Source of the DNA: Paracoccus beibuensis | GTDB lineage: Bacteria; Pseudomonadota; Alphaproteobacteria; Rhodobacterales; Rhodobacteraceae | Reading direction: 5' to 3' | DNA length: 64,000 bases | Assembly (NCBI RefSeq): GCF_026162625.1 | Contig: NZ_JAOTBD010000002.1 | Span: 62,001-126,000 of the forward strand | Shown: positions 1 through 64,000 of the stretch, one piece after another | Layout: each line of letters starts with the position of its first letter | Position numbering within the stretch: the stretch's first letter is position 1 | The notes under the pieces: generated by a model | Told to the model about the DNA's origin: nothing | Database searches by the model: none | What the model saw: only the letters and a program-made list of their open reading frames with translations | Position numbers and translations under genes: made by a program

Positions 1-1
1 G

Positions 2-94
2 CAGCGTGCAGTTTATGCCGCGCTCAGGGGGCGGATGGATGGCCCGTCGGGTGACCTGCATGCACTTGCGCTGACAACCAAGGCGCCCGACTGA
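2..94 (+). CDS. bolA: BolA-family protein, C-terminal end (5' end outside window)
   Basis: Only the last 30 codons are present, ending in TGA at 92-94. The frame reads QRAVYAALRGRMDG followed by HALALTTKAP, which matches the conserved BolA C-terminus (R-x-VY-x-AL, then IHAL-x-L-x-T). BolA proteins pair with monothiol glutaredoxins through a shared [2Fe-2S] cluster, and the next gene downstream is exactly such a glutaredoxin, about 60 bases away on the same strand. Context and the terminal motif agree, but most of the protein lies outside the window. Confidence 0.75.
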   Translation, partial: QRAVYAALRGRMDGPSGDLHALALTTKAPD

Positions 95-153
95 TCCTTT
101 GATGCTAATCCCGGCCCGCCATAGGGGGGCTTTCGACCAAAAGGACCGCCCAG

Positions 154-516
154 ATGAGCGAAGTGAAAACCCGGATTCAGGATTTGATCGACAGCAACGA
201 CGTCGTTCTGTTCATGAAGGGGACGAAGGAAATGCCGCAGTGCGGCTTCTCGAGCCGCGTCGCCGGGGTCTTGAACTACATGGGCGTTCCGTTCCTCGAC
301 GTGAACGTTTTGGCAGACAGCGATGTTCGGCAGGGAATCAAGGACTTTTCGGATTGGCCGACGATCCCGCAGCTTTATGTGAAGGGCGAATTTGTGGGCG
401 GTTGCGACATCATCACCGAGATGACGCTGTCGGGCGAACTGGACCAGTTGCTGGATAACAAGGGCGTATCCTTTGACAAAGTGGCCGCCGACAAGATCCG
501 CGAAGCAAACGCCTGA
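154..516 (+). CDS. grxD: Monothiol glutaredoxin, Grx4 family
   Basis: A 120-residue protein with the monothiol active site CGFS inside QCGFSSR (about residue 30), plus the [19 protein letters not shown] block that forms the glutathione and Fe-S binding face of the thioredoxin fold. Family members hold a bridging [2Fe-2S] cluster with BolA partners and act in iron-sulfur trafficking in the cytoplasm. The bolA-like gene immediately upstream supports this. The ATG follows a purine-rich AAAGGA. Length is normal for the family. Confidence 0.95.
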
Positions 517-518
517 TA

Positions 519-533
519 GTCGTCTTAGACGAC
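519..533 (+). terminator. Small hairpin after grxD
   Basis: GTCGTC-TTA-GACGAC is a perfect six-base-pair inverted repeat three bases after the grxD stop codon. It is followed by AATTCTCTT rather than a clean T-tract, so it may be a weak terminator or a 3'-end stabiliser. Confidence 0.35.
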
Positions 534-575
534 AATTCTCTTGATCTCTACACCTTATGGTGGAAGAGTTTGAGG

Positions 576-1046
576 ATGGGACACAGTTTCACATTTGTGA
601 TCCATGAGCGGGATCACTTCGTGGCGCGGGACATGGGTCAGGGTCTGATCAATGCCGCGCCGGGAAGCTCTGTCTTCCATTCCCCGACAGCGTCGCCCTG
701 CCCTGCCGAAGTCCTTGCTTTCAGCAGCATCAACGTCCTCATCACAGATGCTTCGGTTGCCGAGGTTGGTGACCTCCCTGTTGCGCATCCTTGGTTGACA
801 CAAGGCTGGCCCGTCGTGCTGCGGATGGGTTTCGATTCGGTCGACACGATCTGCGCCAAAGGATGGCATGTTCTGACGGCGCCGTTCAATTGGGATGACC
901 TCCGGGACCTGGTTCAACGCCTGACGTTCATCAGATCGCATCAGGCCGTGACAGAGGACGGTCTTCATCCTCCCGCCGGTATCATTCGCGACCCGGCGGG
1001 TGGTTCGTGCGCCCGCGCCTTTCCTGCAGCTTTGCAGCAAGCGTGA
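576..1046 (+). CDS. Receiver-like (pseudo-REC) domain protein
   Basis: A 156-residue protein. The first ~115 residues have the outline of a response-regulator receiver fold: a hydrophobic first strand followed by an acidic patch (FTFVIHERD), a third strand ending in Asp (INVLITDAS), a GWPVVLR strand and a final LTAPFNWDDLRDLVQRL helix. The usual KPF near the end reads APF, so the conserved Lys is missing and phosphorylation signalling would be atypical. ATG 576 is preferred because GGAAGA lies about eight bases upstream. A TTG at 570 is the alternative. The last ~20 codons overlap the 3' end of the opposite-strand holin-like gene. The family call is by eye and uncertain. Confidence 0.5.
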   Translation: MGHSFTFVIHERDHFVARDMGQGLINAAPGSSVFHSPTASPCPAEVLAFSSINVLITDASVAEVGDLPVAHPWLTQGWPVVLRMGFDSVDTICAKGWHVLTAPFNWDDLRDLVQRLTFIRSHQAVTEDGLHPPAGIIRDPAGGSCARAFPAALQQA

Positions 1047-1620
1047 CGCCGACCGCAAACGCCCAGATCAGCCTCGTCGTCGTCCTCGTTGCACGAGGGG
1101 CAGTCCCGGGTCCCAAGTCAGCACGATCTCTGGTTGGCGTCGGTAACGCAGGCCCTCCGGCGCGGATGCCGACCGAAGGCAGAGATCCGAATACCCTTCG
1201 CTCTGCATCATCCGCCAGCTTTGCGGCACGATAACTTGCTTCATCCATCAGTGCATGTGCACGGTTCTCGGCCATGTCGACAAGCCGAGACGCCTCGGCT
1301 CGCGCCCGCTCGACCGTCGCATCCGTCGCCAGCGTCGCGCGCGCTTGGACCTCTCTTTTCAGGTCTTCGGTCGTCGGCATTTCGTGATTCCGACGCGACG
1401 ACATCGTGAACAGGATCGCGGCAATCAGCGCAAAGCCCGCACCCATCGCGAGCGACGCAAGCCCTGCCCCCCAGCCAAGCGTTTCTGCCAGAAACGACCA
1501 CAGCGCCGCCAGCAGGAAGCCTGCTCCAATCATTCCGACAATGCCAGCCGCCGCCTTCAGCGCGGCGCGGCGGACTGTGTCGCCCGCCGCCAGTTGCAAT
1601 CGTCTGGCGAAATCGAACAT
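982..1620 (-). CDS. Phage-holin-family (Holin-X-like) membrane protein
   Basis: A 212-residue protein. Two hydrophobic segments near the N-terminus (about residues 23-45 and 52-73) are separated by a short turn containing GWGAG. A charged, alanine-rich predicted coiled coil with many Arg and Glu follows, then a further hydrophobic stretch near residue 190 (LIWAFAVGVTLAA). This layout fits the small 'phage holin family' inner-membrane proteins that are common in alphaproteobacterial chromosomes and usually sit beside DUF883 proteins, as here (ten bases from the next gene). It is probably an envelope-stress or membrane-organising protein rather than a lysis holin; that role is inference. Confidence 0.7.
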   Translation of the reverse strand: MFDFARRLQLAAGDTVRRAALKAAAGIVGMIGAGFLLAALWSFLAETLGWGAGLASLAMGAGFALIAAILFTMSSRRNHEMPTTEDLKREVQARATLATDATVERARAEASRLVDMAENRAHALMDEASYRAAKLADDAERRVFGSLPSVGIRAGGPALPTPTRDRADLGPGTAPRATRTTTRLIWAFAVGVTLAAKLQERRGRTNHPPGRE

Positions 1621-1630
1621 CGCCGGCTCC

Positions 1631-2062
1631 TCAGCGGCGCGACAGCATCAGGCCGATCAGGAAGCCGACGCCGGCCGCGATGCCGAGTGCTTGGGCCGGG
1701 TGGCGGCGAACCATGCCTGACAGCTCGTCATAGCGGTCCTCGGCAAAATGGGCGACGTCTTGCGCCGTCTGCTGTCCGCTATCATAGAGGTGAGCCGCTT
1801 GATGGCGGGCACGTTCTGCGTAGTCCTGGCCTACTTCGCGTGCACGGTTGGCATAATCACGACCCGCCTCCAATGCCTCGCTAGCCAAAGCGGCGCCGCG
1901 ACCGGAAAGGCCGTCTGAGCCCGTATCCTGCGAAAGCTTACCGGTCGCGTAGCGCGCCTCGTCTTCGATCCTGCTTGCGCCGTTCCTGAGGTCGCGCATC
2001 GCGTCATTCGCCGCAGCGTTCGCGTTGCGCTTCAGTTCGTCAGTGGTCGGATTATGTGCCAT
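1631..2062 (-). CDS. DUF883/ElaB/YqjD-type membrane-anchored protein
   Basis: A 143-residue protein starting MAHNPTTDELKRNA. It has a long hydrophilic amphipathic helix region with repeated Ala/Arg/Asp heptad-like spacing, then RRHPAQALGIAAG and a single C-terminal glycine-rich membrane segment ending LMLSRR. This is the signature of the DUF883 group (E. coli ElaB and YqjD, C-tail-anchored and stationary-phase linked). The ATG at 2062 is preceded by AAGGAA. A longer in-frame extension to 2209 has no family-like sequence and was rejected. It is probably co-transcribed with the holin-like gene that follows. Confidence 0.8.
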   Translation of the reverse strand: MAHNPTTDELKRNANAAANDAMRDLRNGASRIEDEARYATGKLSQDTGSDGLSGRGAALASEALEAGRDYANRAREVGQDYAERARHQAAHLYDSGQQTAQDVAHFAEDRYDELSGMVRRHPAQALGIAAGVGFLIGLMLSRR

Positions 2063-2304
2063 TTCGGTTCCTTCCCGTGGTGTCTTATGTCGAAAGAACA
2101 ACAAGAAGCTTACAATTTCGTTCCGCGACAGGATGCACAATGCCGGCACAACCGACGGATTTGTTGAAGAGAGCGTGGTAACAAGCGGGGACTTCCAACC
2201 GGCACTCATTGCTGGAATGCTAGTAGATCAACCTCGGTCAGCCCTCTGACAAAGGCGGACAGCGTGCAGAGTTTCGTGTGTCGGATCACGAACGGAGACG
2301 GTGC

Positions 2305-3903
2305 TTAAACAAGCTCGGCGATCTTCGCCTTTGCTCGCAATGCCGTCTGCCTCCAAGTCCGCTCATTCTCAACCCATTCACGGCCGGCTTTCCCGAACGC
2401 AGCGCGCAGCACAGCGTCATTAATCAGCCGTTCGAGGGAATCGGCCAACGACTTCACGCAGCCTTTCTTGAAAACCAAACCGGTTTCCTCGTGCTGAACC
2501 ATTTCAGCAAGCGCCTGAACAGACGACGAAATAACTGCCTTTTCCATGGCGAAGGCCTCGAGCGGCTTCATTGGTGAAACCATCTCGGTCACCGGCTGCG
2601 GCTTTCGGGGGAACGGCGCGATGTCGATAAGCGAATAATGCGCCTCCACCTCTTCGTGAGGAATGCGCCCGGGCATGATCAGCTTTTCGGCCAATCCGCC
2701 TTCGGCGGCAAAGTTCTCGATCGCCGTCGTGATGGGTCCTTTGTCGTTCCCGGAGACATTTTCATTCCCGATCAACATCAGTCTGAAATCAATGCCGCGG
2801 TTCACCAGGATCGCGCATGCTTCCGCAAGGTCATCGAGGCCCTCATACTGAACGAAGGAGCCGATGTAGCCGATGACCGGCGTGCCGGGCGGAATGCCAA
2901 GCTTGGCAGCCAGCTCTACATCGCGTCCTCTCGGGGTGAACCGACTAGGGTCGCAGGAGTTCGGAAGGAGCGATATTTGTTTGGCGGGAACGCCCCTCTT
3001 CTGCAATTCCTCAGCCATTGCGCCAGTCAGGGTGAAGACGTGATCTGCGTACATCGCAGACATGGCCTCGAGGCCCGCGAGATCTGCATAGGCCGGAGTA
3101 TCAACGAATTCGGGCTCACGCGACCATCTGGTTACTTCCCAGAAGCCACGCACCTCATAGATGAAAGGAACCCCTACTCTTCTAGCGGCAATCTGGGCAG
3201 GAAGTGAAGTGAGGTGGTTCGACGCTGCTATCACCAGGGCGGGCTTCAGCTTCAGGAACTGCTGCTCGAGGGCATCGGCCGACTTGATTAGGTAGTCATG
3301 GCCTTTGTGCGTGTTGCGAGCAGGTGTCAAAGTCCTACGATACCATACACCGTCGATGTAATCTGACTCTTCGACATCGGCGGGATCGATTTCGATCAGA
3401 TCGCATGGAAAGCCGGGGCGCGTCATGCAGATGACGTCATAACCCTCACGCTGCAGCCCCTGCGCTAGGCCATGTGCCCTCGTGGCATAGCCGCCAGATG
3501 AGTATGGCAAAGAATTGTGCAGGAGGTAACAGATCCGATTTTCCACAGGCTCATATCGAGGCGGATTGCGGCGGGTTATTTGCTTCTTGATGGATCCATT
3601 ATCGATCCCCATCCCCTTGAAGAGCCGCTTAGCCTCTTCGAGCCACGCTTGATCTTTCGGACCATCAGAAATCATCGGCTCGATTCGTCGGATGAAGGAC
3701 CTCGCATCGTCGTGTCGCTTCAGGCGGATAGCCGAGCGAACTGCAAGCTTCACGACTGCTGTGGACGATCCGTACTTGAACGACTGCTTGAGCATCTCGA
3801 GCTTGGACGCTTCACGACCCACTTGGCCAAGCGTGATAGCAGCGGTCACCAATGCGTCGCAGGCCTCGGCGGAAGTCATGTCCTCGATATTTCGGATGTT
3901 CAC
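2305..3903 (-). CDS. Glycosyltransferase family 4 protein
   Basis: A 532-residue protein. The first ~120 residues are helical and not recognised. A GT-B glycosyltransferase then begins with YLLHNSLPYSSGGYATR, a glycine-rich donor/acceptor loop typical of GT4 N-domains. The C-domain has VIGYIGSFVQYEGLDDLAEA, then PGRIPHEEVEAHYSLIDIAPFPR, and the retaining-GT EX7E-like region PLEAFAMEKAVISS. It probably transfers a sugar in surface polysaccharide synthesis, but no capsule or LPS genes adjoin it. The start is GTG at 3903, the only start before an upstream in-frame stop. An internal ATG at 3879 is an alternative. The gene is isolated, next to a decayed IS. Confidence 0.85.
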   Translation of the reverse strand: MNIRNIEDMTSAEACDALVTAAITLGQVGREASKLEMLKQSFKYGSSTAVVKLAVRSAIRLKRHDDARSFIRRIEPMISDGPKDQAWLEEAKRLFKGMGIDNGSIKKQITRRNPPRYEPVENRICYLLHNSLPYSSGGYATRAHGLAQGLQREGYDVICMTRPGFPCDLIEIDPADVEESDYIDGVWYRRTLTPARNTHKGHDYLIKSADALEQQFLKLKPALVIAASNHLTSLPAQIAARRVGVPFIYEVRGFWEVTRWSREPEFVDTPAYADLAGLEAMSAMYADHVFTLTGAMAEELQKRGVPAKQISLLPNSCDPSRFTPRGRDVELAAKLGIPPGTPVIGYIGSFVQYEGLDDLAEACAILVNRGIDFRLMLIGNENVSGNDKGPITTAIENFAAEGGLAEKLIMPGRIPHEEVEAHYSLIDIAPFPRKPQPVTEMVSPMKPLEAFAMEKAVISSSVQALAEMVQHEETGLVFKKGCVKSLADSLERLINDAVLRAAFGKAGREWVENERTWRQTALRAKAKIAELV

Positions 3904-4152
3904 GGGTAGCTCGATTTCTTTCCAGCGTTTAAAATCACAAGCGGAGGTTGCAGCAGATGCCGTTCTAGAAAAGGACGTCCCCGTGGTCTAGTCACCAAAT
4001 GTACCAGTGTGACGGCACTCGGCGCGAATGGCCTGACCCTTGCGCCTATCCGATCGGCTGCCAGAACAGGTATCGAGCCGAGATCAATTTCCGTTTGGTA
4101 GCCGATGGTCCGCAAAGCCTGTCGTGAGCGGTCGCAGGACAGCACGCTCAGC

Positions 4153-5731
4153 TCAGCTTGACGGCTTGAAGTTCGAGGGCAGCAGGTCGTCGAGGTGGCC
4201 CTGCGGGTAGCCATTCGTAGTGGCGGCGAGCGTCGCTTTGGGGTAGGCGAAGGACTCTGTATCGTTGATTTTTCAGGTCTCGATTAGCGATACGATGCGG
4301 CCCCAAGCGATGCCGCCTTCGTCGTGACCGGCGAAGAGTGTATTCTTGCGATTGAGGGCGATGGGGCGGATCAGGTTTTCGACCCTGTTTGAGTCGATCT
4401 CCACGCGGCCGTCGAGCAGGAAGGTTTGCAGCCCGTCCCAGTGGTTATGGATATAGGTGAGCTTTCCGCCCAGCCGGGATTTGGCCAAGATCTTGCGACG
4501 TTGCGCCTGCAGCCAGCCGCCGAAGGCGGCCACCAGTGGCGCGGTGCGCGCCTGACGGGCCGAGAGGCGCTGGCCGGGCGATCCGTCGCGGTCGAAGACT
4601 TCCTTGAGCTTGCGCGCGCATGCGCCCAGCAATGCGCCACCCGGATGGGCGCGCCGCCCTTGCGCGAGGGTTTGGTCAGCCGATTGTATCCGGTGCAGCC
4701 GTCGATCTGCAGGATGCCATCGAAGCCGGTGAGGAAGGTCTCGGCATTCTCCCCCCGCCCGTCCGGGGACGTAGAAGTAGACCACATCGGGTGGATCTTT
4801 GCCGCCCCAGGGCCGGTCATCGCGGGCCAGCGCTCAGAGATATCCGGTCTTGGTCGTGCCGCGCCCCGGATCCAGCACCGGGGCAGTGGCGTTCTCCAGG
4901 GCTTACGCGGCCCCACTGGGGCCACGCTCCTCTGCGAACTCCATGAACAACTTGTCGGGCCGCTTCAGATGTTCGGCCAGCCTGTCCACCACGGGCTTCA
5001 AATGGAAAGCGGTCTTGCCGACCCAATCGGCAAGCATGGCACGATGCAGCTCAAGGACGGCCCGCGCCAGGATCTGGCTTTGGCGATATGATGGCAGATG
5101 GTCCGCATATTTGCTCACCAGCACATGGGCGAGGGTTGCCTCCGTCGGCAAGCCACCCATGATCAGGTGGGAAGGCGACGGGGCCTGGGTCACGCCGTCG
5201 GTGCAGGACCGGCGGGCATATTTGGGGCGCACGGTGACAATGACACGCAGCTGTGCCGCGACGATGTCCAGCCGCTCCGCGCGGTCTGCGCCGATCTTGT
5301 GCAGTCGCGATTGTTGCGCCATTTTTCCCAGCGACAATGGCGACACCGCAGCCGCAAGGGCAGCTCAGGCTATCGAGCTTGATCACCTCCTCAATTCGAG
5401 GAAGCGTGGCGGGAAGGTTGCCGATGGTGCGCTTGGGGACGGGTTTGGTTGCCCCGTCACCTGCTTTGGCCGCGCGCTTTTCCTTTTCCGCCTCGACCTC
5501 GACCTCGACCTCGACCAAGACGATGGACAGGTCCTCGAAGGCAAGTTGCCACTCATCCTCGGTCAGCTTTTCCGACCGTTTGCCATGCAGGGCTTGGTTC
5601 AGCTCGACGATCAGATGCTCTTGCCGACGGGTGACGTCGGTCAGTGCCGCCACCGCTTCCATCAACGCCTGCACCGCTGCACGCTGCGCGGCAGGGATGG
5701 TGGAAAGGTCGTTGGCGGGGGCACTCCGCAT
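4153..5731 (-). pseudogene. IS66-family transposase TnpC, frameshifted
   Basis: The N-terminal part (from MRSAPANDLS at 5731) has the leucine-rich helix, an ALHGKRSEKL motif and a CPCGCG zinc-finger-like block. Homology then continues in a second frame (HKIGADRAERLDIV to EHLKRPDKLFM) and a third (VYFYVPGRAG to RPIALNRKNTLFAGHDEGG), ending LPSNFKPSS at 4156. Visible lesions are an extra stretch after CPCGCG, another extra stretch after KLFM, TGA at the expected Trp in KTGYL, loss of an internal segment, and TGA in place of the residue after IVSLIET near 4273. No complete transposase can be made. Confidence 0.85.
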
Positions 5732-5785
5732 AGGCCGAATCTATCACAAAACTCCAGCAAAAACAATAAAAACCAATTGGTTGAT

Positions 5786-6118
5786 TCATTCTGCCGCAGC
5801 CGGTGGGCGGGCCTCCAGCGCCTTCACGCGGCGCTAGTCCAGCCCGGCAAGCAGCGCCTTGAACTGGGCATGGTTCAGCGCCATCACCCCGTCCTTGATT
5901 GCGGGCCAGGCAAAGCGCGCATCCTCCAGCCGCTTGCAGGCCGTCACCAAGCCAGTGCCGTCCCAATAGAGCAGCTTCAGCCTGTCCGCCCGGCGCGAGC
6001 GGAACACAAACACGGAGCCCGTGAACGGATCCTTGCGCAGCACCGATGACACCAGGGCAGCCAGACCATCATGACCCTTGCGCAAGTCGATGGGTTTGGT
6101 CGCAACCATGATCCGCAT
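5786..6118 (-). pseudogene. IS66 TnpB (accessory protein), truncated and nonsense-mutated
   Basis: The frame reads MRIMVATKPIDLRKGHDGLA, continues through VFVFRSRRADRLKLLYWDG and ends KALLAGLD, the conserved IS66 OrfB sequence. A TAG at 5834-5836 replaces the Trp of the usual LDWRRV. The frame beyond it (RRVKALEARPPAAE) runs to TGA at 5786-5788. The first several residues of the normal protein are absent and are replaced by the tail of the adjoining fragment. TnpB is needed for IS66 transposition, so this copy is dead. Confidence 0.8.
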
Positions 6119-6985
6119 CTGGAAGGTCGTGTAGAGGCCGGCGGCATGGACACTGTCGCCGTCCATCGGCAGGTCGCCCGTCGACCAGTTGGCCTCGTTG
6201 TCCCACCGGAAGCCGTCGCTGCGCACGTCCGGCGCGAAGGTCAGGCTCGTGTTCGCCGTCCGCTCCGGGCCGACGTTGCCGAAGGCTTCCTGGAAGAAGC
6301 CCCAGCACTGCGTGACGATCTTCACCCGCTGCTTGGCCGGCCGGGTCGACAGCCAATCGCAGAACTCGCGGACGGTCACCTTCCGGCCCATGGTCTTCTC
6401 GGCGAAGATCTGGATCGTCGTGCGCCTGGCAATCTCCAGGTCCTCGGGCGTCACGTTCACACGCTCCTTGCCCCAGATGATCTTGCTGTCGTTGTAGACC
6501 GGCGGATGCTCCTGGTTGACCTTCAGGGCGTGATCGGCGCCTTCTCCGTACCGCTCCAGCTCGGCGGGGTTGTTCGGGTCGATGTGGTTGACGAACAGGT
6601 TGCCCAGCCAGCTGTCGTTGTAGCCGGCTGAATCGACGCCGCGGCTGATCGCGCCCTGGAAGCTCTTCGACAGGGGATAGCCGGCCTGCGTCACGACGTT
6701 CAGAAGGAAGTTGCCGAACAGGCCGGGCCGTTCCTCGCCTTCCCGCCAGCCCGCCATGTTGTTGAAGGCCAGCCCGTTCGAGACACAGACGTTCCGGGCG
6801 ACATGGCCGCCCGCCCGGTTCTGCATGCCCTGCGAGGCCGCGAAGGAGGTGAAGACCTCGATCAGGTCGACCTCCGAGAAGTCCCATTGGATGTAGAGGT
6901 TGTGGTTGTAGTAGGACGGCGGCATCGGATCGTCCGCGTCCATGGCCTCGATGTTCCCGGTGTCATCAGAGCGCCGAGAGACCAT
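6119..6985 (-). pseudogene. Fragment of a large, possibly beta-helical protein, fused to tnpB
   Basis: An open frame of about 289 codons runs straight into tnpB. It contains repeated short blocks with aromatic and Asn residues (NVCVSNGLAFNNMAGW, GNFLLNVVTQAG, DSWLGNLFVNH) and a late NEANWSTGDLPMDGDSV block. These are reminiscent of right-handed parallel beta-helix surface or secreted proteins. It lacks a signal peptide and a convincing start (the first ATG at 6985 has no matching N-domain), so it looks like an internal piece cut at both ends. I do not recognise the exact family. Confidence 0.5.
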
Positions 6986-7080
6986 GACGTGCCCCTGCTG
7001 CTGTCAGCCCCACCCGCTTGTCGCCCGCCGCGAGGGGCGCCGTGCTGCGCAGGGTGCGCAGTGCCGAAGGAGACTCAGCC

Positions 7081-7362
7081 ATGATGTGGAGACAGGAAGC
7101 CACCGAGATCGTCGCCAACGCAACCCGTCGTCTGCCGGATGATACGCCCCTGCCTGAGCGCAAGAAGGTCATCAACGACGCTTGCCCGTCAAGCTGGCGA
7201 ATGATGAGTTGACCGCAGAAGGCATGGCAAGCTGCACGACGCGATCATCTTGTGCAGTATGGATACAAGCCGCGAACAAAGTCGCAGGCTGAGCGGGAGA
7301 AGGCCGTGGCGGAAGATCTGCCGCTGTTTGATGCGGTGCCGTTAGATGAGAGGGGCCGCTGA
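7081..7362 (+). pseudogene. Degraded phage-type small gene
   Basis: The frame starts MMWRQEATEIVANATRRLP and continues with DDTPLPERKKVINDA, then hits TGA at 7210-7212. After the stop the same frame is again protein-like (KAWQAARRDHLVQYGYKP, ending in LPLFDAVPLDERGR before TGA at 7360). The pattern resembles small hypothetical genes upstream of phage or integrative-element integrases, broken by the stop. The identification is tentative. Confidence 0.4.
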
Positions 7363-7377
7363 ACGGGACATCAGAAG

Positions 7378-7530
7378 ATGCCCGCCGATGTTCGCCGTGC
7401 TGTCTCCGAATGGGCGGAGAAAGGCTTCGAGGTTACAGTCGACATGAAGGACGGCAAGATTTTCGTTGGTGGACAAGGGCGAGCGCCCGGAACCGATGTT
7501 CACCCCTGCGACCTGCTGGACCTATCATGA
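7378..7530 (+). CDS. Small protein overlapping the integrase start
   Basis: A 50-codon frame beginning MPADVRRAVSEWAEKGFEV and ending DLLDLS. Its TGA overlaps the integrase ATG as ATGA (7527-7530), the translational coupling seen for small genes that precede integrases. It has no recognisable HTH, so a role as excisionase is only a guess from position. It may be dead along with its neighbours. Confidence 0.4.
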   Translation: MPADVRRAVSEWAEKGFEVTVDMKDGKIFVGGQGRAPGTDVHPCDLLDLS

Positions 7531-7917
7531 TGACGAAGCGCTTCCTGCCGCCTCACGTCTACGACAAGAAGGGCGTGCTGCATTTCCAGCGGCGCGGCTA
7601 CAAGACAACCAGGATCAACGCCGATGCCGGGACGGCAGCATTCGCGCTGGAATATGCCGCCCTGCTGAACGGGACCACGGTCGCTCCATAGGGCAAGAGC
7701 CGCACGAGCCGCCTCGCAGGCTGTCCGTGATGTACGGGACAAGATCGGCGCGCGAGCCTACGACATCCACGGCCTGCGATACTCGGCCACTGCCGAACTG
7801 GCGGCGGCTGGGTGCAGCGACGAATTGATTGCCTCGATCACAGGGCACAAGACGACGCTGATGATCGTGAAGTATTCCGGACCTGCGCGCCAGAAGGCTC
7901 GCGCGAAGGAGGCTTAA
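7527..7917 (+). pseudogene. Tyrosine recombinase (phage integrase), internally deleted
   Basis: The N-terminal piece (7527-7691) reads MMTKRFLPPHVYDKKGVLHF and then RRGYKTTRINAD, typical of integrase N-domains, and ends at TAG. About 65 codons of C-terminal sequence follow in another frame: YDIHGLRYSATAELAAAG, ITGHKTTLMIVKYSGPAR, ending at TAA 7917. This supplies the catalytic H-x-x-R, the GH box and the Tyr. The core-binding and first catalytic Arg region is missing, so a deletion joined the two ends and shifted the frame. It lies about 116 bases from the 3' end of tRNA-Leu, the usual kind of attachment site for such enzymes. Confidence 0.75.
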
Positions 7918-8033
7918 AGGATGTGCGGAACAGACGTAGATCGAAGCAAGTTTGTTGAGAACGCTGTTGAGAAATCGAATGACAGCGAATCAGTCGTCGT
8001 GCAGAATGGTGAGGTAATCCAATCGAAAGAGCG

Positions 8034-8117
8034 TGGTAGGGGCGGTCGGACTCGAACCGACACTCATTGCTGAAACGGATTTTGAATCCGTCGCGTCTAC
8101 CATTCCGCCACGCCCCC
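8034..8117 (-). tRNA. tRNA-Leu (anticodon CAA)
   Basis: On the minus strand the gene begins GGGGGCGTGGCGGAATGG and ends with TTCGAGTCCGACCGCCCC, then a discriminator A and encoded CCA. The acceptor stem GGGGGCG pairs with CGCCCCT. The anticodon arm is ACGGA-TTCAAAA-TCCGT, giving CAA (reads UUG). A variable arm of leucine type and the T-loop TTCGAGT are present. It runs in the opposite direction to the integrase remnant, with the 3' ends facing each other. Confidence 0.95.
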
Positions 8118-8157
8118 AACATCGTCGACGCTCTTCCGGCACGAGCGAATGCGTAGT

Positions 8158-8185
8158 TTGGGCCGCGCACTTTTGCAAGGCCCAA
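8158..8185 (-). terminator. Hairpin downstream of lipA
   Basis: TTGGGCC and GGCCCAA form a seven-base-pair stem around a 14-base loop, located 33 bases after the lipA stop. There is no T-tract, so termination is only a possibility. It lies between lipA and tRNA-Leu, both on the minus strand. Confidence 0.3.
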
Positions 8186-8217
8186 GACGCGGGCGCCCTG
8201 CCCTCCCGTGGATTCGC

Positions 8218-9168
8218 TCAGGCGCGACCCAGCTTGGCAAGCCGCGCGTCGCGCAGGCGCGCGAAATCGTCACCGGCGTGATAGGACGACCGAGTCAGCG
8301 GCGTGGCCGACACCATGAGGAAGCCCTTGCCATAGGCAGCCTTCTCGTATCCCGAGAATTCCTCCGGGGTCACGAAGCGGTCGATCCGGTGATGCTTGGC
8401 GCTTGGCTGCAGGTACTGGCCGATGGTGATGAAGTCGATGTCGGCCGCGCGCATGTCGTCCATGACCTGCAACACGCCCTGCCGATCTTCGCCAAGACCC
8501 ACCATGATGCCGGACTTGGTAAACATCGTCGGGTCCAGTTCCTTGACCCGTTGCAGCAGCCGCAGCGAATGGAAGTATCGCGCACCCGGGCGGACAGAGG
8601 GGTAGAGCCCCGGCACCGTCTCCAGGTTGTGGTTGAAAACGTCGGGGCGGGCCTCGACCACGGTCTCCAGCGCACCGGGCGTGGACTTGAGGAAATCGGG
8701 CGTCAGCACCTCGATGGTCGACGAGGGCGAGCGGTGGCGAATCGCGCGAATGGTCTGCGCAAAATGCTCGGCCCCGCCGTCGTCCAGATCGTCGCGGTCG
8801 ACGCTGGTGATCACGACATGGTTCAAGCCAAGTTTCTGCACCGCATGCGCAACGCGGCCGGGCTCGAACGCGTCCAGCGACTGCGGCTTGCCGGTCGCGA
8901 CGTTGCAGAAGGTGCAGCCGCGGGTGCAGATCTCGCCCATGATCATCATGGTGGCGTGGCCCTGACTCCAGCATTCGCCCACATTGGGGCAGCCGGCTTC
9001 CTCACACACCGTGGACAGGCGATTTTCGCGCAGCAGGTCACGGGTCTGCTTGTAGCCGGCCGAGGTCGGGGCCTTGACCCTGATCCACTCCGGCTTCTTG
9101 GGCTGGGCCTGGTCGGGACGGTGCGCCTTTTCCGGGTGACGCTGATCCGGGATCCTGAGGTCGCGCAA
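8218..9168 (-). CDS. lipA: Lipoyl synthase
   Basis: A radical-SAM enzyme that inserts two sulfurs into protein-bound octanoyl groups to make lipoate for the 2-oxoacid dehydrogenases and glycine cleavage. The auxiliary 4Fe-4S ligands are in [12 protein letters not shown], and the radical-SAM CxxxCxxC motif is [20 protein letters not shown] and SGIMVGLGE are further family landmarks. I chose the TTG at 9168 ([14 protein letters not shown], with AAAGGA nine bases upstream). This gives 316 residues, the normal family length. An in-frame ATG at 9258 would add 30 non-conserved residues. Confidence 0.95.
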
Positions 9169-9347
9169 GGTCTTGGTCCTTTCGGTCGCGGTTCGGGCAG
9201 AAATAGTCCCTCTGTAAGCCGTTGGCAACGCATGACCGGATTGCTGCGCCTGCGGCATTGCCCTTGCTGCGGTGCGGCGCTAGGAACCGGACGGGAGGAG
9301 CCGCCGGCATCGCAGAGGCGGTGCCCTGAACTATCACAGGAGTCCCG

Positions 9348-9896
9348 ATGAAGCCCGGATCGAAACTGCCTAACGTCACCTTCCGCACCCGCGTCCGCGA
9401 CGAATCCGTCGGCGGGAGCAATCCTTACCGCTGGCAGGAAATGACGACCGACGACTACTTCGCAGGCAAGCGGGTTGTCCTGTTCTCGCTGCCCGGCGCG
9501 TTCACGCCGACCTGCTCCACCTACCAACTGCCCGGTTTCGAGAAGGCGTTCGGCGGGATGGAGAAGCTGGGGATCGACGCGATCTATTGCATGTCGGTCA
9601 ACGACAGCTTCGTGATGAACCAGTGGGCCAAGGCACAGGACCTGAAGAACGTCACGGTTATTCCTGACGGATCGGGCGAATTCACCGACAAGGTCGGCAT
9701 GCTGGTCCGCAAGGACAACCTGGGCTTCGGCGCCCGCAGCTGGCGTTATGCCGCCGTCATCAACGACGGCACGGTCGAGGCCTGGTTCGAGGAGCCCGGC
9801 CGCTGCGACGACTGCGCCGACGATCCCTACGGCGAGACCTCGCCCGAGGCTGTCCTGGCCTGGCTGCAGACCGTCAAGGTCGCCGAGCCGGCCTGA
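9348..9896 (+). CDS. Peroxiredoxin (Prx5-like)
   Basis: A 182-residue thiol peroxidase. The peroxidatic Cys lies in PGAFTPTCSTYQLPGF, the hallmark of the Prx5 subfamily. The resolving region CDDCADDPYGETSPE is near the C-terminus, as in the bacterial members of this group. It should reduce H2O2 and organic hydroperoxides in the cytoplasm with a glutathione- or thioredoxin-type reductant. It is convergent with oxyR (seven bases between stop codons), and katA follows beyond, so this is a peroxide-defence locus. The ATG is preceded by AGGAG. Confidence 0.93.
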   Translation: MKPGSKLPNVTFRTRVRDESVGGSNPYRWQEMTTDDYFAGKRVVLFSLPGAFTPTCSTYQLPGFEKAFGGMEKLGIDAIYCMSVNDSFVMNQWAKAQDLKNVTVIPDGSGEFTDKVGMLVRKDNLGFGARSWRYAAVINDGTVEAWFEEPGRCDDCADDPYGETSPEAVLAWLQTVKVAEPA

Positions 9897-9903
9897 CCCG
9901 GCC

Positions 9904-10818
9904 CTACGCGATGTCGTCGCGCAGCAGCGGCTGCGCGGCGGCTCTCATGACGGAAGCGAGGTCGTCGAACCAACCCGCCGTGGGCGTCGAAGCTCGGTGC
10001 ACCAGCATCACCTGTCGTGCGGGCTGCGGTTCGGGAAAGGCCACCGCCTTCAGCCCCGGTGCTGCCGCAAGCTCTTGCCGCCGCGCAATTTGGGGCAGGA
10101 ATGTCAGCCCCATCCCCTGCGCCGCCAGGCGGCACAGCGTCGAGAGCGAAGCGGCCCCCATGTCCAGCCGGCTGGACCGCCTGCCAAGGCCGCAGACTTC
10201 CAGTGCCTGGTCGCCAAGGCAATGCCCTTCGTCCAGAAGCAGCAACTGTCCCGGATCGAGCGCCGTCGGCGAGACTGCCCGCGGCCCCAGACCCGCCAAC
10301 CGTGCCTCACTGCCCGCCAGCAGGAAGCGGTCCGTGAACAGCGGCACGGCGGCAAAGCCGTCATCCTCGGGCGGAGAGGCCACGACGATGGCATCAAGCC
10401 GCCCGTTGGACAGCTCGTCCAACAGGCGGTCGGTCAGCGCCTCTCTCAGGTGCAGGTCCTGTCCGATGTCGCGCGCCCGCAGCATCGGCAGCGCCTCGGG
10501 CAGCAGGTAGGGCGCGACCGTCGGGATCATCCCCAGCATCAGGCGACCGCCCTGCCCGGGCTGGCGCATCCCTTGCTCCAGCACGCTCATCTGGGCCAGC
10601 ACGCGCCTTGCGTGGTCCTCCAGCGCCCGCCCTTTCGGCGTCAGGACGACACCCGCCGGCGTTCGCTCGACCAGCCGCGCACGGACTGCTTCCTCAAGCG
10701 CGCGGATCTGCATGGAGAGCGCCGGCTGGGTGACATTCATCACCTCGGCGGCGCGGGTGAAATGCGCTTCCTGTGTAAGTGCCAAGAAGTAGCGAAGCTG
10801 GCGCAACGTGATGTTCAT
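9904..10818 (-). CDS. oxyR: Peroxide-sensing LysR-type activator OxyR
   Basis: A 304-residue LysR-family protein. The N-terminal winged HTH reads [19 protein letters not shown]. Two Cys in [13 protein letters not shown] (about residues 200 and 209) match the redox pair of E. coli OxyR, which forms a disulfide on oxidation. It is transcribed divergently from the catalase gene across 94 bases, the classic arrangement for an activator controlling katA and itself. Length and domain order are normal. Confidence 0.93.
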
Positions 10819-10912
10819 AAGGCTTACTGATCCAAATCAACAGAAATCTCAATTTCAATTTATCTACTGTGCAGCGCATCTTCAAGCTGGGCACAGCAAG
10901 AGGGAACAAAAG
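10819..10912. promoter_or_regulatory. oxyR–katA divergent control region
   Basis: A 94-base AT-rich island between the two divergent start codons. It contains TGATCCAAATCA (an interrupted palindrome with TGAT/ATCA arms, around 10828-10839) and AT-rich runs such as AAATCTCAATTTCAATTTATC. LysR proteins bind such imperfect dyads in divergent regions, so this is where OxyR should bind. I did not find a clean match to the four-box OxyR consensus. Confidence 0.5.
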
Positions 10913-12403
10913 ATGAGCCAACATGATCAATCCAGCCGTCCGCGCATGACCACCACGGCGGGCGCACCCGTGGCTTCGAACCAGAACAGCGAGACCGCGG
11001 GGCCTCGTGGTCCGCTTCTGATGCAGGATTATCAGCTTCTGGAAAAGCTGGCCCATCAGAACCGCGAGCGGATCCCCGAACGCGTCGTTCATGCCAAGGG
11101 CTGGGGCGCCTTCGGCACGTTCACGGTCACGAACGACATCACACAATACAGCTGCGCCTCGATCTTCTCGCAGGTCGGCAACACGACCGAGATGCTGGCG
11201 CGGTTTTCGACCGTGGCGGGCGAACAGGGCGCGGCCGACCACGAACGCGATGTTCGCGGCTTCGCGTTGAAGTTCTATACCGACGAGGGCAACTGGGACG
11301 TCGTGGGCAACAACACGCCGGTGTTCTTCGTGCGTGACCCGCTGAAGTTCCCGGATTTCATCCACACCCAGAAGCGCCACCCGCGCACCAACCTGCGCAG
11401 CCCGACTGCCATGTGGGACTTCTGGGGTCAGCAGCCCGAATCGCTGCACCAGGTGACCATCCTGATGTCGGACCGTGGCCTGCCCCAGGACCCGACCTTC
11501 ATGAACGGCTATGGCAGCCACACCTATTCCTTCTGGAACAAGGACGGCGAGCGGTTCTGGGTCAAGTTCCACTTCAAGACCCAGCAGGGTCACCGCTTCT
11601 ACACCAACGGCGAAGCCGCCGAGATCATCGGCCATTCGCGCGAAGGCTATCAGGAGGCGCTGTTCGGCAAGATCGAGGCCGGAGATCATCCGCGCTGGAA
11701 GATGATGGTCCAGGTCATGCCGGAACTGGATGCCGAAAGGACGCACTACGATCCGTTCGACCTGACGAAGGTTTGGCCGCACGCGGATTATCCCCTGATC
11801 GAGGTCGGAGAGTTCGTGCTGAACCGCAATGCCGACAACTACTTTGCGCAGATCGAGCAGGCCGCGTTCAGCCCGTCGAACAAGGTTCGCGGCATCGGCT
11901 ATTCACCCGACAAGATGCTGCAGGCGCGGGTCTTCAGCTATGCCGACGCGCATCGCTATCGGCTTGGGACGCATTTCGAACATCTGCCGGTGAACGCGCC
12001 CAAGTGCCCGGTCCACCACTACCACAAGGACGGGCAGATGAACTTCTTCGGCCACCAGTCCGGCAGTCGCGATGCCTATTATGAGCCGAACAGCTTCGGC
12101 GGTGCAGTCGAAGATCCCGCGTTCCTAGAACCGCCGCTGAAGATCTCGGGCGACGCCGGGCGTCACCCGCATCAACAGGAGATCGACGACTATTCCCAAG
12201 TCCGCGCGCTGCACGACAACGTTTTGACGGCGGAAGAGCGTGGCCGGCTCTACAAGAATCTGGCCGCGGCCATGGAGGGGGCCGATGAAGCGGTGCTGGT
12301 TCGCGCGCTGGAGCATTTCGACCGCATCAACCCCGCCTATGGTGCGGGCATCCGTGCGGCGCGGGCCGAGTTGGCCCAGAAGCACCGCCACGCCGCCGAA
12401 TGA
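10913..12403 (+). CDS. katA: Haem catalase
   Basis: A 496-residue monofunctional catalase that dismutates H2O2. The distal His is in [12 protein letters not shown] (about residue 60), the distal Asn region is [20 protein letters not shown], and the proximal Tyr haem ligand is in [14 protein letters not shown]. Its size puts it among the small-subunit catalases. I start at ATG 10913 ([12 protein letters not shown]) behind GGGAACAAAAG. The longer frame from 10808 would run through the regulatory region and was rejected. It is probably activated by the divergent oxyR. Confidence 0.95.
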
Positions 12404-12414
12404 TGCACCCGACC

Positions 12415-12438
12415 GGGGCGCGCCGACGCGCGCGCCCC
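12415..12438. terminator. GC-rich hairpin between convergent genes
   Basis: GGGGCGCGC and GCGCGCCCC form a perfect nine-base-pair stem with a six-base loop, placed between the ends of katA (plus) and the DUF6456 gene (minus). It lacks a T-run on the plus side but could serve both genes. Confidence 0.5.
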
Positions 12439-12446
12439 GCAGTATT

Positions 12447-13595
12447 TCAGCCGATCAGCGGCGAGCCCTTGCCATAGGTTTCGGCATAGTGACGCTCCAG
12501 CCGCATCAGGGCCAGACGAAGTACGATCTTGCCCGAGCGGGCCGACCAGCCCAACCGACGCTCGGTCAGTTCGACCCCCTCGAGGAAGCAGCAGACGCGC
12601 AGGACGATGTCGCCCATGCCGGGTCCCAGTTCGCGAAGTGCCACGGCCACGCGGTCGCGTGCCGATTCGGACCCGCCGCGATAGCCCGAGCCCCCACGCG
12701 AGACATCAATGCCGGCGGTCATGAAGCCATCCCAGTTCTGCGTGACGCGGGGGCCCATCTGCGCCAGTTCGAAATCCTCTCGCAGACGCTCGGCGGCCGA
12801 GACCAGGCCGGGTGTCAGGAAGGCCTCGCCCATGTGGTCACGACGGCGCGCCAGCACCAGCAACGGGCTCTCCGCGATGTTGATGCGGGTGCGCCGCTTG
12901 CGCCCATCCTCGGGGTCGTCGATCACGCGGTCTTCCCAGATGCGATGATGGTCGGCGTGATCCGCGCCGGCATGCAGGAAGGCGGCGGGTGCCTCGGCCA
13001 TTCCCTCTTTCGGAACCGTGACGGGCTGGGCATCCACGAAGGCTTCGGGTCCCATGAATTTGCCACGCTGGCGCGGCGACCGCAGCATCCCCCGCAGAGC
13101 CTCGCGTCCGGCCGGTGCGATCAGGTAGCGCTGGATGCGACCGCCGTCGCCGGTCTGCACGATCCACCCCCTCAGCGCCATCGTCTCGGCTAGGGCGCGG
13201 TCCAGGACGGCGGTGCGGATATCGTCGCGTGTGACGATGGCTTTCTCCATCCCCGGAGCCGTGGCCATGACCGCACCCGGCTCTGCCAGTCGGCGCAGCA
13301 CGCGAAGCGCCTGCCGCTCGTCCACTGCGGACCGCGCTGGCCGTGCCTCGATCGCGCTGTCGACCAGCGGGTCGTCCCGCTTCGCCTCGAACCTGCGGAT
13401 ACGGCGAAGGATGGTCGAGGCATGACAGCCCGCCTCGCGCGCCAAAGCCCGGATGGTTACGCCGTGTTCGACATGGCGCAGGTACAGCCGAGCATCCTGC
13501 GTCATCTCGTCGTTTCCAGCGGCGATTCGTTGCTCCTGCGAACGATGCTCCGCGACGGCCGACTGAATTGCGAAGTCACCGGTCAAAATCGTCAT
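12447..13595 (-). CDS. DUF6456-type helix-turn-helix protein
   Basis: A 382-residue protein. Near residue 45 it has an HTH-like segment with GVTIRALAREAGCHASTILRR, typical of a resolvase/Mu-type recognition helix. The C-terminal ~200 residues contain NIAESPLLVLARRRD and VCCFLEGVELTERRLGWSAR, which I associate with the DUF6456 family of Rhodobacterales, thought to be DNA-binding. ATG 13595 is chosen (MTILTGDFAIQ, with GGGA upstream). The extension to 13706 begins in non-conserved sequence. It is divergent from the DUF6477 gene, a pairing I recall as common in this order. Confidence 0.75.
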   Translation of the reverse strand: MTILTGDFAIQSAVAEHRSQEQRIAAGNDEMTQDARLYLRHVEHGVTIRALAREAGCHASTILRRIRRFEAKRDDPLVDSAIEARPARSAVDERQALRVLRRLAEPGAVMATAPGMEKAIVTRDDIRTAVLDRALAETMALRGWIVQTGDGGRIQRYLIAPAGREALRGMLRSPRQRGKFMGPEAFVDAQPVTVPKEGMAEAPAAFLHAGADHADHHRIWEDRVIDDPEDGRKRRTRINIAESPLLVLARRRDHMGEAFLTPGLVSAAERLREDFELAQMGPRVTQNWDGFMTAGIDVSRGGSGYRGGSESARDRVAVALRELGPGMGDIVLRVCCFLEGVELTERRLGWSARSGKIVLRLALMRLERHYAETYGKGSPLIG

Positions 13596-13810
13596 GTCAG
13601 GTCCCTTGTCGTCCTCGGGCAGTCCGGCAGGTAACCACCCTGGGTTGAATTTTTCCCTGTTGGTTAACAGGAAGTTTCTGCACATAGCCGCAACATTCCC
13701 TAACAATTCCTAAAGAATCCTTCCTAGGGCGCGCGATGCGACAAGGGTTTCGGCAACACAACCTTGGGTTGTGTGAAGCTGATCACGTAGCGCATCACCG
13801 AGGATTGCCC

Positions 13811-14143
13811 ATGACTGCATCATCCAACATCATCGTTTTTCGTCCGCGGCCGACGAATCACGGCCTACGCCGGCCCGGCACGTTGATCCGCGCCGCCCGC
13901 GAAGGGCAGAAGGGCTGGAAGCGGGGCCGGGACCTGGCACGGGTCCTGCGCAGCGATCACGTCCCCGCACCCGCCGCCGCACTGGCACGCCTGCGCGCCG
14001 AGGAGGAGATCCAGAACGAGCTGCGCCTTGTTCAGGCAGCCGACTACGACATAAAGCGCCACGTCCTCTTGATGATCGCGATCCTCGCCGAGATGCGGGC
14101 AGCCGTGGACGCCGAGCCGCTGCCGACCGCGCATGCAATGTGA
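13811..14143 (+). CDS. DUF6477-type small protein
   Basis: A 110-residue basic protein beginning MTASSNIIVFRPRP. It contains RRPGTLIRAAREGQKGWKRG and a C-terminal helix rich in Glu and Arg (LRAEEEIQNELR). This matches the DUF6477 family of Rhodobacterales; function is unknown. It is divergent from the DUF6456 gene across 215 bases, so the two may be linked by regulation. Its stop codon directly abuts the 3' end of the convergent ATPase gene, with no spacer. Confidence 0.7.
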   Translation: MTASSNIIVFRPRPTNHGLRRPGTLIRAAREGQKGWKRGRDLARVLRSDHVPAPAAALARLRAEEEIQNELRLVQAADYDIKRHVLLMIAILAEMRAAVDAEPLPTAHAM

Positions 14144-15679
14144 CTATCGGCGCGACCGGAGCAGCGAGCCCAGCACACCCCTGACAAGCGCCTTGCCGGT
14201 CCTGGTCCCCAGTTGCCGTGCAAGGCTCTTGCCGAAGGTCTCGACGATCCCGTCCGAGCGAGAGCGGCTGCGGGCCTGCTTCACCGGCGCCTTATCCCCC
14301 GCCGGCTTGCGCCCGTTCTGGGGCATCCGGAACAGATCGTCGTCCGTCACCTTCTCCGCCGTCGCGGCCCGCCTCGCCAGTATCTCGTGCGCCGAGTCGC
14401 GGTCCACGGTCTTGTCGTACTTCAATCCGAGCGGCGAGGTATTCAGGATGTCGCGTCGGGCCTCTGGCGCGATGGGCCCCAGTTGGCTGAAGGGCGGCCG
14501 GATCAGCGTCCGCTGCGCCACACCGGGCGTTCCCTTGCTGTCGAGGAAAGAGGTCACTGCCTCTCCGGTGCCGACCTGCTGGATGGCTTCCGCCACGTCG
14601 AAATCGGGATTCGCACGATAATTTTCGGCCGCCTGGCGCAGGGCCTTCTGATCCTTGGCGGTGAAGGCCCGAAGGGCATGCTGGACCCTGTTGCCCAGCT
14701 GCCCCAGCACCGCATCCGGGATATCGGTCGGGCTTTGCGTCACGAACCAGATGCTGACGCCCTTGGACCGGATCAGCCGCGCAACCTGCTCGACCTTGTC
14801 GACTAGCGCTTTCGGGGCGCCGTCGAACAGAAGATGCGCTTCGTCGAAGAAGAACGCGAGGCGCGGTTTTTCGGGATCCCCGACCTCCGGCAGCTGTTCG
14901 AACAGTTCGGAAAGAAGCCACAGCAGGAGGGTCGCATAAAGTCGCGGCGCATTCATCAACCGGTCCGCCGACAGGATGTTGATGACGCCCTTTCCGTCTG
15001 GCGCCTGCCGGATGATGTCCGCCAGTTCCAATGCCGGTTCTCCGAACAGCCGATCACCGCCTTCGCCTTCAAGCACCAGAAGCGCCCTCTGGATCGCGCC
15101 GACGCTGGCCGCGCTGACATTGCCGTAGCGCAGTGACAGGTCCGACGCGTTCTGCCCAACCCAGATCAGCATCGACTGCAGGTCCTTGAGGTCCAGAAGC
15201 GGCAGCCCCTCCTCGTCGGCGACCCGGAAGGCGATGTTCATCACGCCCTCCTGCACCTCCGTCAGTTCCAGCAGGCGCGACAGAAGCAGCGGGCCCAACT
15301 CGGACACGGTGGTGCGCACCGGGTGGCCCTTCTCGGCCCAGACATCCCAGAACGTCACCGGGAACGCCTGGTACTCAAGGTCCAACCCGATCTTCTGCGC
15401 GCGCGAGGCGAAGGCCTCGTGCAGCTTGCCGTCTGCCGAACCGGCGACGGCCATGCCGCCCAGATCGCCCTTCACGTCCGCCATGAACACGGGCACCCCG
15501 GCCAGCGACAGGCTCTCGGCCAGCGTCTGGAGCGTGACGGTCTTGCCGGTTCCCGTGGCCCCCGCGATCAGCCCGTGTCGGTTGGCCTGGCGCAGCAGCA
15601 GCGATTCGGCCGCGGTATAGCCCGCACCTGCGCCACCAACGAAAGCAGCTGCTGATGCAAGGTCCAGAACAGGGTACAT
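14144..15679 (-). CDS. HerA-like ATPase (DUF853)
   Basis: A 511-residue P-loop ATPase. Walker A is GATGTGKT (about residue 40), followed by VFMADVKGDLGG. A Walker B-type strand is LAFFFDEAHLLFDGAPK, and SIWFVTQSPTDIPDAVL gives the sensor region of HerA/FtsK-type motors. DUF853 members are cytoplasmic and of unclear function, distinct from the archaeal HerA–NurA repair pair; no nuclease gene adjoins it. Several starts exist. ATG 15679 (MYPVLDLAS) has GAAAGG at good spacing. ATG 15685 and GTG 15721 are alternatives. Confidence 0.85.
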   Translation of the reverse strand: MYPVLDLASAAAFVGGAGAGYTAAESLLLRQANRHGLIAGATGTGKTVTLQTLAESLSLAGVPVFMADVKGDLGGMAVAGSADGKLHEAFASRAQKIGLDLEYQAFPVTFWDVWAEKGHPVRTTVSELGPLLLSRLLELTEVQEGVMNIAFRVADEEGLPLLDLKDLQSMLIWVGQNASDLSLRYGNVSAASVGAIQRALLVLEGEGGDRLFGEPALELADIIRQAPDGKGVINILSADRLMNAPRLYATLLLWLLSELFEQLPEVGDPEKPRLAFFFDEAHLLFDGAPKALVDKVEQVARLIRSKGVSIWFVTQSPTDIPDAVLGQLGNRVQHALRAFTAKDQKALRQAAENYRANPDFDVAEAIQQVGTGEAVTSFLDSKGTPGVAQRTLIRPPFSQLGPIAPEARRDILNTSPLGLKYDKTVDRDSAHEILARRAATAEKVTDDDLFRMPQNGRKPAGDKAPVKQARSRSRSDGIVETFGKSLARQLGTRTGKALVRGVLGSLLRSRR

Positions 15680-15739
15680 GACCATCCTTTCTTGCCGATC
15701 CTGCGCAACGCGCTCTTTCACAAGACAATCTTAATCTCT

Positions 15740-15830
15740 GCGTGGCAAGTTCAGCTTGTCAGGATCGATCGGACGACCCGGACCTTCCTCCCTGTTGGAA
15801 TGCCGCGCCCGTCAAAGGCGCGGCTTTTTC
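15740..15830 (+). ncRNA. Candidate small RNA with anti-SD-like motif
   Basis: A strong plus-strand terminator (15802-15829) has no coding frame ahead of it, since the nearest gene upstream is on the minus strand. The bases just before the hairpin read ACCTTCCTCCCTGTTGG, an anti-Shine–Dalgarno-like CCTCCC stretch seen in the loops of several alphaproteobacterial small RNAs. The 5' end is a guess and no promoter could be fixed, so this is a candidate only. Confidence 0.35.
15802..15829 (+). terminator. Rho-independent terminator
   Basis: GCCGCGCC pairs with GGCGCGGC (eight base pairs, seven-base loop) and is followed directly by TTTTT at 15825-15829. It is one of the cleanest intrinsic terminators in the window. 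It must end a transcript starting in the 120 bases upstream or act as a barrier. Confidence 0.75.
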
Positions 15831-15923
15831 CATCAACCCCTTGGAATGAGTCCTGTTGACGGATCACCGCGGCAGGATTAGCGTGCGACGCAATAATGAC
15901 CGGCCAGTCCGGCAGGGAGCGTC

Positions 15924-16085
15924 ATGCACAGGGGCCGCGGTGAAAACTGCGGCCCTTTCTACGTGACAGACGCACGAGCGGCACATCCGGTTCCCGACGC
16001 GCATCGTCAGCGCTTCATCGCGCAGATCAGCATCATGCAGCCGGGTCAAGCCAAGGTGACCGACATGGCCCCGCGGAAGGCCTGA
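15924..16085 (+). CDS. Possible small protein, unknown
   Basis: A 53-codon frame beginning MHRGRGENCGPFYVTDARA and ending DMAPRKA, with GGGAG seven bases before the ATG. The sequence is basic and has no membrane segment or motif I recognise. The bases use codons ending in G or C as the neighbours do, which is weak support for coding. The opposite strand is also open here. It lies between the terminator at 15.8 kb and the IalB gene. Confidence 0.3.
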   Translation: MHRGRGENCGPFYVTDARAAHPVPDAHRQRFIAQISIMQPGQAKVTDMAPRKA

Positions 16086-16145
16086 CATCGGCAGAATGTC
16101 GTGCTAGGTCAATTCCAATGCGTTGAGCAAAAGGAAGAAAACTTC

Positions 16146-16940
16146 ATGTCGATCAAGTCCTCGCACGCACTGCTGGCAGCGCTTGCGCTGATGGCCGGGC
16201 CGGCCTCCGCGCAAGATGCCGCGACCCCGGCGCCGGTCGAAAGCCCGACCGCCGCACAGCCGGCCGATGCCGCACCCGCTGACACCACGGCCACCCCGCC
16301 CGCGGAAACCGCGCCTGCGGCCGAAGCGCCCGCTGCCGACGCCGCGCCCGCTGCCGACGCTGCACCGGCAACCGCTGGTGCGGACGCTGCCGATCAGACC
16401 GGCAGCTATTACGCCAAGTCGGAGCATGGCGAATGGACGATCCGCTGCATCCGGGCAGGCCAGGGCAAGGACCCCTGCGAACTCTACAAGCTGCTCGTCG
16501 ATGATGAAGAAAGCCCGGTGGCCGAACTGACGTTGATTCCGCTGGCGAATGGCGACGTCGCCGCAGGTGCGACCCTGGTGGCACCGCTGGAGACCGACTT
16601 GATCGCGGGTCTGGGCTTCCAGGTCGACAATGGCGAGACGCGCGGCTATCCGTTCAGCTTCTGCGCACCCGTCGGCTGCGTGGCGCGCCTCGGCTTCACG
16701 GAACAGGAACTGACGGCGATGAAGCGCGGCGGCAATGCCTCGATCGAGCTTCTGCCCTTCGGCGGTGATCGGGAAAACCCAGTGAACCTGGAATTCACGC
16801 TCTCGGGCTTCACCGCGGCCTTCGATGAGCTTGCCGCCTATGCAGCCGCCCCTGCGCCCGAAGCAGAGACCCCGGCTGCGGAAACCGGTGCGGGAGATGG
16901 TGCCGCACCGGCAGATGAGGGCACCGCGCCCGCAGAATGA
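16146..16940 (+). CDS. Invasion-associated locus B (IalB) family exported protein
   Basis: A 264-residue protein. A signal peptide (MSIKSSHALLAALALMAGPASA, cleavage near ASA-QD) is followed by a ~75-residue Ala/Pro-rich linker. The IalB fold then includes EWTIRCIRAGQGKDPCELYK and CAPVGCVARLGF, with paired Cys likely to form disulfides. A second low-complexity Pro/Ala/Glu tail closes the protein. IalB proteins are periplasmic or outer-membrane linked; in free-living alphaproteobacteria the role is unknown. ATG 16146 is the only start that gives a signal peptide. Confidence 0.85.
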   Translation: MSIKSSHALLAALALMAGPASAQDAATPAPVESPTAAQPADAAPADTTATPPAETAPAAEAPAADAAPAADAAPATAGADAADQTGSYYAKSEHGEWTIRCIRAGQGKDPCELYKLLVDDEESPVAELTLIPLANGDVAAGATLVAPLETDLIAGLGFQVDNGETRGYPFSFCAPVGCVARLGFTEQELTAMKRGGNASIELLPFGGDRENPVNLEFTLSGFTAAFDELAAYAAAPAPEAETPAAETGAGDGAAPADEGTAPAE

Positions 16941-16957
16941 TCGGCGGAAGATACCGG

Positions 16958-16979
16958 ACCGCGCCACGTGGCGCGGTTC
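16958..16979. terminator. Palindromic terminator between convergent genes
   Basis: ACCGCGCC and GGCGCGGT form an eight-base-pair stem around ACGT, followed by TTCC on the plus strand. It sits in the 42-base gap between the IalB gene (plus) and the KAS gene (minus) and could serve both. Confidence 0.6.
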
Positions 16980-16982
16980 CTC

Positions 16983-18293
16983 TCAGGCGCGGCGCAGCGC
17001 GATGACGGCGTTCAAGCCGCCGAACGCAAAGGCGTTCGACAGCACGGCATCCACCCGGACCTCTCGCGCCTCATTCGGGACGACGTCCAGCGCGCATTCC
17101 GGGTCAGGCTCCTGATAGCCGATGGTCGGCGCGATGATCCCATCGCGCAGCGCCATGATGCAGGCCAGAAGCTCGACCGCGCCGGTTCCGCCGATCAGGT
17201 GGCCGTGCATCGACTTGGTCGAGCTGATCATCAGGCGGTCGGCGTGATGACCAAAGGCGTGCGCCACGGCGGCACATTCCGTCTTGTCGTTGGCGGCCGT
17301 CCCGGTGCCGTGGGCGTTGATATAGCCGATCTCGTCACCGTTCAGTCCCGCATCGACCATCGCACCGGTGATCGCCCGCTCGGCCCCCTGGGCCGACGGC
17401 ATGACGATATCTTGCGCGTCCGAGGACATGGCAAAGCCCACGACTTCGGCCAGGATGTCTGCGCCGCGTGCACGCGCCCGCTCGTATTCCTCGAAAACAA
17501 AGACGCCTGCGCCTTCGCCCTGAACCATCCCGTTGCGGTTGGCGCTGAAGGGGCGGCAGGCGTCCTTCGACATGACGCGCAGCCCTTCCCACGCCTTGAC
17601 GCCACCGAAGCACAGCATCGCCTCGGACCCGCCCGACAGCATGACGTCGGCGCCGCCGGAACGAACCATCTGGAAGGCCAGCCCCATCGCGTGGTTCGAA
17701 CTGGCGCAGGCGGTGGCGACGGTGAAGGCCGGTCCCCGAAGTCCGAACTCCATGCTGACATGGCTGGCGGCGGCGTTGTTCATCAGCTTGGGGACGACGA
17801 AGGGGTGAACGCGGTTCTTCCCCTCTTCGTAGACGGCGCGGTAATTCTCGTCCCAGGTGTTCAGCCCGCCTCCCGCGGTCCCCAGAACCACGCCCGACCG
17901 CAGGCCGAGCGCCCCTTCGAAGTTCAGGCCGGACTGGGCCACCGCCTGCTTGGCGGCAAGCAGCGTGAACTGCGTGAACTTGTCGTAGAGCAGTATCTGC
18001 TGGCGGTTGAAATAGGTCTCGGGCGACCAGTCGTGGACCTGGGCGCCGATCTGGATCGACAGCCGCTCCACGTCGCGGAAGTCCAGCTGGGTGATGCCGC
18101 TGCGCCCCTCCCGGAACGCCTCGAGCGTCGAGGCGACGTCGTGGCCAAGGGCGTTGATCGTCCCGGCGCCGGTGATCACCACCCGGCGCAGGCCGTGGCG
18201 CGCCCCGCGGTTGCTGCCGGGCGCGATTGCGGGGGCGACCCTGTCGGCGTCTTTCCGTGCGGCCACGCTTCCTGCCGTCGCCTTATCGGTCAT
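16983..18293 (-). CDS. Beta-ketoacyl-ACP synthase (FabF-like KAS II)
   Basis: A 436-residue condensing enzyme that extends acyl-ACP with malonyl-ACP. The catalytic triad is Cys196 (TACASSNHAMG), His328 (NAHGTGTAANDKTE) and His363 (KSMHGHLIGGTGAVE). The first ~35 residues are a non-conserved extension before RRVVITGAG. It overlaps the ACP gene by ATGA and forms an operon lpxD–acp–KAS. That context suggests it makes a special acyl chain, possibly for lipid A, rather than bulk fatty acids. The latter role is inference. Confidence 0.88.
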   Translation of the reverse strand: MTDKATAGSVAARKDADRVAPAIAPGSNRGARHGLRRVVITGAGTINALGHDVASTLEAFREGRSGITQLDFRDVERLSIQIGAQVHDWSPETYFNRQQILLYDKFTQFTLLAAKQAVAQSGLNFEGALGLRSGVVLGTAGGGLNTWDENYRAVYEEGKNRVHPFVVPKLMNNAAASHVSMEFGLRGPAFTVATACASSNHAMGLAFQMVRSGGADVMLSGGSEAMLCFGGVKAWEGLRVMSKDACRPFSANRNGMVQGEGAGVFVFEEYERARARGADILAEVVGFAMSSDAQDIVMPSAQGAERAITGAMVDAGLNGDEIGYINAHGTGTAANDKTECAAVAHAFGHHADRLMISSTKSMHGHLIGGTGAVELLACIMALRDGIIAPTIGYQEPDPECALDVVPNEAREVRVDAVLSNAFAFGGLNAVIALRRA

Positions 18294-18556
18294 GCGGCCT
18301 TGTCCGCCACCAGCCGTTCGACCGCCTGAATGATGGTGCCCATGTTCGAGATGTCGAAGTCCGACTTCTCGGGCTCGTTCGCGTTGAAGGGGATCGTGAT
18401 GTCGAAGGCCTCTTCGATGGCAAAGATGGATTCGACCAGGCCTAGGCTGTCGATGCCAAGATCCGCGGGCGTTGCCTCATCCGTCACCTCGGCCGGTTCC
18501 AGCATGGCCTGTTCGGCGATGATCGCCCGAATGCGCTGTGTGATCTCTTCTGTCAT
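18290..18556 (-). CDS. Acyl carrier protein (dedicated)
   Basis: An 88-residue acidic ACP. The phosphopantetheine site is Ser37 in ADLGIDSLGLVES. It has the four-helix ACP pattern with a slightly long loop (FNANEPEKSDFDISN) before the last helix, unlike housekeeping AcpP. It lies 12 bases after lpxD and overlaps the KAS start, so it probably serves that synthase. It may play a role like AcpXL in carrying long or hydroxylated acyl groups, but the sequence differs from the AcpXL I know. Confidence 0.88.
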   Translation of the reverse strand: MTEEITQRIRAIIAEQAMLEPAEVTDEATPADLGIDSLGLVESIFAIEEAFDITIPFNANEPEKSDFDISNMGTIIQAVERLVADKAA

Positions 18557-18568
18557 GTGGCCTCCTGT

Positions 18569-19669
18569 TCAGCCCTTTTCCAAGAGGCGTGTAACGGTTT
18601 CCTGAAGCTTCGACAGCTGTTGCGCGAAACGCGGCAGCCGGCGCATGGCCTTCTGGATCTCGAGCTGCGTCTCCATCTTCACGGCGGGGTTGCCAAGGAT
18701 GACGCGGCCGGCGGGAACGCGCGTGAAGATCTTCGCAGCTCCGCCGGCGATCACGTCGTCACCGATCGTGATATTGTCCGACACGCCCACCTTGCCCGCC
18801 AGGACGACCCGGTCGCCCACGGTCGACGATCCCGCGATGCCGACCTGGCTGCAGAGCAGGCAGTCCCTGCCGACCGTGACGTTGTGACCCAGCATCACCA
18901 GGTTGTCGATCTTGGTGCCCGAGCCGACGCGGGTGGAGCGGATGGTGCCACGGTCGATGGTGGCGTTCGCGCCGATCTCGACATCGTCGCCCAGATCGAC
19001 CGCCCCAAGCGAATGGATGCGCGTCCAGTGCTGCTGGCGGATGTCGGCGCGTGGACCGAGCGTGCGCCGGATTTCCTCGATCCCGGATTCTTCTGGCGTG
19101 ACGAAAGAAAAACCGTCGCCGCCGATGACCGCGCCCGGCTGGACGATCAGCCGGTCGCCCGCGATGACGTTGTGGCCGATCCGGACGCCCGGATGCAGCA
19201 ACGCATCCTCGCCGATTCGGGCATCGCGCCCGATGCTGACATGCGCGCCGATCCGCGCCCGGGGACCCAGCGTCACGCCCGAGCCGATGACGACGAAGGG
19301 GCCGATCGCGGCGTCGGCGCCGATGATGGCAGAGGGATCAATCACGGCGGTGGGGTGGACGCCCGGCGCGATATCGGGGCCGGCATCGAACGCACGCGTC
19401 AAACCCGCCATGACCAGCCTTGGGCGGGGCGCGAAGATCGCCGCCGCCAGGCCATAGGCCTGGGGCTCCATGCCTTCCGCCAGGATCGCAATGCAGCCTG
19501 GACGAAGCGTCTCTGCATATTTCGGCGCCATCGCAAGGGCAAGCTGTCCCGAGCCGGACCGGACAGGCGCCGTCGCTGACGGCTCGCCCGCGCCCGTGAC
19601 GCGGATGCCGGTATCGCCCCAAGCCTGCGCACCGAGCGATTGGGCAAGTTCTGCTATCGTAACGGCCAT
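18569..19669 (-). CDS. lpxD: UDP-3-O-acylglucosamine N-acyltransferase
   Basis: A 366-residue lipid A enzyme that adds the N-linked 3-hydroxyacyl chain to UDP-3-O-acyl-GlcN. It has an N-terminal UDP-binding domain and then a left-handed beta-helix of hexapeptide repeats (IGADAAIGPFVVIGSGVTLG, HVSIGRDARIGEDALLHPG). The catalytic-His region is DNLVMLGHNVTVGRDC, and a C-terminal helical arm closes it. The start is ATG 19669 (MAVTIAELAQ); the longer frame to 19810 is not conserved. It is first in the operon with acp and KAS. No lpxA, fabZ or bamA adjoins, unlike the usual cluster. Confidence 0.92.
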   Translation of the reverse strand: MAVTIAELAQSLGAQAWGDTGIRVTGAGEPSATAPVRSGSGQLALAMAPKYAETLRPGCIAILAEGMEPQAYGLAAAIFAPRPRLVMAGLTRAFDAGPDIAPGVHPTAVIDPSAIIGADAAIGPFVVIGSGVTLGPRARIGAHVSIGRDARIGEDALLHPGVRIGHNVIAGDRLIVQPGAVIGGDGFSFVTPEESGIEEIRRTLGPRADIRQQHWTRIHSLGAVDLGDDVEIGANATIDRGTIRSTRVGSGTKIDNLVMLGHNVTVGRDCLLCSQVGIAGSSTVGDRVVLAGKVGVSDNITIGDDVIAGGAAKIFTRVPAGRVILGNPAVKMETQLEIQKAMRRLPRFAQQLSKLQETVTRLLEKG

Positions 19670-19739
19670 GCTGCCCCCTTTCGGGCAAGGCATTAGCGTG
19701 TTTGGCACGGTCGTTCCAGTGAAAGGCGCGCAGTGGTGG

Positions 19740-21362
19740 TCACAAGCCCTGGCGCGACAGCCCGACCCCTTCCACTTCCAGCGCCTGCCAGATCCGCGCA
19801 TCGCGACCATAGATGTCCGGGAAGAACCTCACCTGCCCGGACGCATCGGGCCAGGCGGTGAAATAGACCAGGTGGACAGGCACGGGCGGCTGAAGCTTCA
19901 GCCAGGTTTCCCGCCCGCTTTCCATCGCCCGCTGGAACATCGCGGCGGGGTCGTCCGTCTGCCGCGACAGCAGCGCCCGGGCCAGATCGACGGGGTCGCC
20001 GATGCGGATGCAGCCGTTCGATTCGGCGCGAACCCGGTTGGCGAACAGGTGCTTGCTGGGCGTATCGTGAAGATAGATGTTCCAAGGGTTCGGGAAGATG
20101 AACTTCACGATCCCCAGCGCATTGTCGCCGCTGGGTTTCTGGCGAAGGCGGAACGGGAAGTTCGCGGCCGTATAGCGCGAGAAGTCGATCGCGTTCCGCG
20201 ACACCACCCGGCCTGATCCGTCCAGCACGTCCAGATGCCCCACGGCATTCCTGTTGGCCTGAAGCTTCGGAAGGTAGTCCCTGACGGTGATCGACCGTGG
20301 CACGTTCCAGCTGGGATTGACGACCAGGTGGGACATCATCTCGGAAAACTCGGGCGTGCGCATGTCCGAGGTGTTCCGGCCCATGACGCTCCGCGTGCGG
20401 AACACCTCGGATCCCCCGTCGACGATGACGGTCGAGAATTCGGGAATATTGACCCAGACGTGGCGCGCCGCCAGACCCTCGCCCGCCATCCAGCGCATCC
20501 GCTCGAGCGCGACGAGGATCGCGCGCTGGCGGTCGTCCTGGCCGCTGGCCCCGTCGCCGTTCAGCATCCCGATGGTCCGTGGTCCGGCAATGCCGTCATC
20601 CGGCAGACCCGCAGCACGCTGATAATCGGCCACGGCACTGGACAGGGCCGCGTCGAACAGGGTCGGATCCTCGAACGCGGTCCGAAAGCCGATGGCGGCG
20701 AGGCGGCTTCGAAGGGGGATGACGCCCTCGCCCCGCATCCCCGGCCTCCAGACGGCTTCGGGTGCCTTGGGCAGGTTCGACGGCACGGTCAGTTCGGCGG
20801 GACCCGACAGCGCGTTCTGCAGGGCCAGGTAGGCCGGATGACGCGGCGCCGCCTGCCTCAGGACGGCGGCAGGATCGGCCGCGATCTCGAAACGGTCGAG
20901 AAGCGCGGGCACCGACGGGCGGCGCGGCACGCGCTTGATCTCTGGGTCGGCGGTCGCGGGCGTCAGGACACCGCCGCTCAGGTCCCGCAGCAGCCGGGCG
21001 GCCTGGCGACCATAGGCGACCTCGTCGACGAGCGATTCGGGGTTGGCCGCCAGACGGTCCGGCATGTAGCGCCCGGACGGAATTCCGTGGCGTGGCATGT
21101 CCGCGATGACCGCAAGCAGCGCCTCGCGGCGCCCTGCCCCGCCAGCGCCGAGGAAGATCGGCATCAGGCCGTTGCCGCCGTAGAATGCGGCAAGGTCGGG
21201 ATCGTCTGCAACCATGTGCGCCAGCGCCATCTGCGACTGCGAGAAGCGCAGTTTCGGAGAAGCGGCCACGCTCACGGATGCGGCACCGTCCTGCGCATGG
21301 ACCGCCCCGGGCAGCCCAACCCCGAGCATCAGAGCGAGTACAGTGCCGACCAGCCGTTCCAT
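19740..21362 (-). CDS. L,D-transpeptidase (YcbB/LdtD-like)
   Basis: A 540-residue exported enzyme that forms or modifies 3-3 cross-links in peptidoglycan. It has an N-terminal signal peptide (LALMLGVGLPGAVHA), a peptidoglycan-binding-like domain (VIPLRSRLAAIGF, AVADYQRAAGLPDDGIAGPRT) and a YkuD catalytic domain. That domain carries IYLHDTPSKHLFANR and the catalytic SNGCIRIGDP with Cys and Arg. Overall size fits the large YcbB type. It is divergent from a DUF882/YcbK-like gene, echoing the neighbouring ycbB–ycbK of E. coli. Confidence 0.92.
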   Translation of the reverse strand: MERLVGTVLALMLGVGLPGAVHAQDGAASVSVAASPKLRFSQSQMALAHMVADDPDLAAFYGGNGLMPIFLGAGGAGRREALLAVIADMPRHGIPSGRYMPDRLAANPESLVDEVAYGRQAARLLRDLSGGVLTPATADPEIKRVPRRPSVPALLDRFEIAADPAAVLRQAAPRHPAYLALQNALSGPAELTVPSNLPKAPEAVWRPGMRGEGVIPLRSRLAAIGFRTAFEDPTLFDAALSSAVADYQRAAGLPDDGIAGPRTIGMLNGDGASGQDDRQRAILVALERMRWMAGEGLAARHVWVNIPEFSTVIVDGGSEVFRTRSVMGRNTSDMRTPEFSEMMSHLVVNPSWNVPRSITVRDYLPKLQANRNAVGHLDVLDGSGRVVSRNAIDFSRYTAANFPFRLRQKPSGDNALGIVKFIFPNPWNIYLHDTPSKHLFANRVRAESNGCIRIGDPVDLARALLSRQTDDPAAMFQRAMESGRETWLKLQPPVPVHLVYFTAWPDASGQVRFFPDIYGRDARIWQALEVEGVGLSRQGL

Positions 21363-21668
21363 TACGGTCCCTCGTTGCGTTCAACACCGATGTTCCACAT
21401 TTTCCCCATGTCGGCCATCGCTCAACATGCTGAAACCGCGTGACGAACGGCGGATGTTGCAGTTCCGGCACAGCCCATGACCCGTCGGCCACAGTGCAAC
21501 CTATCGGCGAAAACCTGCCTAAACACGGGCGTTTTCGCAGTTCGCCGGCAGAATCCCCTTCGCGGCGCACCAAGAATTGACATATTGTTAACTGGTCGGG
21601 GATAAACCACGACGGGCCATGCGGACCGCGCTGGCTGAAAAAAAACGAAGCAGGACAGGCGATCTGAC
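21363..21668. other. 306-base divergent intergenic region
   Basis: This region separates the L,D-transpeptidase and DUF882 genes. It holds no convincing frame. It contains the sequence TTGACATATTGTTAACTGG around 21576-21594. TTGACA could be a plus-strand -35 element, but no good -10 is visible 17 bases on. I see no palindromic operator. Confidence 0.4.
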
Positions 21669-22229
21669 ATGACAATGGATCTTATTTCTCGTCGCGGCAT
21701 CTTGGGTGCTTTCGCGGCGACCAGCGTTGCAGCCGCTCCGGTAATGGCAAATGCTTTCGGTTTTCTTCGGGGCGCGGGCGACATGCGTCGCGTTCGCATG
21801 TATTCCGGGCGGACAGGTGAAAGCCTCGACACCGTGTATTGGGTCGACGGCAAGTACATTCGCGAAGCCTTGAACGAGATCAACATCTTCATGCGCGACT
21901 GGCGGACCGGTGAAGTCATCGGCATCGATCCCCGCACGATCGACGTTGCGGCGGCATCCGCAAGGCTGCTGCAGACGAACGAACCCTACATGATGCTGTC
22001 GGGCTACCGCTCGCCGCGGACCAACGCGATGCTGCGCCGCAACTCCAGCGGTGTCGCCAAGAACTCGCTGCACATGACCGGCAAGGCCGCTGACCTTCGG
22101 ATGAAGTCGCGCTCGGTCGGGCAGATGTACCAGGCTGCAGTCGCATGCCGCGCGGGTGGCGTCGGGCGCTACAGCCGGTCGAACTTCGTCCATATGGATT
22201 GTGGTCCGGTCCGCAGCTGGGGCAGCTGA
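21669..22229 (+). CDS. DUF882 (YcbK-like M15-type) exported protein
   Basis: A 186-residue protein. A twin-Arg-like start (LISRRGILGAFAATSVAAAP) suggests Tat export. The domain carries the metal-binding pattern of LAS/M15 peptidases: SGYRSPRTNAMLRR, then SLHMTGKAADLRM (H and D) and NFVHMDCGPVRSW (H). Members are thought to act on peptidoglycan, and YcbK/MepK of E. coli cleaves the 3-3 cross-links made by L,D-transpeptidases. The opposite gene is such a transpeptidase, so maker and cutter sit side by side. Confidence 0.87.
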   Translation: MTMDLISRRGILGAFAATSVAAAPVMANAFGFLRGAGDMRRVRMYSGRTGESLDTVYWVDGKYIREALNEINIFMRDWRTGEVIGIDPRTIDVAAASARLLQTNEPYMMLSGYRSPRTNAMLRRNSSGVAKNSLHMTGKAADLRMKSRSVGQMYQAAVACRAGGVGRYSRSNFVHMDCGPVRSWGS

Positions 22230-22252
22230 ACCGCGTGCCATTGCCGCGCCGC

Positions 22253-22284
22253 AAAACGCCTTCTGCGACGCAGATGGCGTTTTT
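22253..22284 (+). terminator. Rho-independent terminator of the DUF882 gene
   Basis: AACGCC-T-TCTGC pairs with GCAGA-T-GGCGTT with a single mismatch and a three-base loop, followed by a run of five Ts within GTTTTTCCC. It begins 23 bases after the stop codon. The next gene on this strand starts 64 bases further on. Confidence 0.75.
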
Positions 22285-22347
22285 CCCGTTTGAACAACGG
22301 CGTCATCACGCTATACGGGTCGTCATGCTTCCCGAGATCGAGATTTC

Positions 22348-22938
22348 ATGAGCCTTCTCCAATCGCGCCGCCACCGGACCGCAAAGAAGATCCAGGTAGC
22401 GGCCGTCACGCTTGCGGTCCGCGATGGCTTGGCCAACGTGACGACCGAGGCGATCGCGCGCCACGCCGGAATCAGCACCCGCACCTTCTTCAACTACTAT
22501 CCCTACAAGGAAGCGGCCCTGATGGGTCCGCCGCCGGATTACCCGGCCGAGGCGTCCGAAAACTTCGTGGCTGGCAAGGGTCGCCTGATCGACGACCTGG
22601 CCGCCCTGATCGAGGCCCACCTGACGCGGTACCTGGACGAACGCGAGATCATCGGCCAGATGCTGGCCTTGTCGGAAAGCGACGCAAAGCTCGAGGCGCT
22701 GCGCAACAGCGCGATGCTGGCGCGGCGGGCGCAGATGCGGACACTTCTGCATCGTCGCATGCCCGGTTCGGACGAACGCGTTATCGAGATCCTGGCCGCA
22801 GCCGTCATCGCGGCGACCAATGCGGCAACGAAGGACTGGGTGGCGGGAACACGGCTCGACTTCATCGCCGCCGCGCACGAGAACCTGAAGCTGATCCTGG
22901 TCGCCGCCGAAATGCTGGACAAGCCGCCAGCGGCTTGA
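22348..22938 (+). CDS. TetR-family transcriptional regulator
   Basis: A 196-residue protein. The N-terminal HTH reads VAAVTLAVRDGLANVTTEAI, then RHAGISTRTFFNYYPYKEAAL, the FFNYF-type signature of the TetR recognition helix. The C-terminal ligand domain is helical and not assignable. It converges on rutR with 13 bases between stop codons. Its target is unclear: the gene upstream (DUF882) has its own terminator, and no divergent transporter or enzyme adjoins it. Confidence 0.88.
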   Translation: MSLLQSRRHRTAKKIQVAAVTLAVRDGLANVTTEAIARHAGISTRTFFNYYPYKEAALMGPPPDYPAEASENFVAGKGRLIDDLAALIEAHLTRYLDEREIIGQMLALSESDAKLEALRNSAMLARRAQMRTLLHRRMPGSDERVIEILAAAVIAATNAATKDWVAGTRLDFIAAAHENLKLILVAAEMLDKPPAA

Positions 22939-22951
22939 CGTCGGCAGCACC

Positions 22952-23569
22952 TCAGGGCGCCAGCAGCTTGCGATAGAGGTCGTCAAGAAACGCCGAGCCC
23001 TCCTGATAGGGATCGTGACCCGGCCCCAGAACGGCCCGGACCTGGATCTCGAAATCGGCGTAGTGCTGGGTCATCGACCAGATCGAGAAGATGAGGTGGC
23101 GCGGTTCGACCCGCGCCAGGCGGCCCTCCTCCATCCAGGTCTCCAGCACCGCGACGGTGCGGTCGACGATCTCTCTCAGCCCGCCTCCCAGGATCTCGGT
23201 CAGGTGCGGCGCGCCCTGCAGGATCTCATAGGCAAAGAGCCGGCTTTCGCGCGGGAAGTCGCGCGACATCTGCAGCTTGGCCTGCACGTACTGCAGGATC
23301 TCGGCCAGCGGCTCGCCGGCCGCGTCGATCTGCTGCATGGGCGCCAGCCACATGTCCAGCAGCGTCGTCAGCAGCGTCTTGTGGATCTCGTCCTTCGAGC
23401 CGAAGTAATAAAGGACGTTAGGCTTCGACATGCGCGCCGCCCGCGCGATCTGGTCGATGGTCGCGCCCCGGAAGCCGTTCGCCGAGAACGCATCCAGCGC
23501 CGCCTGCAGGATCAGCTCGCGGTTCTTCTGCTGGATGCGCGTCATCGGGGGCGTCGCCGCGTCCGTCAT
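22952..23569 (-). CDS. rutR: Pyrimidine-utilisation regulator RutR (TetR family)
   Basis: A 205-residue TetR regulator. The HTH is ILQAALDAFSANGFRGATID, then MSKPNVLYYFGSKDEIH. The C-terminal part (MWLAPMQQIDAAGEPLAEI, SRLFAYEILQGAPHL, WSMTQHYADFE) is characteristic of RutR, which is released from DNA by uracil or thymine. ATG 23569 (MTDAATPPMTRIQQKNRE) is used rather than an extension to 23680 across the operator. It is divergent from the pyrimidine catabolic operon, with a RutR-like palindrome between them. Confidence 0.9.
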   Translation of the reverse strand: MTDAATPPMTRIQQKNRELILQAALDAFSANGFRGATIDQIARAARMSKPNVLYYFGSKDEIHKTLLTTLLDMWLAPMQQIDAAGEPLAEILQYVQAKLQMSRDFPRESRLFAYEILQGAPHLTEILGGGLREIVDRTVAVLETWMEEGRLARVEPRHLIFSIWSMTQHYADFEIQVRAVLGPGHDPYQEGSAFLDDLYRKLLAP

Positions 23570-23673
23570 CTGGTGTACCTTCCCGCATGACCCGAAATTG
23601 GGCAGAACGGCCCGAGGCGCGCGGCCCTGCGTCTGGACGCTTGACTGGTCCCTGACCCGTGCTAGCGTGATCC

Positions 23674-23687
23674 TGACCAATCGGTCA
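23674..23687. promoter_or_regulatory. RutR-type operator
   Basis: TGACCAATCGGTCA, flanked by C and A, matches the RutR consensus TTGACCA-nn-TGGTCAA in all but one position of the core. The arms TGACC and GGTCA are perfect inverted repeats. It lies 22 bases upstream of the aminotransferase ATG and 104 bases from the rutR start, well placed to repress the operon. A second partial half-site or -35-like TTGACTGGTC lies at 23641. Confidence 0.7.
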
Positions 23688-23709
23688 ATAATCTGCGAGG
23701 TTCCACCCC

Positions 23710-25035
<1,326 letters not shown>

Positions 25036-25101
25036 GGGCGGCGCCAACCCATCAAGCCGACCCCGCGACAGAAAGGGGCGGCCCGACAGGAAGGAAGACA
25101 G

Positions 25102-26367
25102 ATGAGCGACGAGAGCGCCGCGATTTCGGCTGCGAACATGACGGTCGACGGCGATCGGCTGTGGGATAGCCTGATGCAGATGGCCAAGATCGGTCCGGGC
25201 ATCGCGGGCGGCAACAACCGGCAGACGCTGACCGATGCCGATGCCGACGGCCGGCGGCTCTTCCAGTCCTGGTGCCAGGATGCGGGCATGAGCATGGCCG
25301 TCGACCGGATGGGCAACATGTTCATGCGCCACGAAGGCGCCGAACCGGACCTCGACCCCGTCTACATCGGTAGCCATCTGGATACGCAGCCGACCGGCGG
25401 AAAGTATGACGGCGTGCTGGGCGTCCTGGCGGGGCTGGAAGTGGTGCGGGCCGTCAGGGACATGGGTGTGACGACCCGCCGGCCGATCGTCGTGACCAAC
25501 TGGACGAACGAGGAAGGCACCCGGTTCGCCCCGGCCATGCTCGCCTCTGGCGTGTTCGCGGGCGTTCTGACCGAGAATTACGCCAACAGCCGCGAGGATG
25601 CCGACGGCAGGCGCTTCGGCGACGAGCTTGACCGGATCGGCTGGCGGGGCGACGAGCCTCCGGGAGAGCGGAAGATCCACGCGATGTTCGAATATCATAT
25701 CGAACAGGGCCCAATCCTCGAGGCCGAGGGCAGGCAGATCGGTGTCGTGACCCACGGGCAGGGCCTTTGGTGGCTGCAGGTCACGCTGACCGGCAAGGAT
25801 GCGCATACCGGCAGCACTCCAATGCAGATGCGGGTAAACGCCGGCCTCGGGATGGCACGGATCATCGAGGCGGTTCACCGGATCGCGATGGATCACCAGC
25901 CGAATGCCGTCGGGGCGGTCGGGCAGGCCAACGTGTATCCCAACAGCCGAAACGTAATCCCCGGCAAGGCGGTGTTCACGATCGATTTTCGCTCTCCGGA
26001 GTTGGAGAAGCTAACCTCGATGCGTTCAAGGTTGGAGCAGGAAGCGGCTGAGATTGCAGAGGAACTCGGCCTCGGCATCCACATCGAGCCGGTCGGACAT
26101 TTCGATCCGGTGACCTTCGATGGGGGACTGGTCGAAACGGTCCGCGCAGCGGCGGAACGCCTGGGGTACAGTCACATGGACATCGTCTCGGGCGCCGGGC
26201 ACGACGCCTGCTGGATCGCCAAGGTCGCGCCGACCGTGATGATCATGTGCCCCTGCGTCGACGGATTGTCGCACAACGAGGCCGAAGAGATCAGCCCGGC
26301 TTGGGCCAAGGCAGGGGCGGACGTGCTGCTGCACGCCGTGCTGGACACGGCCGAAGTGGTTCGCTGA
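25102..26367 (+). CDS. Zn-dependent amidohydrolase, probable beta-ureidopropionase
   Basis: A 421-residue M20-family amidase of the hydantoinase/carbamoylase group. Metal ligands are visible in GSHLDTQPTGGKYDG, TNWTNEEGTRFAP and EYHIEQGPILEAEG. The LWWLQVTLTGKDAHTGSTPM dimerisation region and SGAGHDACWIAKVAPT follow. Between an aminotransferase and a dihydropyrimidinase it most likely hydrolyses N-carbamoyl-beta-alanine, releasing NH3 and CO2. Allantoate amidohydrolases share the motifs, but no purine genes adjoin. A GGAAGA lies ahead of the ATG. Confidence 0.9.
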   Translation: MSDESAAISAANMTVDGDRLWDSLMQMAKIGPGIAGGNNRQTLTDADADGRRLFQSWCQDAGMSMAVDRMGNMFMRHEGAEPDLDPVYIGSHLDTQPTGGKYDGVLGVLAGLEVVRAVRDMGVTTRRPIVVTNWTNEEGTRFAPAMLASGVFAGVLTENYANSREDADGRRFGDELDRIGWRGDEPPGERKIHAMFEYHIEQGPILEAEGRQIGVVTHGQGLWWLQVTLTGKDAHTGSTPMQMRVNAGLGMARIIEAVHRIAMDHQPNAVGAVGQANVYPNSRNVIPGKAVFTIDFRSPELEKLTSMRSRLEQEAAEIAEELGLGIHIEPVGHFDPVTFDGGLVETVRAAAERLGYSHMDIVSGAGHDACWIAKVAPTVMIMCPCVDGLSHNEAEEISPAWAKAGADVLLHAVLDTAEVVR

Positions 26368-26431
26368 CGCGGGCGTCGATTTGGGGCAATGCGGGCCCCA
26401 CGGTACTTGAGCAAGAAAGATGAGGGCAGCC

Positions 26432-27883
26432 ATGAGCACGGTGATCAGGGGCGGAACGGTCGTCACGGCGGATCTGAGCTATCAAGCCGAGGTGCTGATC
26501 GAGAACGGGCGCATCGCCGCAATCGGCAAGGGACTGGTCGGGGATGAGGTCCTTGACGCGACCGGCTGTCTGATCATGCCTGGCGGGATCGACCCGCACA
26601 CGCATCTGGAGATGCCCTTCATGGGCACCTATTCCGCCGACGACTTCGAAAGCGGCACGCGGGCGGCGCTGGCTGGCGGGACCACGATGGTGGTCGACTT
26701 CGCCCTGCCCTCGCCCGGTCAAGGGCTGCTGGACGCGCTGCAGATGTGGGACAACAAGTCGGGCCGCGCGCATTGCGACTTCAGCTATCACATGGCCGTC
26801 ACCTGGTGGGGACAGCAGATCTTCGACGAGATGCAGGCGGTCGTGGATCGCGGCATCACCAGCTTCAAGCACTTCATGGCCTACAAGGGTGCACTGATGG
26901 TGAACGATGACGAGCTGTTCGCCAGCTTCCGGCGCGTCGGCGACCTGGGCGGCATTGCCATGGTCCATGCCGAAAACGGCGATGTTGTGGCCGAACTGTC
27001 CGCACGACTGCTGGCCGAAGGGAACACGGGTCCCGAGGCCCATGCCTTTTCCCGCCCGCCGCAGGTCGAGGGCGAGGCCACGAACCGCGCGATCATGGTG
27101 GCCGACATGGCGGGCGTGCCGCTTTATGTCGTGCATGTCAGCTGCGAGGACAGCCACGAGGCGATCCGCCGGGCGCGCGCGCAGGGCAAGCGGGTCTGGG
27201 GAGAGCCGTTGATCCAGCACCTGACGCTGGACGAAAGCGAATACTTCAACACGGATTGGGACCATGCCGCGCGGCGCGTCATGTCCCCGCCTTTTCGCAA
27301 CAAGCTGCACCAGGACAGCCTGTGGGCCGGCCTCCAGTCGGGCAGCCTGTCGGTCGTCGCCACCGATCACTGCGCCTTCACGACGGAACAGAAGCGCCAC
27401 GGCGTCGGCGATTTTTCCAAGATCCCGAACGGCACCGGAGGGCTGGAGGACCGGATGCCGATGTTGTGGACGCACGGCGTCGGGACCGGGCGGCTGACGC
27501 CCAACGAGTTCGTGGCCGCGACCTCGACCAATGTCGCCAAGATCCTTGGCATGTACCCTCGGAAGGGCGCGGTGCTGGTGGGCAGCGATGCGGATCTTGT
27601 GGTGTGGGACCCCGAGGCCGAAAAGACGATCACGGCGGGCGCGCAGCAGTCGGCCATCGACTACAACGTCTTCGAGGGACAGAAGGTCAAGGGACTGCCG
27701 CGGTTCACGCTGACCCGCGGTGTCGTTGCCGTGACCGAGGGCAAGGTCGACAGCCGCGAAGGTCATGGCGAATTCGTCGCGCGCGAGCCGCGCGGAACGG
27801 TCAACCGCGCCCTGTCGGCCTGGAAGGACCTGACGGCACCGCGGCCGGTTCAGCGATCCGGCATTCCGGCAAGCGGGGTCTGA
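26432..27883 (+). CDS. hydA: Dihydropyrimidinase
   Basis: A 483-residue cyclic amidohydrolase that opens dihydrouracil and dihydrothymine. Metal ligands are in GGIDPHTHLEMPFMGT, the carboxylated Lys in GITSFKHFMAYKGA, and His residues in MVHAENGD and VVHVSCED. The substrate loop (DHCAFTTEQKRHGVGDFSKI) is of dihydropyrimidinase type. The start is ATG 26432 with GAGGGC six bases before it. An in-frame ATG 12 bases upstream is possible. The stop is followed after one base by the next gene's TTG, so the operon is tightly packed. Confidence 0.93.
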   Translation: MSTVIRGGTVVTADLSYQAEVLIENGRIAAIGKGLVGDEVLDATGCLIMPGGIDPHTHLEMPFMGTYSADDFESGTRAALAGGTTMVVDFALPSPGQGLLDALQMWDNKSGRAHCDFSYHMAVTWWGQQIFDEMQAVVDRGITSFKHFMAYKGALMVNDDELFASFRRVGDLGGIAMVHAENGDVVAELSARLLAEGNTGPEAHAFSRPPQVEGEATNRAIMVADMAGVPLYVVHVSCEDSHEAIRRARAQGKRVWGEPLIQHLTLDESEYFNTDWDHAARRVMSPPFRNKLHQDSLWAGLQSGSLSVVATDHCAFTTEQKRHGVGDFSKIPNGTGGLEDRMPMLWTHGVGTGRLTPNEFVAATSTNVAKILGMYPRKGAVLVGSDADLVVWDPEAEKTITAGAQQSAIDYNVFEGQKVKGLPRFTLTRGVVAVTEGKVDSREGHGEFVAREPRGTVNRALSAWKDLTAPRPVQRSGIPASGV

Positions 27884-27884
27884 G

Positions 27885-28658
27885 TTGAGCGTCATCGAAG
27901 CGCAGCGCGTCAGCCTGACGTTCCAGACCGCCGACGGCCCTGTTCACGCATTGAAGGACGTGGACCTGACCGTCGGGCCGGGAGAGTTCGTCAGCTTCAT
28001 CGGGCCATCCGGTTGCGGCAAGACGACCTTCCTGCGCAGCATTGCCGCACTTGAAACGCCGACCGCCGGAACACTGCTGGTCAACGGGATCGATCCGGAT
28101 GCGGCGCGGCGCGCGCGGGCCTATGGCTATGTGTTCCAGGCGCCGGGACTTTATCCGTGGCGGACGATCTCGGGAAACATCTCTCTGCCGCTGGAGATCA
28201 TGGGGTTTTCCAAGTCGGACCGCGCCGAACGCATTAGCCGCGTTCTGGACCTGGTCGAGCTGTCGGGCTTTGGCGGCAGATTCCCGTGGCAGCTCTCTGG
28301 CGGGATGCAGCAACGGGCCAGCATCGCCCGGGCGCTGGCCTTCGACGCCGACATCCTGCTGATGGACGAGCCCTTCGGCGCATTGGACGAGATCGTCCGG
28401 GACCGCCTGAACGAGGCGCTGCTGACGCTGTGGCGCAAGACCGGCAAGACCATCGGCTTCGTCACCCATTCCATCCCCGAGGCGGTGTACCTTTCGACCA
28501 AGATCGTCGTGATGTCGCCGCGGCCCGGCCGGATCACGCGGGTGATCGACAGCCCCCTTCCGCCCGACCGCCCGCTGGACATCCGTGACACGCCCGAATT
28601 CATCGCCCTTGCCCACGAGGTCCGAGAGGGGCTACGCGAGGGGCACGGCAGTGACTGA
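27885..28658 (+). CDS. ABC transporter ATP-binding protein (nitrate/taurine/pyrimidine type)
   Basis: A 257-residue ATPase. Walker A is GPSGCGKTTF, the signature LSGGMQQRASIARAL, Walker B ILLMDEPFGALDE, and the H-loop FVTHSIPEA. It is of the SsuB/TauB-like class that partners NMT1-type binding proteins. The start is TTG at 27885 because no ATG fits and the frame is coupled to the preceding gene. It energises import of the substrate degraded by this operon, likely a pyrimidine or ring-opened derivative. Confidence 0.92.
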   Translation: MSVIEAQRVSLTFQTADGPVHALKDVDLTVGPGEFVSFIGPSGCGKTTFLRSIAALETPTAGTLLVNGIDPDAARRARAYGYVFQAPGLYPWRTISGNISLPLEIMGFSKSDRAERISRVLDLVELSGFGGRFPWQLSGGMQQRASIARALAFDADILLMDEPFGALDEIVRDRLNEALLTLWRKTGKTIGFVTHSIPEAVYLSTKIVVMSPRPGRITRVIDSPLPPDRPLDIRDTPEFIALAHEVREGLREGHGSD

Positions 28659-29556
28659 CGCCGCCCTGCCATCTCGCCGCCGCTGGATTGGTGCTGAAAA
28701 TGCGCTGCCGATCCTGGCCGTGATCCTGATGATCGTGGCGGTCTGGTACCTTGCCGCCATCCGCATGAACGCCAGATGGGAGCACGACCAGGCCGCCCGC
28801 GCGGGCGTCGAACTGACCCTGCCCGACCTTGTCACCCTCACCCTGACGCAGGACCGCCCGGTCCTGCCCGCGCCGCACCAGGTCGCGCAAGGGCTGTGGG
28901 ACGGGCTGGCCGGGCAGGCCGTTACCTCGCGCCGCAGCCTTGTCTGGCATGCGTGGGTGACGCTGTCGGCGACGCTGGCAGGGTTCGCCATCGGCACCGG
29001 CGCCGGCATCCTGCTGGCCGTCGGGATCGTTCACAGCCGCAGCATGGACCAGTCGGTGATGCCCTGGGCCGTCGCCAGCCAGACCGTGCCGATCCTGGCC
29101 ATCGCGCCGATGGTGATCGTGGTGCTGGCAAGTGCAGGGATCACCGGGCTGCTGCCCAAGGCGATCATCGCCGCTTGGCTGTCGTTCTTTCCCGTGCTTG
29201 TCGGGATGGTCAAGGGGCTGCGCACGCCTGACGCCATGCAACTTGACCAGATGCGATCCTGGAGCGCGAGCCGGGCTCAGGTCTTCTGGCGCCTGCGCCT
29301 GCCGTCGTCCCTGCCCTACCTGTTCGCCAGCCTCAAGGTCGCCATCGCGGCGGCGCTGGTCGGGACTATCGTCGGTGAATTGCCGGCGGGGGCGACGGCG
29401 GGCCTGGGCGCGCGGCTCTTGTCGGGCAGCTATTACGGGCAGACCGTGCAGATCTGGGCGGCGCTGTTCGCTGCGGCCTTTCTTGCGGCCGGGCTGGTCG
29501 CGCTGGTCAGCCTGATCGAGCGGCGGGTGCTGGCTCGGATGGGATTGGCAAGATGA
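28651..29556 (+). CDS. ABC transporter permease 1
   Basis: A 301-residue inner-membrane permease with about six hydrophobic segments. The first is ILAVILMIVAVWYLAAIRM, and ~70 residues of periplasmic sequence follow it. The EAA coupling loop is QLDQMRSWSASRAQVFWRLRLP. The start is GTG at 28651 behind GAGGGG, overlapping the ATPase stop by eight bases. The longer in-frame start at 28585 would read deep into the ATPase gene. It forms a heterodimer with the next gene's product. Confidence 0.9.
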   Translation: MTDAALPSRRRWIGAENALPILAVILMIVAVWYLAAIRMNARWEHDQAARAGVELTLPDLVTLTLTQDRPVLPAPHQVAQGLWDGLAGQAVTSRRSLVWHAWVTLSATLAGFAIGTGAGILLAVGIVHSRSMDQSVMPWAVASQTVPILAIAPMVIVVLASAGITGLLPKAIIAAWLSFFPVLVGMVKGLRTPDAMQLDQMRSWSASRAQVFWRLRLPSSLPYLFASLKVAIAAALVGTIVGELPAGATAGLGARLLSGSYYGQTVQIWAALFAAAFLAAGLVALVSLIERRVLARMGLAR

Positions 29557-30485
29557 ACGGGCGGAAGATGGCGCGCACGTATTTCTTCCTCCAGAACCTG
29601 CAGTTCGTGGCCGGGATCGTCATCGCGCTAGTGGCCGCCCGGTGGCTGGCCCCCAAGGCCGCGCCGCTGCTTGCGCTGTGGCTTCTCGCCTGGCTGCTGA
29701 ACACCTGGCTGGCCGGTTTTAACACCCGCCTGACGCGCGCCCTGGTCCCGCTGATCTTCGGCGCCACCATCATCGCCCTGTGGGAGATGATGGTCACGAA
29801 CTACCACGTACCGCCCGTCATCCTGCCCGCGCCCAGCCAAATCGCCGCCAGCTTTGCTGCCAACGGCAGCATCCTGTGGACCGACTTCCTGCAGACGATC
29901 CTGCGCGGCGCGCTGACGGGCTGGCTGATCGGGGCCGCCGCCGCCGTGCTGACCGCAGTCGCCATCGACCGCAGCCCGTTCCTGCAGCGCGGGTTGCTGC
30001 CCATCGGCAACTTCGTAGCCGCCCTGCCCATCGTCGGCATCGCGCCGATCCTGGTCATGTGGTTCGGCTTCGACTGGCAGTCGAAGGCCGCCGTGGTGGT
30101 CGTGATGGTGTTCTTTCCGATCCTGGTGAACATGGTCGCGGGCCTGAAGGCCACGGACGCGATGCAGCGCGACCTGATGGCCAGTTGGGCCGCGCCCTAT
30201 GGGGCAAGCCTATGGAAGCTGCGCCTGCCGGCAGCGGCGCCGTTCCTCTTCAACGGACTGAAGATCACGACGACGCTGGCGCTGATCGGCGCCATCGTGG
30301 CCGAGTTCTTCGGCAGCCCCACGCGCGGCATGGGGTTCCGGATCTCGACCGCCGTGGGGCGTCTGGACCTGCCGCTGGTTTGGGCAGAGATTGTCGTGGC
30401 GGCGCTTGCGGGAACGCTGTTCTATGGACTTGTGGCGCTGATCGAAAAGAAGGTGACGTTCTGGCACCCGTCGCAGCGCAACTGA
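29553..30485 (+). CDS. ABC transporter permease 2
   Basis: A 310-residue permease. Two extra N-terminal membrane segments (YFFLQNLQFVAGIVIALVAA and LLALWLLAWLLN) precede the six-helix core. The EAA loop is QRDLMASWAAPYGASLWKLRLP. It overlaps permease 1 by ATGA (29553-29556), so the two are translationally coupled. Two different permeases in one importer are usual for the NMT1-linked transporters of alphaproteobacteria. Confidence 0.9.
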   Translation: MNGRKMARTYFFLQNLQFVAGIVIALVAARWLAPKAAPLLALWLLAWLLNTWLAGFNTRLTRALVPLIFGATIIALWEMMVTNYHVPPVILPAPSQIAASFAANGSILWTDFLQTILRGALTGWLIGAAAAVLTAVAIDRSPFLQRGLLPIGNFVAALPIVGIAPILVMWFGFDWQSKAAVVVVMVFFPILVNMVAGLKATDAMQRDLMASWAAPYGASLWKLRLPAAAPFLFNGLKITTTLALIGAIVAEFFGSPTRGMGFRISTAVGRLDLPLVWAEIVVAALAGTLFYGLVALIEKKVTFWHPSQRN

Positions 30486-30519
30486 CCGGGGCCCCGCCCC
30501 ACCAACAGGAGAGTGAGGA

Positions 30520-31503
30520 ATGACAAGATTGATGACGGGCGCCGCGGCCCTTGCGCTGTTGACCGGAACCGCGCAGGCCGGCGAGCTGACGCTGCAGCTG
30601 AAATGGGTAACCCAAGCCCAGTTCGCCGGATATTACGTCGCGCAGGAAAAGGGCTTTTACGAGGAAGAGGGCGTCGATGTCACCATCCTTCCGGGCGGAC
30701 CGGACATTGCGCCGACGCAGGTGCTGGCGGGCGGCGGGGCCGATCTGATCGTCGAATGGATGCCCGCCGCGCTGGCCGCCCGGGAAAAGGGCCTGCCGCT
30801 GGTCAATATCGCGCAGCCCTTCAAGTCGTCGGGCATGATGCTGACCTGCCTGAAGGAGACCGGGATCGAGAATCCGGAGACCGACTTTGCCGGGAAGACG
30901 CTTGGCGTCTGGTTCGCCGGCAACGAATACCCGTTCCTGTCCTGGATGAACACGCTCGGCCTCTCGACCGAAGGCGGCCCCGAGGGTGTGACCGTGCTGA
31001 AGCAGGGCTTCAACGTCGATCCGCTGCTGCAGAAGCAGGCCGCCTGCATCAGCACCATGACCTATAACGAATATGGTCAGGTGCTGGATGCGGGCCTGAC
31101 GCCCGAGGATCTGGTGACCTTCAAGTACGAGGATCAGGGCGTGGCGACCCTGGAAGACGGGCTCTACGTGCTGGAAAGCACGCTGGAGGACCCCGAGAAG
31201 GTGACCGACCTGGTCCGCTTCGTCCGCGCCAGCATGAAGGGCTGGCAATACGCGGCCGAGCACCCCGAGGAAGCGGCCGAGATCGTGCTGGAGAACGACG
31301 AGACCGGCGCGCAGACCATCGAGCATCAGACCCGCATGGTGACCGAGATCGCCAAGCTGCTGGAAGGGTCGAACGGCACGCTGGAAGAGGCCGACTATCA
31401 GCGGACCGTGGACATCCTGCTGTCGGGCGGATCGGACCCGGTGATCAGCGCCGCACCCGAAGGGGCCTGGGTGTCGACGATCACCGACCGCGCCTTCGAC
31501 TGA
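30520..31503 (+). CDS. ABC transporter substrate-binding protein (NMT1/THI5-like)
   Basis: A 327-residue periplasmic binding protein. The signal peptide is MTRLMTGAAALALLTGTAQA, followed by LTLQLKWVTQAQFAGYYVAQ, the start of the NMT1/THI5 fold that binds pyrimidine-like rings. GGGADLIVEWMPAALAAREKG is the hinge-side motif. Being last in a dihydropyrimidinase operon, its ligand is probably uracil, thymine, a dihydropyrimidine or a ureido acid, but the pocket cannot be read from sequence. An AGGAGAGTGAGGA site precedes the ATG. Confidence 0.9.
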   Translation: MTRLMTGAAALALLTGTAQAGELTLQLKWVTQAQFAGYYVAQEKGFYEEEGVDVTILPGGPDIAPTQVLAGGGADLIVEWMPAALAAREKGLPLVNIAQPFKSSGMMLTCLKETGIENPETDFAGKTLGVWFAGNEYPFLSWMNTLGLSTEGGPEGVTVLKQGFNVDPLLQKQAACISTMTYNEYGQVLDAGLTPEDLVTFKYEDQGVATLEDGLYVLESTLEDPEKVTDLVRFVRASMKGWQYAAEHPEEAAEIVLENDETGAQTIEHQTRMVTEIAKLLEGSNGTLEEADYQRTVDILLSGGSDPVISAAPEGAWVSTITDRAFD

Positions 31504-31506
31504 AGC

Positions 31507-31523
31507 GACGGGCGCGGCCCGTC
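31507..31523. terminator. Hairpin between convergent operons
   Basis: GACGGGC-GCG-GCCCGTC is a perfect seven-base-pair stem four bases after the binding-protein stop. It overlaps the RND pump stop on the other strand. There is no T-run. Confidence 0.45.
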
Positions 31524-34500
31524 ATCCGGCGGGCTGCGCCACCCCCTGCCCCTTTTCGGCCCGGCGCAGCCGCCGCCGCCCGTCCCAGGCCAGCAGCGTC
31601 GGCGTCAGCAGCAGCGTGACAACCGTCGCGACCACCAGCCCCCCGGCGATGCCGGTAGACAGCTGGATCCAGAACTGCCCGGAGGGCGCGCCGAAGAAGA
31701 GGTCTCGGCCCACGAAGTCGATGGTCATGCCCATGACCATCGGCAAAAGCCCGATCACCGTAGTCGAGGCGGTCAGGATCACCGGGCGGAACCGCTCGGC
31801 CGCGGCGCGCCGGGCGGCGCGGTCGGGGTCCATCCCCGCATCGCGATGTTCGTTGTAGGCGTCGATCAGCACAATGTTGTTGTTCACCACCACGCCCGCC
31901 AGCGCCATGATGCCGATCCCGCTCATCACGATGGAAAACGCCTCTTGCCGGATCATCAGGCCCAGGAAGACACCCGCGATCGAAAAGATGATCGCGGTCA
32001 GCACCAGGAACGCCTGGTAAAAGCTGTTCATCTGGATCAGCAGGATCGTGAACATCAGGAACACGGCCGCGACGAATGCGCCCATCAGGAAGGTCATCGC
32101 CTCCTCCTGGTCCTCGATCTCGCCGCCGAACTCGACCTCGACGCCCTCCGGCAGGTCGGCCTGCGCGATGGCGGCGTCGATGCGGTCAAGTTCGGCTTGA
32201 AGTGTGCTGCCGGGGGCGAGGTCGGCCGTCAGCGTCTGGGTTTCGCGTCCGGCGATGCGGGTGATCGCGGCCGGCGCGGGCGCCGGCACGATCTGCACCA
32301 CGTTCGAGATCGGCACCTGCTGCCCCGAGGCCGCTGCCACCCGAAGCGACGCCAGGTTCTCAAGGTTCCGCTGGTCGGCCGGATAGCGCAGGACGATGTC
32401 GACCTCGTCATCGGCGAAGTCGGGCAAATAGGTGCCCAGGATGACGCCGTTGGTCAGAAGCTGCACGGCGGTGCCGATGGTGTTCATGTCGACGCCGTAG
32501 CGCGCGGCCTCCTCGCGGTCGACCATCAGCCGGATCTCGGGGTTGGGGCGGGGCGTGTCGTTGACGATGTCGACGAAGCTGCCCTGTTCCTCCATCAACC
32601 GCTCGACCGTCGTGGCGGCCTGCTGCAGTGCCTCGCGGCTGTCGGCGGACACCTCGATCTGGACCGGGCGCGCCGCTGCGGGACCGGACGACGCGGCCTC
32701 GATCTGAATGCCGACGCCCGGAACCTCGGTGGCCGCTGCCCGCATCTGTTCGATCAGGTCGGGCGAACGGACACGGGTGCGCCAGTCGGTGAACTCGACC
32801 TGGATCTGTCCGATCACGTCGCTGGCCAGGCTGGAGCGCACACGCTCCTCGACCGAGCCGATGGTGCGGGCGTAAAGCCGCTCGATCCCCTCGAAATCCA
32901 GCAGGCGCCGTTCGACAAGGCGGACCAGCTGATCGCTTTCCTGCACCGACAGGTTGCCGTTCGCGGTGATCTGGACCTGAGCCCGTTCGGCGTCGGTTTC
33001 GGGAAAGAACTCCACGCCCCGGCCCAGTTGCCCATAGGCATAGAACACGACAAGGATGCCCAGCACAGCCAGCCCCAGCGTCGCGCCCGGCCGCTTGATC
33101 GTCCAGCCCGAAAAGCGGTTCATGAAGGATGGCACCTCGTCTTCGTCGGGCTCGGGCGGCAGGTTCTGGCCGCCGCCCAGCACAGTTCCGGACACGGGCA
33201 CGAAGATCAGCGCCATCAGCAGCGACATCGACAAGGTCGCGATCATGGTCGCCGGAAGGTAGAACATGAACTGGCCCGCCAGGCCCGGCCAGAACAGTAG
33301 CGGAAAGAAAACCGCCAGCGTCGTCGCGGTCGAGGCGATGATCGGCCAGGACATGCGCTGCGCGGCCAGCCGGAAGGCGGTGCGCTTGGACTTGCCCTGC
33401 GCAATCAGCCGTTCGCCCAGTTCCACCACGACGATGGCCCCGTCGACCAGCATGCCGACCACCAGGATCAGCGCGAAAAGAACGATCACGTTCAGCGTGA
33501 AGCCGAGCGACCAGATGATCAGGATGCCGCCGAGAAACGATCCCGGAATGGCGACGGCCACCAGCAGCGAGGCGCGCACACCCAGGAACAGGACCGTCAC
33601 CAGCATGACCAGCACCACGGCCGCGATCACGTTGTTCTGCAGGTCCGACAGCAGGTCGCGCATCTCCTTGGACTGGTCGTTCATGAAGACGACGTCGACT
33701 TGGTTCGGCCAGTCTGCGCGCGCACTCTCGACGACGTCGCGGACGGCCCCGACGGTGTCGATGATGTTGGCGCCCGCGGATTTGCGCACGTCGATCGCCA
33801 GCGCCGGCTGGCCGTCGATGCGGGCAAAGCTGGTCGGGTCTTCGAACGTCTGGCGCACCTCTGCCAGGTCGCGGACGCGCAGCACTGTCGGGCCGTCGAC
33901 CAGCACCGGGATCGACAGGACCTCGTCCAGCTGAACGACTGTGCCGGGGATCGACACGCCGATGCGCCCTGCCCCGTTGTCAAACGAGCCTACCGCGATC
34001 AGCTGGTTGTTTGCCTGCACCGCCTGCGTCAGCTGGGTCGGAGAGATGCCATAGGTCTCCATCAGCAGCGGGTCGATCAGGATCTCCAGCTGGTCCTCTC
34101 GCTCGCCGGTCAGGTCGGCCTGCAGGACGCCGCTGACCGTCTCGATCTCGTCGCTGAGGTCGCGGCCAAGCCGGATCAGGTCGCGTTCGGGGACGTGGCC
34201 TGACAGCGCGACGGTCAGGATCGGAAAGGTCGACATGTCGATTTCGCGCACGAAGGGGCCATCGGCCTCGGGCGGAATGTCGGGCTCGGCGTCGTCCACG
34301 GCGTCCTTGACCGATTGCAGCGCCTGGTCCTGATCGAAGCCCGGCTCGAATTCCAGCGTGACCGAGGCGAAGCCCTCGCTGGCCACGGTCTCCATCCGCC
34401 GCAGCCCGTCCAGCGAATTCACCTGCCGTTCGATCGGCTCGGCCAGCAGGGTCGCCGAATCTTCGGCGCTGACGCCGCTATAGGTGACGTTGACGATGAA

Positions 34501-34635
34501 GATCGGGATGTCGACCTCTGGCATCGATTCCTTGGGAATCGTCACATAGGCGAGGGCGCCAGACAGGATCAGCGCCACCATCGTCAGAATGACGGTCCGG
34601 GCGCGGGAAAATGCGGCGGTGATCAGCGCGTTCAT
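31522..34635 (-). CDS. RND-family efflux pump, inner-membrane transporter
   Basis: A 1037-residue proton-driven transporter with 12 predicted membrane helices and two large periplasmic loops. The first helix is ARTVILTMVALILSGALAYV. GDFVF-like motifs of RND pumps appear around LVVGMLVDGAIVVVELGERL and GIMALAGVVVNNNIVLIDAYNE. It ends in a short cytoplasmic tail. The subgroup resembles hydrophobic/amphiphilic exporters (HAE-like). The start is ATG 34635 (MNALITAAFSRAR), seven bases after the adaptor gene. No outer-membrane channel gene is in the window, so it probably uses a TolC encoded elsewhere. The substrate is unknown. Confidence 0.93.
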   Translation of the reverse strand: MNALITAAFSRARTVILTMVALILSGALAYVTIPKESMPEVDIPIFIVNVTYSGVSAEDSATLLAEPIERQVNSLDGLRRMETVASEGFASVTLEFEPGFDQDQALQSVKDAVDDAEPDIPPEADGPFVREIDMSTFPILTVALSGHVPERDLIRLGRDLSDEIETVSGVLQADLTGEREDQLEILIDPLLMETYGISPTQLTQAVQANNQLIAVGSFDNGAGRIGVSIPGTVVQLDEVLSIPVLVDGPTVLRVRDLAEVRQTFEDPTSFARIDGQPALAIDVRKSAGANIIDTVGAVRDVVESARADWPNQVDVVFMNDQSKEMRDLLSDLQNNVIAAVVLVMLVTVLFLGVRASLLVAVAIPGSFLGGILIIWSLGFTLNVIVLFALILVVGMLVDGAIVVVELGERLIAQGKSKRTAFRLAAQRMSWPIIASTATTLAVFFPLLFWPGLAGQFMFYLPATMIATLSMSLLMALIFVPVSGTVLGGGQNLPPEPDEDEVPSFMNRFSGWTIKRPGATLGLAVLGILVVFYAYGQLGRGVEFFPETDAERAQVQITANGNLSVQESDQLVRLVERRLLDFEGIERLYARTIGSVEERVRSSLASDVIGQIQVEFTDWRTRVRSPDLIEQMRAAATEVPGVGIQIEAASSGPAAARPVQIEVSADSREALQQAATTVERLMEEQGSFVDIVNDTPRPNPEIRLMVDREEAARYGVDMNTIGTAVQLLTNGVILGTYLPDFADDEVDIVLRYPADQRNLENLASLRVAAASGQQVPISNVVQIVPAPAPAAITRIAGRETQTLTADLAPGSTLQAELDRIDAAIAQADLPEGVEVEFGGEIEDQEEAMTFLMGAFVAAVFLMFTILLIQMNSFYQAFLVLTAIIFSIAGVFLGLMIRQEAFSIVMSGIGIMALAGVVVNNNIVLIDAYNEHRDAGMDPDRAARRAAAERFRPVILTASTTVIGLLPMVMGMTIDFVGRDLFFGAPSGQFWIQLSTGIAGGLVVATVVTLLLTPTLLAWDGRRRLRRAEKGQGVAQPAG

Positions 34636-34642
34636 CGGCCCC

Positions 34643-35824
34643 TCATTCGACCTGCGGATCGCGCATCTCGCCCGCATTGGCCGCGCCCAGAAGGGCCGCC
34701 GCGCTGTCGGGGTCCTGAATGTCGGGGGATTCAGCCGTGTCGCCAAGCACGCCGCGGTAGGCCTCGGGCGTTTCGCTGACGCGGGCCTTCTGGCCGTCCT
34801 GCAGCGCACCTTGCGAGATCGTGACGATCCGTGCCTGATCGGGCAAGCCCGTCACCCACAAAGCCTCGGCCTTGGCCTGAACGATGTCGACCGGCTGAAA
34901 GCGCAGCGTCTCGCCGTCACCGTCGACGGTGAATACGCCGATCCGGCCCGCATCGTCCAGCCGGATCAGCGCCGGAGAGATCCGGTGCGCCGTCACCTCG
35001 TCCATCGGAAGCGCAATTTCCGCGCTGAGACCCGCGGGAATATCCTCGCCGGGGTTCAAGATTTCCAGCTCGACCTCGAAAGTCCGTGTTTCGGCGGTCG
35101 CCACGGGGGCGATGAAGCTGACTTCGGCCTCGGTCTCCCGGCCGCCCTGGAAGGTGACATGCGCCGTCTGGCCCAGGTGGACCGACGAGATCTCGTTCTG
35201 GCGCACCTCGACCTCGGCGATCAGCGGGTCGATGTTTACGATCTCCAGCACGTCGCCGCCCGGCTGGACGAAGCTGCCGATCTCGGCGATGACGTCGCTG
35301 ACCGTGCCGGTGATCGGCGCCTCGAGCGTGGTGTTCTGCAGCTCCAGCTCGGCGGCCCGCACCTCGGCCCGCGCGGCCTCCAGTGCGGCAAACCGTTCCT
35401 GAAGCTCGGCCTCGGAGGTCACGCCGCGTTCCTGAAGCTGGCGCGCCGCATCATAGTCCCGCTCGGCCGAGCGAAGTCCAGCTTCGGCCCGCGCCAGAGA
35501 GGCTTCGCGATCATCCGCCGACAGGCGTGCCAGTTGCTCGCCCGCCCGGACGTCGATGCCCTGCCGGACGACCTCTTCGACGATCCCGCCCGTCCTGGCC
35601 CGCAGGATCGAGGTCTGGTTCGGCACCACGTTGCCAAAGAGGACGGTTCGCGGCTGGATCACTTCGGCCTCGGCCAGGCTGGCCGCGACTTCGGGAACCT
35701 GAACCTCGATCGGCTGCGCCTTCTCGGGGGGCTGGCGGTTCAGCATTCCGCCGCCGATCCAGAAGACGAGAAACCCGAGGATCGCAAGGAAGACCAGGGT
35801 AGAAGAGGACAAGATACGCGACAT
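34643..35824 (-). CDS. RND efflux periplasmic adaptor (HlyD/MFP family)
   Basis: A 393-residue membrane-fusion protein. An N-terminal anchor (STLVFLAILGFLVFWIGGGM) is followed by the beta-barrel and lipoyl halves (TGGIVEEVVRQGIDVRAGEQL and TLEAPITGTVSDVIAEIGSF). These flank a coiled-coil hairpin of Ala, Glu and Arg repeats. It bridges the RND transporter to an outer-membrane channel. The start is ATG 35824 (MSRILSSS); the frame to 35932 has no anchor-compatible extension. First gene of the two-gene operon. Confidence 0.92.
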   Translation of the reverse strand: MSRILSSSTLVFLAILGFLVFWIGGGMLNRQPPEKAQPIEVQVPEVAASLAEAEVIQPRTVLFGNVVPNQTSILRARTGGIVEEVVRQGIDVRAGEQLARLSADDREASLARAEAGLRSAERDYDAARQLQERGVTSEAELQERFAALEAARAEVRAAELELQNTTLEAPITGTVSDVIAEIGSFVQPGGDVLEIVNIDPLIAEVEVRQNEISSVHLGQTAHVTFQGGRETEAEVSFIAPVATAETRTFEVELEILNPGEDIPAGLSAEIALPMDEVTAHRISPALIRLDDAGRIGVFTVDGDGETLRFQPVDIVQAKAEALWVTGLPDQARIVTISQGALQDGQKARVSETPEAYRGVLGDTAESPDIQDPDSAAALLGAANAGEMRDPQVE

Positions 35825-35998
35825 CACCAATCCAGATCCGATGGGACGGCAGATATCGCCGCCGGACGGGACGCGCCCCGCGGGACAGTCCGCCGTTGCC
35901 CGATATTTGGGAAGTGCGGCCGCATTGGTCAACCGCTCTGCGACAAGAGAGACCAGGGAAGCAGTAAGGGGCTGTAGACGACGCGCCTGCGTGCGACT

Positions 35999-36874
35999 AT
36001 GCCGGATTTCGAAGCGCAGCGCGGGATCACCGCCCCAGTGAACGCGGCCTGCTGTTTGATGATCTGCAACGTTTTTCCAAGGACATATTTTCAGATGGTG
36101 GACAATGGCGTGCTCTCGTCACTCCTGCGCAAGCGGGTGTCCGAGGGTGAACTTGACCTTTATGTTCTGGGTTCCAGCAGCAGCGAAGCGTTCGACTATG
36201 CCATCGGCAGGCGTTCGACATATCACCCGTTCTGGGCCGGCGCCTGGAGCGCGCGCGTGCTTCGCGATGCAGAGATGCAGGACTACATCGCCCATATCCT
36301 CAGGCGGGCGCCCCGCGAGAGCCATATCCTGCTGAACTTCGGCCTGGCGGACGTCCTTTTCAATGCGCGATACAAGGCCGTGACCGAAGGCTTCTACGAT
36401 TTTGATCTTCTGGTCCGTGAAGCTGCCGAGGGCATCCTTCTGACCGTCAGGAACCTGCACGCGTCGGGCTTCCGCTCGGTCCGGCCGATCTTCATCAGCC
36501 CGGTTCCCAATCTCGGGCAGAAGTACTGGCAGGGCATCGGGCCGGGTCGGCAACTTCCCAACCCGCTGATGGGAATGATGTATCACGGCATCTTCAGCCA
36601 GGTTGCCAAGGAAGCACCCTGCGTCGATGTCTTCGATGAGCTCTCTCAAGGCGCCTCGAGATGCTTTCTTCTGCGGCCCGAGTTCCATCGGCAAGAGCAG
36701 GATCATCATCCCGACTACATCAAGATGCACGAGATCATCCGGGACAAGCTTTTCGGGATACCTGGCACGCCGCCCTGCCGCGAGAAGCCGTTGGAGGCGC
36801 ACTACCCTTATCACGACATCTGGATCACCACCCTGCGCAAGCGCGGCAGGACACGACGTAGCACCTGTTGCTAG
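35999..36874 (+). CDS. SGNH-hydrolase-like protein of unknown role
   Basis: A 291-residue protein. Features suggesting an SGNH fold are an early GSSSSEAFDYAIG (block I-like Ser), HILLNFGLADVLF (block III-like), and HHPDYIKMHEIIRDKL near the end, where D and H could complete a triad. Such proteins often deacetylate or acetylate surface glycans. There is no signal peptide. The start is uncertain: ATG 35999 has no clear ribosome site, and ATG 36095 has AAGGA 11 bases upstream. It stands alone, divergent from the efflux adaptor by 174 bases. Confidence 0.45.
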   Translation: MPDFEAQRGITAPVNAACCLMICNVFPRTYFQMVDNGVLSSLLRKRVSEGELDLYVLGSSSSEAFDYAIGRRSTYHPFWAGAWSARVLRDAEMQDYIAHILRRAPRESHILLNFGLADVLFNARYKAVTEGFYDFDLLVREAAEGILLTVRNLHASGFRSVRPIFISPVPNLGQKYWQGIGPGRQLPNPLMGMMYHGIFSQVAKEAPCVDVFDELSQGASRCFLLRPEFHRQEQDHHPDYIKMHEIIRDKLFGIPGTPPCREKPLEAHYPYHDIWITTLRKRGRTRRSTCC

Positions 36875-37247
36875 AACCGTTTGGGAATTTCTTCCTGCGC
36901 ATGGTCCCCTTCCCGCACGGGGCGGCACCTCATCCACCGCTCTTGTTGGACTGTCAGCTTGATCCGTCCCGGCAGAACGACACAGCCGGATGCCAGCGGC
37001 GTCGGGTTGAATTCCGCTCGGTACGGAGGATTGCCGGAAATCCGCTGATGCATTGCAGCACGGCCTAAGCATCGATCATGCGTGTCGTTCATTCAACGAT
37101 GATGACGGACTCGGCCCCTGAACACATCGCGCCACGACCAAGTTGGCCAGCAGGCGCCAAGTTATCGGTCGTCTCGCTGCCCCTCAGCTTGCGCAGCTTT
37201 GTCAGGGACCGTCGCTCTACCCCGTACGCAAGGTCACATGGTGGGAT
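36875..37247. other. 373-base stretch without a recognised gene
   Basis: Short open frames on both strands overlap here without codon bias or recognisable sequence. There is no clear terminator, repeat or operator. It lies between the SGNH-like gene and tRNA-Val and may include the tRNA 3' processing region. Confidence 0.5.
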
Positions 37248-37322
37248 TGGTGCGAGCGGAGGGGATCGAACCCCCGACCAACTGGGTGTAAACCAGTTGC
37301 TCTACCGCTGAGCTACGCTCGC
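37248..37322 (-). tRNA. tRNA-Val (anticodon UAC)
   Basis: The minus strand reads GCGAGCGTAGCTCAGCGG and so on, ending TTCGATCCCCTCCGCTCGC, then A and encoded CCA. The acceptor stem GCGAGCG pairs with CGCTCGC. The anticodon arm AACTGG-TTTACAC-CCAGTT gives UAC (reads GUA). D- and T-arms are normal and the length is 75 bases including CCA. Confidence 0.95.
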
Positions 37323-37497
37323 ATGCACTCTCGTTCGATGAACGCCCGCGCGATTAGTTTGTTTATTTAATGCGAGGGCCAGCAAGCCGCAATAGCCTTC
37401 CGAGGACCGGCGTGCGGTCCGGCCGGGCCATCATCTCGTCCTGCCCGCGTGACGGGACAGAGCAATGTGCCAGAGAAACGACGAGGCCGACGCGACC

Positions 37498-38097
37498 TCA
37501 GCTCCGATCCTCTTCGTGGCGCAGAATGGTGCAGGCGCCCGCGCTGATCCGGTAGACGACGCCCTGCCGCATCTCGCCCTCGGCCAGACGATCAATGGTC
37601 CGGCCAAGCGCCAGCAGCCGCAGCATCCGCAAAGTGATCCCATGCGTCACGATCAGCGCCGGCCCGTCGAGCCCAGCGAGAAACGACCGGCACCGCAGTT
37701 CCAGGGCCTGCAGCCCTTCGCCGCCCGGGCAACGGTCGTACCAGGACAGCGGGGGGCCATCGAAGGCTTCCGCGCTGTTGCGGCGAAGATCCGCCAGAAG
37801 GTGCCCGGCGAAGCCGCCGATGCAGACTTCGGAAAGCGCAGGGTCCATCTTGAAGACTCGCTTCAGGAAGACCCGGCGAGCGGTCTCGACCGCCCGGCCC
37901 TGCGGACTGGAAAACCGCTGGCCGTCGCAGTTTTCGGTAAGCTCCGCCTGCCACGCCGCCTGACGTTCCCCACGCGACGTGAGGCGGGCATCTAGACCGC
38001 CGTGCAGCCTGCCTTCGCGATTCCAGACGGTTTCTCCGTGCCGCATCAGCCACAGGTCTGGCCGCTCCTGTCGAAAACGTCGTATCGGTCGAGTCAT
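37498..38097 (-). CDS. Histidine phosphatase family protein (phosphoglycerate-mutase-like)
   Basis: A 199-residue enzyme. The catalytic RHG motif is in LWLMRHGETVWNREG, and the second catalytic His is in ALIVTHGITLRMLRLL. SSPQGRAVETA supplies the phosphate-binding Arg. This group includes alpha-ribazole and broad-specificity phosphatases; no cobalamin genes adjoin, so the substrate is open. ATG 38097 (MTRPIRRFRQERPDLW) is chosen over a frame to 38202 whose extension is not family-like. Confidence 0.88.
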   Translation of the reverse strand: MTRPIRRFRQERPDLWLMRHGETVWNREGRLHGGLDARLTSRGERQAAWQAELTENCDGQRFSSPQGRAVETARRVFLKRVFKMDPALSEVCIGGFAGHLLADLRRNSAEAFDGPPLSWYDRCPGGEGLQALELRCRSFLAGLDGPALIVTHGITLRMLRLLALGRTIDRLAEGEMRQGVVYRISAGACTILRHEEDRS

Positions 38098-38433
38098 CTT
38101 CTTGCGCAGGATTCCGAGAGCATCTTTGGCTTCTAGCAGATGTTGCCGCCGGTCAGCGAGTGGAACGCACGTCTTACCTTGCGAGCTCTGCTGATGCGAC
38201 ATCGAGGACCCGCGTCACATCGCACGATCCGACGATCCGGTCATCTTGATCTGCCGGAAGTTCGGCATCGGCCGACGCCAGATGGTAGCGGATGCAGCGA
38301 CCAGCGGACGGCAACGGATCGTTTATCAAGTGCCGTTCGCGACCGAATGCGTCACAGCCGCTTCGACGCCAGCTGAACCACTGTGGGACGCAGGAAAAGC
38401 TTGCGCTCGACGCCGAAGGCAAGCCCCGACCAG
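38098..38433. other. 336-base intergenic region
   Basis: This region lies between the phosphatase gene and the ClpP-like gene, both on the minus strand. Frames here are short shadows without recognisable sequence. I see no hairpin with a T-run and no dyad symmetry strong enough to call. The phosphatase promoter probably lies here. Confidence 0.45.
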
Positions 38434-39168
38434 TCATGCTTCCGGCGGCGTCGTCAGGTTCAGCTCCGTCATCAGCTCTGGCGTCAGGATGTTGATGTCG
38501 GAGGGAGGGGTGCGCAGCGCGTGGGTCATCAGGCGCAGGTCGACGTCCATTTCGACCAGATAGTCCATCACGCCGGCCTGCGCCCGCTGCAGATCGCCCA
38601 CGGCTAGGAATGCCGGCAGAACGGTGTTCTGGCCGAAATAGTGCTGGTGCACGCCCACCACTCCCCCGCGCTCGACCTGCCGGTCGACACCCCCGGCGAA
38701 GATGTACGGGCATGCAGACAGGCAGACCGCGCCGTCACCGACCTGCGTGGCAAAGCCAGCCGCCCGGATCGTCCGGCCGATGGCGACCGCATCCGCGACC
38801 GAACCGCCCGAACTGTCCAGCGCAACCAGCCGGGCCTGGGGACGAACGCGGTCCATCCAGGCCGCGAAGCGGTCGGCATCACCCGGGGCGATCTGGCCGA
38901 CGATCTGGATCCGATCATCGGCTTCCGAAAACTCCAGCTCCTCGGGCATGGGGCGCATGGCGGGCGCACCGGGGCGCGTGGGATCGGTCGGTCGCAGATC
39001 GGGCCGATAGGGCCTGACGCTGGGACCCTGGGCGGGGGGCGCGTAAAGACCGGGCGCCTCGCCGCCGGGGGCGCGGACCACGTCCAGCCCCACGATGGCA
39101 CCCGCCATCAGCACCTGCGATACCAGCACCGCCCTGATCGCCCGCTGCGGCGACGAAAAGAGGCCCAT
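38434..39168 (-). CDS. ClpP-fold (COG3904-like) periplasmic protein
   Basis: A 244-residue protein. An N-terminal membrane segment (AIRAVLVSQVLMAGAIVGLDVV) acts as signal or anchor, followed by a ~50-residue Pro-rich linker. A ClpP/crotonase-like domain follows: VALDSSGGSVADAVAIGR gives the oxyanion loop, AVCLSACPYIFAGG the nucleophile-type Ser, and GVVGVHQHYF a possible catalytic His. Proteolysis is plausible but unproven for this group. The start is ATG 39168, one base after the partner gene's TGA, so the two are co-translated. Confidence 0.7.
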   Translation of the reverse strand: MGLFSSPQRAIRAVLVSQVLMAGAIVGLDVVRAPGGEAPGLYAPPAQGPSVRPYRPDLRPTDPTRPGAPAMRPMPEELEFSEADDRIQIVGQIAPGDADRFAAWMDRVRPQARLVALDSSGGSVADAVAIGRTIRAAGFATQVGDGAVCLSACPYIFAGGVDRQVERGGVVGVHQHYFGQNTVLPAFLAVGDLQRAQAGVMDYLVEMDVDLRLMTHALRTPPSDINILTPELMTELNLTTPPEA

Positions 39169-39170
39169 CC

Positions 39171-40460
39171 TCAGGCCCCGCCGTCGCGCGGCACCTCGAA
39201 GGGCCGGGTGTGGGGCGGAACATGCGGCCGGACCTGTGCGGCGTCGGCCTGGCGCAGCAGCTCGGACGCGGCAAGGGCCGCGCGCAGCTCTCCGACGGTC
39301 ATGCGGTCGTCGCTGTGCCCCTCGCCGCGACCACTGCGGATGGCGGCCTGCACGACCATGATGATGAAGACCAGCACCGCCGGCAGCAGGTCGATCGAGA
39401 TGGCCCCTGCCCATGCCGGAATGAAGTTCTCGGCATAGGCGATGACGGCATCGGCGGCCGACATCGGCGTATAGAGCGCCTCGTCCGGCGGCGGCAGGGC
39501 CATGACCTCGGACGCGGCGGCCGACAGCGTATCGGCCCGTTGCGCCACAAGGGTCAGGACCGCGTTGATCGTGCTGGATTGCCCTGCCCGCATTTCCGCC
39601 GTGGTGCCGTCCAGTTCAGGCAGGACGACCGCATCGGACAGGTCCTGGGCGGCGCGGGCGACCAGCGGGGCCGGGTTCAGCTGGCGCAGTTGCGTGATCA
39701 GGCCCGCCAGCTCGACCGCGTCCTCGGAGAAGCGCACCGTGCGATCCTCGATCGGGCCGGGCTCGACCGAGGTGCCGCGCATCCGCGACAGGATCGAGTT
39801 GCCCTCGGTGAACGTCTGCTCGATCGGCTCCCCCAGGCCAAGAAGCTGCGCCTCGAGGGCCTGAAGCTCGGCGCTTTTCTGGGTCAGGACCCGAAAGACG
39901 GCGCCGCGACCCGAAAAGCCTGACAGGGTGCCGCCGGCTTCTTGCTCGGACAGGTCCTGAAAGCTTTGCCGAACTCGGGCCACGTCGCGCGAAAGCGACT
40001 GGCCGGCCACGGCATTTGCGTGGGCACGCTCCAGTGCGGACTGATAGTTCTGGACGGTCGTCGCCATATGTGTCTCGACCGCCGCGCCGCCGGCCAGGGC
40101 AGCGGCGTTCAGCCAAGACGACATCGCCACGATCGCGACCGACCCCAGCACCATCGTCAGCATCAGTCCCACGCGCGACGCGGCGCTGCGGACCGCTGGC
40201 AGCAGCCGCAGCAGATAGGACCAGAAGACGAAGATGCCGACCGACACGGCAATCGAATATGCCAGCGCCGCGAAGGTCGTCCAGAGGCCGGGATCGTCCA
40301 GCAGCGTCCGCACCCCAAGGTAGGTATAGATCCCCGACGCAGCCGACAGCACGCCCAGGGCGGTCGAGGTGAAGGTGTCAAGCCAATCCAGGTGCCGCTC
40401 CAGCTCTCGCGCATAGCGGTCGCCGGCACGGTCGGATGAGGTCGGTTCTGGATGAGCCAT
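39171..40460 (-). CDS. Four-helix membrane protein with large periplasmic or cytoplasmic domain, unknown
   Basis: A 429-residue protein. Hydrophobic segments lie near residues 30-50, 58-84 and 97-125, with a fourth near 352-378. Between the third and fourth lies a ~225-residue helical domain rich in Ala, Gln and Glu (QSALERAHANAVAGQ, AELQALEAQLLGLGE), reminiscent of sensory-domain coiled coils. The last ~50 residues are Arg/Pro-rich. No catalytic motif is visible. The tight link to the ClpP-like gene that follows suggests a membrane-bound partner or substrate of that protein. Confidence 0.55.
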   Translation of the reverse strand: MAHPEPTSSDRAGDRYARELERHLDWLDTFTSTALGVLSAASGIYTYLGVRTLLDDPGLWTTFAALAYSIAVSVGIFVFWSYLLRLLPAVRSAASRVGLMLTMVLGSVAIVAMSSWLNAAALAGGAAVETHMATTVQNYQSALERAHANAVAGQSLSRDVARVRQSFQDLSEQEAGGTLSGFSGRGAVFRVLTQKSAELQALEAQLLGLGEPIEQTFTEGNSILSRMRGTSVEPGPIEDRTVRFSEDAVELAGLITQLRQLNPAPLVARAAQDLSDAVVLPELDGTTAEMRAGQSSTINAVLTLVAQRADTLSAAASEVMALPPPDEALYTPMSAADAVIAYAENFIPAWAGAISIDLLPAVLVFIIMVVQAAIRSGRGEGHSDDRMTVGELRAALAASELLRQADAAQVRPHVPPHTRPFEVPRDGGA

Positions 40461-40565
40461 GCGGTCCTCGGTCGTGATGATGATCTGGCAGCAGATAAGC
40501 CCGAACGGCCGCGTTTCTCAGCCCCGTGGGCGCCGGAACGTGGTCACGCTTTCGGCATCGTCCCG

Positions 40566-41348
40566 TCAGGGATGATCGCCCGCGCGTGGGCTGGCCGGTG
40601 GCTCGTCCAGGAAGATCTGTTCGCCCGTCACGCTCGCCTGCTCCAGCCTGGTGCGGTCGAGGACGCGGATCGCCCCCCGGCCCATGTCGACGATCCCTTC
40701 GGCGCGCAGCTGTGAAAGGACGCGATTGACCGTCTGGCGCGAGCATCCGGCGAATCCGGCAAGTTCCGTCTGGCTGATCTGCACGTCGGGCATGTCCGGC
40801 GTGCTCATCGACAGCAGGTGGATGCGGACGCGGTCCTCGGCAGTATAGAACATCGCGACCGTGTGCTGGCGGTTGTCCCGCGTCAGGCGTTCGTGGAAGA
40901 TCGCGGCAAGGTTGCGCAGCAGGATGTCCGCCGACAGGTGGCGCAGGATCATCGCGGCGTCGAAGATCATCAGCGTGCTGTCGTGCTGCGCCGTGCAGGT
41001 CGCGGCGCAGGTCCGTCCCGAAAATTGCTCGACCTCTCCCAGAACTTCTCCGGGCACGGCGGAATGCGCCAGGACGCGGTTGCCGTTCACGTCGATGAAG
41101 GTAACTTCGACCCGGCCCTTCAGGATCAGGTACATGCAGTCGGCGTCTTCGCCCTGGCGCAGGATCTCCTTGGGGCGGCGCAGGTTGACGACCTTTGCCT
41201 CTGCCAGAAGTGCGGCAAGGGCATGATCCGGCGCGCCGCGCATCAGCGGGGGCTGCAGGCGGCAGAGCGTGGCCCCCCAATCGCAGCCGCTGCCCGAAGG
41301 CACTGCTTCGCCGCGACGAGAATTGCGTGTCTGACGTCGTTCGGGCAC
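40566..41348 (-). CDS. Crp/Fnr-family transcriptional regulator
   Basis: A 260-residue protein. The cyclic-nucleotide-binding-type beta-roll includes GEDADCMYLILKGRVEVTF, then AHSAVPGEVLGEVEQFSG. The long dimer helix is followed by a winged HTH (ISQTELAGFAGCSRQTVNRVLSQL). The Cys residues do not follow the FNR 4Fe-4S pattern, so oxygen sensing is not supported; the ligand is unknown. The start is GTG 41348 behind AAGGTGA. A perfect GTGAC dyad lies 27 bases upstream and may be its own operator. Confidence 0.88.
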   Translation of the reverse strand: MPERRQTRNSRRGEAVPSGSGCDWGATLCRLQPPLMRGAPDHALAALLAEAKVVNLRRPKEILRQGEDADCMYLILKGRVEVTFIDVNGNRVLAHSAVPGEVLGEVEQFSGRTCAATCTAQHDSTLMIFDAAMILRHLSADILLRNLAAIFHERLTRDNRQHTVAMFYTAEDRVRIHLLSMSTPDMPDVQISQTELAGFAGCSRQTVNRVLSQLRAEGIVDMGRGAIRVLDRTRLEQASVTGEQIFLDEPPASPRAGDHP

Positions 41349-41374
41349 GCGTCACCTTTCCGTACAACCGGATG

Positions 41375-41389
41375 GTGACAACAAGTCAC
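41375..41389. promoter_or_regulatory. Palindrome upstream of the Crp/Fnr gene
   Basis: GTGAC-AACAA-GTCAC is a perfect five-base inverted repeat with a five-base centre. It resembles the TGTGA-n6-TCACA half-sites of Crp-family operators but with different spacing. Its position just upstream of the regulator's start suggests autoregulation. Confidence 0.4.
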
Positions 41390-41560
41390 GAAAAAACGCA
41401 AGGGTTGCGGCGCCAACCACAACAGGTTTGTCAGATCGAGGGCCGCTCTACTCGGCAAACACATACGGGACATTGCCCCCGATCTGCACGTTCATGGATA
41501 ACCCATTTCCGGCGGCTTGAACGTCGTGCAGCCGACAGATCCGGTAACCGAAGTTAACAG

Positions 41561-42008
41561 TCAGCAAACTGTCATGCAGACGCGGTCAGGCTGGACTGGG
41601 TCTGCATGGCTGGTGAAGTTCTGCAGGATCGCCAGCCACCCCTCGCGCTGCTGGTCCAGCGAGTGTTCCGTTTCGGGATCGAAGTTGACCCGCACGGTGA
41701 CATCCTGCCCCTGCGGGATGAAGTCGACCACCGCATGCCGGTCGCCGAAATCGTATTCGTTCACGACGATCCTCGTGTAGGTGCCTTCGAAGTCGAAGCC
41801 CATGCCGCCCTCCCTCGCCTCCATCCGCGAGGAGTAGCGTCCGCCTTCCCTAGGCCGACGGTCGCTGTCGGGCAGTGCCAGTCGTCAGAAGCGATGTTCC
41901 ACTGCTGACATGATCCGGCGGGGTGTAGGCCTTCCAGACCTTCCCCGCAGGTCCTGCTGCGGTGGTTTCGACGACGACGCGGCCGGTCAGTCTGTCCTCG
42001 GATGTCAT
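41561..42008 (-). pseudogene. SRPBCC/AHSA1-domain protein, two frameshifts
   Basis: The gene starts MTSEDRLTGRVVVETTAAG at 42008 and reaches KVWKAYTPPDH. Homology then moves to a second frame (QWNIASDDWHCPTATV) and a third (REGGRYSSRMEAREGGMGF, through REGWLAILQNFTSHAD, ending at 41561). All three pieces match in order one SRPBCC domain, so single-base losses or gains near 41910 and 41850 broke it. It overlaps the VOC gene by ATGA and was the third gene of that operon. A sequencing error is possible but would need two hits. Confidence 0.75.
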
Positions 42009-42487
42009 CGGCCGCGCCGGGCAGCCTCGATGGCCGCCACGTCGATCTTCGACATCTGCATCATGGCCGAAAAGGCCCGCGCGGCCTCGTCGCCGCCGGC
42101 GGCAAGCGCCTCGGTCAGCACCCGCGGCGTGATCTGCCATGAGACGCCCCACCTGTCCTTGCACCAACCGCAGGCGCTTTCCTGTCCGCCATTGCCGACG
42201 ATCGCGGTCCAGTAGCGGTCGGTCTCCTCCTGATCGTCGGTGGCGATCTGGAACGAAAACGCTTCGGTCTGCGTGAATACCGGCCCGCCGTTCAGGCCGA
42301 TGCACGGGATGCCCATGACCGTGAACTGGACCGTCAGCACGTCGCCCGCCTTGCCCGACGGAAAATCGGTGGGCGCACGGTGGACGGCATCGACGCGGCT
42401 GTCGGGAAAGACGCTGGCGTAGAAGTTGGCGGCTTCTTCGGCGTCCTTGTCGTACCAGACGCATATGGTGTTCTTCGCAGGTGACAT
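42005..42487 (-). CDS. VOC-family protein (PhnB-like)
   Basis: A 160-residue protein with the paired betaalphabetabetabeta pattern of the vicinal-oxygen-chelate fold: ICVWYDKDAEEAANFYASVFPDSRV, then VQFTVMGIPCIGLNGG and CGWCKDRWGVSWQITP. It is the group often labelled 3-demethylubiquinone methyltransferase-like or PhnB. Catalysis is unproven and many bind antibiotics or small metabolites. The ATG is preceded by GGGGCTT. It sits between a second VOC gene and the broken SRPBCC gene. Confidence 0.87.
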   Translation of the reverse strand: MSPAKNTICVWYDKDAEEAANFYASVFPDSRVDAVHRAPTDFPSGKAGDVLTVQFTVMGIPCIGLNGGPVFTQTEAFSFQIATDDQEETDRYWTAIVGNGGQESACGWCKDRWGVSWQITPRVLTEALAAGGDEAARAFSAMMQMSKIDVAAIEAARRGR

Positions 42488-42523
42488 CGGAAGCCCCTTT
42501 GTGGGATGATGTTGCGATGCGGG

Positions 42524-42961
42524 TCAGGTGGCTGCAGCTGTCTCTGCGGCACCCTGCGCTGCGGCCATGTCCATCCACATGACCTCGAAGACATTGCCGT
42601 CCGGGTCGCAGAAGCTTCGCCCGTACATGAAGCCATAGTCCTGGACCTTGTCGTTGTCGGTCCCGCCCGCCTGCACGGCGCGCTCGGTGATCTGGTCCAC
42701 GGCCTCGCGGCTGTTGCGCGACAGGCAGATCAGCGCCGCCGTGACCGCCTGCGTGTCGGCGACCGGGCGCGGTGCGAAACCTGCGAATTTTTCCTTGTTC
42801 AGGATCATCATGTAGATGGTGTCGGACACGACGATGCATTTGGCGGTATCGTCCGAGAACCGCGGGTTCGCATGGAACCCCAGGGCTTCGAAGAACGCCT
42901 GCGACGCCTCGACATCCGAGACGGGCAGGTTCACGAAGATCATCTGCGGCTGGTCGGTCAT
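42524..42961 (-). CDS. VOC-family protein (glyoxalase/bleomycin-resistance-like)
   Basis: A 145-residue protein starting MTDQPQMIFVNLPVSDVEAS, followed by FFEALGFHANPRFSDD. The second half has YGFMYGRSFCDPDGNVFEVMW, the usual FxDPxGNxxE metal-ligand motif of the glyoxalase superfamily. The start at 42961 has GGAAG upstream. It is first of the VOC–VOC–SRPBCC operon and divergent from the HxlR-type pseudogene, which was presumably its regulator. Confidence 0.88.
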   Translation of the reverse strand: MTDQPQMIFVNLPVSDVEASQAFFEALGFHANPRFSDDTAKCIVVSDTIYMMILNKEKFAGFAPRPVADTQAVTAALICLSRNSREAVDQITERAVQAGGTDNDKVQDYGFMYGRSFCDPDGNVFEVMWMDMAAAQGAAETAAAT

Positions 42962-43051
42962 TGTCTTCCCTTCCTGTGCAACGGGCGATTCCGGTCGCCT
43001 GTCATGGATGATGACCTCCACAGTATCTTTAAGCAACTAAAAACTATCTAA

Positions 43052-43731
43052 ATGATACCTATTGCCGGAGACACTGACGGCCTTTGGCAGACGCTGCTAT
43101 GGCGATGGCGCAGGGGCTGGACCTGATCGGCGAACGGCCGGCCGTTCTTGTCCTGCGCGAGCGGATGTTCGGCCTGGAGCGGTCCAGTGACCTTCGCGTG
43201 GATTTTCCGGGGTATCGCCGCGCCCGTCCTGACGCAGCGGCGCGACGATCTCTAGCTTGCGGGGATCGTCCGGCGACGCATCCTGTCGCCGTCGGGTCGG
43301 ATCCAGGTTTGTGAACTGGCTCCGTGCGCGCAGCTGGAACCGCCTTCCGCGCCCATAGGAAAAACGCGGCTCGCAACCCTTACCTGCAGCCCGGCCCCAT
43401 GTCGGTGGCATCGGTTGCGATTTCCCTGCGGATGATGTTCTCGCCCGCCGCTGCGGCCGGGTTCCGTGGGCGCATTGCGCTGAACATCGACCGTTCGATC
43501 TTCACCCCCAAAAGGCGCAGGCCCCGGATGCCACGATCAACGCCAGCCCGACGCGCTTGCAGCCGTGGTCCATCGGGGATGCCCATCGAGGCTGGCGAGG
43601 TGACCGTCGGAGGGTCGCGGGACATCGTCGGCCGCGTCCTGCGCCTGTTCGCGCTGCCCAAGCGCGACCTGACGCCGCCCCCGCTGGAGGCCACGTCGTG
43701 CCGCACGGCAGTCAGCCGTGGAACAGGGTGA
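43052..43731 (+). pseudogene. HxlR-family regulator, multiply frameshifted
   Basis: Starting at ATG 43052 (MIPIAGDTD), the frame shifts and continues as RPLADAAMAMAQGLDLIGER, then VLVLRERMFGLERSSDLR, the winged-HTH start of HxlR regulators. Another frame gives GIAAPVLTQRRDDL, a TAG stop, then LAGIVRRRILSPSGRIQV. A later frame gives NPYLQPGPMSVASVAISLRM and EAGEVTVGGSRDIVGRVLRL, the C-terminal sterol-carrier-like part. All pieces are collinear, so this is one dead gene. It was divergent from the VOC operon, the normal arrangement for an HxlR regulator. Confidence 0.8.
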
Positions 43732-45166
43732 CCGTCTTCACCTGCGTGAAGCCGTAAAGTGCTTCGAATCCTTTTTCGCGTCCGTGACCCGAACGCGCGA
43801 CGCCACCGAACGGAAGCTCTATGCCGCCCCCCGCGCCATAGTTGTTCACGAACACCTGCCCGCAGCGCAGCTTTCGCGCCATACGCAGCTGCCGGGCGCC
43901 GTCCGTCGTCCAGACGCCCGCGACCAGGCCATAGTCGGTGCCGTTGGCGATCCGCAGCGCCTCGGCCTCGTCCTCGAACGGGATCAGCACCTGAACGGGG
44001 CCGAATATTTCCTGCTGCGCCAGCGGGTGATCCGGCGGCACCTCGGAAAACAGGGTCGGCAAGACATAGTTGCCGCCAGGGGCCGCGTCAGGATGCATCC
44101 GGCCCTGTGCCGCAAGCGTCAGATCGCGCATTCCCCTCTCGATGAAGTCGAGGACGATCCTCTGCTGCCGAGGCGAGACGAGCGGTCCAAGATCGTGGCT
44201 GTCGGTGGCCCGACCGACGACCAGTTGCCGATAGATCTCGACCATGCGGCGCTTGACGGTGTCATAGACGTCCTTCTGGACCAGCACCCGCGATGCGGCC
44301 GAGCATGTCTGCCCCGCGTTCTGCATGCATGTCGCGACAAGGACCGGCATCGCCTGGTCGAGATCGGCGTCGTCGAAGACGATGTGCGGAGATTTTCCGC
44401 CCAGCTCCAGCGTCACGGGAATGACGTTCCGCGCCGCGGCCGCCTGAATGCGCGCCCCCGTCGCCACGGAACCGGTGAATGACAGGTGGTGAACACGCGG
44501 ATGCTCTGCCAGCGCCGCGCCCACCTCGGAACCTAACCCGGTGACGACGTTCAGCACGCCCGGGGGCAGACCCGCCTCGGCCGCGATCGCGGCGAAGACC
44601 AGCGACGACAGGGACGCGTCCTCGGCAGGTTTCAGGACGACGGCGTTGCCCGTGGCCAGTGCGGCAGCGGCGGCGCGGCCAAGGATCTGCATCGGATAAT
44701 TCCAGGGGATGATGATCCCGCACACCCCGTGCGGCTCGCGCAGCGTGAAGGCCGTGAACCCGTCCTGATAGGGAATCGTCTTGCCCATCAGCTTGTCGGC
44801 AGCCCCGGCGTAAAATTCCAGATAGCGCGCAAGCGCGACCGAATCGCGCCGGGACTGGTTCAGCGGCTTTCCGACGTCCAGCGTCTCGATCATCGCAAGG
44901 TCTTCGGCGCGTGCCTGCACCAGGTCCGCCATGCGCATCAGGATGCGGCCCCGCTGCGTGGCGGTCATGCGAGCCCAGTCGCTGTCCAACGCCCGGTTGG
45001 CCGCATCAACGGCGGCATCGACGTCTGCCGTGGTCCCGCGCCCGATCTGGCCGATGATCTTGCCGCTCGACGGGTCGTGGACGGAGATGAGGCCGCCAGA
45101 GGCCGCAATCCAGGCGCCGTTGACGAAGATCCGCGTCTGGTCGATCTGCAGCAGGTCGTCAAGCAT
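43712..45166 (-). CDS. NAD(P)-dependent aldehyde dehydrogenase
   Basis: A 484-residue ALDH. The catalytic Cys is in QNAGQTCSAASRV, the general-base Glu in PVTLELGGKSPH, and the cofactor loop in FTGSVATGARIQ. It oxidises an aldehyde to the acid; the substrate is unknown. ATG 45166 (MLDDLLQIDQTRIFVNGAW) is used, since the extension to 45313 is out of character. It is divergent from the dehydrogenase gene by 94 bases and could share regulation with the catabolic region beyond. Its 3' end overlaps the HxlR pseudogene by 20 bases. Confidence 0.92.
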   Translation of the reverse strand: MLDDLLQIDQTRIFVNGAWIAASGGLISVHDPSSGKIIGQIGRGTTADVDAAVDAANRALDSDWARMTATQRGRILMRMADLVQARAEDLAMIETLDVGKPLNQSRRDSVALARYLEFYAGAADKLMGKTIPYQDGFTAFTLREPHGVCGIIIPWNYPMQILGRAAAAALATGNAVVLKPAEDASLSSLVFAAIAAEAGLPPGVLNVVTGLGSEVGAALAEHPRVHHLSFTGSVATGARIQAAAARNVIPVTLELGGKSPHIVFDDADLDQAMPVLVATCMQNAGQTCSAASRVLVQKDVYDTVKRRMVEIYRQLVVGRATDSHDLGPLVSPRQQRIVLDFIERGMRDLTLAAQGRMHPDAAPGGNYVLPTLFSEVPPDHPLAQQEIFGPVQVLIPFEDEAEALRIANGTDYGLVAGVWTTDGARQLRMARKLRCGQVFVNNYGAGGGIELPFGGVARSGHGREKGFEALYGFTQVKTVTLFHG

Positions 45167-45260
45167 GGTGGGCGGTCCTTTCGAAGACGTTCTTGCGCCT
45201 GCCGGGGCTGAAGGCGAAGCTGTCCGCAGAACCCCGGTAATTGCAAGGATCGAGGAGCGG

Positions 45261-46151
45261 ATGCAGCAGATGAAGATCGGAATGGTGGGCGTCGGCCTGA
45301 TGGGACACGGCATCGCGAAGAACGTGCTGATCGGGGGCTATCACCTGTCGTTCCTGCACCATGGCGGCAACCAGCCGGACGACGACCTGCTGGCGCTTGG
45401 CGCGGCGCGGGTCGAGGGCCTTCGTCAGCTGGCCGCCGAAAGCGACGTCATCCTGCTCTGCCTCTCCGGCTCTCCTCAGGTAGAGGAGGTGCTGACCGGC
45501 AGCGCCGGCATGCTGGCCGCGATACGGCCGCAGACGGTGATCATCGACTGCTCGACGGCGATCCCGGCGTCCACCCTGCGACTGGCGGCATCGACGCGCG
45601 AGGCGGGCGGGCAGTTCATGGATGCGGCCATGACCCGCACACCGGTCGAGGCCGAACAGGGCCGCCTGAACCTGCTGGTGGGTGCCGGCGACGACCTCTT
45701 CGCCCGCATGCGCCCCCTGCTGGATTGCTTTGCAGAGAACATCTTCCACGCGGGCGATGTGGGCGCGGGTCATACGCTGAAGCTTCTGCACAACTACGTA
45801 TCGGTCGGGTTCGCCACGCTGCTTGGCGAAGCCGCCGCCTGCGCCCGCAAGAGCGGTATTCCGGACGAGGTCTTCGTGGACGTTCTGGCCAAGGGCGGCG
45901 GGCACGGCGCGGCCCTGGACCGGATCGCGCCCTTCCTGCTGAGGAACGATCCGTCGGGGATGAAGTTTGCGATCTCGAACGCCGCCAAGGACATCGCGTA
46001 TTACCTGCGCATGTCCGAAGATGTGGGCGCGCCCCGTGATGCCGCTGCGGGTATCGACGCCACGCTTCGGTCGCTGACGGACGCGGGCCACGCCGAGGCA
46101 TACCTGTCCCAGGCAGCCGCGCTCTTCGCGCGCCCATTGGCCCAGGACTAG
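45261..46151 (+). CDS. 3-hydroxyisobutyrate-dehydrogenase-like oxidoreductase
   Basis: A 296-residue beta-hydroxyacid dehydrogenase. The N-terminal Rossmann motif is IGMVGVGLMGHGIAKNVLIGG. The substrate site shows IIDCSTAIPASTLRLA (D-S/C-S-T type), and the catalytic Lys lies in GAGHTLKLLHNYVS. Members reduce or oxidise 3-hydroxy acids or tartronate semialdehyde. The start is ATG 45261 behind GAGGAG; a second ATG nine bases on is possible. It is on the plus strand, convergent with the amidase gene by eight bases. Confidence 0.9.
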   Translation: MQQMKIGMVGVGLMGHGIAKNVLIGGYHLSFLHHGGNQPDDDLLALGAARVEGLRQLAAESDVILLCLSGSPQVEEVLTGSAGMLAAIRPQTVIIDCSTAIPASTLRLAASTREAGGQFMDAAMTRTPVEAEQGRLNLLVGAGDDLFARMRPLLDCFAENIFHAGDVGAGHTLKLLHNYVSVGFATLLGEAAACARKSGIPDEVFVDVLAKGGGHGAALDRIAPFLLRNDPSGMKFAISNAAKDIAYYLRMSEDVGAPRDAAAGIDATLRSLTDAGHAEAYLSQAAALFARPLAQD

Positions 46152-46159
46152 CCGCCGGA

Positions 46160-47566
46160 TCATTGCGCCGCGAACGGCCAGGGACGCCGTTCCGGCCCGA
46201 TGATTTCCCAAAGCCTTGCCGCCCGCAGGACGCCCAGGTCGTCAAAGCGACGTCCCGCAATCTGCAGGCCGATGGGCACACCGGCATCGTCATGGCCGCA
46301 GAACACCGAGATCGCGGGCTGTTCGCTCATGTTGAAGGGCGCGGTGAAGCCGATATGGGACATCGCGCGCGCAACGTCGTTGTCGGCGGGATAGGCCCAC
46401 TCGGCCGGGAAGCTGACATTCGGCGACACCGGCGACAGGACCAGGTCCAGATGCGCCGTCGCCGCCACCGTCCTGCGGCGGATCTCAACCGTTGCGGCAT
46501 AGCTGCGGTACACTTCTTCGCCCGATTTGCCCAAGCCGCTTTCGGCCCATTCGCGAACGATCGGCAGGACCTTCTGCCGTTGATCGGGGTCCAGCGCCTG
46601 CACATCCAGACCGGCGCGTGTGCGCCAGAAGTCGTCAAGCCCCTGCAGAAGCTCGGGCGTCATCCACGAGTCCAGCGGCTCGACCGACGCACCGGCGTCG
46701 GCGAAGCGTCGGGCGGCCGCGCCGACGGCGTCGAGGATCTGCGGATCGACCGGCAGGCCGCACCCCGCATCCAGCTGCAGCCCGATGCGAAGGCCTTTCA
46801 GGTCCAGGTCGAGGTCCAGCCAGTCGATTGCCTGGGCCGGCACGGACATGTGATCGCGGCTGTCCGGCTGCGACAGCACCGCCATTGCCATGGCCGCGTC
46901 GCAGGCCGTCCGCGTCATCGGTCCGGCGGCACGACCCATGAACGGCGGGTCGATCGGGACGCGCCCCAGGCTGGGCTTCAGTCCGACCAGCCCGCACCAG
47001 GCCGCCGGCAGCCGCACCGACCCGCCGATGTCGGTGCCCAAGTGGATCGGTCCATAGCCTGCGGCCCCCGCGACACCCGCCCCGGCGCTGGAGCCGCCGG
47101 GATTCATCGTGGTGTTCCAGGGGTTGCGCGCCAGCGCGTGGAAGCTGGACAGGCCCGACGAGAGCATCCCGAAATCGGGCATCGTCGTCCGCCCCAGGAA
47201 CACCGCCCCGGCCTCGCGCATCCGTGCGGCCGGCGGGGCGTCGGTGGCTTGGGGCGTCATGTCGCTGACCGCGGTGCCAAGCGGCATCGGCACGCCCTTG
47301 GTGGCGATGTTCTCCTTGATGGTGATCGGCACGCCGTCCAGCGATACGCCGTTCACGACCACCTGTTCGCCTTGCCGCCAGCGTGCCTCGGACTGCCGCG
47401 CCGCCTCCAGCGCCGTTTCGTGATCGACTGTCCACATGCCTTTCAGCTCGGGCTCGCACCGGTCGATCTGCGCCAGCACCTCGCGCGTCACCTCGACCGG
47501 AGAGAACTGACCCCCCGCATAGCCTTGTGTCATCTCGTGGGCGGTCAGCTCGCGCAGTCTGCTCAT
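46160..47566 (-). CDS. Amidase (amidase-signature family)
   Basis: A 468-residue amidase. The Ser–cisSer–Lys triad is visible as PITIKENIATKG (Lys), GGSSAGAGVAGAAGY (cis-Ser) and the nucleophile Ser in GTDIGGSVRLPAAW. It hydrolyses an amide bond of unknown substrate; no gatB or gatC adjoins, so it is not the tRNA amidotransferase subunit. It lies in a run of minus-strand hydrolase and transporter genes (33 bases after the M20 gene), which suggests it acts on imported amides or peptides. Confidence 0.9.
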   Translation of the reverse strand: MSRLRELTAHEMTQGYAGGQFSPVEVTREVLAQIDRCEPELKGMWTVDHETALEAARQSEARWRQGEQVVVNGVSLDGVPITIKENIATKGVPMPLGTAVSDMTPQATDAPPAARMREAGAVFLGRTTMPDFGMLSSGLSSFHALARNPWNTTMNPGGSSAGAGVAGAAGYGPIHLGTDIGGSVRLPAAWCGLVGLKPSLGRVPIDPPFMGRAAGPMTRTACDAAMAMAVLSQPDSRDHMSVPAQAIDWLDLDLDLKGLRIGLQLDAGCGLPVDPQILDAVGAAARRFADAGASVEPLDSWMTPELLQGLDDFWRTRAGLDVQALDPDQRQKVLPIVREWAESGLGKSGEEVYRSYAATVEIRRRTVAATAHLDLVLSPVSPNVSFPAEWAYPADNDVARAMSHIGFTAPFNMSEQPAISVFCGHDDAGVPIGLQIAGRRFDDLGVLRAARLWEIIGPERRPWPFAAQ

Positions 47567-47599
47567 GTCGTTCTGTCCCTTGGATCCTTCGAAGCCGCC

Positions 47600-48730
47600 T
47601 CAGCTGATCTGCGTCAGAAGGCCCGCGGCCAGCCGGGCCCGTTCGGCAAGGCTGTCCACCTGGATATGTTCGTCCAGCGTGTGCAGGCCCCTGCCCCGAA
47701 CGCCGATGGAATCGAGCGTCGGCACGCCCATGGCCCCGGTGAAATTGCCATCCGACCCACCGCCGGCGCTGCTCGACGACATCTCGAAGCCGATCCGCGA
47801 TGCCAACTGACGCGCCAGGTCATAGAGCGCCATGGTGCCCGGCTGCGGCTCCCATACGGGACGGGTGACGCCGCGAGTGACGGTGAAGGTCACGCCCCCT
47901 TCCTCGCCCTGCAGGGCCAGCATGGCGGCGACACCGCCGTCGAGGTCTTTCTGCGTCTTGGCCACGCTGAGAACCTCGGCCCGGCAGATCGACGACACGC
48001 AGTTCACCCATTGCCCCGCATGCACCACCCCGACCGAGAATGAGCAGTCGTCGGTCGACATCGCCTCGATCTGCAGGATGCGGCGAGCCATGGCGGCGAT
48101 GGCCGACCTGCCGTCCTTCAGCGCCCATCCCGCATGGCTGGGCCGCCCCTCGGTCAGCAGGTCGAAGCGCGCGATGGCATAACGCCCGGTGACCGCGCCG
48201 CCATCCTGCGACGCCGGTTCCGGCACCAGCACGGCACGCTGGCCGCGCGCGGCATCTTCGATGAGGCTGCGTGTGGCGGGTGTGCCGACTTCCTCGTCGG
48301 GGGTGAACAGGAACGTCACCGGCAGCGGCGTTGTCAGGCCAGCGCGCCGGATCTGGCGCATGGCTTCGAGGAAGACATAGTTGCCGCCCTTCATGTCCAT
48401 GATGCCAGGACCCCAGGCGCGTCCGTCCTGAACCCGGAACGGCAGCTTTTCCAGCGTGCCGACCGGGTGGACCGTATCCATGTGGCCCGACACCAGGATA
48501 CCCGGCTTGCCCTGGTCGGGATGCGGGAACGTCGCGCGGATCGAGGTGCCGAAGCCCCCGGTGGCGGGGATGGTCTCGACGGTCGCACCGGCCTCGACCA
48601 GGTCGCGGGCGGCAAGATCCATCATCCGGCTGACCGCGGCGGCATCCCAGGTCGGGCTTTCGCATTCGATCCAGGGGCGCAGGCCCGCCAGCATCGCGGT
48701 GCTGTCGAAAGACAGGCCCAGCGCGCTCAT
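47600..48730 (-). CDS. M20 peptidase (carboxypeptidase G2-like)
   Basis: A 376-residue zinc hydrolase. Metal ligands appear in LVSGHMDTVHPVG, GPGIMDMKGGNYVFLEA and FTPDEEVGTPATR, and the dimer domain includes EGRPSHAGWALKDGRS. The CPG2 type removes C-terminal Glu from N-acylated or peptide substrates; the actual specificity is not readable. It overlaps the next M20 gene by ATGA, so they are co-translated. No signal peptide, hence cytoplasmic. Confidence 0.9.
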   Translation of the reverse strand: MSALGLSFDSTAMLAGLRPWIECESPTWDAAAVSRMMDLAARDLVEAGATVETIPATGGFGTSIRATFPHPDQGKPGILVSGHMDTVHPVGTLEKLPFRVQDGRAWGPGIMDMKGGNYVFLEAMRQIRRAGLTTPLPVTFLFTPDEEVGTPATRSLIEDAARGQRAVLVPEPASQDGGAVTGRYAIARFDLLTEGRPSHAGWALKDGRSAIAAMARRILQIEAMSTDDCSFSVGVVHAGQWVNCVSSICRAEVLSVAKTQKDLDGGVAAMLALQGEEGGVTFTVTRGVTRPVWEPQPGTMALYDLARQLASRIGFEMSSSSAGGGSDGNFTGAMGVPTLDSIGVRGRGLHTLDEHIQVDSLAERARLAAGLLTQIS

Positions 48731-49902
48731 GCGGCGACCTCCAGCGGCAGACGCCGTTCGATCAGCCGGGCATAGATCGACGCGCCGACGGGCAGGATCG
48801 CCGGGTCCAGCACGAAGCCCGGATTGTGCAGCGGCACCGTCCCCGCATGATGCACGTTTCCATATGCCCCCGGGACGGCCTGCAGCATGTCGGCGAAATC
48901 CTCGGAACCGGTGAAGGGCGCGGAATCGTCGCTGACATGATCCGCCCCCAGGATGTCCGCCGCAGCCCCGGTCCAGGCGTCCGACAGGTCGGGGTCGTTC
49001 ACCAGCACGTCGAAGATCTCTCGGAACTCGAGGGTGATCTCGACGCCGAAACCCTGCGCCTGACCGTCGCAGATCGCGCGCATGCGCGACTGCATCAGGT
49101 CGCGCACCTCTGGGCGGAAGAAGCGGATCGTGCCCGCAAGCCTTGCCGAGGCAGGGATGACGTTATAGGCGCTGCCGGCGTGGATCTGCGTGACCGACAG
49201 CACCGCCTGGTCCAGAGGCGCGACATTGCGGCCGAGGATCGTCTGGAACTGGCCGACCAGTCCCGAGGCCACGACCAGCGCATCCTGCGACTGCTGGGGC
49301 ATTGCCGCATGGCTGCCCTTGCCGGTCACGGTGATGTCGAAGAACGACGCCCCCGCCATGGCTGGCCCCTTGCAGAGCGTCGCGCGGCCGCTCTGCCCGG
49401 TGGGCTGGTTGTGCATGCCATAGACCTCGTCCACCGGGAACCGCTGGAAGAGGCCGTCGGCGATCATCGCGCGGGCGCCGCCCAAGCCTTCCTCGGCCGG
49501 CTGAAAGATGAAGACGGCGGTGCCGTCGAAGTTGCGCGTTCCGGCAAGATACCGCGCCGCGCCCAGGAGCATCGTCGTGTGGCCGTCATGCCCGCAGGCA
49601 TGCATCTTGCCGGTCTCCTTCGAGGCATAGTCGAGGCCGCTGGCCTCCTCGATCGGCAGGGCGTCCATGTCGGCGCGCAGGCCGATTCGGCGGTTACCTT
49701 GGCCCCGGCCCTTCAGGATGCCGACGACACCCGTCTTGCCGACGCCTTCGTGAACCTCGTCGAAGCCAAAGGCGCGCAGCTTGTCGGCGACGATGCCGGC
49801 GGTGCGGACCTCCTCCATCCCGATTTCGGGATTGGCGTGAAGGTCGCGGAAAATCGCTTCCAGGTCAGAGGCGGCGGCGTCGATCTCAGGCAGGTTCGGC
49901 AT
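48727..49902 (-). CDS. M20 amidohydrolase (aminoacylase/hippurate-hydrolase-like)
   Basis: A 391-residue metal-dependent amidohydrolase. The motifs are ADMDALPIEEASG, MHACGHDGHTTMLLGAARYL and FIFQPAEEGLGGARAMIADG, which mark the M20D group that deacylates N-acyl amino acids. It overlaps the preceding ABC ATPase gene by 17 bases and the following M20 gene by four. All three hydrolases therefore belong to one transcription unit with the importer. Confidence 0.9.
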   Translation of the reverse strand: MPNLPEIDAAASDLEAIFRDLHANPEIGMEEVRTAGIVADKLRAFGFDEVHEGVGKTGVVGILKGRGQGNRRIGLRADMDALPIEEASGLDYASKETGKMHACGHDGHTTMLLGAARYLAGTRNFDGTAVFIFQPAEEGLGGARAMIADGLFQRFPVDEVYGMHNQPTGQSGRATLCKGPAMAGASFFDITVTGKGSHAAMPQQSQDALVVASGLVGQFQTILGRNVAPLDQAVLSVTQIHAGSAYNVIPASARLAGTIRFFRPEVRDLMQSRMRAICDGQAQGFGVEITLEFREIFDVLVNDPDLSDAWTGAAADILGADHVSDDSAPFTGSEDFADMLQAVPGAYGNVHHAGTVPLHNPGFVLDPAILPVGASIYARLIERRLPLEVAA

Positions 49903-51559
49903 GGGGCACCTTCGGCATTTCGCGGAAATTCTGGAAGTCCCATGACCGGCCGGGCGCGGCGTCGATCAGGGCGCGGGTATAGGCATGTGCGGGCGCGGCC
50001 AGGACCTCGGACGCGGGTCCGTGTTCGACCACGGCGCCCCGCTGCATGACGATCACGTCGTCGCAGATCTGGGCCGCGACGCGCAGGTCATGGGTGATGA
50101 AGACGATGGCGATTTCCAGATCGCGCTGCAGCTGGTGCAGAAGGTCGAGGACCTGAGCCTGCACCGACACGTCCAGGGCCGACACGGCCTCGTCGGCAAC
50201 AAGGACGTCGGGCCGCATCATCACGGCGCGCGCGATGGCGATGCGCTGACGCTGCCCGCCCGAGAACTGGTGCGGATAGCGCCCGAGAGCATCCTGCGGC
50301 AGGCCCACGACGTCCATCAGCCGCGCAGCCTCGGCCAGCGCATCGGCGCGGGACGTGCCATAGTTCAGCGGCCCCTCGATCAGGCTTGCGGCGATCGTCC
50401 AGCGCGGGTTCAGTGACCGCATGGGGTCCTGAAAGACCACCTGCAGCTTCTTGCGATGCGGGCGCAGCGCCGCGCGCGACAGGCCGGCGATATCGCTGCC
50501 GTCCAGCATGATGCGCCCCGAACTGGGATCGATCAGCCGCATTATGCAGCGCGCCACCGTGGACTTGCCGGACCCGGACTCGCCCACGATGCCAAGCGTG
50601 CGGCCTCGCGACAGGGTGAAGCCCACGTCTTTCGCCGCATGCGCCTGCGGCAGCTTTCGCAGGATGCCGCCACCGCCATAAATTTTGTTCAGCCGCTCGA
50701 CACGCAGGACCGCGTCGTCGGCCTCGGGACGCGCGGGCCGTGGGGACAGGCTGGGGACCGCCTTCAGCAGTTGGCGCGTATACTCGGCGCGCGGCTGGCG
50801 CAGCAGGGCGTCCACCGGGCCGTGTTCGACGATCTCGCCCCGCTTCATGACATAGACGGTGTCGGCGATTTCGGCGACGACACCCATGTCATGGGTGATG
50901 AACAGGACCGCCGTCCCGTGGTTCTGCTGCAATTCGTCGATCAGCGCCAGGATCTGCTTTTGCGTGGTCACGTCCAGCGCGGTCGTGGGTTCGTCGGCGA
51001 TCAGCAGCACCGGTTCCAGCACCAGCGCCATCGCAATCATGATGCGCTGACGCTGACCGCCTGACAGCTGGTGCGGATAGGACCGGAAGATGCGGTCCAC
51101 GTCCGGCAGATGCACCTGCTCCATGATCGCCACGGCGCGGCGGCGTCGTTCGGCGGCGGGCAGATCGGTGTGCAGCTCCATCACCTCCATGATCTGGTCG
51201 CCGACGCGCAGCACCGGGTTCAGCGCGGTCATCGGCTCCTGAAAGATCATCGCGACGCGAGCCGCGCGCAGATCGCGCATCTGCGCCTGGCTGAGCGGCA
51301 AGAGGTCGCGGCCCTGCAGCTGGATCGAACCGCCCGCGACCTTCAGCGCCTGCGGCAGAAGGCCCATGATCGCCAGCGAGGTCACCGACTTGCCCGACCC
51401 GGATTCGCCGACCAGGCAGACGGTTTCCGAATGGCGGATTGTCACGTCGATGGACTTCAGCACCTTGAGGTTGCCCGGCGTCTCGGGCAGGCTGACGGTC
51501 AGGCCGCTGGTCTGCAGCACGACAGGCGCGTCGTTGTGGTTGCGTGTCTTGAACATCAT
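49886..51559 (-). CDS. Peptide ABC transporter, fused dual ATPase (DppD–DppF type)
   Basis: A 557-residue protein with two complete ATPase domains. The first has Walker A GESGSGKSVTSLAIMG and signature LSGGQRQRIMIAMAL. The second has GESGSGKSTVARCIMR and FSGGQRQRIAIARAV. They are joined after the oligopeptide-type C-terminal segment of domain 1 (EYTRQLLKAVP). The fusion replaces separate dppD and dppF genes and energises the two permeases that precede it in the operon. The usual zinc-finger-like Cys cluster of Dpp/Opp ATPases is absent. Confidence 0.92.
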   Translation of the reverse strand: MMFKTRNHNDAPVVLQTSGLTVSLPETPGNLKVLKSIDVTIRHSETVCLVGESGSGKSVTSLAIMGLLPQALKVAGGSIQLQGRDLLPLSQAQMRDLRAARVAMIFQEPMTALNPVLRVGDQIMEVMELHTDLPAAERRRRAVAIMEQVHLPDVDRIFRSYPHQLSGGQRQRIMIAMALVLEPVLLIADEPTTALDVTTQKQILALIDELQQNHGTAVLFITHDMGVVAEIADTVYVMKRGEIVEHGPVDALLRQPRAEYTRQLLKAVPSLSPRPARPEADDAVLRVERLNKIYGGGGILRKLPQAHAAKDVGFTLSRGRTLGIVGESGSGKSTVARCIMRLIDPSSGRIMLDGSDIAGLSRAALRPHRKKLQVVFQDPMRSLNPRWTIAASLIEGPLNYGTSRADALAEAARLMDVVGLPQDALGRYPHQFSGGQRQRIAIARAVMMRPDVLVADEAVSALDVSVQAQVLDLLHQLQRDLEIAIVFITHDLRVAAQICDDVIVMQRGAVVEHGPASEVLAAPAHAYTRALIDAAPGRSWDFQNFREMPKVPHAEPA

Positions 51560-51563
51560 TTCC

Positions 51564-52436
51564 CTACCCCGCCCGCTTCTTCAGTCGCGGGTCCAGCATG
51601 TCGCGGGCCGCGTCGCCCAAAAGGTTGATCGACAGGATGCAGAGCGACAACGCCAGCCCAGGATAGAGGATCAGCTCGGGCTTGATGCGGAAGAACAGCC
51701 GCCCCTCGGCCATGATGTTGCCCCAGGTGGGCGTCTCCGTGCTGACGCCGGCGCCCAGGAACGACAGGATCGCCTCCGTCAGGATGGCCGAGGCCAGGAT
51801 GTATGTTCCCTGCACGATCAGCGGCGCCAGCGTATTCGGCACCAGGTGCCGGACCAGGATCTTCGGCATCGACGTGCCAAGCGCGATCGCGGCCTCGACA
51901 TAGGGTTCCTCTCGAGCGGCCAGGACGACAGCCCGGACCAGCCGCACGACGCGCGGGATCTCGGGGATGGTGATGGCGGCGATGACCGATCCGACGGATG
52001 GCCCGTTCAGCGCCACCAGCGCGATTGCCAGCAGGATCGACGGAATCGCCATCAGCGCGTCCATCATCCGCATGATGATCGCGTCGGCCGTGCGGAAGAA
52101 TCCGGCCACGACGCCGATCACCAGGCCGATCAGCACCGCGATGGCTGCCGTCGCGATGCCGATGATCAGCGACAGGCGCCCCCCGATCAGCACGCGGCTG
52201 AGGATGTCGCGCCCGAAATTGTCTGTTCCCAGTGGATGCCCCTCGATGGGGCCCTTCAGCCGCGCCAGAGGGTTCATCGTCAGCGGATCGTGCGGCGCGA
52301 TCCAGGGCGACAACAGCGTCAGAAGGACGATCACGGCCAAAATCGCGGCGGCGATGCCGGTGCCGACGCCAAGCCGCGGCAGGCGCAGCCAGCGCAGGAC
52401 CGGCTGCATGGCAGAGGTCGGTTGGGGTATCGCCAT
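51564..52436 (-). CDS. Peptide ABC transporter permease (DppC-like)
   Basis: A 290-residue permease with six membrane segments. The N-terminal segment is followed by HPLGTDNFGRDILSRVLIGGR, the signature of DppC/OppC proteins. The EAA loop lies at YVEAAIALGTSMPKILVRHL. The start is ATG 52436, which overlaps the upstream permease stop by TGATG. The longer frame to 53015 runs through another gene and was rejected. It pairs with the DppB-like product. Confidence 0.92.
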   Translation of the reverse strand: MAIPQPTSAMQPVLRWLRLPRLGVGTGIAAAILAVIVLLTLLSPWIAPHDPLTMNPLARLKGPIEGHPLGTDNFGRDILSRVLIGGRLSLIIGIATAAIAVLIGLVIGVVAGFFRTADAIIMRMMDALMAIPSILLAIALVALNGPSVGSVIAAITIPEIPRVVRLVRAVVLAAREEPYVEAAIALGTSMPKILVRHLVPNTLAPLIVQGTYILASAILTEAILSFLGAGVSTETPTWGNIMAEGRLFFRIKPELILYPGLALSLCILSINLLGDAARDMLDPRLKKRAG

Positions 52437-53377
52437 CAGTAACGGATCCTCGGATCGAAGAGGGAATAGCTGAGGTCGATGAGCAGGTTGACCAGCACAT
52501 AGAGAAAGCTTGTCAGCAGGATCATCGCCTGGATCACCGGATAGTCTCGCGCCAGGATCGCATCGACCGTCAGGCGGCCGATGCCGGGGATGTTGAAGAC
52601 CGTCTCGGTCACGACGACGCCGCCGATCAGCAGCGCGAAGCCGGTGCCGATGACGGTCAGGATCGGCACGGCAGCATTGCGCAGCGCGTGGCGAAAGAGG
52701 ACGGTGCGTTCCGGCGCACCCTTGGCGCGGGCAGTGCGAATGTAATCCTCGCCCAGAACCTCCAGCATGTTGGCGCGGGTCATCCGGGCGATCAGCGCGA
52801 CATAGATCGTGCTGAGTGTCAGCGCGGGCAGGATGGCGTTCGACAAGAACGCCCCCAGCCCCTGCGCCAAAGGCGTGTAGCCCTGCACCGGAAACCATCC
52901 CAGCTGCAGCGAGAACACCAAGATGAAGAGATAGCCCACAACGAAGACCGGGACCGAGAAACCCAGCACCGAAAATGTCATCACCGCATAGTCGGCGCCG
53001 CTGCGGTGCTTCCATGCGGCCAGCACCCCCATCGGCACCGCCAGCACGACCGAGATGATGATCGTCAGGATCGCAATCGAGAAGGTCGGCCCCACGCGAT
53101 CCGCGATCATCGCCGATACCGGGGTGTTCGAGATCAGCGACACGCCCAGGTCCCCCTGCAGCAGCCGTCCGACCCAGGTCACGAACTGGATATGCAGCGG
53201 CTGGTTCAGGCCCATCGCCTCGCGGATGCGTTCAAGCTGTGCGGGCGTTGCCATGTCGCCCGCGATGATGGCCGCGGGATCGCCGGGCGTCAGGCGCAGC
53301 AGCAGGAAGACGAAGACGGCGACCAGCAACATCACCGGAATGACGGCAAGGCAGCGCCGCAGGATATACCCCAGCAT
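52436..53377 (-). CDS. Peptide ABC transporter permease (DppB-like)
   Basis: A 313-residue permease starting MLGYILRRCLAVIPVMLLVA, then FLLLRLTPGDPA, the standard DppB/OppB opening. The EAA loop is EDYIRTARAKGAPERTVLFRHAL. It ends SYSLFDPRIRY, the usual family C-terminus. It forms the importer channel with the DppC-like protein. It follows the binding-protein gene by 52 bases containing a strong hairpin. Confidence 0.93.
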   Translation of the reverse strand: MLGYILRRCLAVIPVMLLVAVFVFLLLRLTPGDPAAIIAGDMATPAQLERIREAMGLNQPLHIQFVTWVGRLLQGDLGVSLISNTPVSAMIADRVGPTFSIAILTIIISVVLAVPMGVLAAWKHRSGADYAVMTFSVLGFSVPVFVVGYLFILVFSLQLGWFPVQGYTPLAQGLGAFLSNAILPALTLSTIYVALIARMTRANMLEVLGEDYIRTARAKGAPERTVLFRHALRNAAVPILTVIGTGFALLIGGVVVTETVFNIPGIGRLTVDAILARDYPVIQAMILLTSFLYVLVNLLIDLSYSLFDPRIRY

Positions 53378-53402
53378 CAGGTTCCTCCGAACGGAAAAGG
53401 CT

Positions 53403-53422
53403 GGGGCGGCAGGAACCGCCCC
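53403..53422 (-). terminator. Intra-operon hairpin after the binding-protein gene
   Basis: GGGGCGG and CCGCCCC form a seven-base-pair stem with a six-base loop, between the binding-protein stop and the permease start. Such hairpins commonly protect or limit transcripts so that binding protein exceeds permease. There is no T-run, so full termination is unlikely. Confidence 0.45.
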
Positions 53423-53429
53423 TGTCGCG

Positions 53430-54995
53430 TCACTGGGTCTTCTGCATGCCCCAGAAGACCGGCACGGGCGAATCGATCATGTCGGTGATCGTCGTCCGGC
53501 GCGCTTGCGGCAGCGTGTACTGCCCCAGCGGGATCAGCAGCCCATTGTCCAGCGCATGCGCCTGGATCTTCTGCGCAACCTCGACCTGGCCTTCGGCGCC
53601 GGGGGCGTCGATGAACCCTTCCTTGAGGCTCTCGATGGTTTCGTCGGTGGGCCAGCCGAACCAGGCGTCGTCGCCGCGGCCGTTCAGCATCGGATTCGAG
53701 ATCGGGTTCGAGATCTCGGGCACCATCCAGTTGGTGATGAAGACGTTCCAGCCCCCTTCGGCCGGGGCCGCCTGGCTGGCGCGGCGGGTCACTAGCGTCT
53801 GCCAGTCCATCGGCTGCAGCTCGACCTCGAAACCCGCCTCGCGCAGCATCTGCGACACGACGACCGGCTGCGTGGCCAGTGCGACCATGTCCGTGGGCGC
53901 CATCAGCACCACCGGGGTGCCGTCGTAGCCGGCCTCCTCGAGCTGCGCGCGCGCCGCTTCGGCGCCGCTCCCTTGCGTCAGCGTGTCGGCGCCCGTCGTG
54001 TCCTCCAGCGGGGTTCCGCAACCCAGAATGGCGCCGCAGACCTGATAATATTCCGGGTTGCCGACCATCGCGGCCAGCACGGGTTCCTGCTGGATCGCCT
54101 TAAGCGCGGCCTGCCGGACCTGCTGGTTGTCGAAGGGCGGGTGCAGGAAGTTCATTCGCACCATCGTCTGCATGCCGGTCGGTTCGCGCTTTTCGACGAC
54201 GATGTTCGGATCGCCCTCCAGCAGCGGGATCAGGTCGACCTGCATCGCCTCGATATAGTCGATCTCTCCGCCGGACAGGGCGTTCACCGCGGTCTGGACG
54301 TCCGGCATGTTGACCCATTCGACGCGGTCGATGTTCACCACCTTGCCGCCGGCCATCCAGTCGACGGGCTCTTCCCGGGGAACATATTCGTCGAACTTCT
54401 CATAGACGACCATCAGGCCGGGCTGGAACTCGTCCTCGACGAAGCGGAAGGGACCCGAGCCGACATATTCGGTGATCGCCTCGTCGGCCGAGGTTTCGGC
54501 GATGCGGGCGGGCATGATGAAGGGCGGGATGGCCGACTGCTTGGACAGCACGTCCAGCATCGGAACAAAAGGCTCGGTCAGCGTCCAGGTGATCGTCTTG
54601 TCGTCCGTCGCTTCCAGGCTGGCGGTGCGGTCCATGATGACCTGACCGCCAGCATCCTTCTGGGCCCACCGCTTCAGCGACGCGACCGCATCGGCCGCCG
54701 TCACGGGTGCCTCGTCATGGAAGGTCAGGCCGTCGCGCAGCGTGAAGGTATAGGTCAGCTGATCATCCGAGATGGTCCAGTCGGCCATTTGCGGCTGGGG
54801 CTGAAAGTCCGAATCCTGCGCGATCAGCACGTCGTAGATCATGTAGGCATGGTTGCGCGTGATATGCGCCGTGGTGATGATCGGGTCCAGCACGCGCAGG
54901 CCCGAATGCATCACGGCCTTGACGGTCGTATCAGCCCAGGCAGCGCCGGTCAGCATGGTCGAGGCGAGAAGGGTCGCGGTCAGTCGGTTGAACAT
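53430..54995 (-). CDS. Peptide ABC transporter substrate-binding protein
   Basis: A 521-residue family-5 solute-binding protein. The signal peptide is MFNRLTATLLASTMLTGAAWA. Family landmarks are SDDQLTYTFTLRDGLTFHD (the loop preceding the domain hinge), YVGSGPFRFVEDEFQPG and MNFLHPPFDNQQVRQAALKA. It should bind a peptide, amide or opine-like ligand in the periplasm. The start is ATG 54995, with its first 16 bases overlapping the M81 gene end. It is in the same operon as the hydrolases, so the ligand is probably their substrate. Confidence 0.93.
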   Translation of the reverse strand: MFNRLTATLLASTMLTGAAWADTTVKAVMHSGLRVLDPIITTAHITRNHAYMIYDVLIAQDSDFQPQPQMADWTISDDQLTYTFTLRDGLTFHDEAPVTAADAVASLKRWAQKDAGGQVIMDRTASLEATDDKTITWTLTEPFVPMLDVLSKQSAIPPFIMPARIAETSADEAITEYVGSGPFRFVEDEFQPGLMVVYEKFDEYVPREEPVDWMAGGKVVNIDRVEWVNMPDVQTAVNALSGGEIDYIEAMQVDLIPLLEGDPNIVVEKREPTGMQTMVRMNFLHPPFDNQQVRQAALKAIQQEPVLAAMVGNPEYYQVCGAILGCGTPLEDTTGADTLTQGSGAEAARAQLEEAGYDGTPVVLMAPTDMVALATQPVVVSQMLREAGFEVELQPMDWQTLVTRRASQAAPAEGGWNVFITNWMVPEISNPISNPMLNGRGDDAWFGWPTDETIESLKEGFIDAPGAEGQVEVAQKIQAHALDNGLLIPLGQYTLPQARRTTITDMIDSPVPVFWGMQKTQ

Positions 54996-56569
54996 GGTGT
55001 CCTCTCTGTTGATGCGAGACGCAGGCCGATCTTGGCGTCGGCTTTGCGCTCTGGGTCGAATGCCGGCCCGCATGGCTCCAGCCGGAGGCCGGGACGCAGG
55101 TGGCGGAAGGGCAGGCTTGCGGGGCTGACCGGCATGGGACCGGGCGCGACGCAGGTCAGGATACGGTGGGCGATGGGCGCAAAGTCGGCGCGGAAATGGA
55201 CCGAGCTCTTGACCACCAGGATTGCCTGGGCCTCGGGTTCGATGCCCAGGAAGCGGAACATCTCGCGGTCGGCCATCTGCGCCTTTTCGGAAGCCACCGC
55301 GACGCGAACGCCGCCGATCCGCAGGCAGGCGCAGGGACCCAGCTGCAGATGCGCGCCGCCGTAATAGGGGCCGGTGGCATGGCAATGTCCGTCGGACAGC
55401 TTCTCGACCAGGAAGGTGGCGGTGAAGGGTTCGTCGTCGGCGATGCCGGATCGACCGCCGAGCGATATCTGGATGGTCGCACCCTCGCCTGCGGCGTGGG
55501 CGGCGGCTGCAGCTTCCGGGTCCGTCAGAAGACCGATGGCCGCATCGGTGGCGCGTGCCTCGACCAGCGCGCGCAGCATGCCGGTCGTGTCAGAGTCGCC
55601 GCCCGCGCCGGGGTTGTCCTGCGTGTCGGCAAGGATCACCGGACGGTCGGCGGTCAATGCCAGACGCTGCGCCTCGGCGACACCGTCGCTGGCAAGCCAC
55701 GACTGGCCGCAGAACGAGGGTTCGGCATCGCGCACGGCCCGCGCCATGCGCTCGGCCCATGCGTCCGCCTTTGACTGGCTGTCGGCATAGGCAACGACCG
55801 AGGGCCTGCAGTCGACGAAATCGGCGGCAGGGAAGCCCATGAAGAAGGACAGGCAGACGTCGTCGTCATCTGTCGCGGCCACCAGTCGATAGAGGCTCGC
55901 CGCAGGCTCCTCCATCGTCGACTGCCATGCAATGGGGATCAGGAAGTCCAGCTGGCGAAAGGCCTTGAAGTTCTGGCCGCCCGCCAGAAGACGGTCCAGT
56001 TCGACGGCGGCACGCTGGCCAGTCGCCGCCATGTCGACATGCGGATAGGTGCGGAACCCCATGACGCGGTTCGCCATGTCGATCATGCGGGGGCTGATGT
56101 TGCCGTGAAGGTCCAGCGCCGCAACCACCGGAACGTCTTGACCGACGGCCCGGCGCACGCGGTCCAAGATCTCGCCTTCGCCATCAGGATGGCCATCCGC
56201 CACCATTGCCCCGTGCAGGTCGAGGAACACACCGTCCAGCCGCCCCGCATCGCGCAGTCCGCAGACGATCTCTTCCACGATCGCCTCGAAACACTCCGAC
56301 GTCACGGGTGCCGAGGGCACGGCACCCGCCCATACCAGCGGCACAAGATCCCAGCCTTGGGCACGGGCATGAGTGATGGCGCCTGCGATTGGCAGGTTCA
56401 CGTCCCGCGCCCTTTGCAGGATCTGCGACCCGCGCGACAGGGGAAGATAGCCGCCGCCCTGTTCGAACGCCGCCATGTCGGCGGGACTGGGGGCAAAGGA
56501 ATTGCTCTCGTGGACGAAGCCGGCAACGGCAATTCGCAGGGGCGGGTCTTGTCGCGAGCGGTTCAGCAA
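54980..56569 (-). CDS. M81-family metallopeptidase (MlrC-like)
   Basis: A 529-residue protein. Family motifs are RIAVAGFVHESNSFAP near the start, GVFLDLHGAMVADGHPDGEGE, and VAALDLHGNISPRM, carrying His and Asp metal ligands. Late blocks are ADTQDNPGAGGDSDTTGML and IVVKSSVHFRADFAPIAH. MlrC linearises or degrades microcystin peptides in sphingomonads, but most M81 proteins have unknown substrates. First gene of the long minus-strand operon, divergent from the IclR regulator by 58 bases. Confidence 0.92.
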   Translation of the reverse strand: MLNRSRQDPPLRIAVAGFVHESNSFAPSPADMAAFEQGGGYLPLSRGSQILQRARDVNLPIAGAITHARAQGWDLVPLVWAGAVPSAPVTSECFEAIVEEIVCGLRDAGRLDGVFLDLHGAMVADGHPDGEGEILDRVRRAVGQDVPVVAALDLHGNISPRMIDMANRVMGFRTYPHVDMAATGQRAAVELDRLLAGGQNFKAFRQLDFLIPIAWQSTMEEPAASLYRLVAATDDDDVCLSFFMGFPAADFVDCRPSVVAYADSQSKADAWAERMARAVRDAEPSFCGQSWLASDGVAEAQRLALTADRPVILADTQDNPGAGGDSDTTGMLRALVEARATDAAIGLLTDPEAAAAAHAAGEGATIQISLGGRSGIADDEPFTATFLVEKLSDGHCHATGPYYGGAHLQLGPCACLRIGGVRVAVASEKAQMADREMFRFLGIEPEAQAILVVKSSVHFRADFAPIAHRILTCVAPGPMPVSPASLPFRHLRPGLRLEPCGPAFDPERKADAKIGLRLASTERTPCSTD

Positions 56570-56627
56570 GGTATTGCCATCCGATACGGCTGCATTGCAA
56601 GACGAATGTATTGAGGCGAAAAGTCAG

Positions 56628-57440
56628 ATGTCAATGCCGGAGAACGCCATGCCCGGTGAAAGTCCGCCCGAAGACCCTGCGCCCGGGACGGACCCGCTTT
56701 TCGTGCAGTCGCTTGCCCGCGGAATGGGCGTGCTGGAGTCGTTCAAGGGCGCCGAGGGAGCCTTGTCGCTGAACCAGATCGCGACGCGGGCGGGGCTGAC
56801 CCGAAGCGCCGCGCAGCGCCTGGTGCACACGTTCCGCAAGCTGGGCTATCTTAGGATGGCCGAGGACGGCCGCGGCTTTCGTCTGGACCTGCCGATCCTG
56901 GACCTGACGCACGACTATCTGCGGCTGAACCCGCTGGTGCGCCGGGCCAACCCGATCCTGCTGGAACTGCGCCGCAACGTGCGCGAACGCGTGGACCTAT
57001 CGCTGTTCGACGGCCAGCGGATGGTCTATGCCGCACGGATGCAGAGCAAGCGCGAGACGTTCTTTGCCACATTGGTGGGCAACAGCGTGCCGACGGTCTG
57101 CACCTCGGGCGGATGGGCGGTGCTGGCGATGCTGCCCCAGGCAGAGGTTGACGCGATCCTGGCGCAGGCCGACTTCCGCCAGCTGACACCCAGAACGATC
57201 ACGGACCCGGCCGTCATCCGCGACCAGATCGCGCTGACGCGCCAGAATGGACACGCCCTGGCGACCGAGCAGATCCTGATGGGCGAAGTGGCGCTTGGCG
57301 TCGCGATTCCCGATTCGTCGGGTCGACCCGTCGCGGCCATCCACATCGCCGCCTCTCTGGCAGAATGGGAACCCGAGGAATTTCGCCGCCGAATCGCGCC
57401 GCTTGCGGCCGAGGCCGTGCGCAGCATCGTCGCCGGCTGA
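56628..57440 (+). CDS. IclR-family transcriptional regulator
   Basis: A 270-residue protein. The winged HTH is GVLESFKGAEGALSLNQIAT, then LTRSAAQRLVHTFRKLGYL. The C-terminal effector domain includes DGQRMVYAARMQSKRE and GEVALGVAIPDSSGRPVAAI. It probably controls the divergent M81–ABC–hydrolase operon and responds to a catabolite of that pathway. ATG 56628 (MSMPENAMPG) is used with GAGGCG nine bases before; ATG 56634 is an alternative. The 58-base divergent gap holds imperfect dyads around TTGCAATGC. Confidence 0.9.
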   Translation: MSMPENAMPGESPPEDPAPGTDPLFVQSLARGMGVLESFKGAEGALSLNQIATRAGLTRSAAQRLVHTFRKLGYLRMAEDGRGFRLDLPILDLTHDYLRLNPLVRRANPILLELRRNVRERVDLSLFDGQRMVYAARMQSKRETFFATLVGNSVPTVCTSGGWAVLAMLPQAEVDAILAQADFRQLTPRTITDPAVIRDQIALTRQNGHALATEQILMGEVALGVAIPDSSGRPVAAIHIAASLAEWEPEEFRRRIAPLAAEAVRSIVAG

Positions 57441-57524
57441 TCGCCAGAGGGACCGGCACGGGTCGACGCGGGAACGGATACCGTCTCGCAGGGCTTCTAT
57501 CGGTCTGGAAACTTGGGCCGACAG

Positions 57525-57539
57525 CGGCGACAGTCGCCG
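57525..57539. promoter_or_regulatory. Inverted repeat upstream of idi
   Basis: CGGCGAC-A-GTCGCCG is a perfect seven-base inverted repeat ending 21 bases before the idi start codon. It could be an operator for the carotenoid operon or an mRNA structure in its leader. No known consensus is matched. Confidence 0.35.
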
Positions 57540-57560
57540 AAAGCAGGGCAGGACGACACC

Positions 57561-58643
57561 ATGACCGAAATCTCGCGCCGCAAGTCGGATCATCTGCGCA
57601 TCGTGACCGAGGGGCGTGGCAGGCAGGACAGTCTGCACTCGGGCTTTGACGGCGTCAGGTTCCTGCACGACGCCCTGCCCGAGATCGACCTCGACAGGGT
57701 CGATTGCACGACCCGGTTCCTTGGCCGGGACATGGCAGCGCCGCTTCTCGTCTCGGCCATGACCGGCGGTCCCGAAGAGGCCGAGCGGATCAACCGGCAC
57801 ATCGCCGAGGCGTGCAACCACCTTGGCATCGCCCTGTCCGTCGGCTCGCAGCGCATCGCGGTCGAATCCGGCGCGCGGGGCGGGCTGGGACGGCAGATTC
57901 GCGAAACAGCCCCCGCCATCCCGGTCCTGGGCAATATCGGCGCCGTCCAACTGAACTATGGCTTCGGCGTGGCCGAGGCGCAGCGGGCGGTGGACATGAT
58001 CGGGGCCGACGCGCTGGTCCTGCACCTCAACCCGCTGCAAGAGGCGATCCAGGAAGGGGGCGACCGCAACTTTGCGTCGCTTCTGCCCCGGATCGAGGAG
58101 CTGGCCCGCGCCCTGCCCGTCCCACTTGGCGTCAAGGAGGTCGGTGCGGGTCTTTCGGCGGGCGTCGCCCGGCGGCTTCTGGATGCGGGCGTCACGATCT
58201 TGGATATCGCCGGCGCGGGCGGCACCAGCTGGGCGCGGGTCGAGGCAGAGCGCGGGCACGCCCGCCTGCAGTCCTTGGCCGCGCCCTTCCACGACTGGGG
58301 CATTCCCACCGCGGACGCACTTCGCGCAGTGGCACCGCTGATCGGCGACGGGCAGAGCCTGATCGGCTCTGGCGGGGTGCGTCACGGCCTGGACGTCGCC
58401 CGCGCCCTCAGGCTGGGCGCTGATCTGGCGGGGCAGGCCGCGGGCGCCCTGCCAGCCGCCCGCGACGGTGCTGAGGCACTGGTCGACCACTTTACGGACG
58501 TGATCGCGCAATTGCGGATTGCGATGTTCTGCACCGGCTCGTCCGACCTCGGCGCGCTGCGGCAGGCGCCCCTGCTGCAACCCGAACCCGGTGGCCATTG
58601 GTCGCAACCGGCGGGACTGGAAGAGGACCGGACAGAGGGCTAG
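57561..58643 (+). CDS. fni: Type 2 isopentenyl-diphosphate delta-isomerase
   Basis: A 360-residue FMN-dependent isomerase interconverting IPP and DMAPP. It has the family opening SRRKSDHLRIV, the FMN-binding MTGGPEEAERIN, and LHLNPLQEAIQEGGDRNF (Gln and Glu near the active site). GAGGTSWARVEAER and IGSGGVRHGLDVARAL bind the phosphate. Start ATG 57561. The gene sits 29 bases ahead of crtW on the same strand, so the isoprenoid precursor step is tied to carotenoid synthesis. Confidence 0.93.
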   Translation: MTEISRRKSDHLRIVTEGRGRQDSLHSGFDGVRFLHDALPEIDLDRVDCTTRFLGRDMAAPLLVSAMTGGPEEAERINRHIAEACNHLGIALSVGSQRIAVESGARGGLGRQIRETAPAIPVLGNIGAVQLNYGFGVAEAQRAVDMIGADALVLHLNPLQEAIQEGGDRNFASLLPRIEELARALPVPLGVKEVGAGLSAGVARRLLDAGVTILDIAGAGGTSWARVEAERGHARLQSLAAPFHDWGIPTADALRAVAPLIGDGQSLIGSGGVRHGLDVARALRLGADLAGQAAGALPAARDGAEALVDHFTDVIAQLRIAMFCTGSSDLGALRQAPLLQPEPGGHWSQPAGLEEDRTEG

Positions 58644-58672
58644 GCTGTCACCATGCGACGCAGGAGTTTCGG

Positions 58673-59401
58673 ATGACCGGACGCACGCTCGGCAAACCTG
58701 GCGACACGATCGTCAACCTCGGCCTGTGTGCCGCGATCGTCTTGTGCTGGCTGGCGCTGCATGTCTTCACGCTGTGGTCGCTGGACGCGCCCGCGCATCC
58801 GTGGCTGGCGGTCCTGTGCCTGGCCGGGCTGACGTGGCTGTCGGTCGGCCTGTTCATCATCGCGCATGACGCGATGCATGGTTCGATCGTGCCGGGACGG
58901 ACGCGGATGAACGCCGCGATCGGGCAGTTGGCGCTGTGGCTCTATGCAGGATTTTCCTGGCGCAAGCTGATCGCCAAGCACATGGCGCATCACAGACATG
59001 CCGGCACCGACGACGACCCGGACTTCGACCACGGCGGGCCGGTCCGCTGGTACGGCAGTTTCGTCGCCACCTATTTCGGCTGGCGCGAGGGACTGCTGCT
59101 GCCGGTGATCGTGACGACCTATGCGCTGATCCTGGGCGACCGCTGGATATATGTCGTCTTCTGGCCGGTGCCTGCGATACTGGCGTCGATCCAGCTGTTC
59201 GTCTTCGGGACCTGGCTGCCCCACCGTCCCGGGCATGACGCCTTTCCCGACCGTCATAACGCCCGCTCGACCGGGATCGGCGACCCGCTGTCGCTGCTGA
59301 CCTGCTTTCACTTCGGCGGCTATCACCACGAACATCACCTGCACCCGCATGTGCCGTGGTGGCGCCTGCCCCGCACCCGCAAATCCGGAGGCCGCGCATG
59401 A
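58673..59401 (+). CDS. crtW: Beta-carotene ketolase
   Basis: A 242-residue membrane di-iron oxygenase that adds 4-keto groups to beta-ionone rings, giving canthaxanthin and astaxanthin with CrtZ. His clusters are HDAMHG, HMAHHRHAG and GGYHHEHHLHPHVPWW. Hydrophobic segments lie between them. Start ATG 58673; the longer frame from 58598 reads through the idi end. The length equals the CrtW of marine Paracoccus as I recall. It overlaps crtZ by ATGA. Confidence 0.97.
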   Translation: MTGRTLGKPGDTIVNLGLCAAIVLCWLALHVFTLWSLDAPAHPWLAVLCLAGLTWLSVGLFIIAHDAMHGSIVPGRTRMNAAIGQLALWLYAGFSWRKLIAKHMAHHRHAGTDDDPDFDHGGPVRWYGSFVATYFGWREGLLLPVIVTTYALILGDRWIYVVFWPVPAILASIQLFVFGTWLPHRPGHDAFPDRHNARSTGIGDPLSLLTCFHFGGYHHEHHLHPHVPWWRLPRTRKSGGRA

Positions 59402-59886
59402 CGCAGTTCCTCATCGTCGTCGCAACCGTCCTGGTGATGGAGCTGACAGCCTATTCCGTCCACCGCTGGATCATGCACGGCCCCCTGGGCTGGGGCTGGC
59501 ACAAGTCCCACCATGAGGAACACGACCACGCGCTGGAAAAGAACGACCTCTACGGCGTCGTCTTCGCAGTGCTCGCCACCATCCTGTTCACGGTGGGTGC
59601 GGTCTGGTGGCCGGTCCTGTGGTGGGTCGCGCTTGGCATGACGGTCTACGGGCTGATCTACTTCATCCTGCACGACGGTCTGGTTCATCAGCGCTGGCCG
59701 TTCCGCTATATCCCCCGACGCGGCTATTTCCGCAGGCTCTACCAGGCGCACCGGCTGCATCACGCGGTCGAGGGGCGGGACCACTGCGTCAGTTTCGGCT
59801 TCATCTATGCACCGCCGGTGGACAAGCTGAAGAAGGACCTCAAGCGGTCGGGCGTGCTGCGCCCCGACGCCGAGCGGTCGTCCTGA
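59398..59886 (+). CDS. crtZ: Beta-carotene hydroxylase
   Basis: A 162-residue membrane hydroxylase of the fatty-acid-hydroxylase superfamily, which adds 3-hydroxyl groups to beta-ionone rings. The His motifs are HRWIMHG, HKSHHEEHDHALEKN, HDGLVHQRW and HRLHHAVEGRDHCVSFGF. It works with CrtW to make astaxanthin. It is translationally coupled to crtW and is followed by crtY after 13 bases. Confidence 0.97.
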   Translation: MTQFLIVVATVLVMELTAYSVHRWIMHGPLGWGWHKSHHEEHDHALEKNDLYGVVFAVLATILFTVGAVWWPVLWWVALGMTVYGLIYFILHDGLVHQRWPFRYIPRRGYFRRLYQAHRLHHAVEGRDHCVSFGFIYAPPVDKLKKDLKRSGVLRPDAERSS

Positions 59887-59899
59887 TGGGCCGTGCCGC

Positions 59900-61063
59900 A
59901 TGAGCCACGATGTCGTGCTGGCGGGCGCCGGCCTTGCCAACGGCCTGATCGCGCTGGCGCTGCGCAAGGCGCGGCCCGACCTGCGCGTCCTGCTGCTGGA
60001 CCAGGCGTCGGGGGCATCGGACGGCCATACCTGGTCCTGCCACGACACCGACCTTCAGCCGCGCTGGCTGGACCTGCTGCGGCCGATCCGACGTGCCAGC
60101 TGGCCCGATCAGGAGGTCAGCTTCCCCGATCATGCCCGCCGAATGCGCACGGGCTATGGCTCGCTGGACGGTGGCGGGCTGATGCGGGCGGTGTCCGAGG
60201 CCGGGGCCGAGATCCGCTGGAACGGACCGGTGTCGTCCATCGACGCCAATGCGGCAACCGTCGGGGACGAGCGTCTTGCTGCGCCCTGCGTGATCGACGG
60301 GCGTGGCGCCCAGCCCTCGGCCCATCTGGCGGTGGGCTTTCAGAAATTCGTCGGCATCGAGATCGAGACCGAGAGCCCGCATGGCGTCCGGCGCCCGATG
60401 ATCATGGACGCGACCGTTCCCCAGCAGGACGGCTATCGCTTCATCTACCTGCTGCCCTTTTCCCCGACCCGCATCCTGATCGAGGACACGCGCTATAGCG
60501 ACGGCGGCGATCTGGACGATGAACGCCTGGCGCGGGCGTCGCACGACTATGCCCGCGCACGCGGCTGGACGGGACAGGAGGTTCGTCGCGAACGCGGCAT
60601 CCTGCCCATCGCGCTGGCCCATGATGCAGCCGCGTTCTGGGCGGATCACGCGGCGGGTGCGGTTCCAGTGGGCCTTCGCGCCGGCTTCTTCCATCCGGTC
60701 ACCGGCTATTCGCTGCCCTATGCGGCGCAGATCGCCGATGTCGTCGCGGATCTTGCGCGGCAGGACCGGCTGACGACGGACCACCTGCGCAGCGCGCTGC
60801 GCGACTTCGCCATCTTCCGCGCCCGGCAGGACCGGTTTCTGCGGCTGCTGAACCGGATGCTGTTCCGCGGCTGCCCGCCAGACCGCCGCTACACGCTACT
60901 CCAGCGCTTCTATCGCATGCCCGAGGGTCTGATCGAGCGCTTCTATGCCGGTCGCCTGACGCGCGTCGACCAGCTGCGCATCGTCACTGGCAAGCCCCCT
61001 ATCCCGCTGAGTAAGGCCATCCGCTGCCTGCCAGAGCGGCCCCTTCTGCAGGAGAATGCATGA
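59900..61063 (+). CDS. crtY: Lycopene beta-cyclase
   Basis: A 387-residue FAD/NAD-dependent cyclase. The dinucleotide-binding start is DVVLAGAGLANGLIALALR. Conserved blocks include DGHTWSCHDTD, GFQKFVGIEIETE and HPVTGYSLPYAAQ. It converts lycopene to beta-carotene at the membrane. The end overlaps crtI by ATGA (61060-61063). Confidence 0.97.
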   Translation: MSHDVVLAGAGLANGLIALALRKARPDLRVLLLDQASGASDGHTWSCHDTDLQPRWLDLLRPIRRASWPDQEVSFPDHARRMRTGYGSLDGGGLMRAVSEAGAEIRWNGPVSSIDANAATVGDERLAAPCVIDGRGAQPSAHLAVGFQKFVGIEIETESPHGVRRPMIMDATVPQQDGYRFIYLLPFSPTRILIEDTRYSDGGDLDDERLARASHDYARARGWTGQEVRRERGILPIALAHDAAAFWADHAAGAVPVGLRAGFFHPVTGYSLPYAAQIADVVADLARQDRLTTDHLRSALRDFAIFRARQDRFLRLLNRMLFRGCPPDRRYTLLQRFYRMPEGLIERFYAGRLTRVDQLRIVTGKPPIPLSKAIRCLPERPLLQENA

Positions 61064-62550
61064 CCGCCAGGACCGCCATCGTCATCGGCGCAGGGTTTGG
61101 CGGGCTGGCCCTGGCCATCCGCCTGCAATCCGCCGGGATCGCCACGACCTTGGTCGAGGCCCGCGACAAGCCGGGCGGTCGCGCCTATGTCTGGCACGAC
61201 CAGGGCCATGTCTTCGATGCAGGGCCGACGGTCATCACGGACCCCGATGCACTGCGCGAGCTGTGGGCATTGTCGGGCCAGGACATGGCCCGCGACGTCA
61301 CGCTGATGCCCGTGTCGCCATTCTATCGGCTGCAATGGGCGGACGGAAAGGTCTTCGAATATGTCAACGACGGCGAACGGCTGGAGGAGCAGATCGGCGC
61401 CTTCAACCCCGACGACCTGGAGGGGTACCGCAAGTTCCACGACTATGCCGAGGCGGTCTATCAGGAGGGTTACCTCAAGCTGGGCACGACGCCGTTCCTG
61501 AAGCTGGGCCAGATGCTGAACGCCGCCCCTGCCCTGATCAAGCTGGAGGCCTATCGGTCCGTCCACAGCGTCGTGGCGCGTTTCATCAAGGACCCGCACC
61601 TGCGGCAGGCGTTTTCGTTCCACACGCTGCTGGTGGGCGGCAATCCCTTCTCGACCAGCGCGATCTATGCCCTGATCCACGCGCTGGAGCGTCGCGGCGG
61701 CGTCTGGTTCGCCAAGGGCGGCACCAACCAGCTGGTCGCCGGCATGGTCGCGCTGTTCGAACGCTTGGGCGGGCAGATGATGCTGAACGCAAGGGTCGCC
61801 CGGATCGATACCGACGGGCCGCGCACCACGGGCGTGACGCTGCAGGATGGCCGCATGCTCTCCGCCGACATGGTCGCCAGCAACGGCGATGTCATGCACA
61901 ACTATCGCGATCTTCTGGGCCACACGCGGCGCGGGCGCACCAAGGCGGCGATTCTTGGCAAGCAGCGGTGGTCGATGTCGCTCTTTGTGCTGCATTTCGG
62001 CCTGTCGAAGATGCCCGAGGGGCTGGCCCATCACAGCGTCCTCTTCGGGCCGCGCTACAAGGAACTGGTAAACGAGATCTTCAAGGGGCCCAGGCTGGCC
62101 GACGACTTCTCGCTCTACCTTCATTCGCCCTGCGTGACCGACCCCAGCCTGGCGCCGCCGGGCGGGTCCACGCATTACGTGCTGGCCCCGGTGCCGCATC
62201 TGGGCCGGGCCGACATCGACTGGGACCGCATCGGGCCGGCCTACGCCGACAAGATCCTGGCCAGCCTCGAGGAGCGCATGATCCCCGACCTGCGCAAGAA
62301 CCTGACGGTCCGGCGCATCTTTTCCCCTGCCGACTTCAAATCGGAACTGTCGGCACATCACGGAAGCGCCTTTTCGGTCGAACCGATCCTGGCGCAGTCG
62401 GCTTGGTTCAGGCCGCACAACCGCGACCGCAGCATCCGCAACTTCTACATCGTCGGCGCAGGCACTCATCCGGGCGCTGGCATTCCCGGCGTCGTCGGCA
62501 GCGCGAAGGCGACGGCTCAGGTCATGCTGGCAGACGCGGCCGTCGCATGA
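61060..62550 (+). CDS. crtI: Phytoene desaturase (lycopene-forming)
   Basis: A 496-residue FAD enzyme. The Rossmann motif is IVIGAGFGGLALAIRLQ, and the bacterial-type signature near the C-terminus is YIVGAGTHPGAGIPGVVGSA. It carries out the desaturations of phytoene to lycopene. Length is normal for alphaproteobacterial CrtI. It overlaps crtB by ATGA (62547-62550). Confidence 0.97.
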   Translation: MTARTAIVIGAGFGGLALAIRLQSAGIATTLVEARDKPGGRAYVWHDQGHVFDAGPTVITDPDALRELWALSGQDMARDVTLMPVSPFYRLQWADGKVFEYVNDGERLEEQIGAFNPDDLEGYRKFHDYAEAVYQEGYLKLGTTPFLKLGQMLNAAPALIKLEAYRSVHSVVARFIKDPHLRQAFSFHTLLVGGNPFSTSAIYALIHALERRGGVWFAKGGTNQLVAGMVALFERLGGQMMLNARVARIDTDGPRTTGVTLQDGRMLSADMVASNGDVMHNYRDLLGHTRRGRTKAAILGKQRWSMSLFVLHFGLSKMPEGLAHHSVLFGPRYKELVNEIFKGPRLADDFSLYLHSPCVTDPSLAPPGGSTHYVLAPVPHLGRADIDWDRIGPAYADKILASLEERMIPDLRKNLTVRRIFSPADFKSELSAHHGSAFSVEPILAQSAWFRPHNRDRSIRNFYIVGAGTHPGAGIPGVVGSAKATAQVMLADAAVA

Positions 62551-63461
62551 GCGAGCTGGTCCAGACCTCGCACGAAGCCATCGCCAAGGGGTCGCAAAGC
62601 TTTGCCGCCGCTGCGAAGCTGATGCCGCCGGGCATCCGCGAGGATACTGTGATGCTCTATGCCTGGTGCCGGTATGCGGATGACGTCATCGACGGGCAGG
62701 TTCTGGGTGACCGTCCCGAACTGATCGACGACCCGCAGGCGCGGCTCGAGGATCTGCGCCGCCAGACCCTCGAGGCGCTTCACGACGAGGCCGAGGTGAC
62801 GCCGCCCTTCGCCGCCCTGCGCGCGGTGGCACGACGGCACGACTTTCCGGACCGCTGGCCGCTGGACCTGATCGACGGCTTTGCGATGGACGTCCAGGCG
62901 CGCGACTATCGGACGCTGGACGATGTCCTGGACTATTCCTACCACGTCGCCGGCGTGGTGGGGGTGATGATGGCGCGGGTGATGGGCGTCAGGGACAGCG
63001 CCGTACTGGATCGCGCCTGCGACCTGGGGCTGGCCTTCCAGCTGACAAACATCGCGCGCGACGTCATTGATGACGCTGCCATCGGCCGCTGCTACCTGCC
63101 GTCGGACTGGCTGGACCAGGCGCAGGCGCGGGTCGACGGCCCCATCCCCTCGCCCGCGCTTTACGGGGTCATCATCCGACTTCTGGACGCGGCCGAGCCC
63201 TACTACGCCTCGTCCCGGCTGGGACTAGCCGCCCTGCCGCCGCGCTGCGCGTGGTCCATTGCCGCGGCCTTGCGGATCTATCACGCGATCGGCATGCGCA
63301 TCCGACGCGGCGGCCCCGCGGCCTATCGCCAAAGGATCAGCACGTCGAAGGCCGCGAAGATCAGGCTGGTGGCGCGTGGCGGCTTTGATACCGCATCATC
63401 GCGCCTGATCCGGCACGGGGCGCCGCGTGCCGGTCTGTGGACGCGACCGCACGGGCGGTGA
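62547..63461 (+). CDS. crtB: Phytoene synthase
   Basis: A 304-residue squalene/phytoene synthase family enzyme that condenses two geranylgeranyl diphosphates. The first aspartate-rich motif is YADDVID, the second NIARDVIDDAAIGRCYLP. It also carries GSQSFAAAAKLMPP at the start. It is the last gene of the coupled crtW–Z–Y–I–B run; its stop lies four bases from the convergent crtE stop. Confidence 0.97.
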   Translation: MSELVQTSHEAIAKGSQSFAAAAKLMPPGIREDTVMLYAWCRYADDVIDGQVLGDRPELIDDPQARLEDLRRQTLEALHDEAEVTPPFAALRAVARRHDFPDRWPLDLIDGFAMDVQARDYRTLDDVLDYSYHVAGVVGVMMARVMGVRDSAVLDRACDLGLAFQLTNIARDVIDDAAIGRCYLPSDWLDQAQARVDGPIPSPALYGVIIRLLDAAEPYYASSRLGLAALPPRCAWSIAAALRIYHAIGMRIRRGGPAAYRQRISTSKAAKIRLVARGGFDTASSRLIRHGAPRAGLWTRPHGR

Positions 63462-63465
63462 TCCG

Positions 63466-64000
63466 TCAGGCGCTGTTGCGCACCGCGTAGGGCAGCACCC
63501 GTTCCAGCAGCGCCGCGATTTCCGGCGCGCGCAGGCGGCGATGGTTCAGCATCGCGTCCAGCTGCGCGCGGCTCGCCTCGTAATGCCTTGAGACGTGCTG
63601 CATGTCCCCGACCGCCAGCAGCCCCCGCGCCGGACCGTTCGCGGGACGGTCGCGACCGGTGCTCTTGCCGATGGCGTCGGGCGTGCCGATGACGTCCAGA
63701 AGGTCGTCATAGGACTGGAACACGCGACCCAGCTGCCGGCCGAAGGCCACGACCTGCGCCCGCTCTTCCTCGTCAAAGTCCTGGATCACGGCCAGCATCT
63801 CCAGGCCCGCCACAAACAGCACGCCCGTCTTCAGGTCCTGCTCCAGCTCGATCCCGGGCCGGTCCTTGTCGCCGTGAAGGTCAAGATCCTGTCCCGCGCA
63901 CAGGCCCGCAGGTCCAAGCGCGTCGCTGAGGATCCGCACCAGCGTCGCGCGCACCGGCGCCGAGGCGCCCCGTGCCGCGGCCAGCACCGACATTGCCTCG
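63466..64000 (-). CDS. crtE: Geranylgeranyl diphosphate synthase, C-terminal part (gene runs off the window)
   Basis: The frame continues beyond 64000 and ends at 63466. Visible is the second aspartate-rich motif QSYDDLLDVIG of prenyltransferases, plus QDLDLHGDK and KTGVLFVAG, all in the expected order. It supplies the C20 substrate of CrtB. It lies on the strand opposite the other crt genes, so it is transcribed from its own promoter outside the window. Confidence 0.93.
   Translation of the reverse strand, partial: EAMSVLAAARGASAPVRATLVRILSDALGPAGLCAGQDLDLHGDKDRPGIELEQDLKTGVLFVAGLEMLAVIQDFDEEERAQVVAFGRQLGRVFQSYDDLLDVIGTPDAIGKSTGRDRPANGPARGLLAVGDMQHVSRHYEASRAQLDAMLNHRRLRAPEIAALLERVLPYAVRNSA

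Follow-up and report, generated by a model that had tools for sequence, protein, structure and literature searches.

The closest described counterparts of the locus presented here are the NfeD-SPFH operons, in which one class of NfeD protein carries a ClpP domain (PMC2636767). NfeD1b or PH1510-N and its SPFH (stomatin) partner likewise represent a ClpP-fold protease at the membrane beside a dedicated membrane protein, retained as a conserved pair (PMC2636767). The components differ, however. NfeD proteases combine NfeD helices with an OB domain, whereas protein B of the present pair, at 244 aa, has a single anchor followed by a single ClpP domain and no NfeD match in Pfam; the partner in NfeD-SPFH operons has an SPFH domain, whereas protein A, composed of four membrane helices and a helical domain, has none by Pfam. 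Compared with ClpP itself (S14), B has the same fold, with the serine, histidine and oxyanion-hole glycines in the same order, but differs in being predicted to be anchored and periplasmic, in its Cys-x-Ser-x-Cys motif and in a third catalytic residue that is not fixed.

Periplasmic ClpP-like proteins are widespread and, to our knowledge, functionally uncharacterised. Among them, COG3904, 'predicted periplasmic protein (ClpP family)', is presumably like B in its C-x-S-A-C and HQ motifs and its periplasmic location, and appeared in the literature searched as a table line only. Relative to COG3904, the B proteins considered here form their own group of strong matches, found together with A. No description of the A-B pair, or of a periplasmic ClpP-like plus stomatin protease, was found in a literature search conducted largely outside subscription journals.

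Organisation of the locus

Both genes lie on the minus strand of the window, the whole 64,000-nucleotide stretch of DNA that was analysed, with A preceding B:

39171-40460, minus strand: gene A, encoding a 429 aa inner-membrane protein of four helices, belonging to no Pfam family, whose helical domain is predicted to be periplasmic
39169-39170, minus strand: intergenic gap of 2 bases from the stop of A to the start of B
38434-39168, minus strand: gene B, encoding a 244 aa protein predicted to have a single membrane anchor and, on the periplasmic side, a ClpP-fold domain

The sequence-only reading of this DNA had the genes separated by two bases, as is the case: the stop codon of A occupies 39171-39173 and the ATG of B 39166-39168. 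Although the listed reading frame of B begins earlier, at 39414, the ATG at 39168 (giving 244 aa) was taken as its start because it then falls within a few bases of the A stop, which is also where B begins in most relatives. At the 4-base-overlap position, 21 of the 37 loci of the family survey below have a codon that could start B. The next gene upstream of A, on the strand shared by the pair (40569-41348), encodes a Crp/Fnr-type regulator, and a histidine phosphatase gene is found downstream of the pair. Among the best 80 of 440 relatives, the closest named relative of the window's A belongs to Paracoccus, with 94% identity to the protein of P. rhizosphaerae.

Conservation of the pair within the family

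The survey covered 120 genomes from 119 genera of the family to which the window belongs, with a strong match defined as E 6.6e-133 or better for A and E 5.3e-32 or better for B, weaker B-like matches being treated as paralogues. Strong matches to A were present in 37 genomes and to B in 38; all 37 genomes with A were among the 38 with B, and the genes were adjacent and co-directional in every one (37/37). As A is 56-71% identical across 36 other genera of the family, with B adjacent each time, chance can be excluded. A further 24 genomes had weak B-like matches only, with no strong match to either protein. The single genome with a strong B match in the absence of A (G048) retains just the 3' half of B, truncated by unrelated sequence; at this locus (L100, 209-500) the remnant is fused to that sequence and A is gone, apparently through a single deletion. 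The sole long gap among the 37 loci is one of 598 bases between A and B (L078, genome G050). At locus L223 (genome G237), A is broken into two reading frames near its end, B being intact, which reflects either a sequencing error or decay.

Co-conservation of the genes had been set beforehand as the test on which the idea of a functional pair could fail. In addition to the 37 family loci, B lies within 400 bases of A on the same strand at all 79 assessable named loci among the best 80 of 440 relatives, the contig ending after A at the other one, and both genes were found on four of four plasmids. The surroundings of the pair are by contrast variable: coarse clustering, which joined B itself in only 34 of the 37 loci, found no third gene family common to more than 14 of the 37 neighbourhoods, and the most frequent neighbours sit on the opposite strand. 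These differing neighbourhoods and the lack of a widely kept third gene give the pair the appearance of a two-gene unit. No Clp ATPase gene was noticed among the conserved neighbours at the 37 loci.

The ClpP-fold protein

The features of B were assigned as follows:

39076-39150, minus strand: N-terminal membrane anchor, residues 7-31 (AlphaFold), with conserved Gln18 and Asp29
38437-38928, minus strand: ClpP-fold domain, residues 81-244 (AlphaFold and fold comparison)
38803-38814, minus strand: SSGG, residues 119-122, matching the position of the ClpP oxyanion-hole glycines
38716-38718, minus strand: Ser151, putative nucleophile, within C149-L-S151-A-C153; present in 37/37 and aligned with the ClpP catalytic serine
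38647-38649, minus strand: His174 of VHQH, putative catalytic base; present in 37/37 and aligned with the ClpP HQ

The AlphaFold model of B (pLDDT 89) comprises an anchor helix, a linker and a ClpP-fold domain, and a single anchor is recognised both in the model (residues 7-31) and by hydropathy (13-31). Comparison of the model with ClpP gave a Z score of 14.6 and an rmsd of 3.3 Å over 156 aligned residues, and the solved 1510-N structure is among the fold matches. The SSGGS, SAC and VHQH set picked out in the sequence-only reading is located at residues 119-123, in CLSAC around Ser151 and around His174, respectively. When the B profile was aligned to two ClpP proteins of the same genome using hhalign (94.5%, E 7e-8), we read SGG as lying opposite SPGG, Ser151 opposite the nucleophile in the ClpP sequence GQAAS, and His174 opposite HQP. 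The serine and histidine, poor conservation of which had been named as grounds for rejecting the proposal, are invariant in all 37 family proteins, as are Gln175, Cys149, Cys153 and Gly121-Gly122. Among the best 80 of 440 relatives, C-x-S-[AS]-C is present in all 79 named B proteins and G-[VLMI]-HQ in 78 of them, the exception having GGHQ. Less constant are His176, which is absent from the Sinorhizobium B and from one of the 37 family proteins, and position 223, an aspartate or glutamate in 33 of the 37; the window has Ser223-Asp224, and the ClpP alignment is off by one at this point.

Neither A nor B reaches the Pfam or NCBIfam cut-offs. The window's B has no match to Pfam CLP_protease, and the Sinorhizobium B scores 17.1 bits against a cut-off of 20.2. 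B weakly matches models of phage head-maturation proteases, at E 6e-4 in NCBIfam and E 0.035 in PHROGs, and has a better match (E 8e-6) to a PHROG without an assigned function.

B is regarded as a putative ClpP-fold serine hydrolase and most likely a peptidase. It could instead be a pseudo-enzyme or hydrolyse another type of bond, with the ClpP/crotonase fold serving to bind a ligand for A, given that the triad has no constant acidic residue and that Ser151 is flanked by two invariant cysteines, unlike in the two aligned ClpPs. This is unlikely, as the serine, histidine and oxyanion glycines are invariant and align with those of ClpP.

The partner membrane protein

The features of A were assigned as follows:

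40311-40379, minus strand: membrane helix 1, residues 28-50, with conserved ASGIYTYLGV (AlphaFold; hydropathy weak)
40203-40289, minus strand: membrane helix 2, residues 58-86 (AlphaFold and hydropathy)
40092-40184, minus strand: membrane helix 3, residues 93-123, with conserved AMSSWLNAAALAG, running on as a long helix beyond the membrane (AlphaFold and hydropathy)
39423-40091, minus strand: helical domain, residues 124-346, predicted periplasmic (AlphaFold and charge bias)
39891-39950, minus strand: loop motif E..G..[ST]G..G.G, residues 171-190, conserved also in distant homologues
39330-39419, minus strand: membrane helix 4, residues 348-377, WAGAI.IDLLP; Trp350 and Asp357 are invariant in nine-row alignments with distant homologues

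Four helices and a helical domain of some 225 residues had been read from the sequence, in good agreement with the AlphaFold model (pLDDT 84), which is all helical: the membrane-type helices fall within predicted helices 8-51, 58-89, 93-176 and 348-377, helix 3 extending to residue 176 and being followed by a bundle to about residue 346, helix 4 and a tail, such that the helical domain spans about 224 residues. A simple hydropathy cut-off detects three of the four membrane helices, the first being weak. Across the 37 sequences, the loop between helices 2 and 3 contains a mean of 3.1 Lys/Arg against 0.03 Asp/Glu, and that between helices 1 and 2 a mean of 0.2 Lys/Arg against 1.8 Asp/Glu. This positive-inside pattern places the bundle in the periplasm, on the same side as the domain of B.

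A is better conserved than B, the membrane helices most of all. Mean column identity in A ranges from 0.77 to 0.85 for the membrane helices and from 0.64 to 0.78 for the bundle, with 0.81 just before helix 4; in B it is 0.52 for the ClpP domain and 0.37 for the anchor. A mere tether for B would hardly be expected to keep its membrane core so conserved.

The only Pfam match of A is to LMBR1, at an E value of 0.12 that lies below the cut-off. Searches of the PDB for similar folds returned common helical bundles only (best Foldseek E 0.016), and the best Z score, 12.9, is at a level that the tool flags as unspecific for bundles, hence neither a known nor a new fold is claimed for A. DUF4407, which we take to share the pattern of four helices and a coiled coil and an 'LLP' in the last helix, was considered and rejected, there being no PF14362 match in A, nor any in its own genome at E 0.001.

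The adjacency of the genes, and the prediction of both domains on the same side of the membrane, would also suit A being the substrate of B: a membrane sensor or channel, in which case the membrane helices would be expected to be the most conserved part, as they are, with a periplasmic domain that B cuts to start or stop a signal. This is improbable, both because distant homologues of A occur without B and because no unstructured cleavage site is obvious, residues 121-330 having block mean pLDDT values of 85-98.

A candidate membrane unit

The gene pairing, the shared predicted membrane side, an active site that has stayed intact and the stronger conservation of A relative to B point to one membrane unit, and it is reasonably likely that A and B form a two-component inner-membrane unit facing the periplasm, with B as anchored hydrolase and A as platform or regulator. 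The pairing, the predicted fold of B, the conservation of its catalytic residues and the topology signals are computed results; physical contact between A and B, proteolytic activity and the part assigned to A are what we infer from them. B would be a serine hydrolase with the ClpP fold, most likely acting on peptides, anchored through a single helix at its N-terminus so that the active site faces the periplasm, and A would have four membrane helices and a roughly 220-residue helical domain projecting into the periplasm like that of B. A may bind B and position, assemble or regulate it on substrates, in which case the pair would work as a membrane-bound ClpP-type protease with a dedicated partner, in the manner of NfeD/PH1510-type proteases with stomatin, the partner being unrelated.

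The sequence-only reading had suggested an anchored protease with its own scaffold or substrate, which would be a new envelope quality-control pair. This is partly borne out. A ClpP-fold enzyme with a predicted anchor and its own gene for a membrane partner is well supported; the arrangement has a precedent in NfeD-stomatin, and a part in envelope quality control would be conjecture. As to scaffold or substrate, we lean towards A as platform or regulator, because its membrane helices are strongly conserved and its distant homologues are not accompanied by B. For one subgroup of periplasmic ClpP-like proteins, a strictly neighbouring and better-conserved partner provides a handle, as it can be co-purified or deleted.

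Distant homologues of A and their partners

A nine-member alignment has in common the loop motif (E163, G167, G174 and G176, in the numbering of locus L264) and the tryptophan and aspartate of the last helix. One of the distant homologues, in genome G444 (L264, 1182-3381), matches the A family over 324 columns, at E 3.9e-40 with a profile excluding the G444 protein. Its gene overlaps, by eight bases or more if an earlier start is used, a gene for a protein resembling the M48-type anchored metallopeptidases. The product of the latter gene, 307 aa with an N-terminal hydrophobic stretch and the sequence HEIGH...ELEADYFAG, scores E 0.003 against M48, below the Pfam cut-off, and weakly matches a PADLOC peptidase model (E 0.0026); it has an HExxH zinc motif where B has a serine site, and no sequence relation to B was seen. 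Relatives of this metalloprotease are found on 12 plasmid records, and scanning six of these with the A profile revealed no A homologue. Among 36 genomes of the order of G444, A matches were found in two, G444 itself and G1078, and the latter has B, so the combination of A with an M48-like protein is a single case.

In G434, G1050 (a second copy), G485 and G662, no more than about 3 kb separates the A homologue from T4SS coupling-protein genes. In the last three, the next gene encodes a small protein judged by eye to have an N-terminal hydrophobic stretch, two of which are related (BLAST E 5e-8 in a single comparison); the small partner near the conjugation coupling protein contains cysteine. 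An A-like protein, a small anchored protein and a T4SS coupling protein are thus encoded close together in G1050 (L279, 7243-11157), G485 (L300) and G662 (L301), and no description of this conjugation-linked module was found in the family libraries searched. No partner gene is recognisable after the G434 homologue. B is not found beside A in G434, G444 or the second copy of G1050, as judged by a B-profile scan, nor in the reading-frame lists of G485 and G662.

In other cases a comparable partner is lacking. The A-like gene of G100 is followed by one for a secreted nuclease, possibly by coincidence. That of G395 encodes a 525 aa protein (E 6.5e-43 with the broad profile) with extra N-terminal hydrophobic stretches, and the next gene product is a multi-helix rather than single-pass membrane protein. 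No gene of at least 90 aa follows on the same strand in G626 (A match E 3.0e-12), and in G1037 the gene after a weak A match encodes 163 aa and has no match in Pfam. These four loci are evidence against a universal anchored partner. Fragmentary A matches in G713, G1020 and G1096 were set apart, and the A locus of G461 is cut by a contig end. In a tree of 29 A proteins the paired ones group together and the others are on very long branches; two of the unpaired proteins fall among the paired, hence the tree is no proof of a single origin of pairing.

A might on this evidence be the type of an undescribed family of membrane platforms with interchangeable single-pass periplasmic partners: a ClpP-type hydrolase, an M48-like metalloprotease (G444) or a small cysteine-containing protein. 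What gives the case its weight is that distant homologues have other partners. There is just one metalloprotease example, however, and G395, G434, G626, G1037 and G100 have no such partner, for which reason this proposal is a tentative one that we hold to be rather doubtful. Should partners indeed be exchanged, A would act as a general module that presents substrates to, or controls, anchored envelope proteins, and one membrane device would serve two unrelated protease folds.

Spread of the pair, plasmids and viruses

Within the whole order, A was found in 92 of 244 genomes, one of these being a fragmentary weak match (E 7.8e-4), and in nine of 15 genomes of the genus to which the window belongs. 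It is rare in the class as a whole: of 385 genomes, the family profile matched seven and a broader profile 13, three genomes in each count belonging to the window's own family. Among loci examined individually, B was present at 12 of 12 from that family and at seven of 12 from other families, these seven being the close A matches and spanning three families. The five loci without B all have a distant or doubtful A (G444, the second copy of G1050, G1037 twice and G1020). B also lies beside A in G353, G583 and G1078.

The plasmid records that carry A number 139, of which 69 are Sinorhizobium megaplasmids and 58 come from Phaeobacter; in the 20 listed, A is annotated as hypothetical. Both genes were present on each of the plasmids checked, from S. 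medicae, S. fredii NGR234, S. meliloti 1021 and P. inhibens; in S. meliloti 1021 the pair is located at about 369.5-371.6 kb of pSymB. In an S. meliloti record, two hypothetical genes overlap by 14 bases, of which the second is B. Location on plasmids of laboratory strains makes the pair easily removed. In P. inhibens it is carried by pPGA1_262, a 262-kb plasmid the loss of which is reported to raise growth and biomass yield (PMC5421792), so that the pair would be dispensable in this species if it has no further copy. On pPGA1_262 the gene after the pair, in the same direction (L225, 8179-9327), encodes a lytic murein transglycosylase and is not a common neighbour among the 37 family loci. A was not found in phages, and remote B-like matches were present in 10 phage records. 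A scan of viral contigs identified two loci with the family alignment and none with the G444 protein.

The patchy spread through the order, the numerous plasmid copies and the four distant homologues near T4SS coupling-protein genes raise the question of whether the pair originated in conjugative elements and targets envelope proteins of foreign origin, in entry exclusion or defence against conjugation or phage. It is very unlikely to do so: the window's A and B and the Sinorhizobium A and B have no match in the PADLOC defence library, no recognisable defence gene was seen by eye among the 25 largest neighbour clusters, and the conjugation-linked A homologues are without B.

That A and B are mere neighbours with no functional link, which would accord with a non-significant coevolution test (interprotein mutual information over 98 A/B pairs: z 10.45, where 20 permutations reached at most 10.37, giving no usable signal), is highly implausible given that their adjacency is kept from Rhodobacteraceae to Sinorhizobium despite about 41-46% A identity and different flanks. 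The A and B distances correlate at 0.74, against a permutation maximum of 0.32, in a comparison that still includes shared species history. Among the best 80 of 440 relatives, the A proteins of Cereibacter flavus and Rhodobacter xinxiangensis (L152 and L153) are 85-86% identical to that of the window and that of Cereibacter johrii (L176) 73%, a mismatch possibly attributable to gene exchange or to a naming problem.
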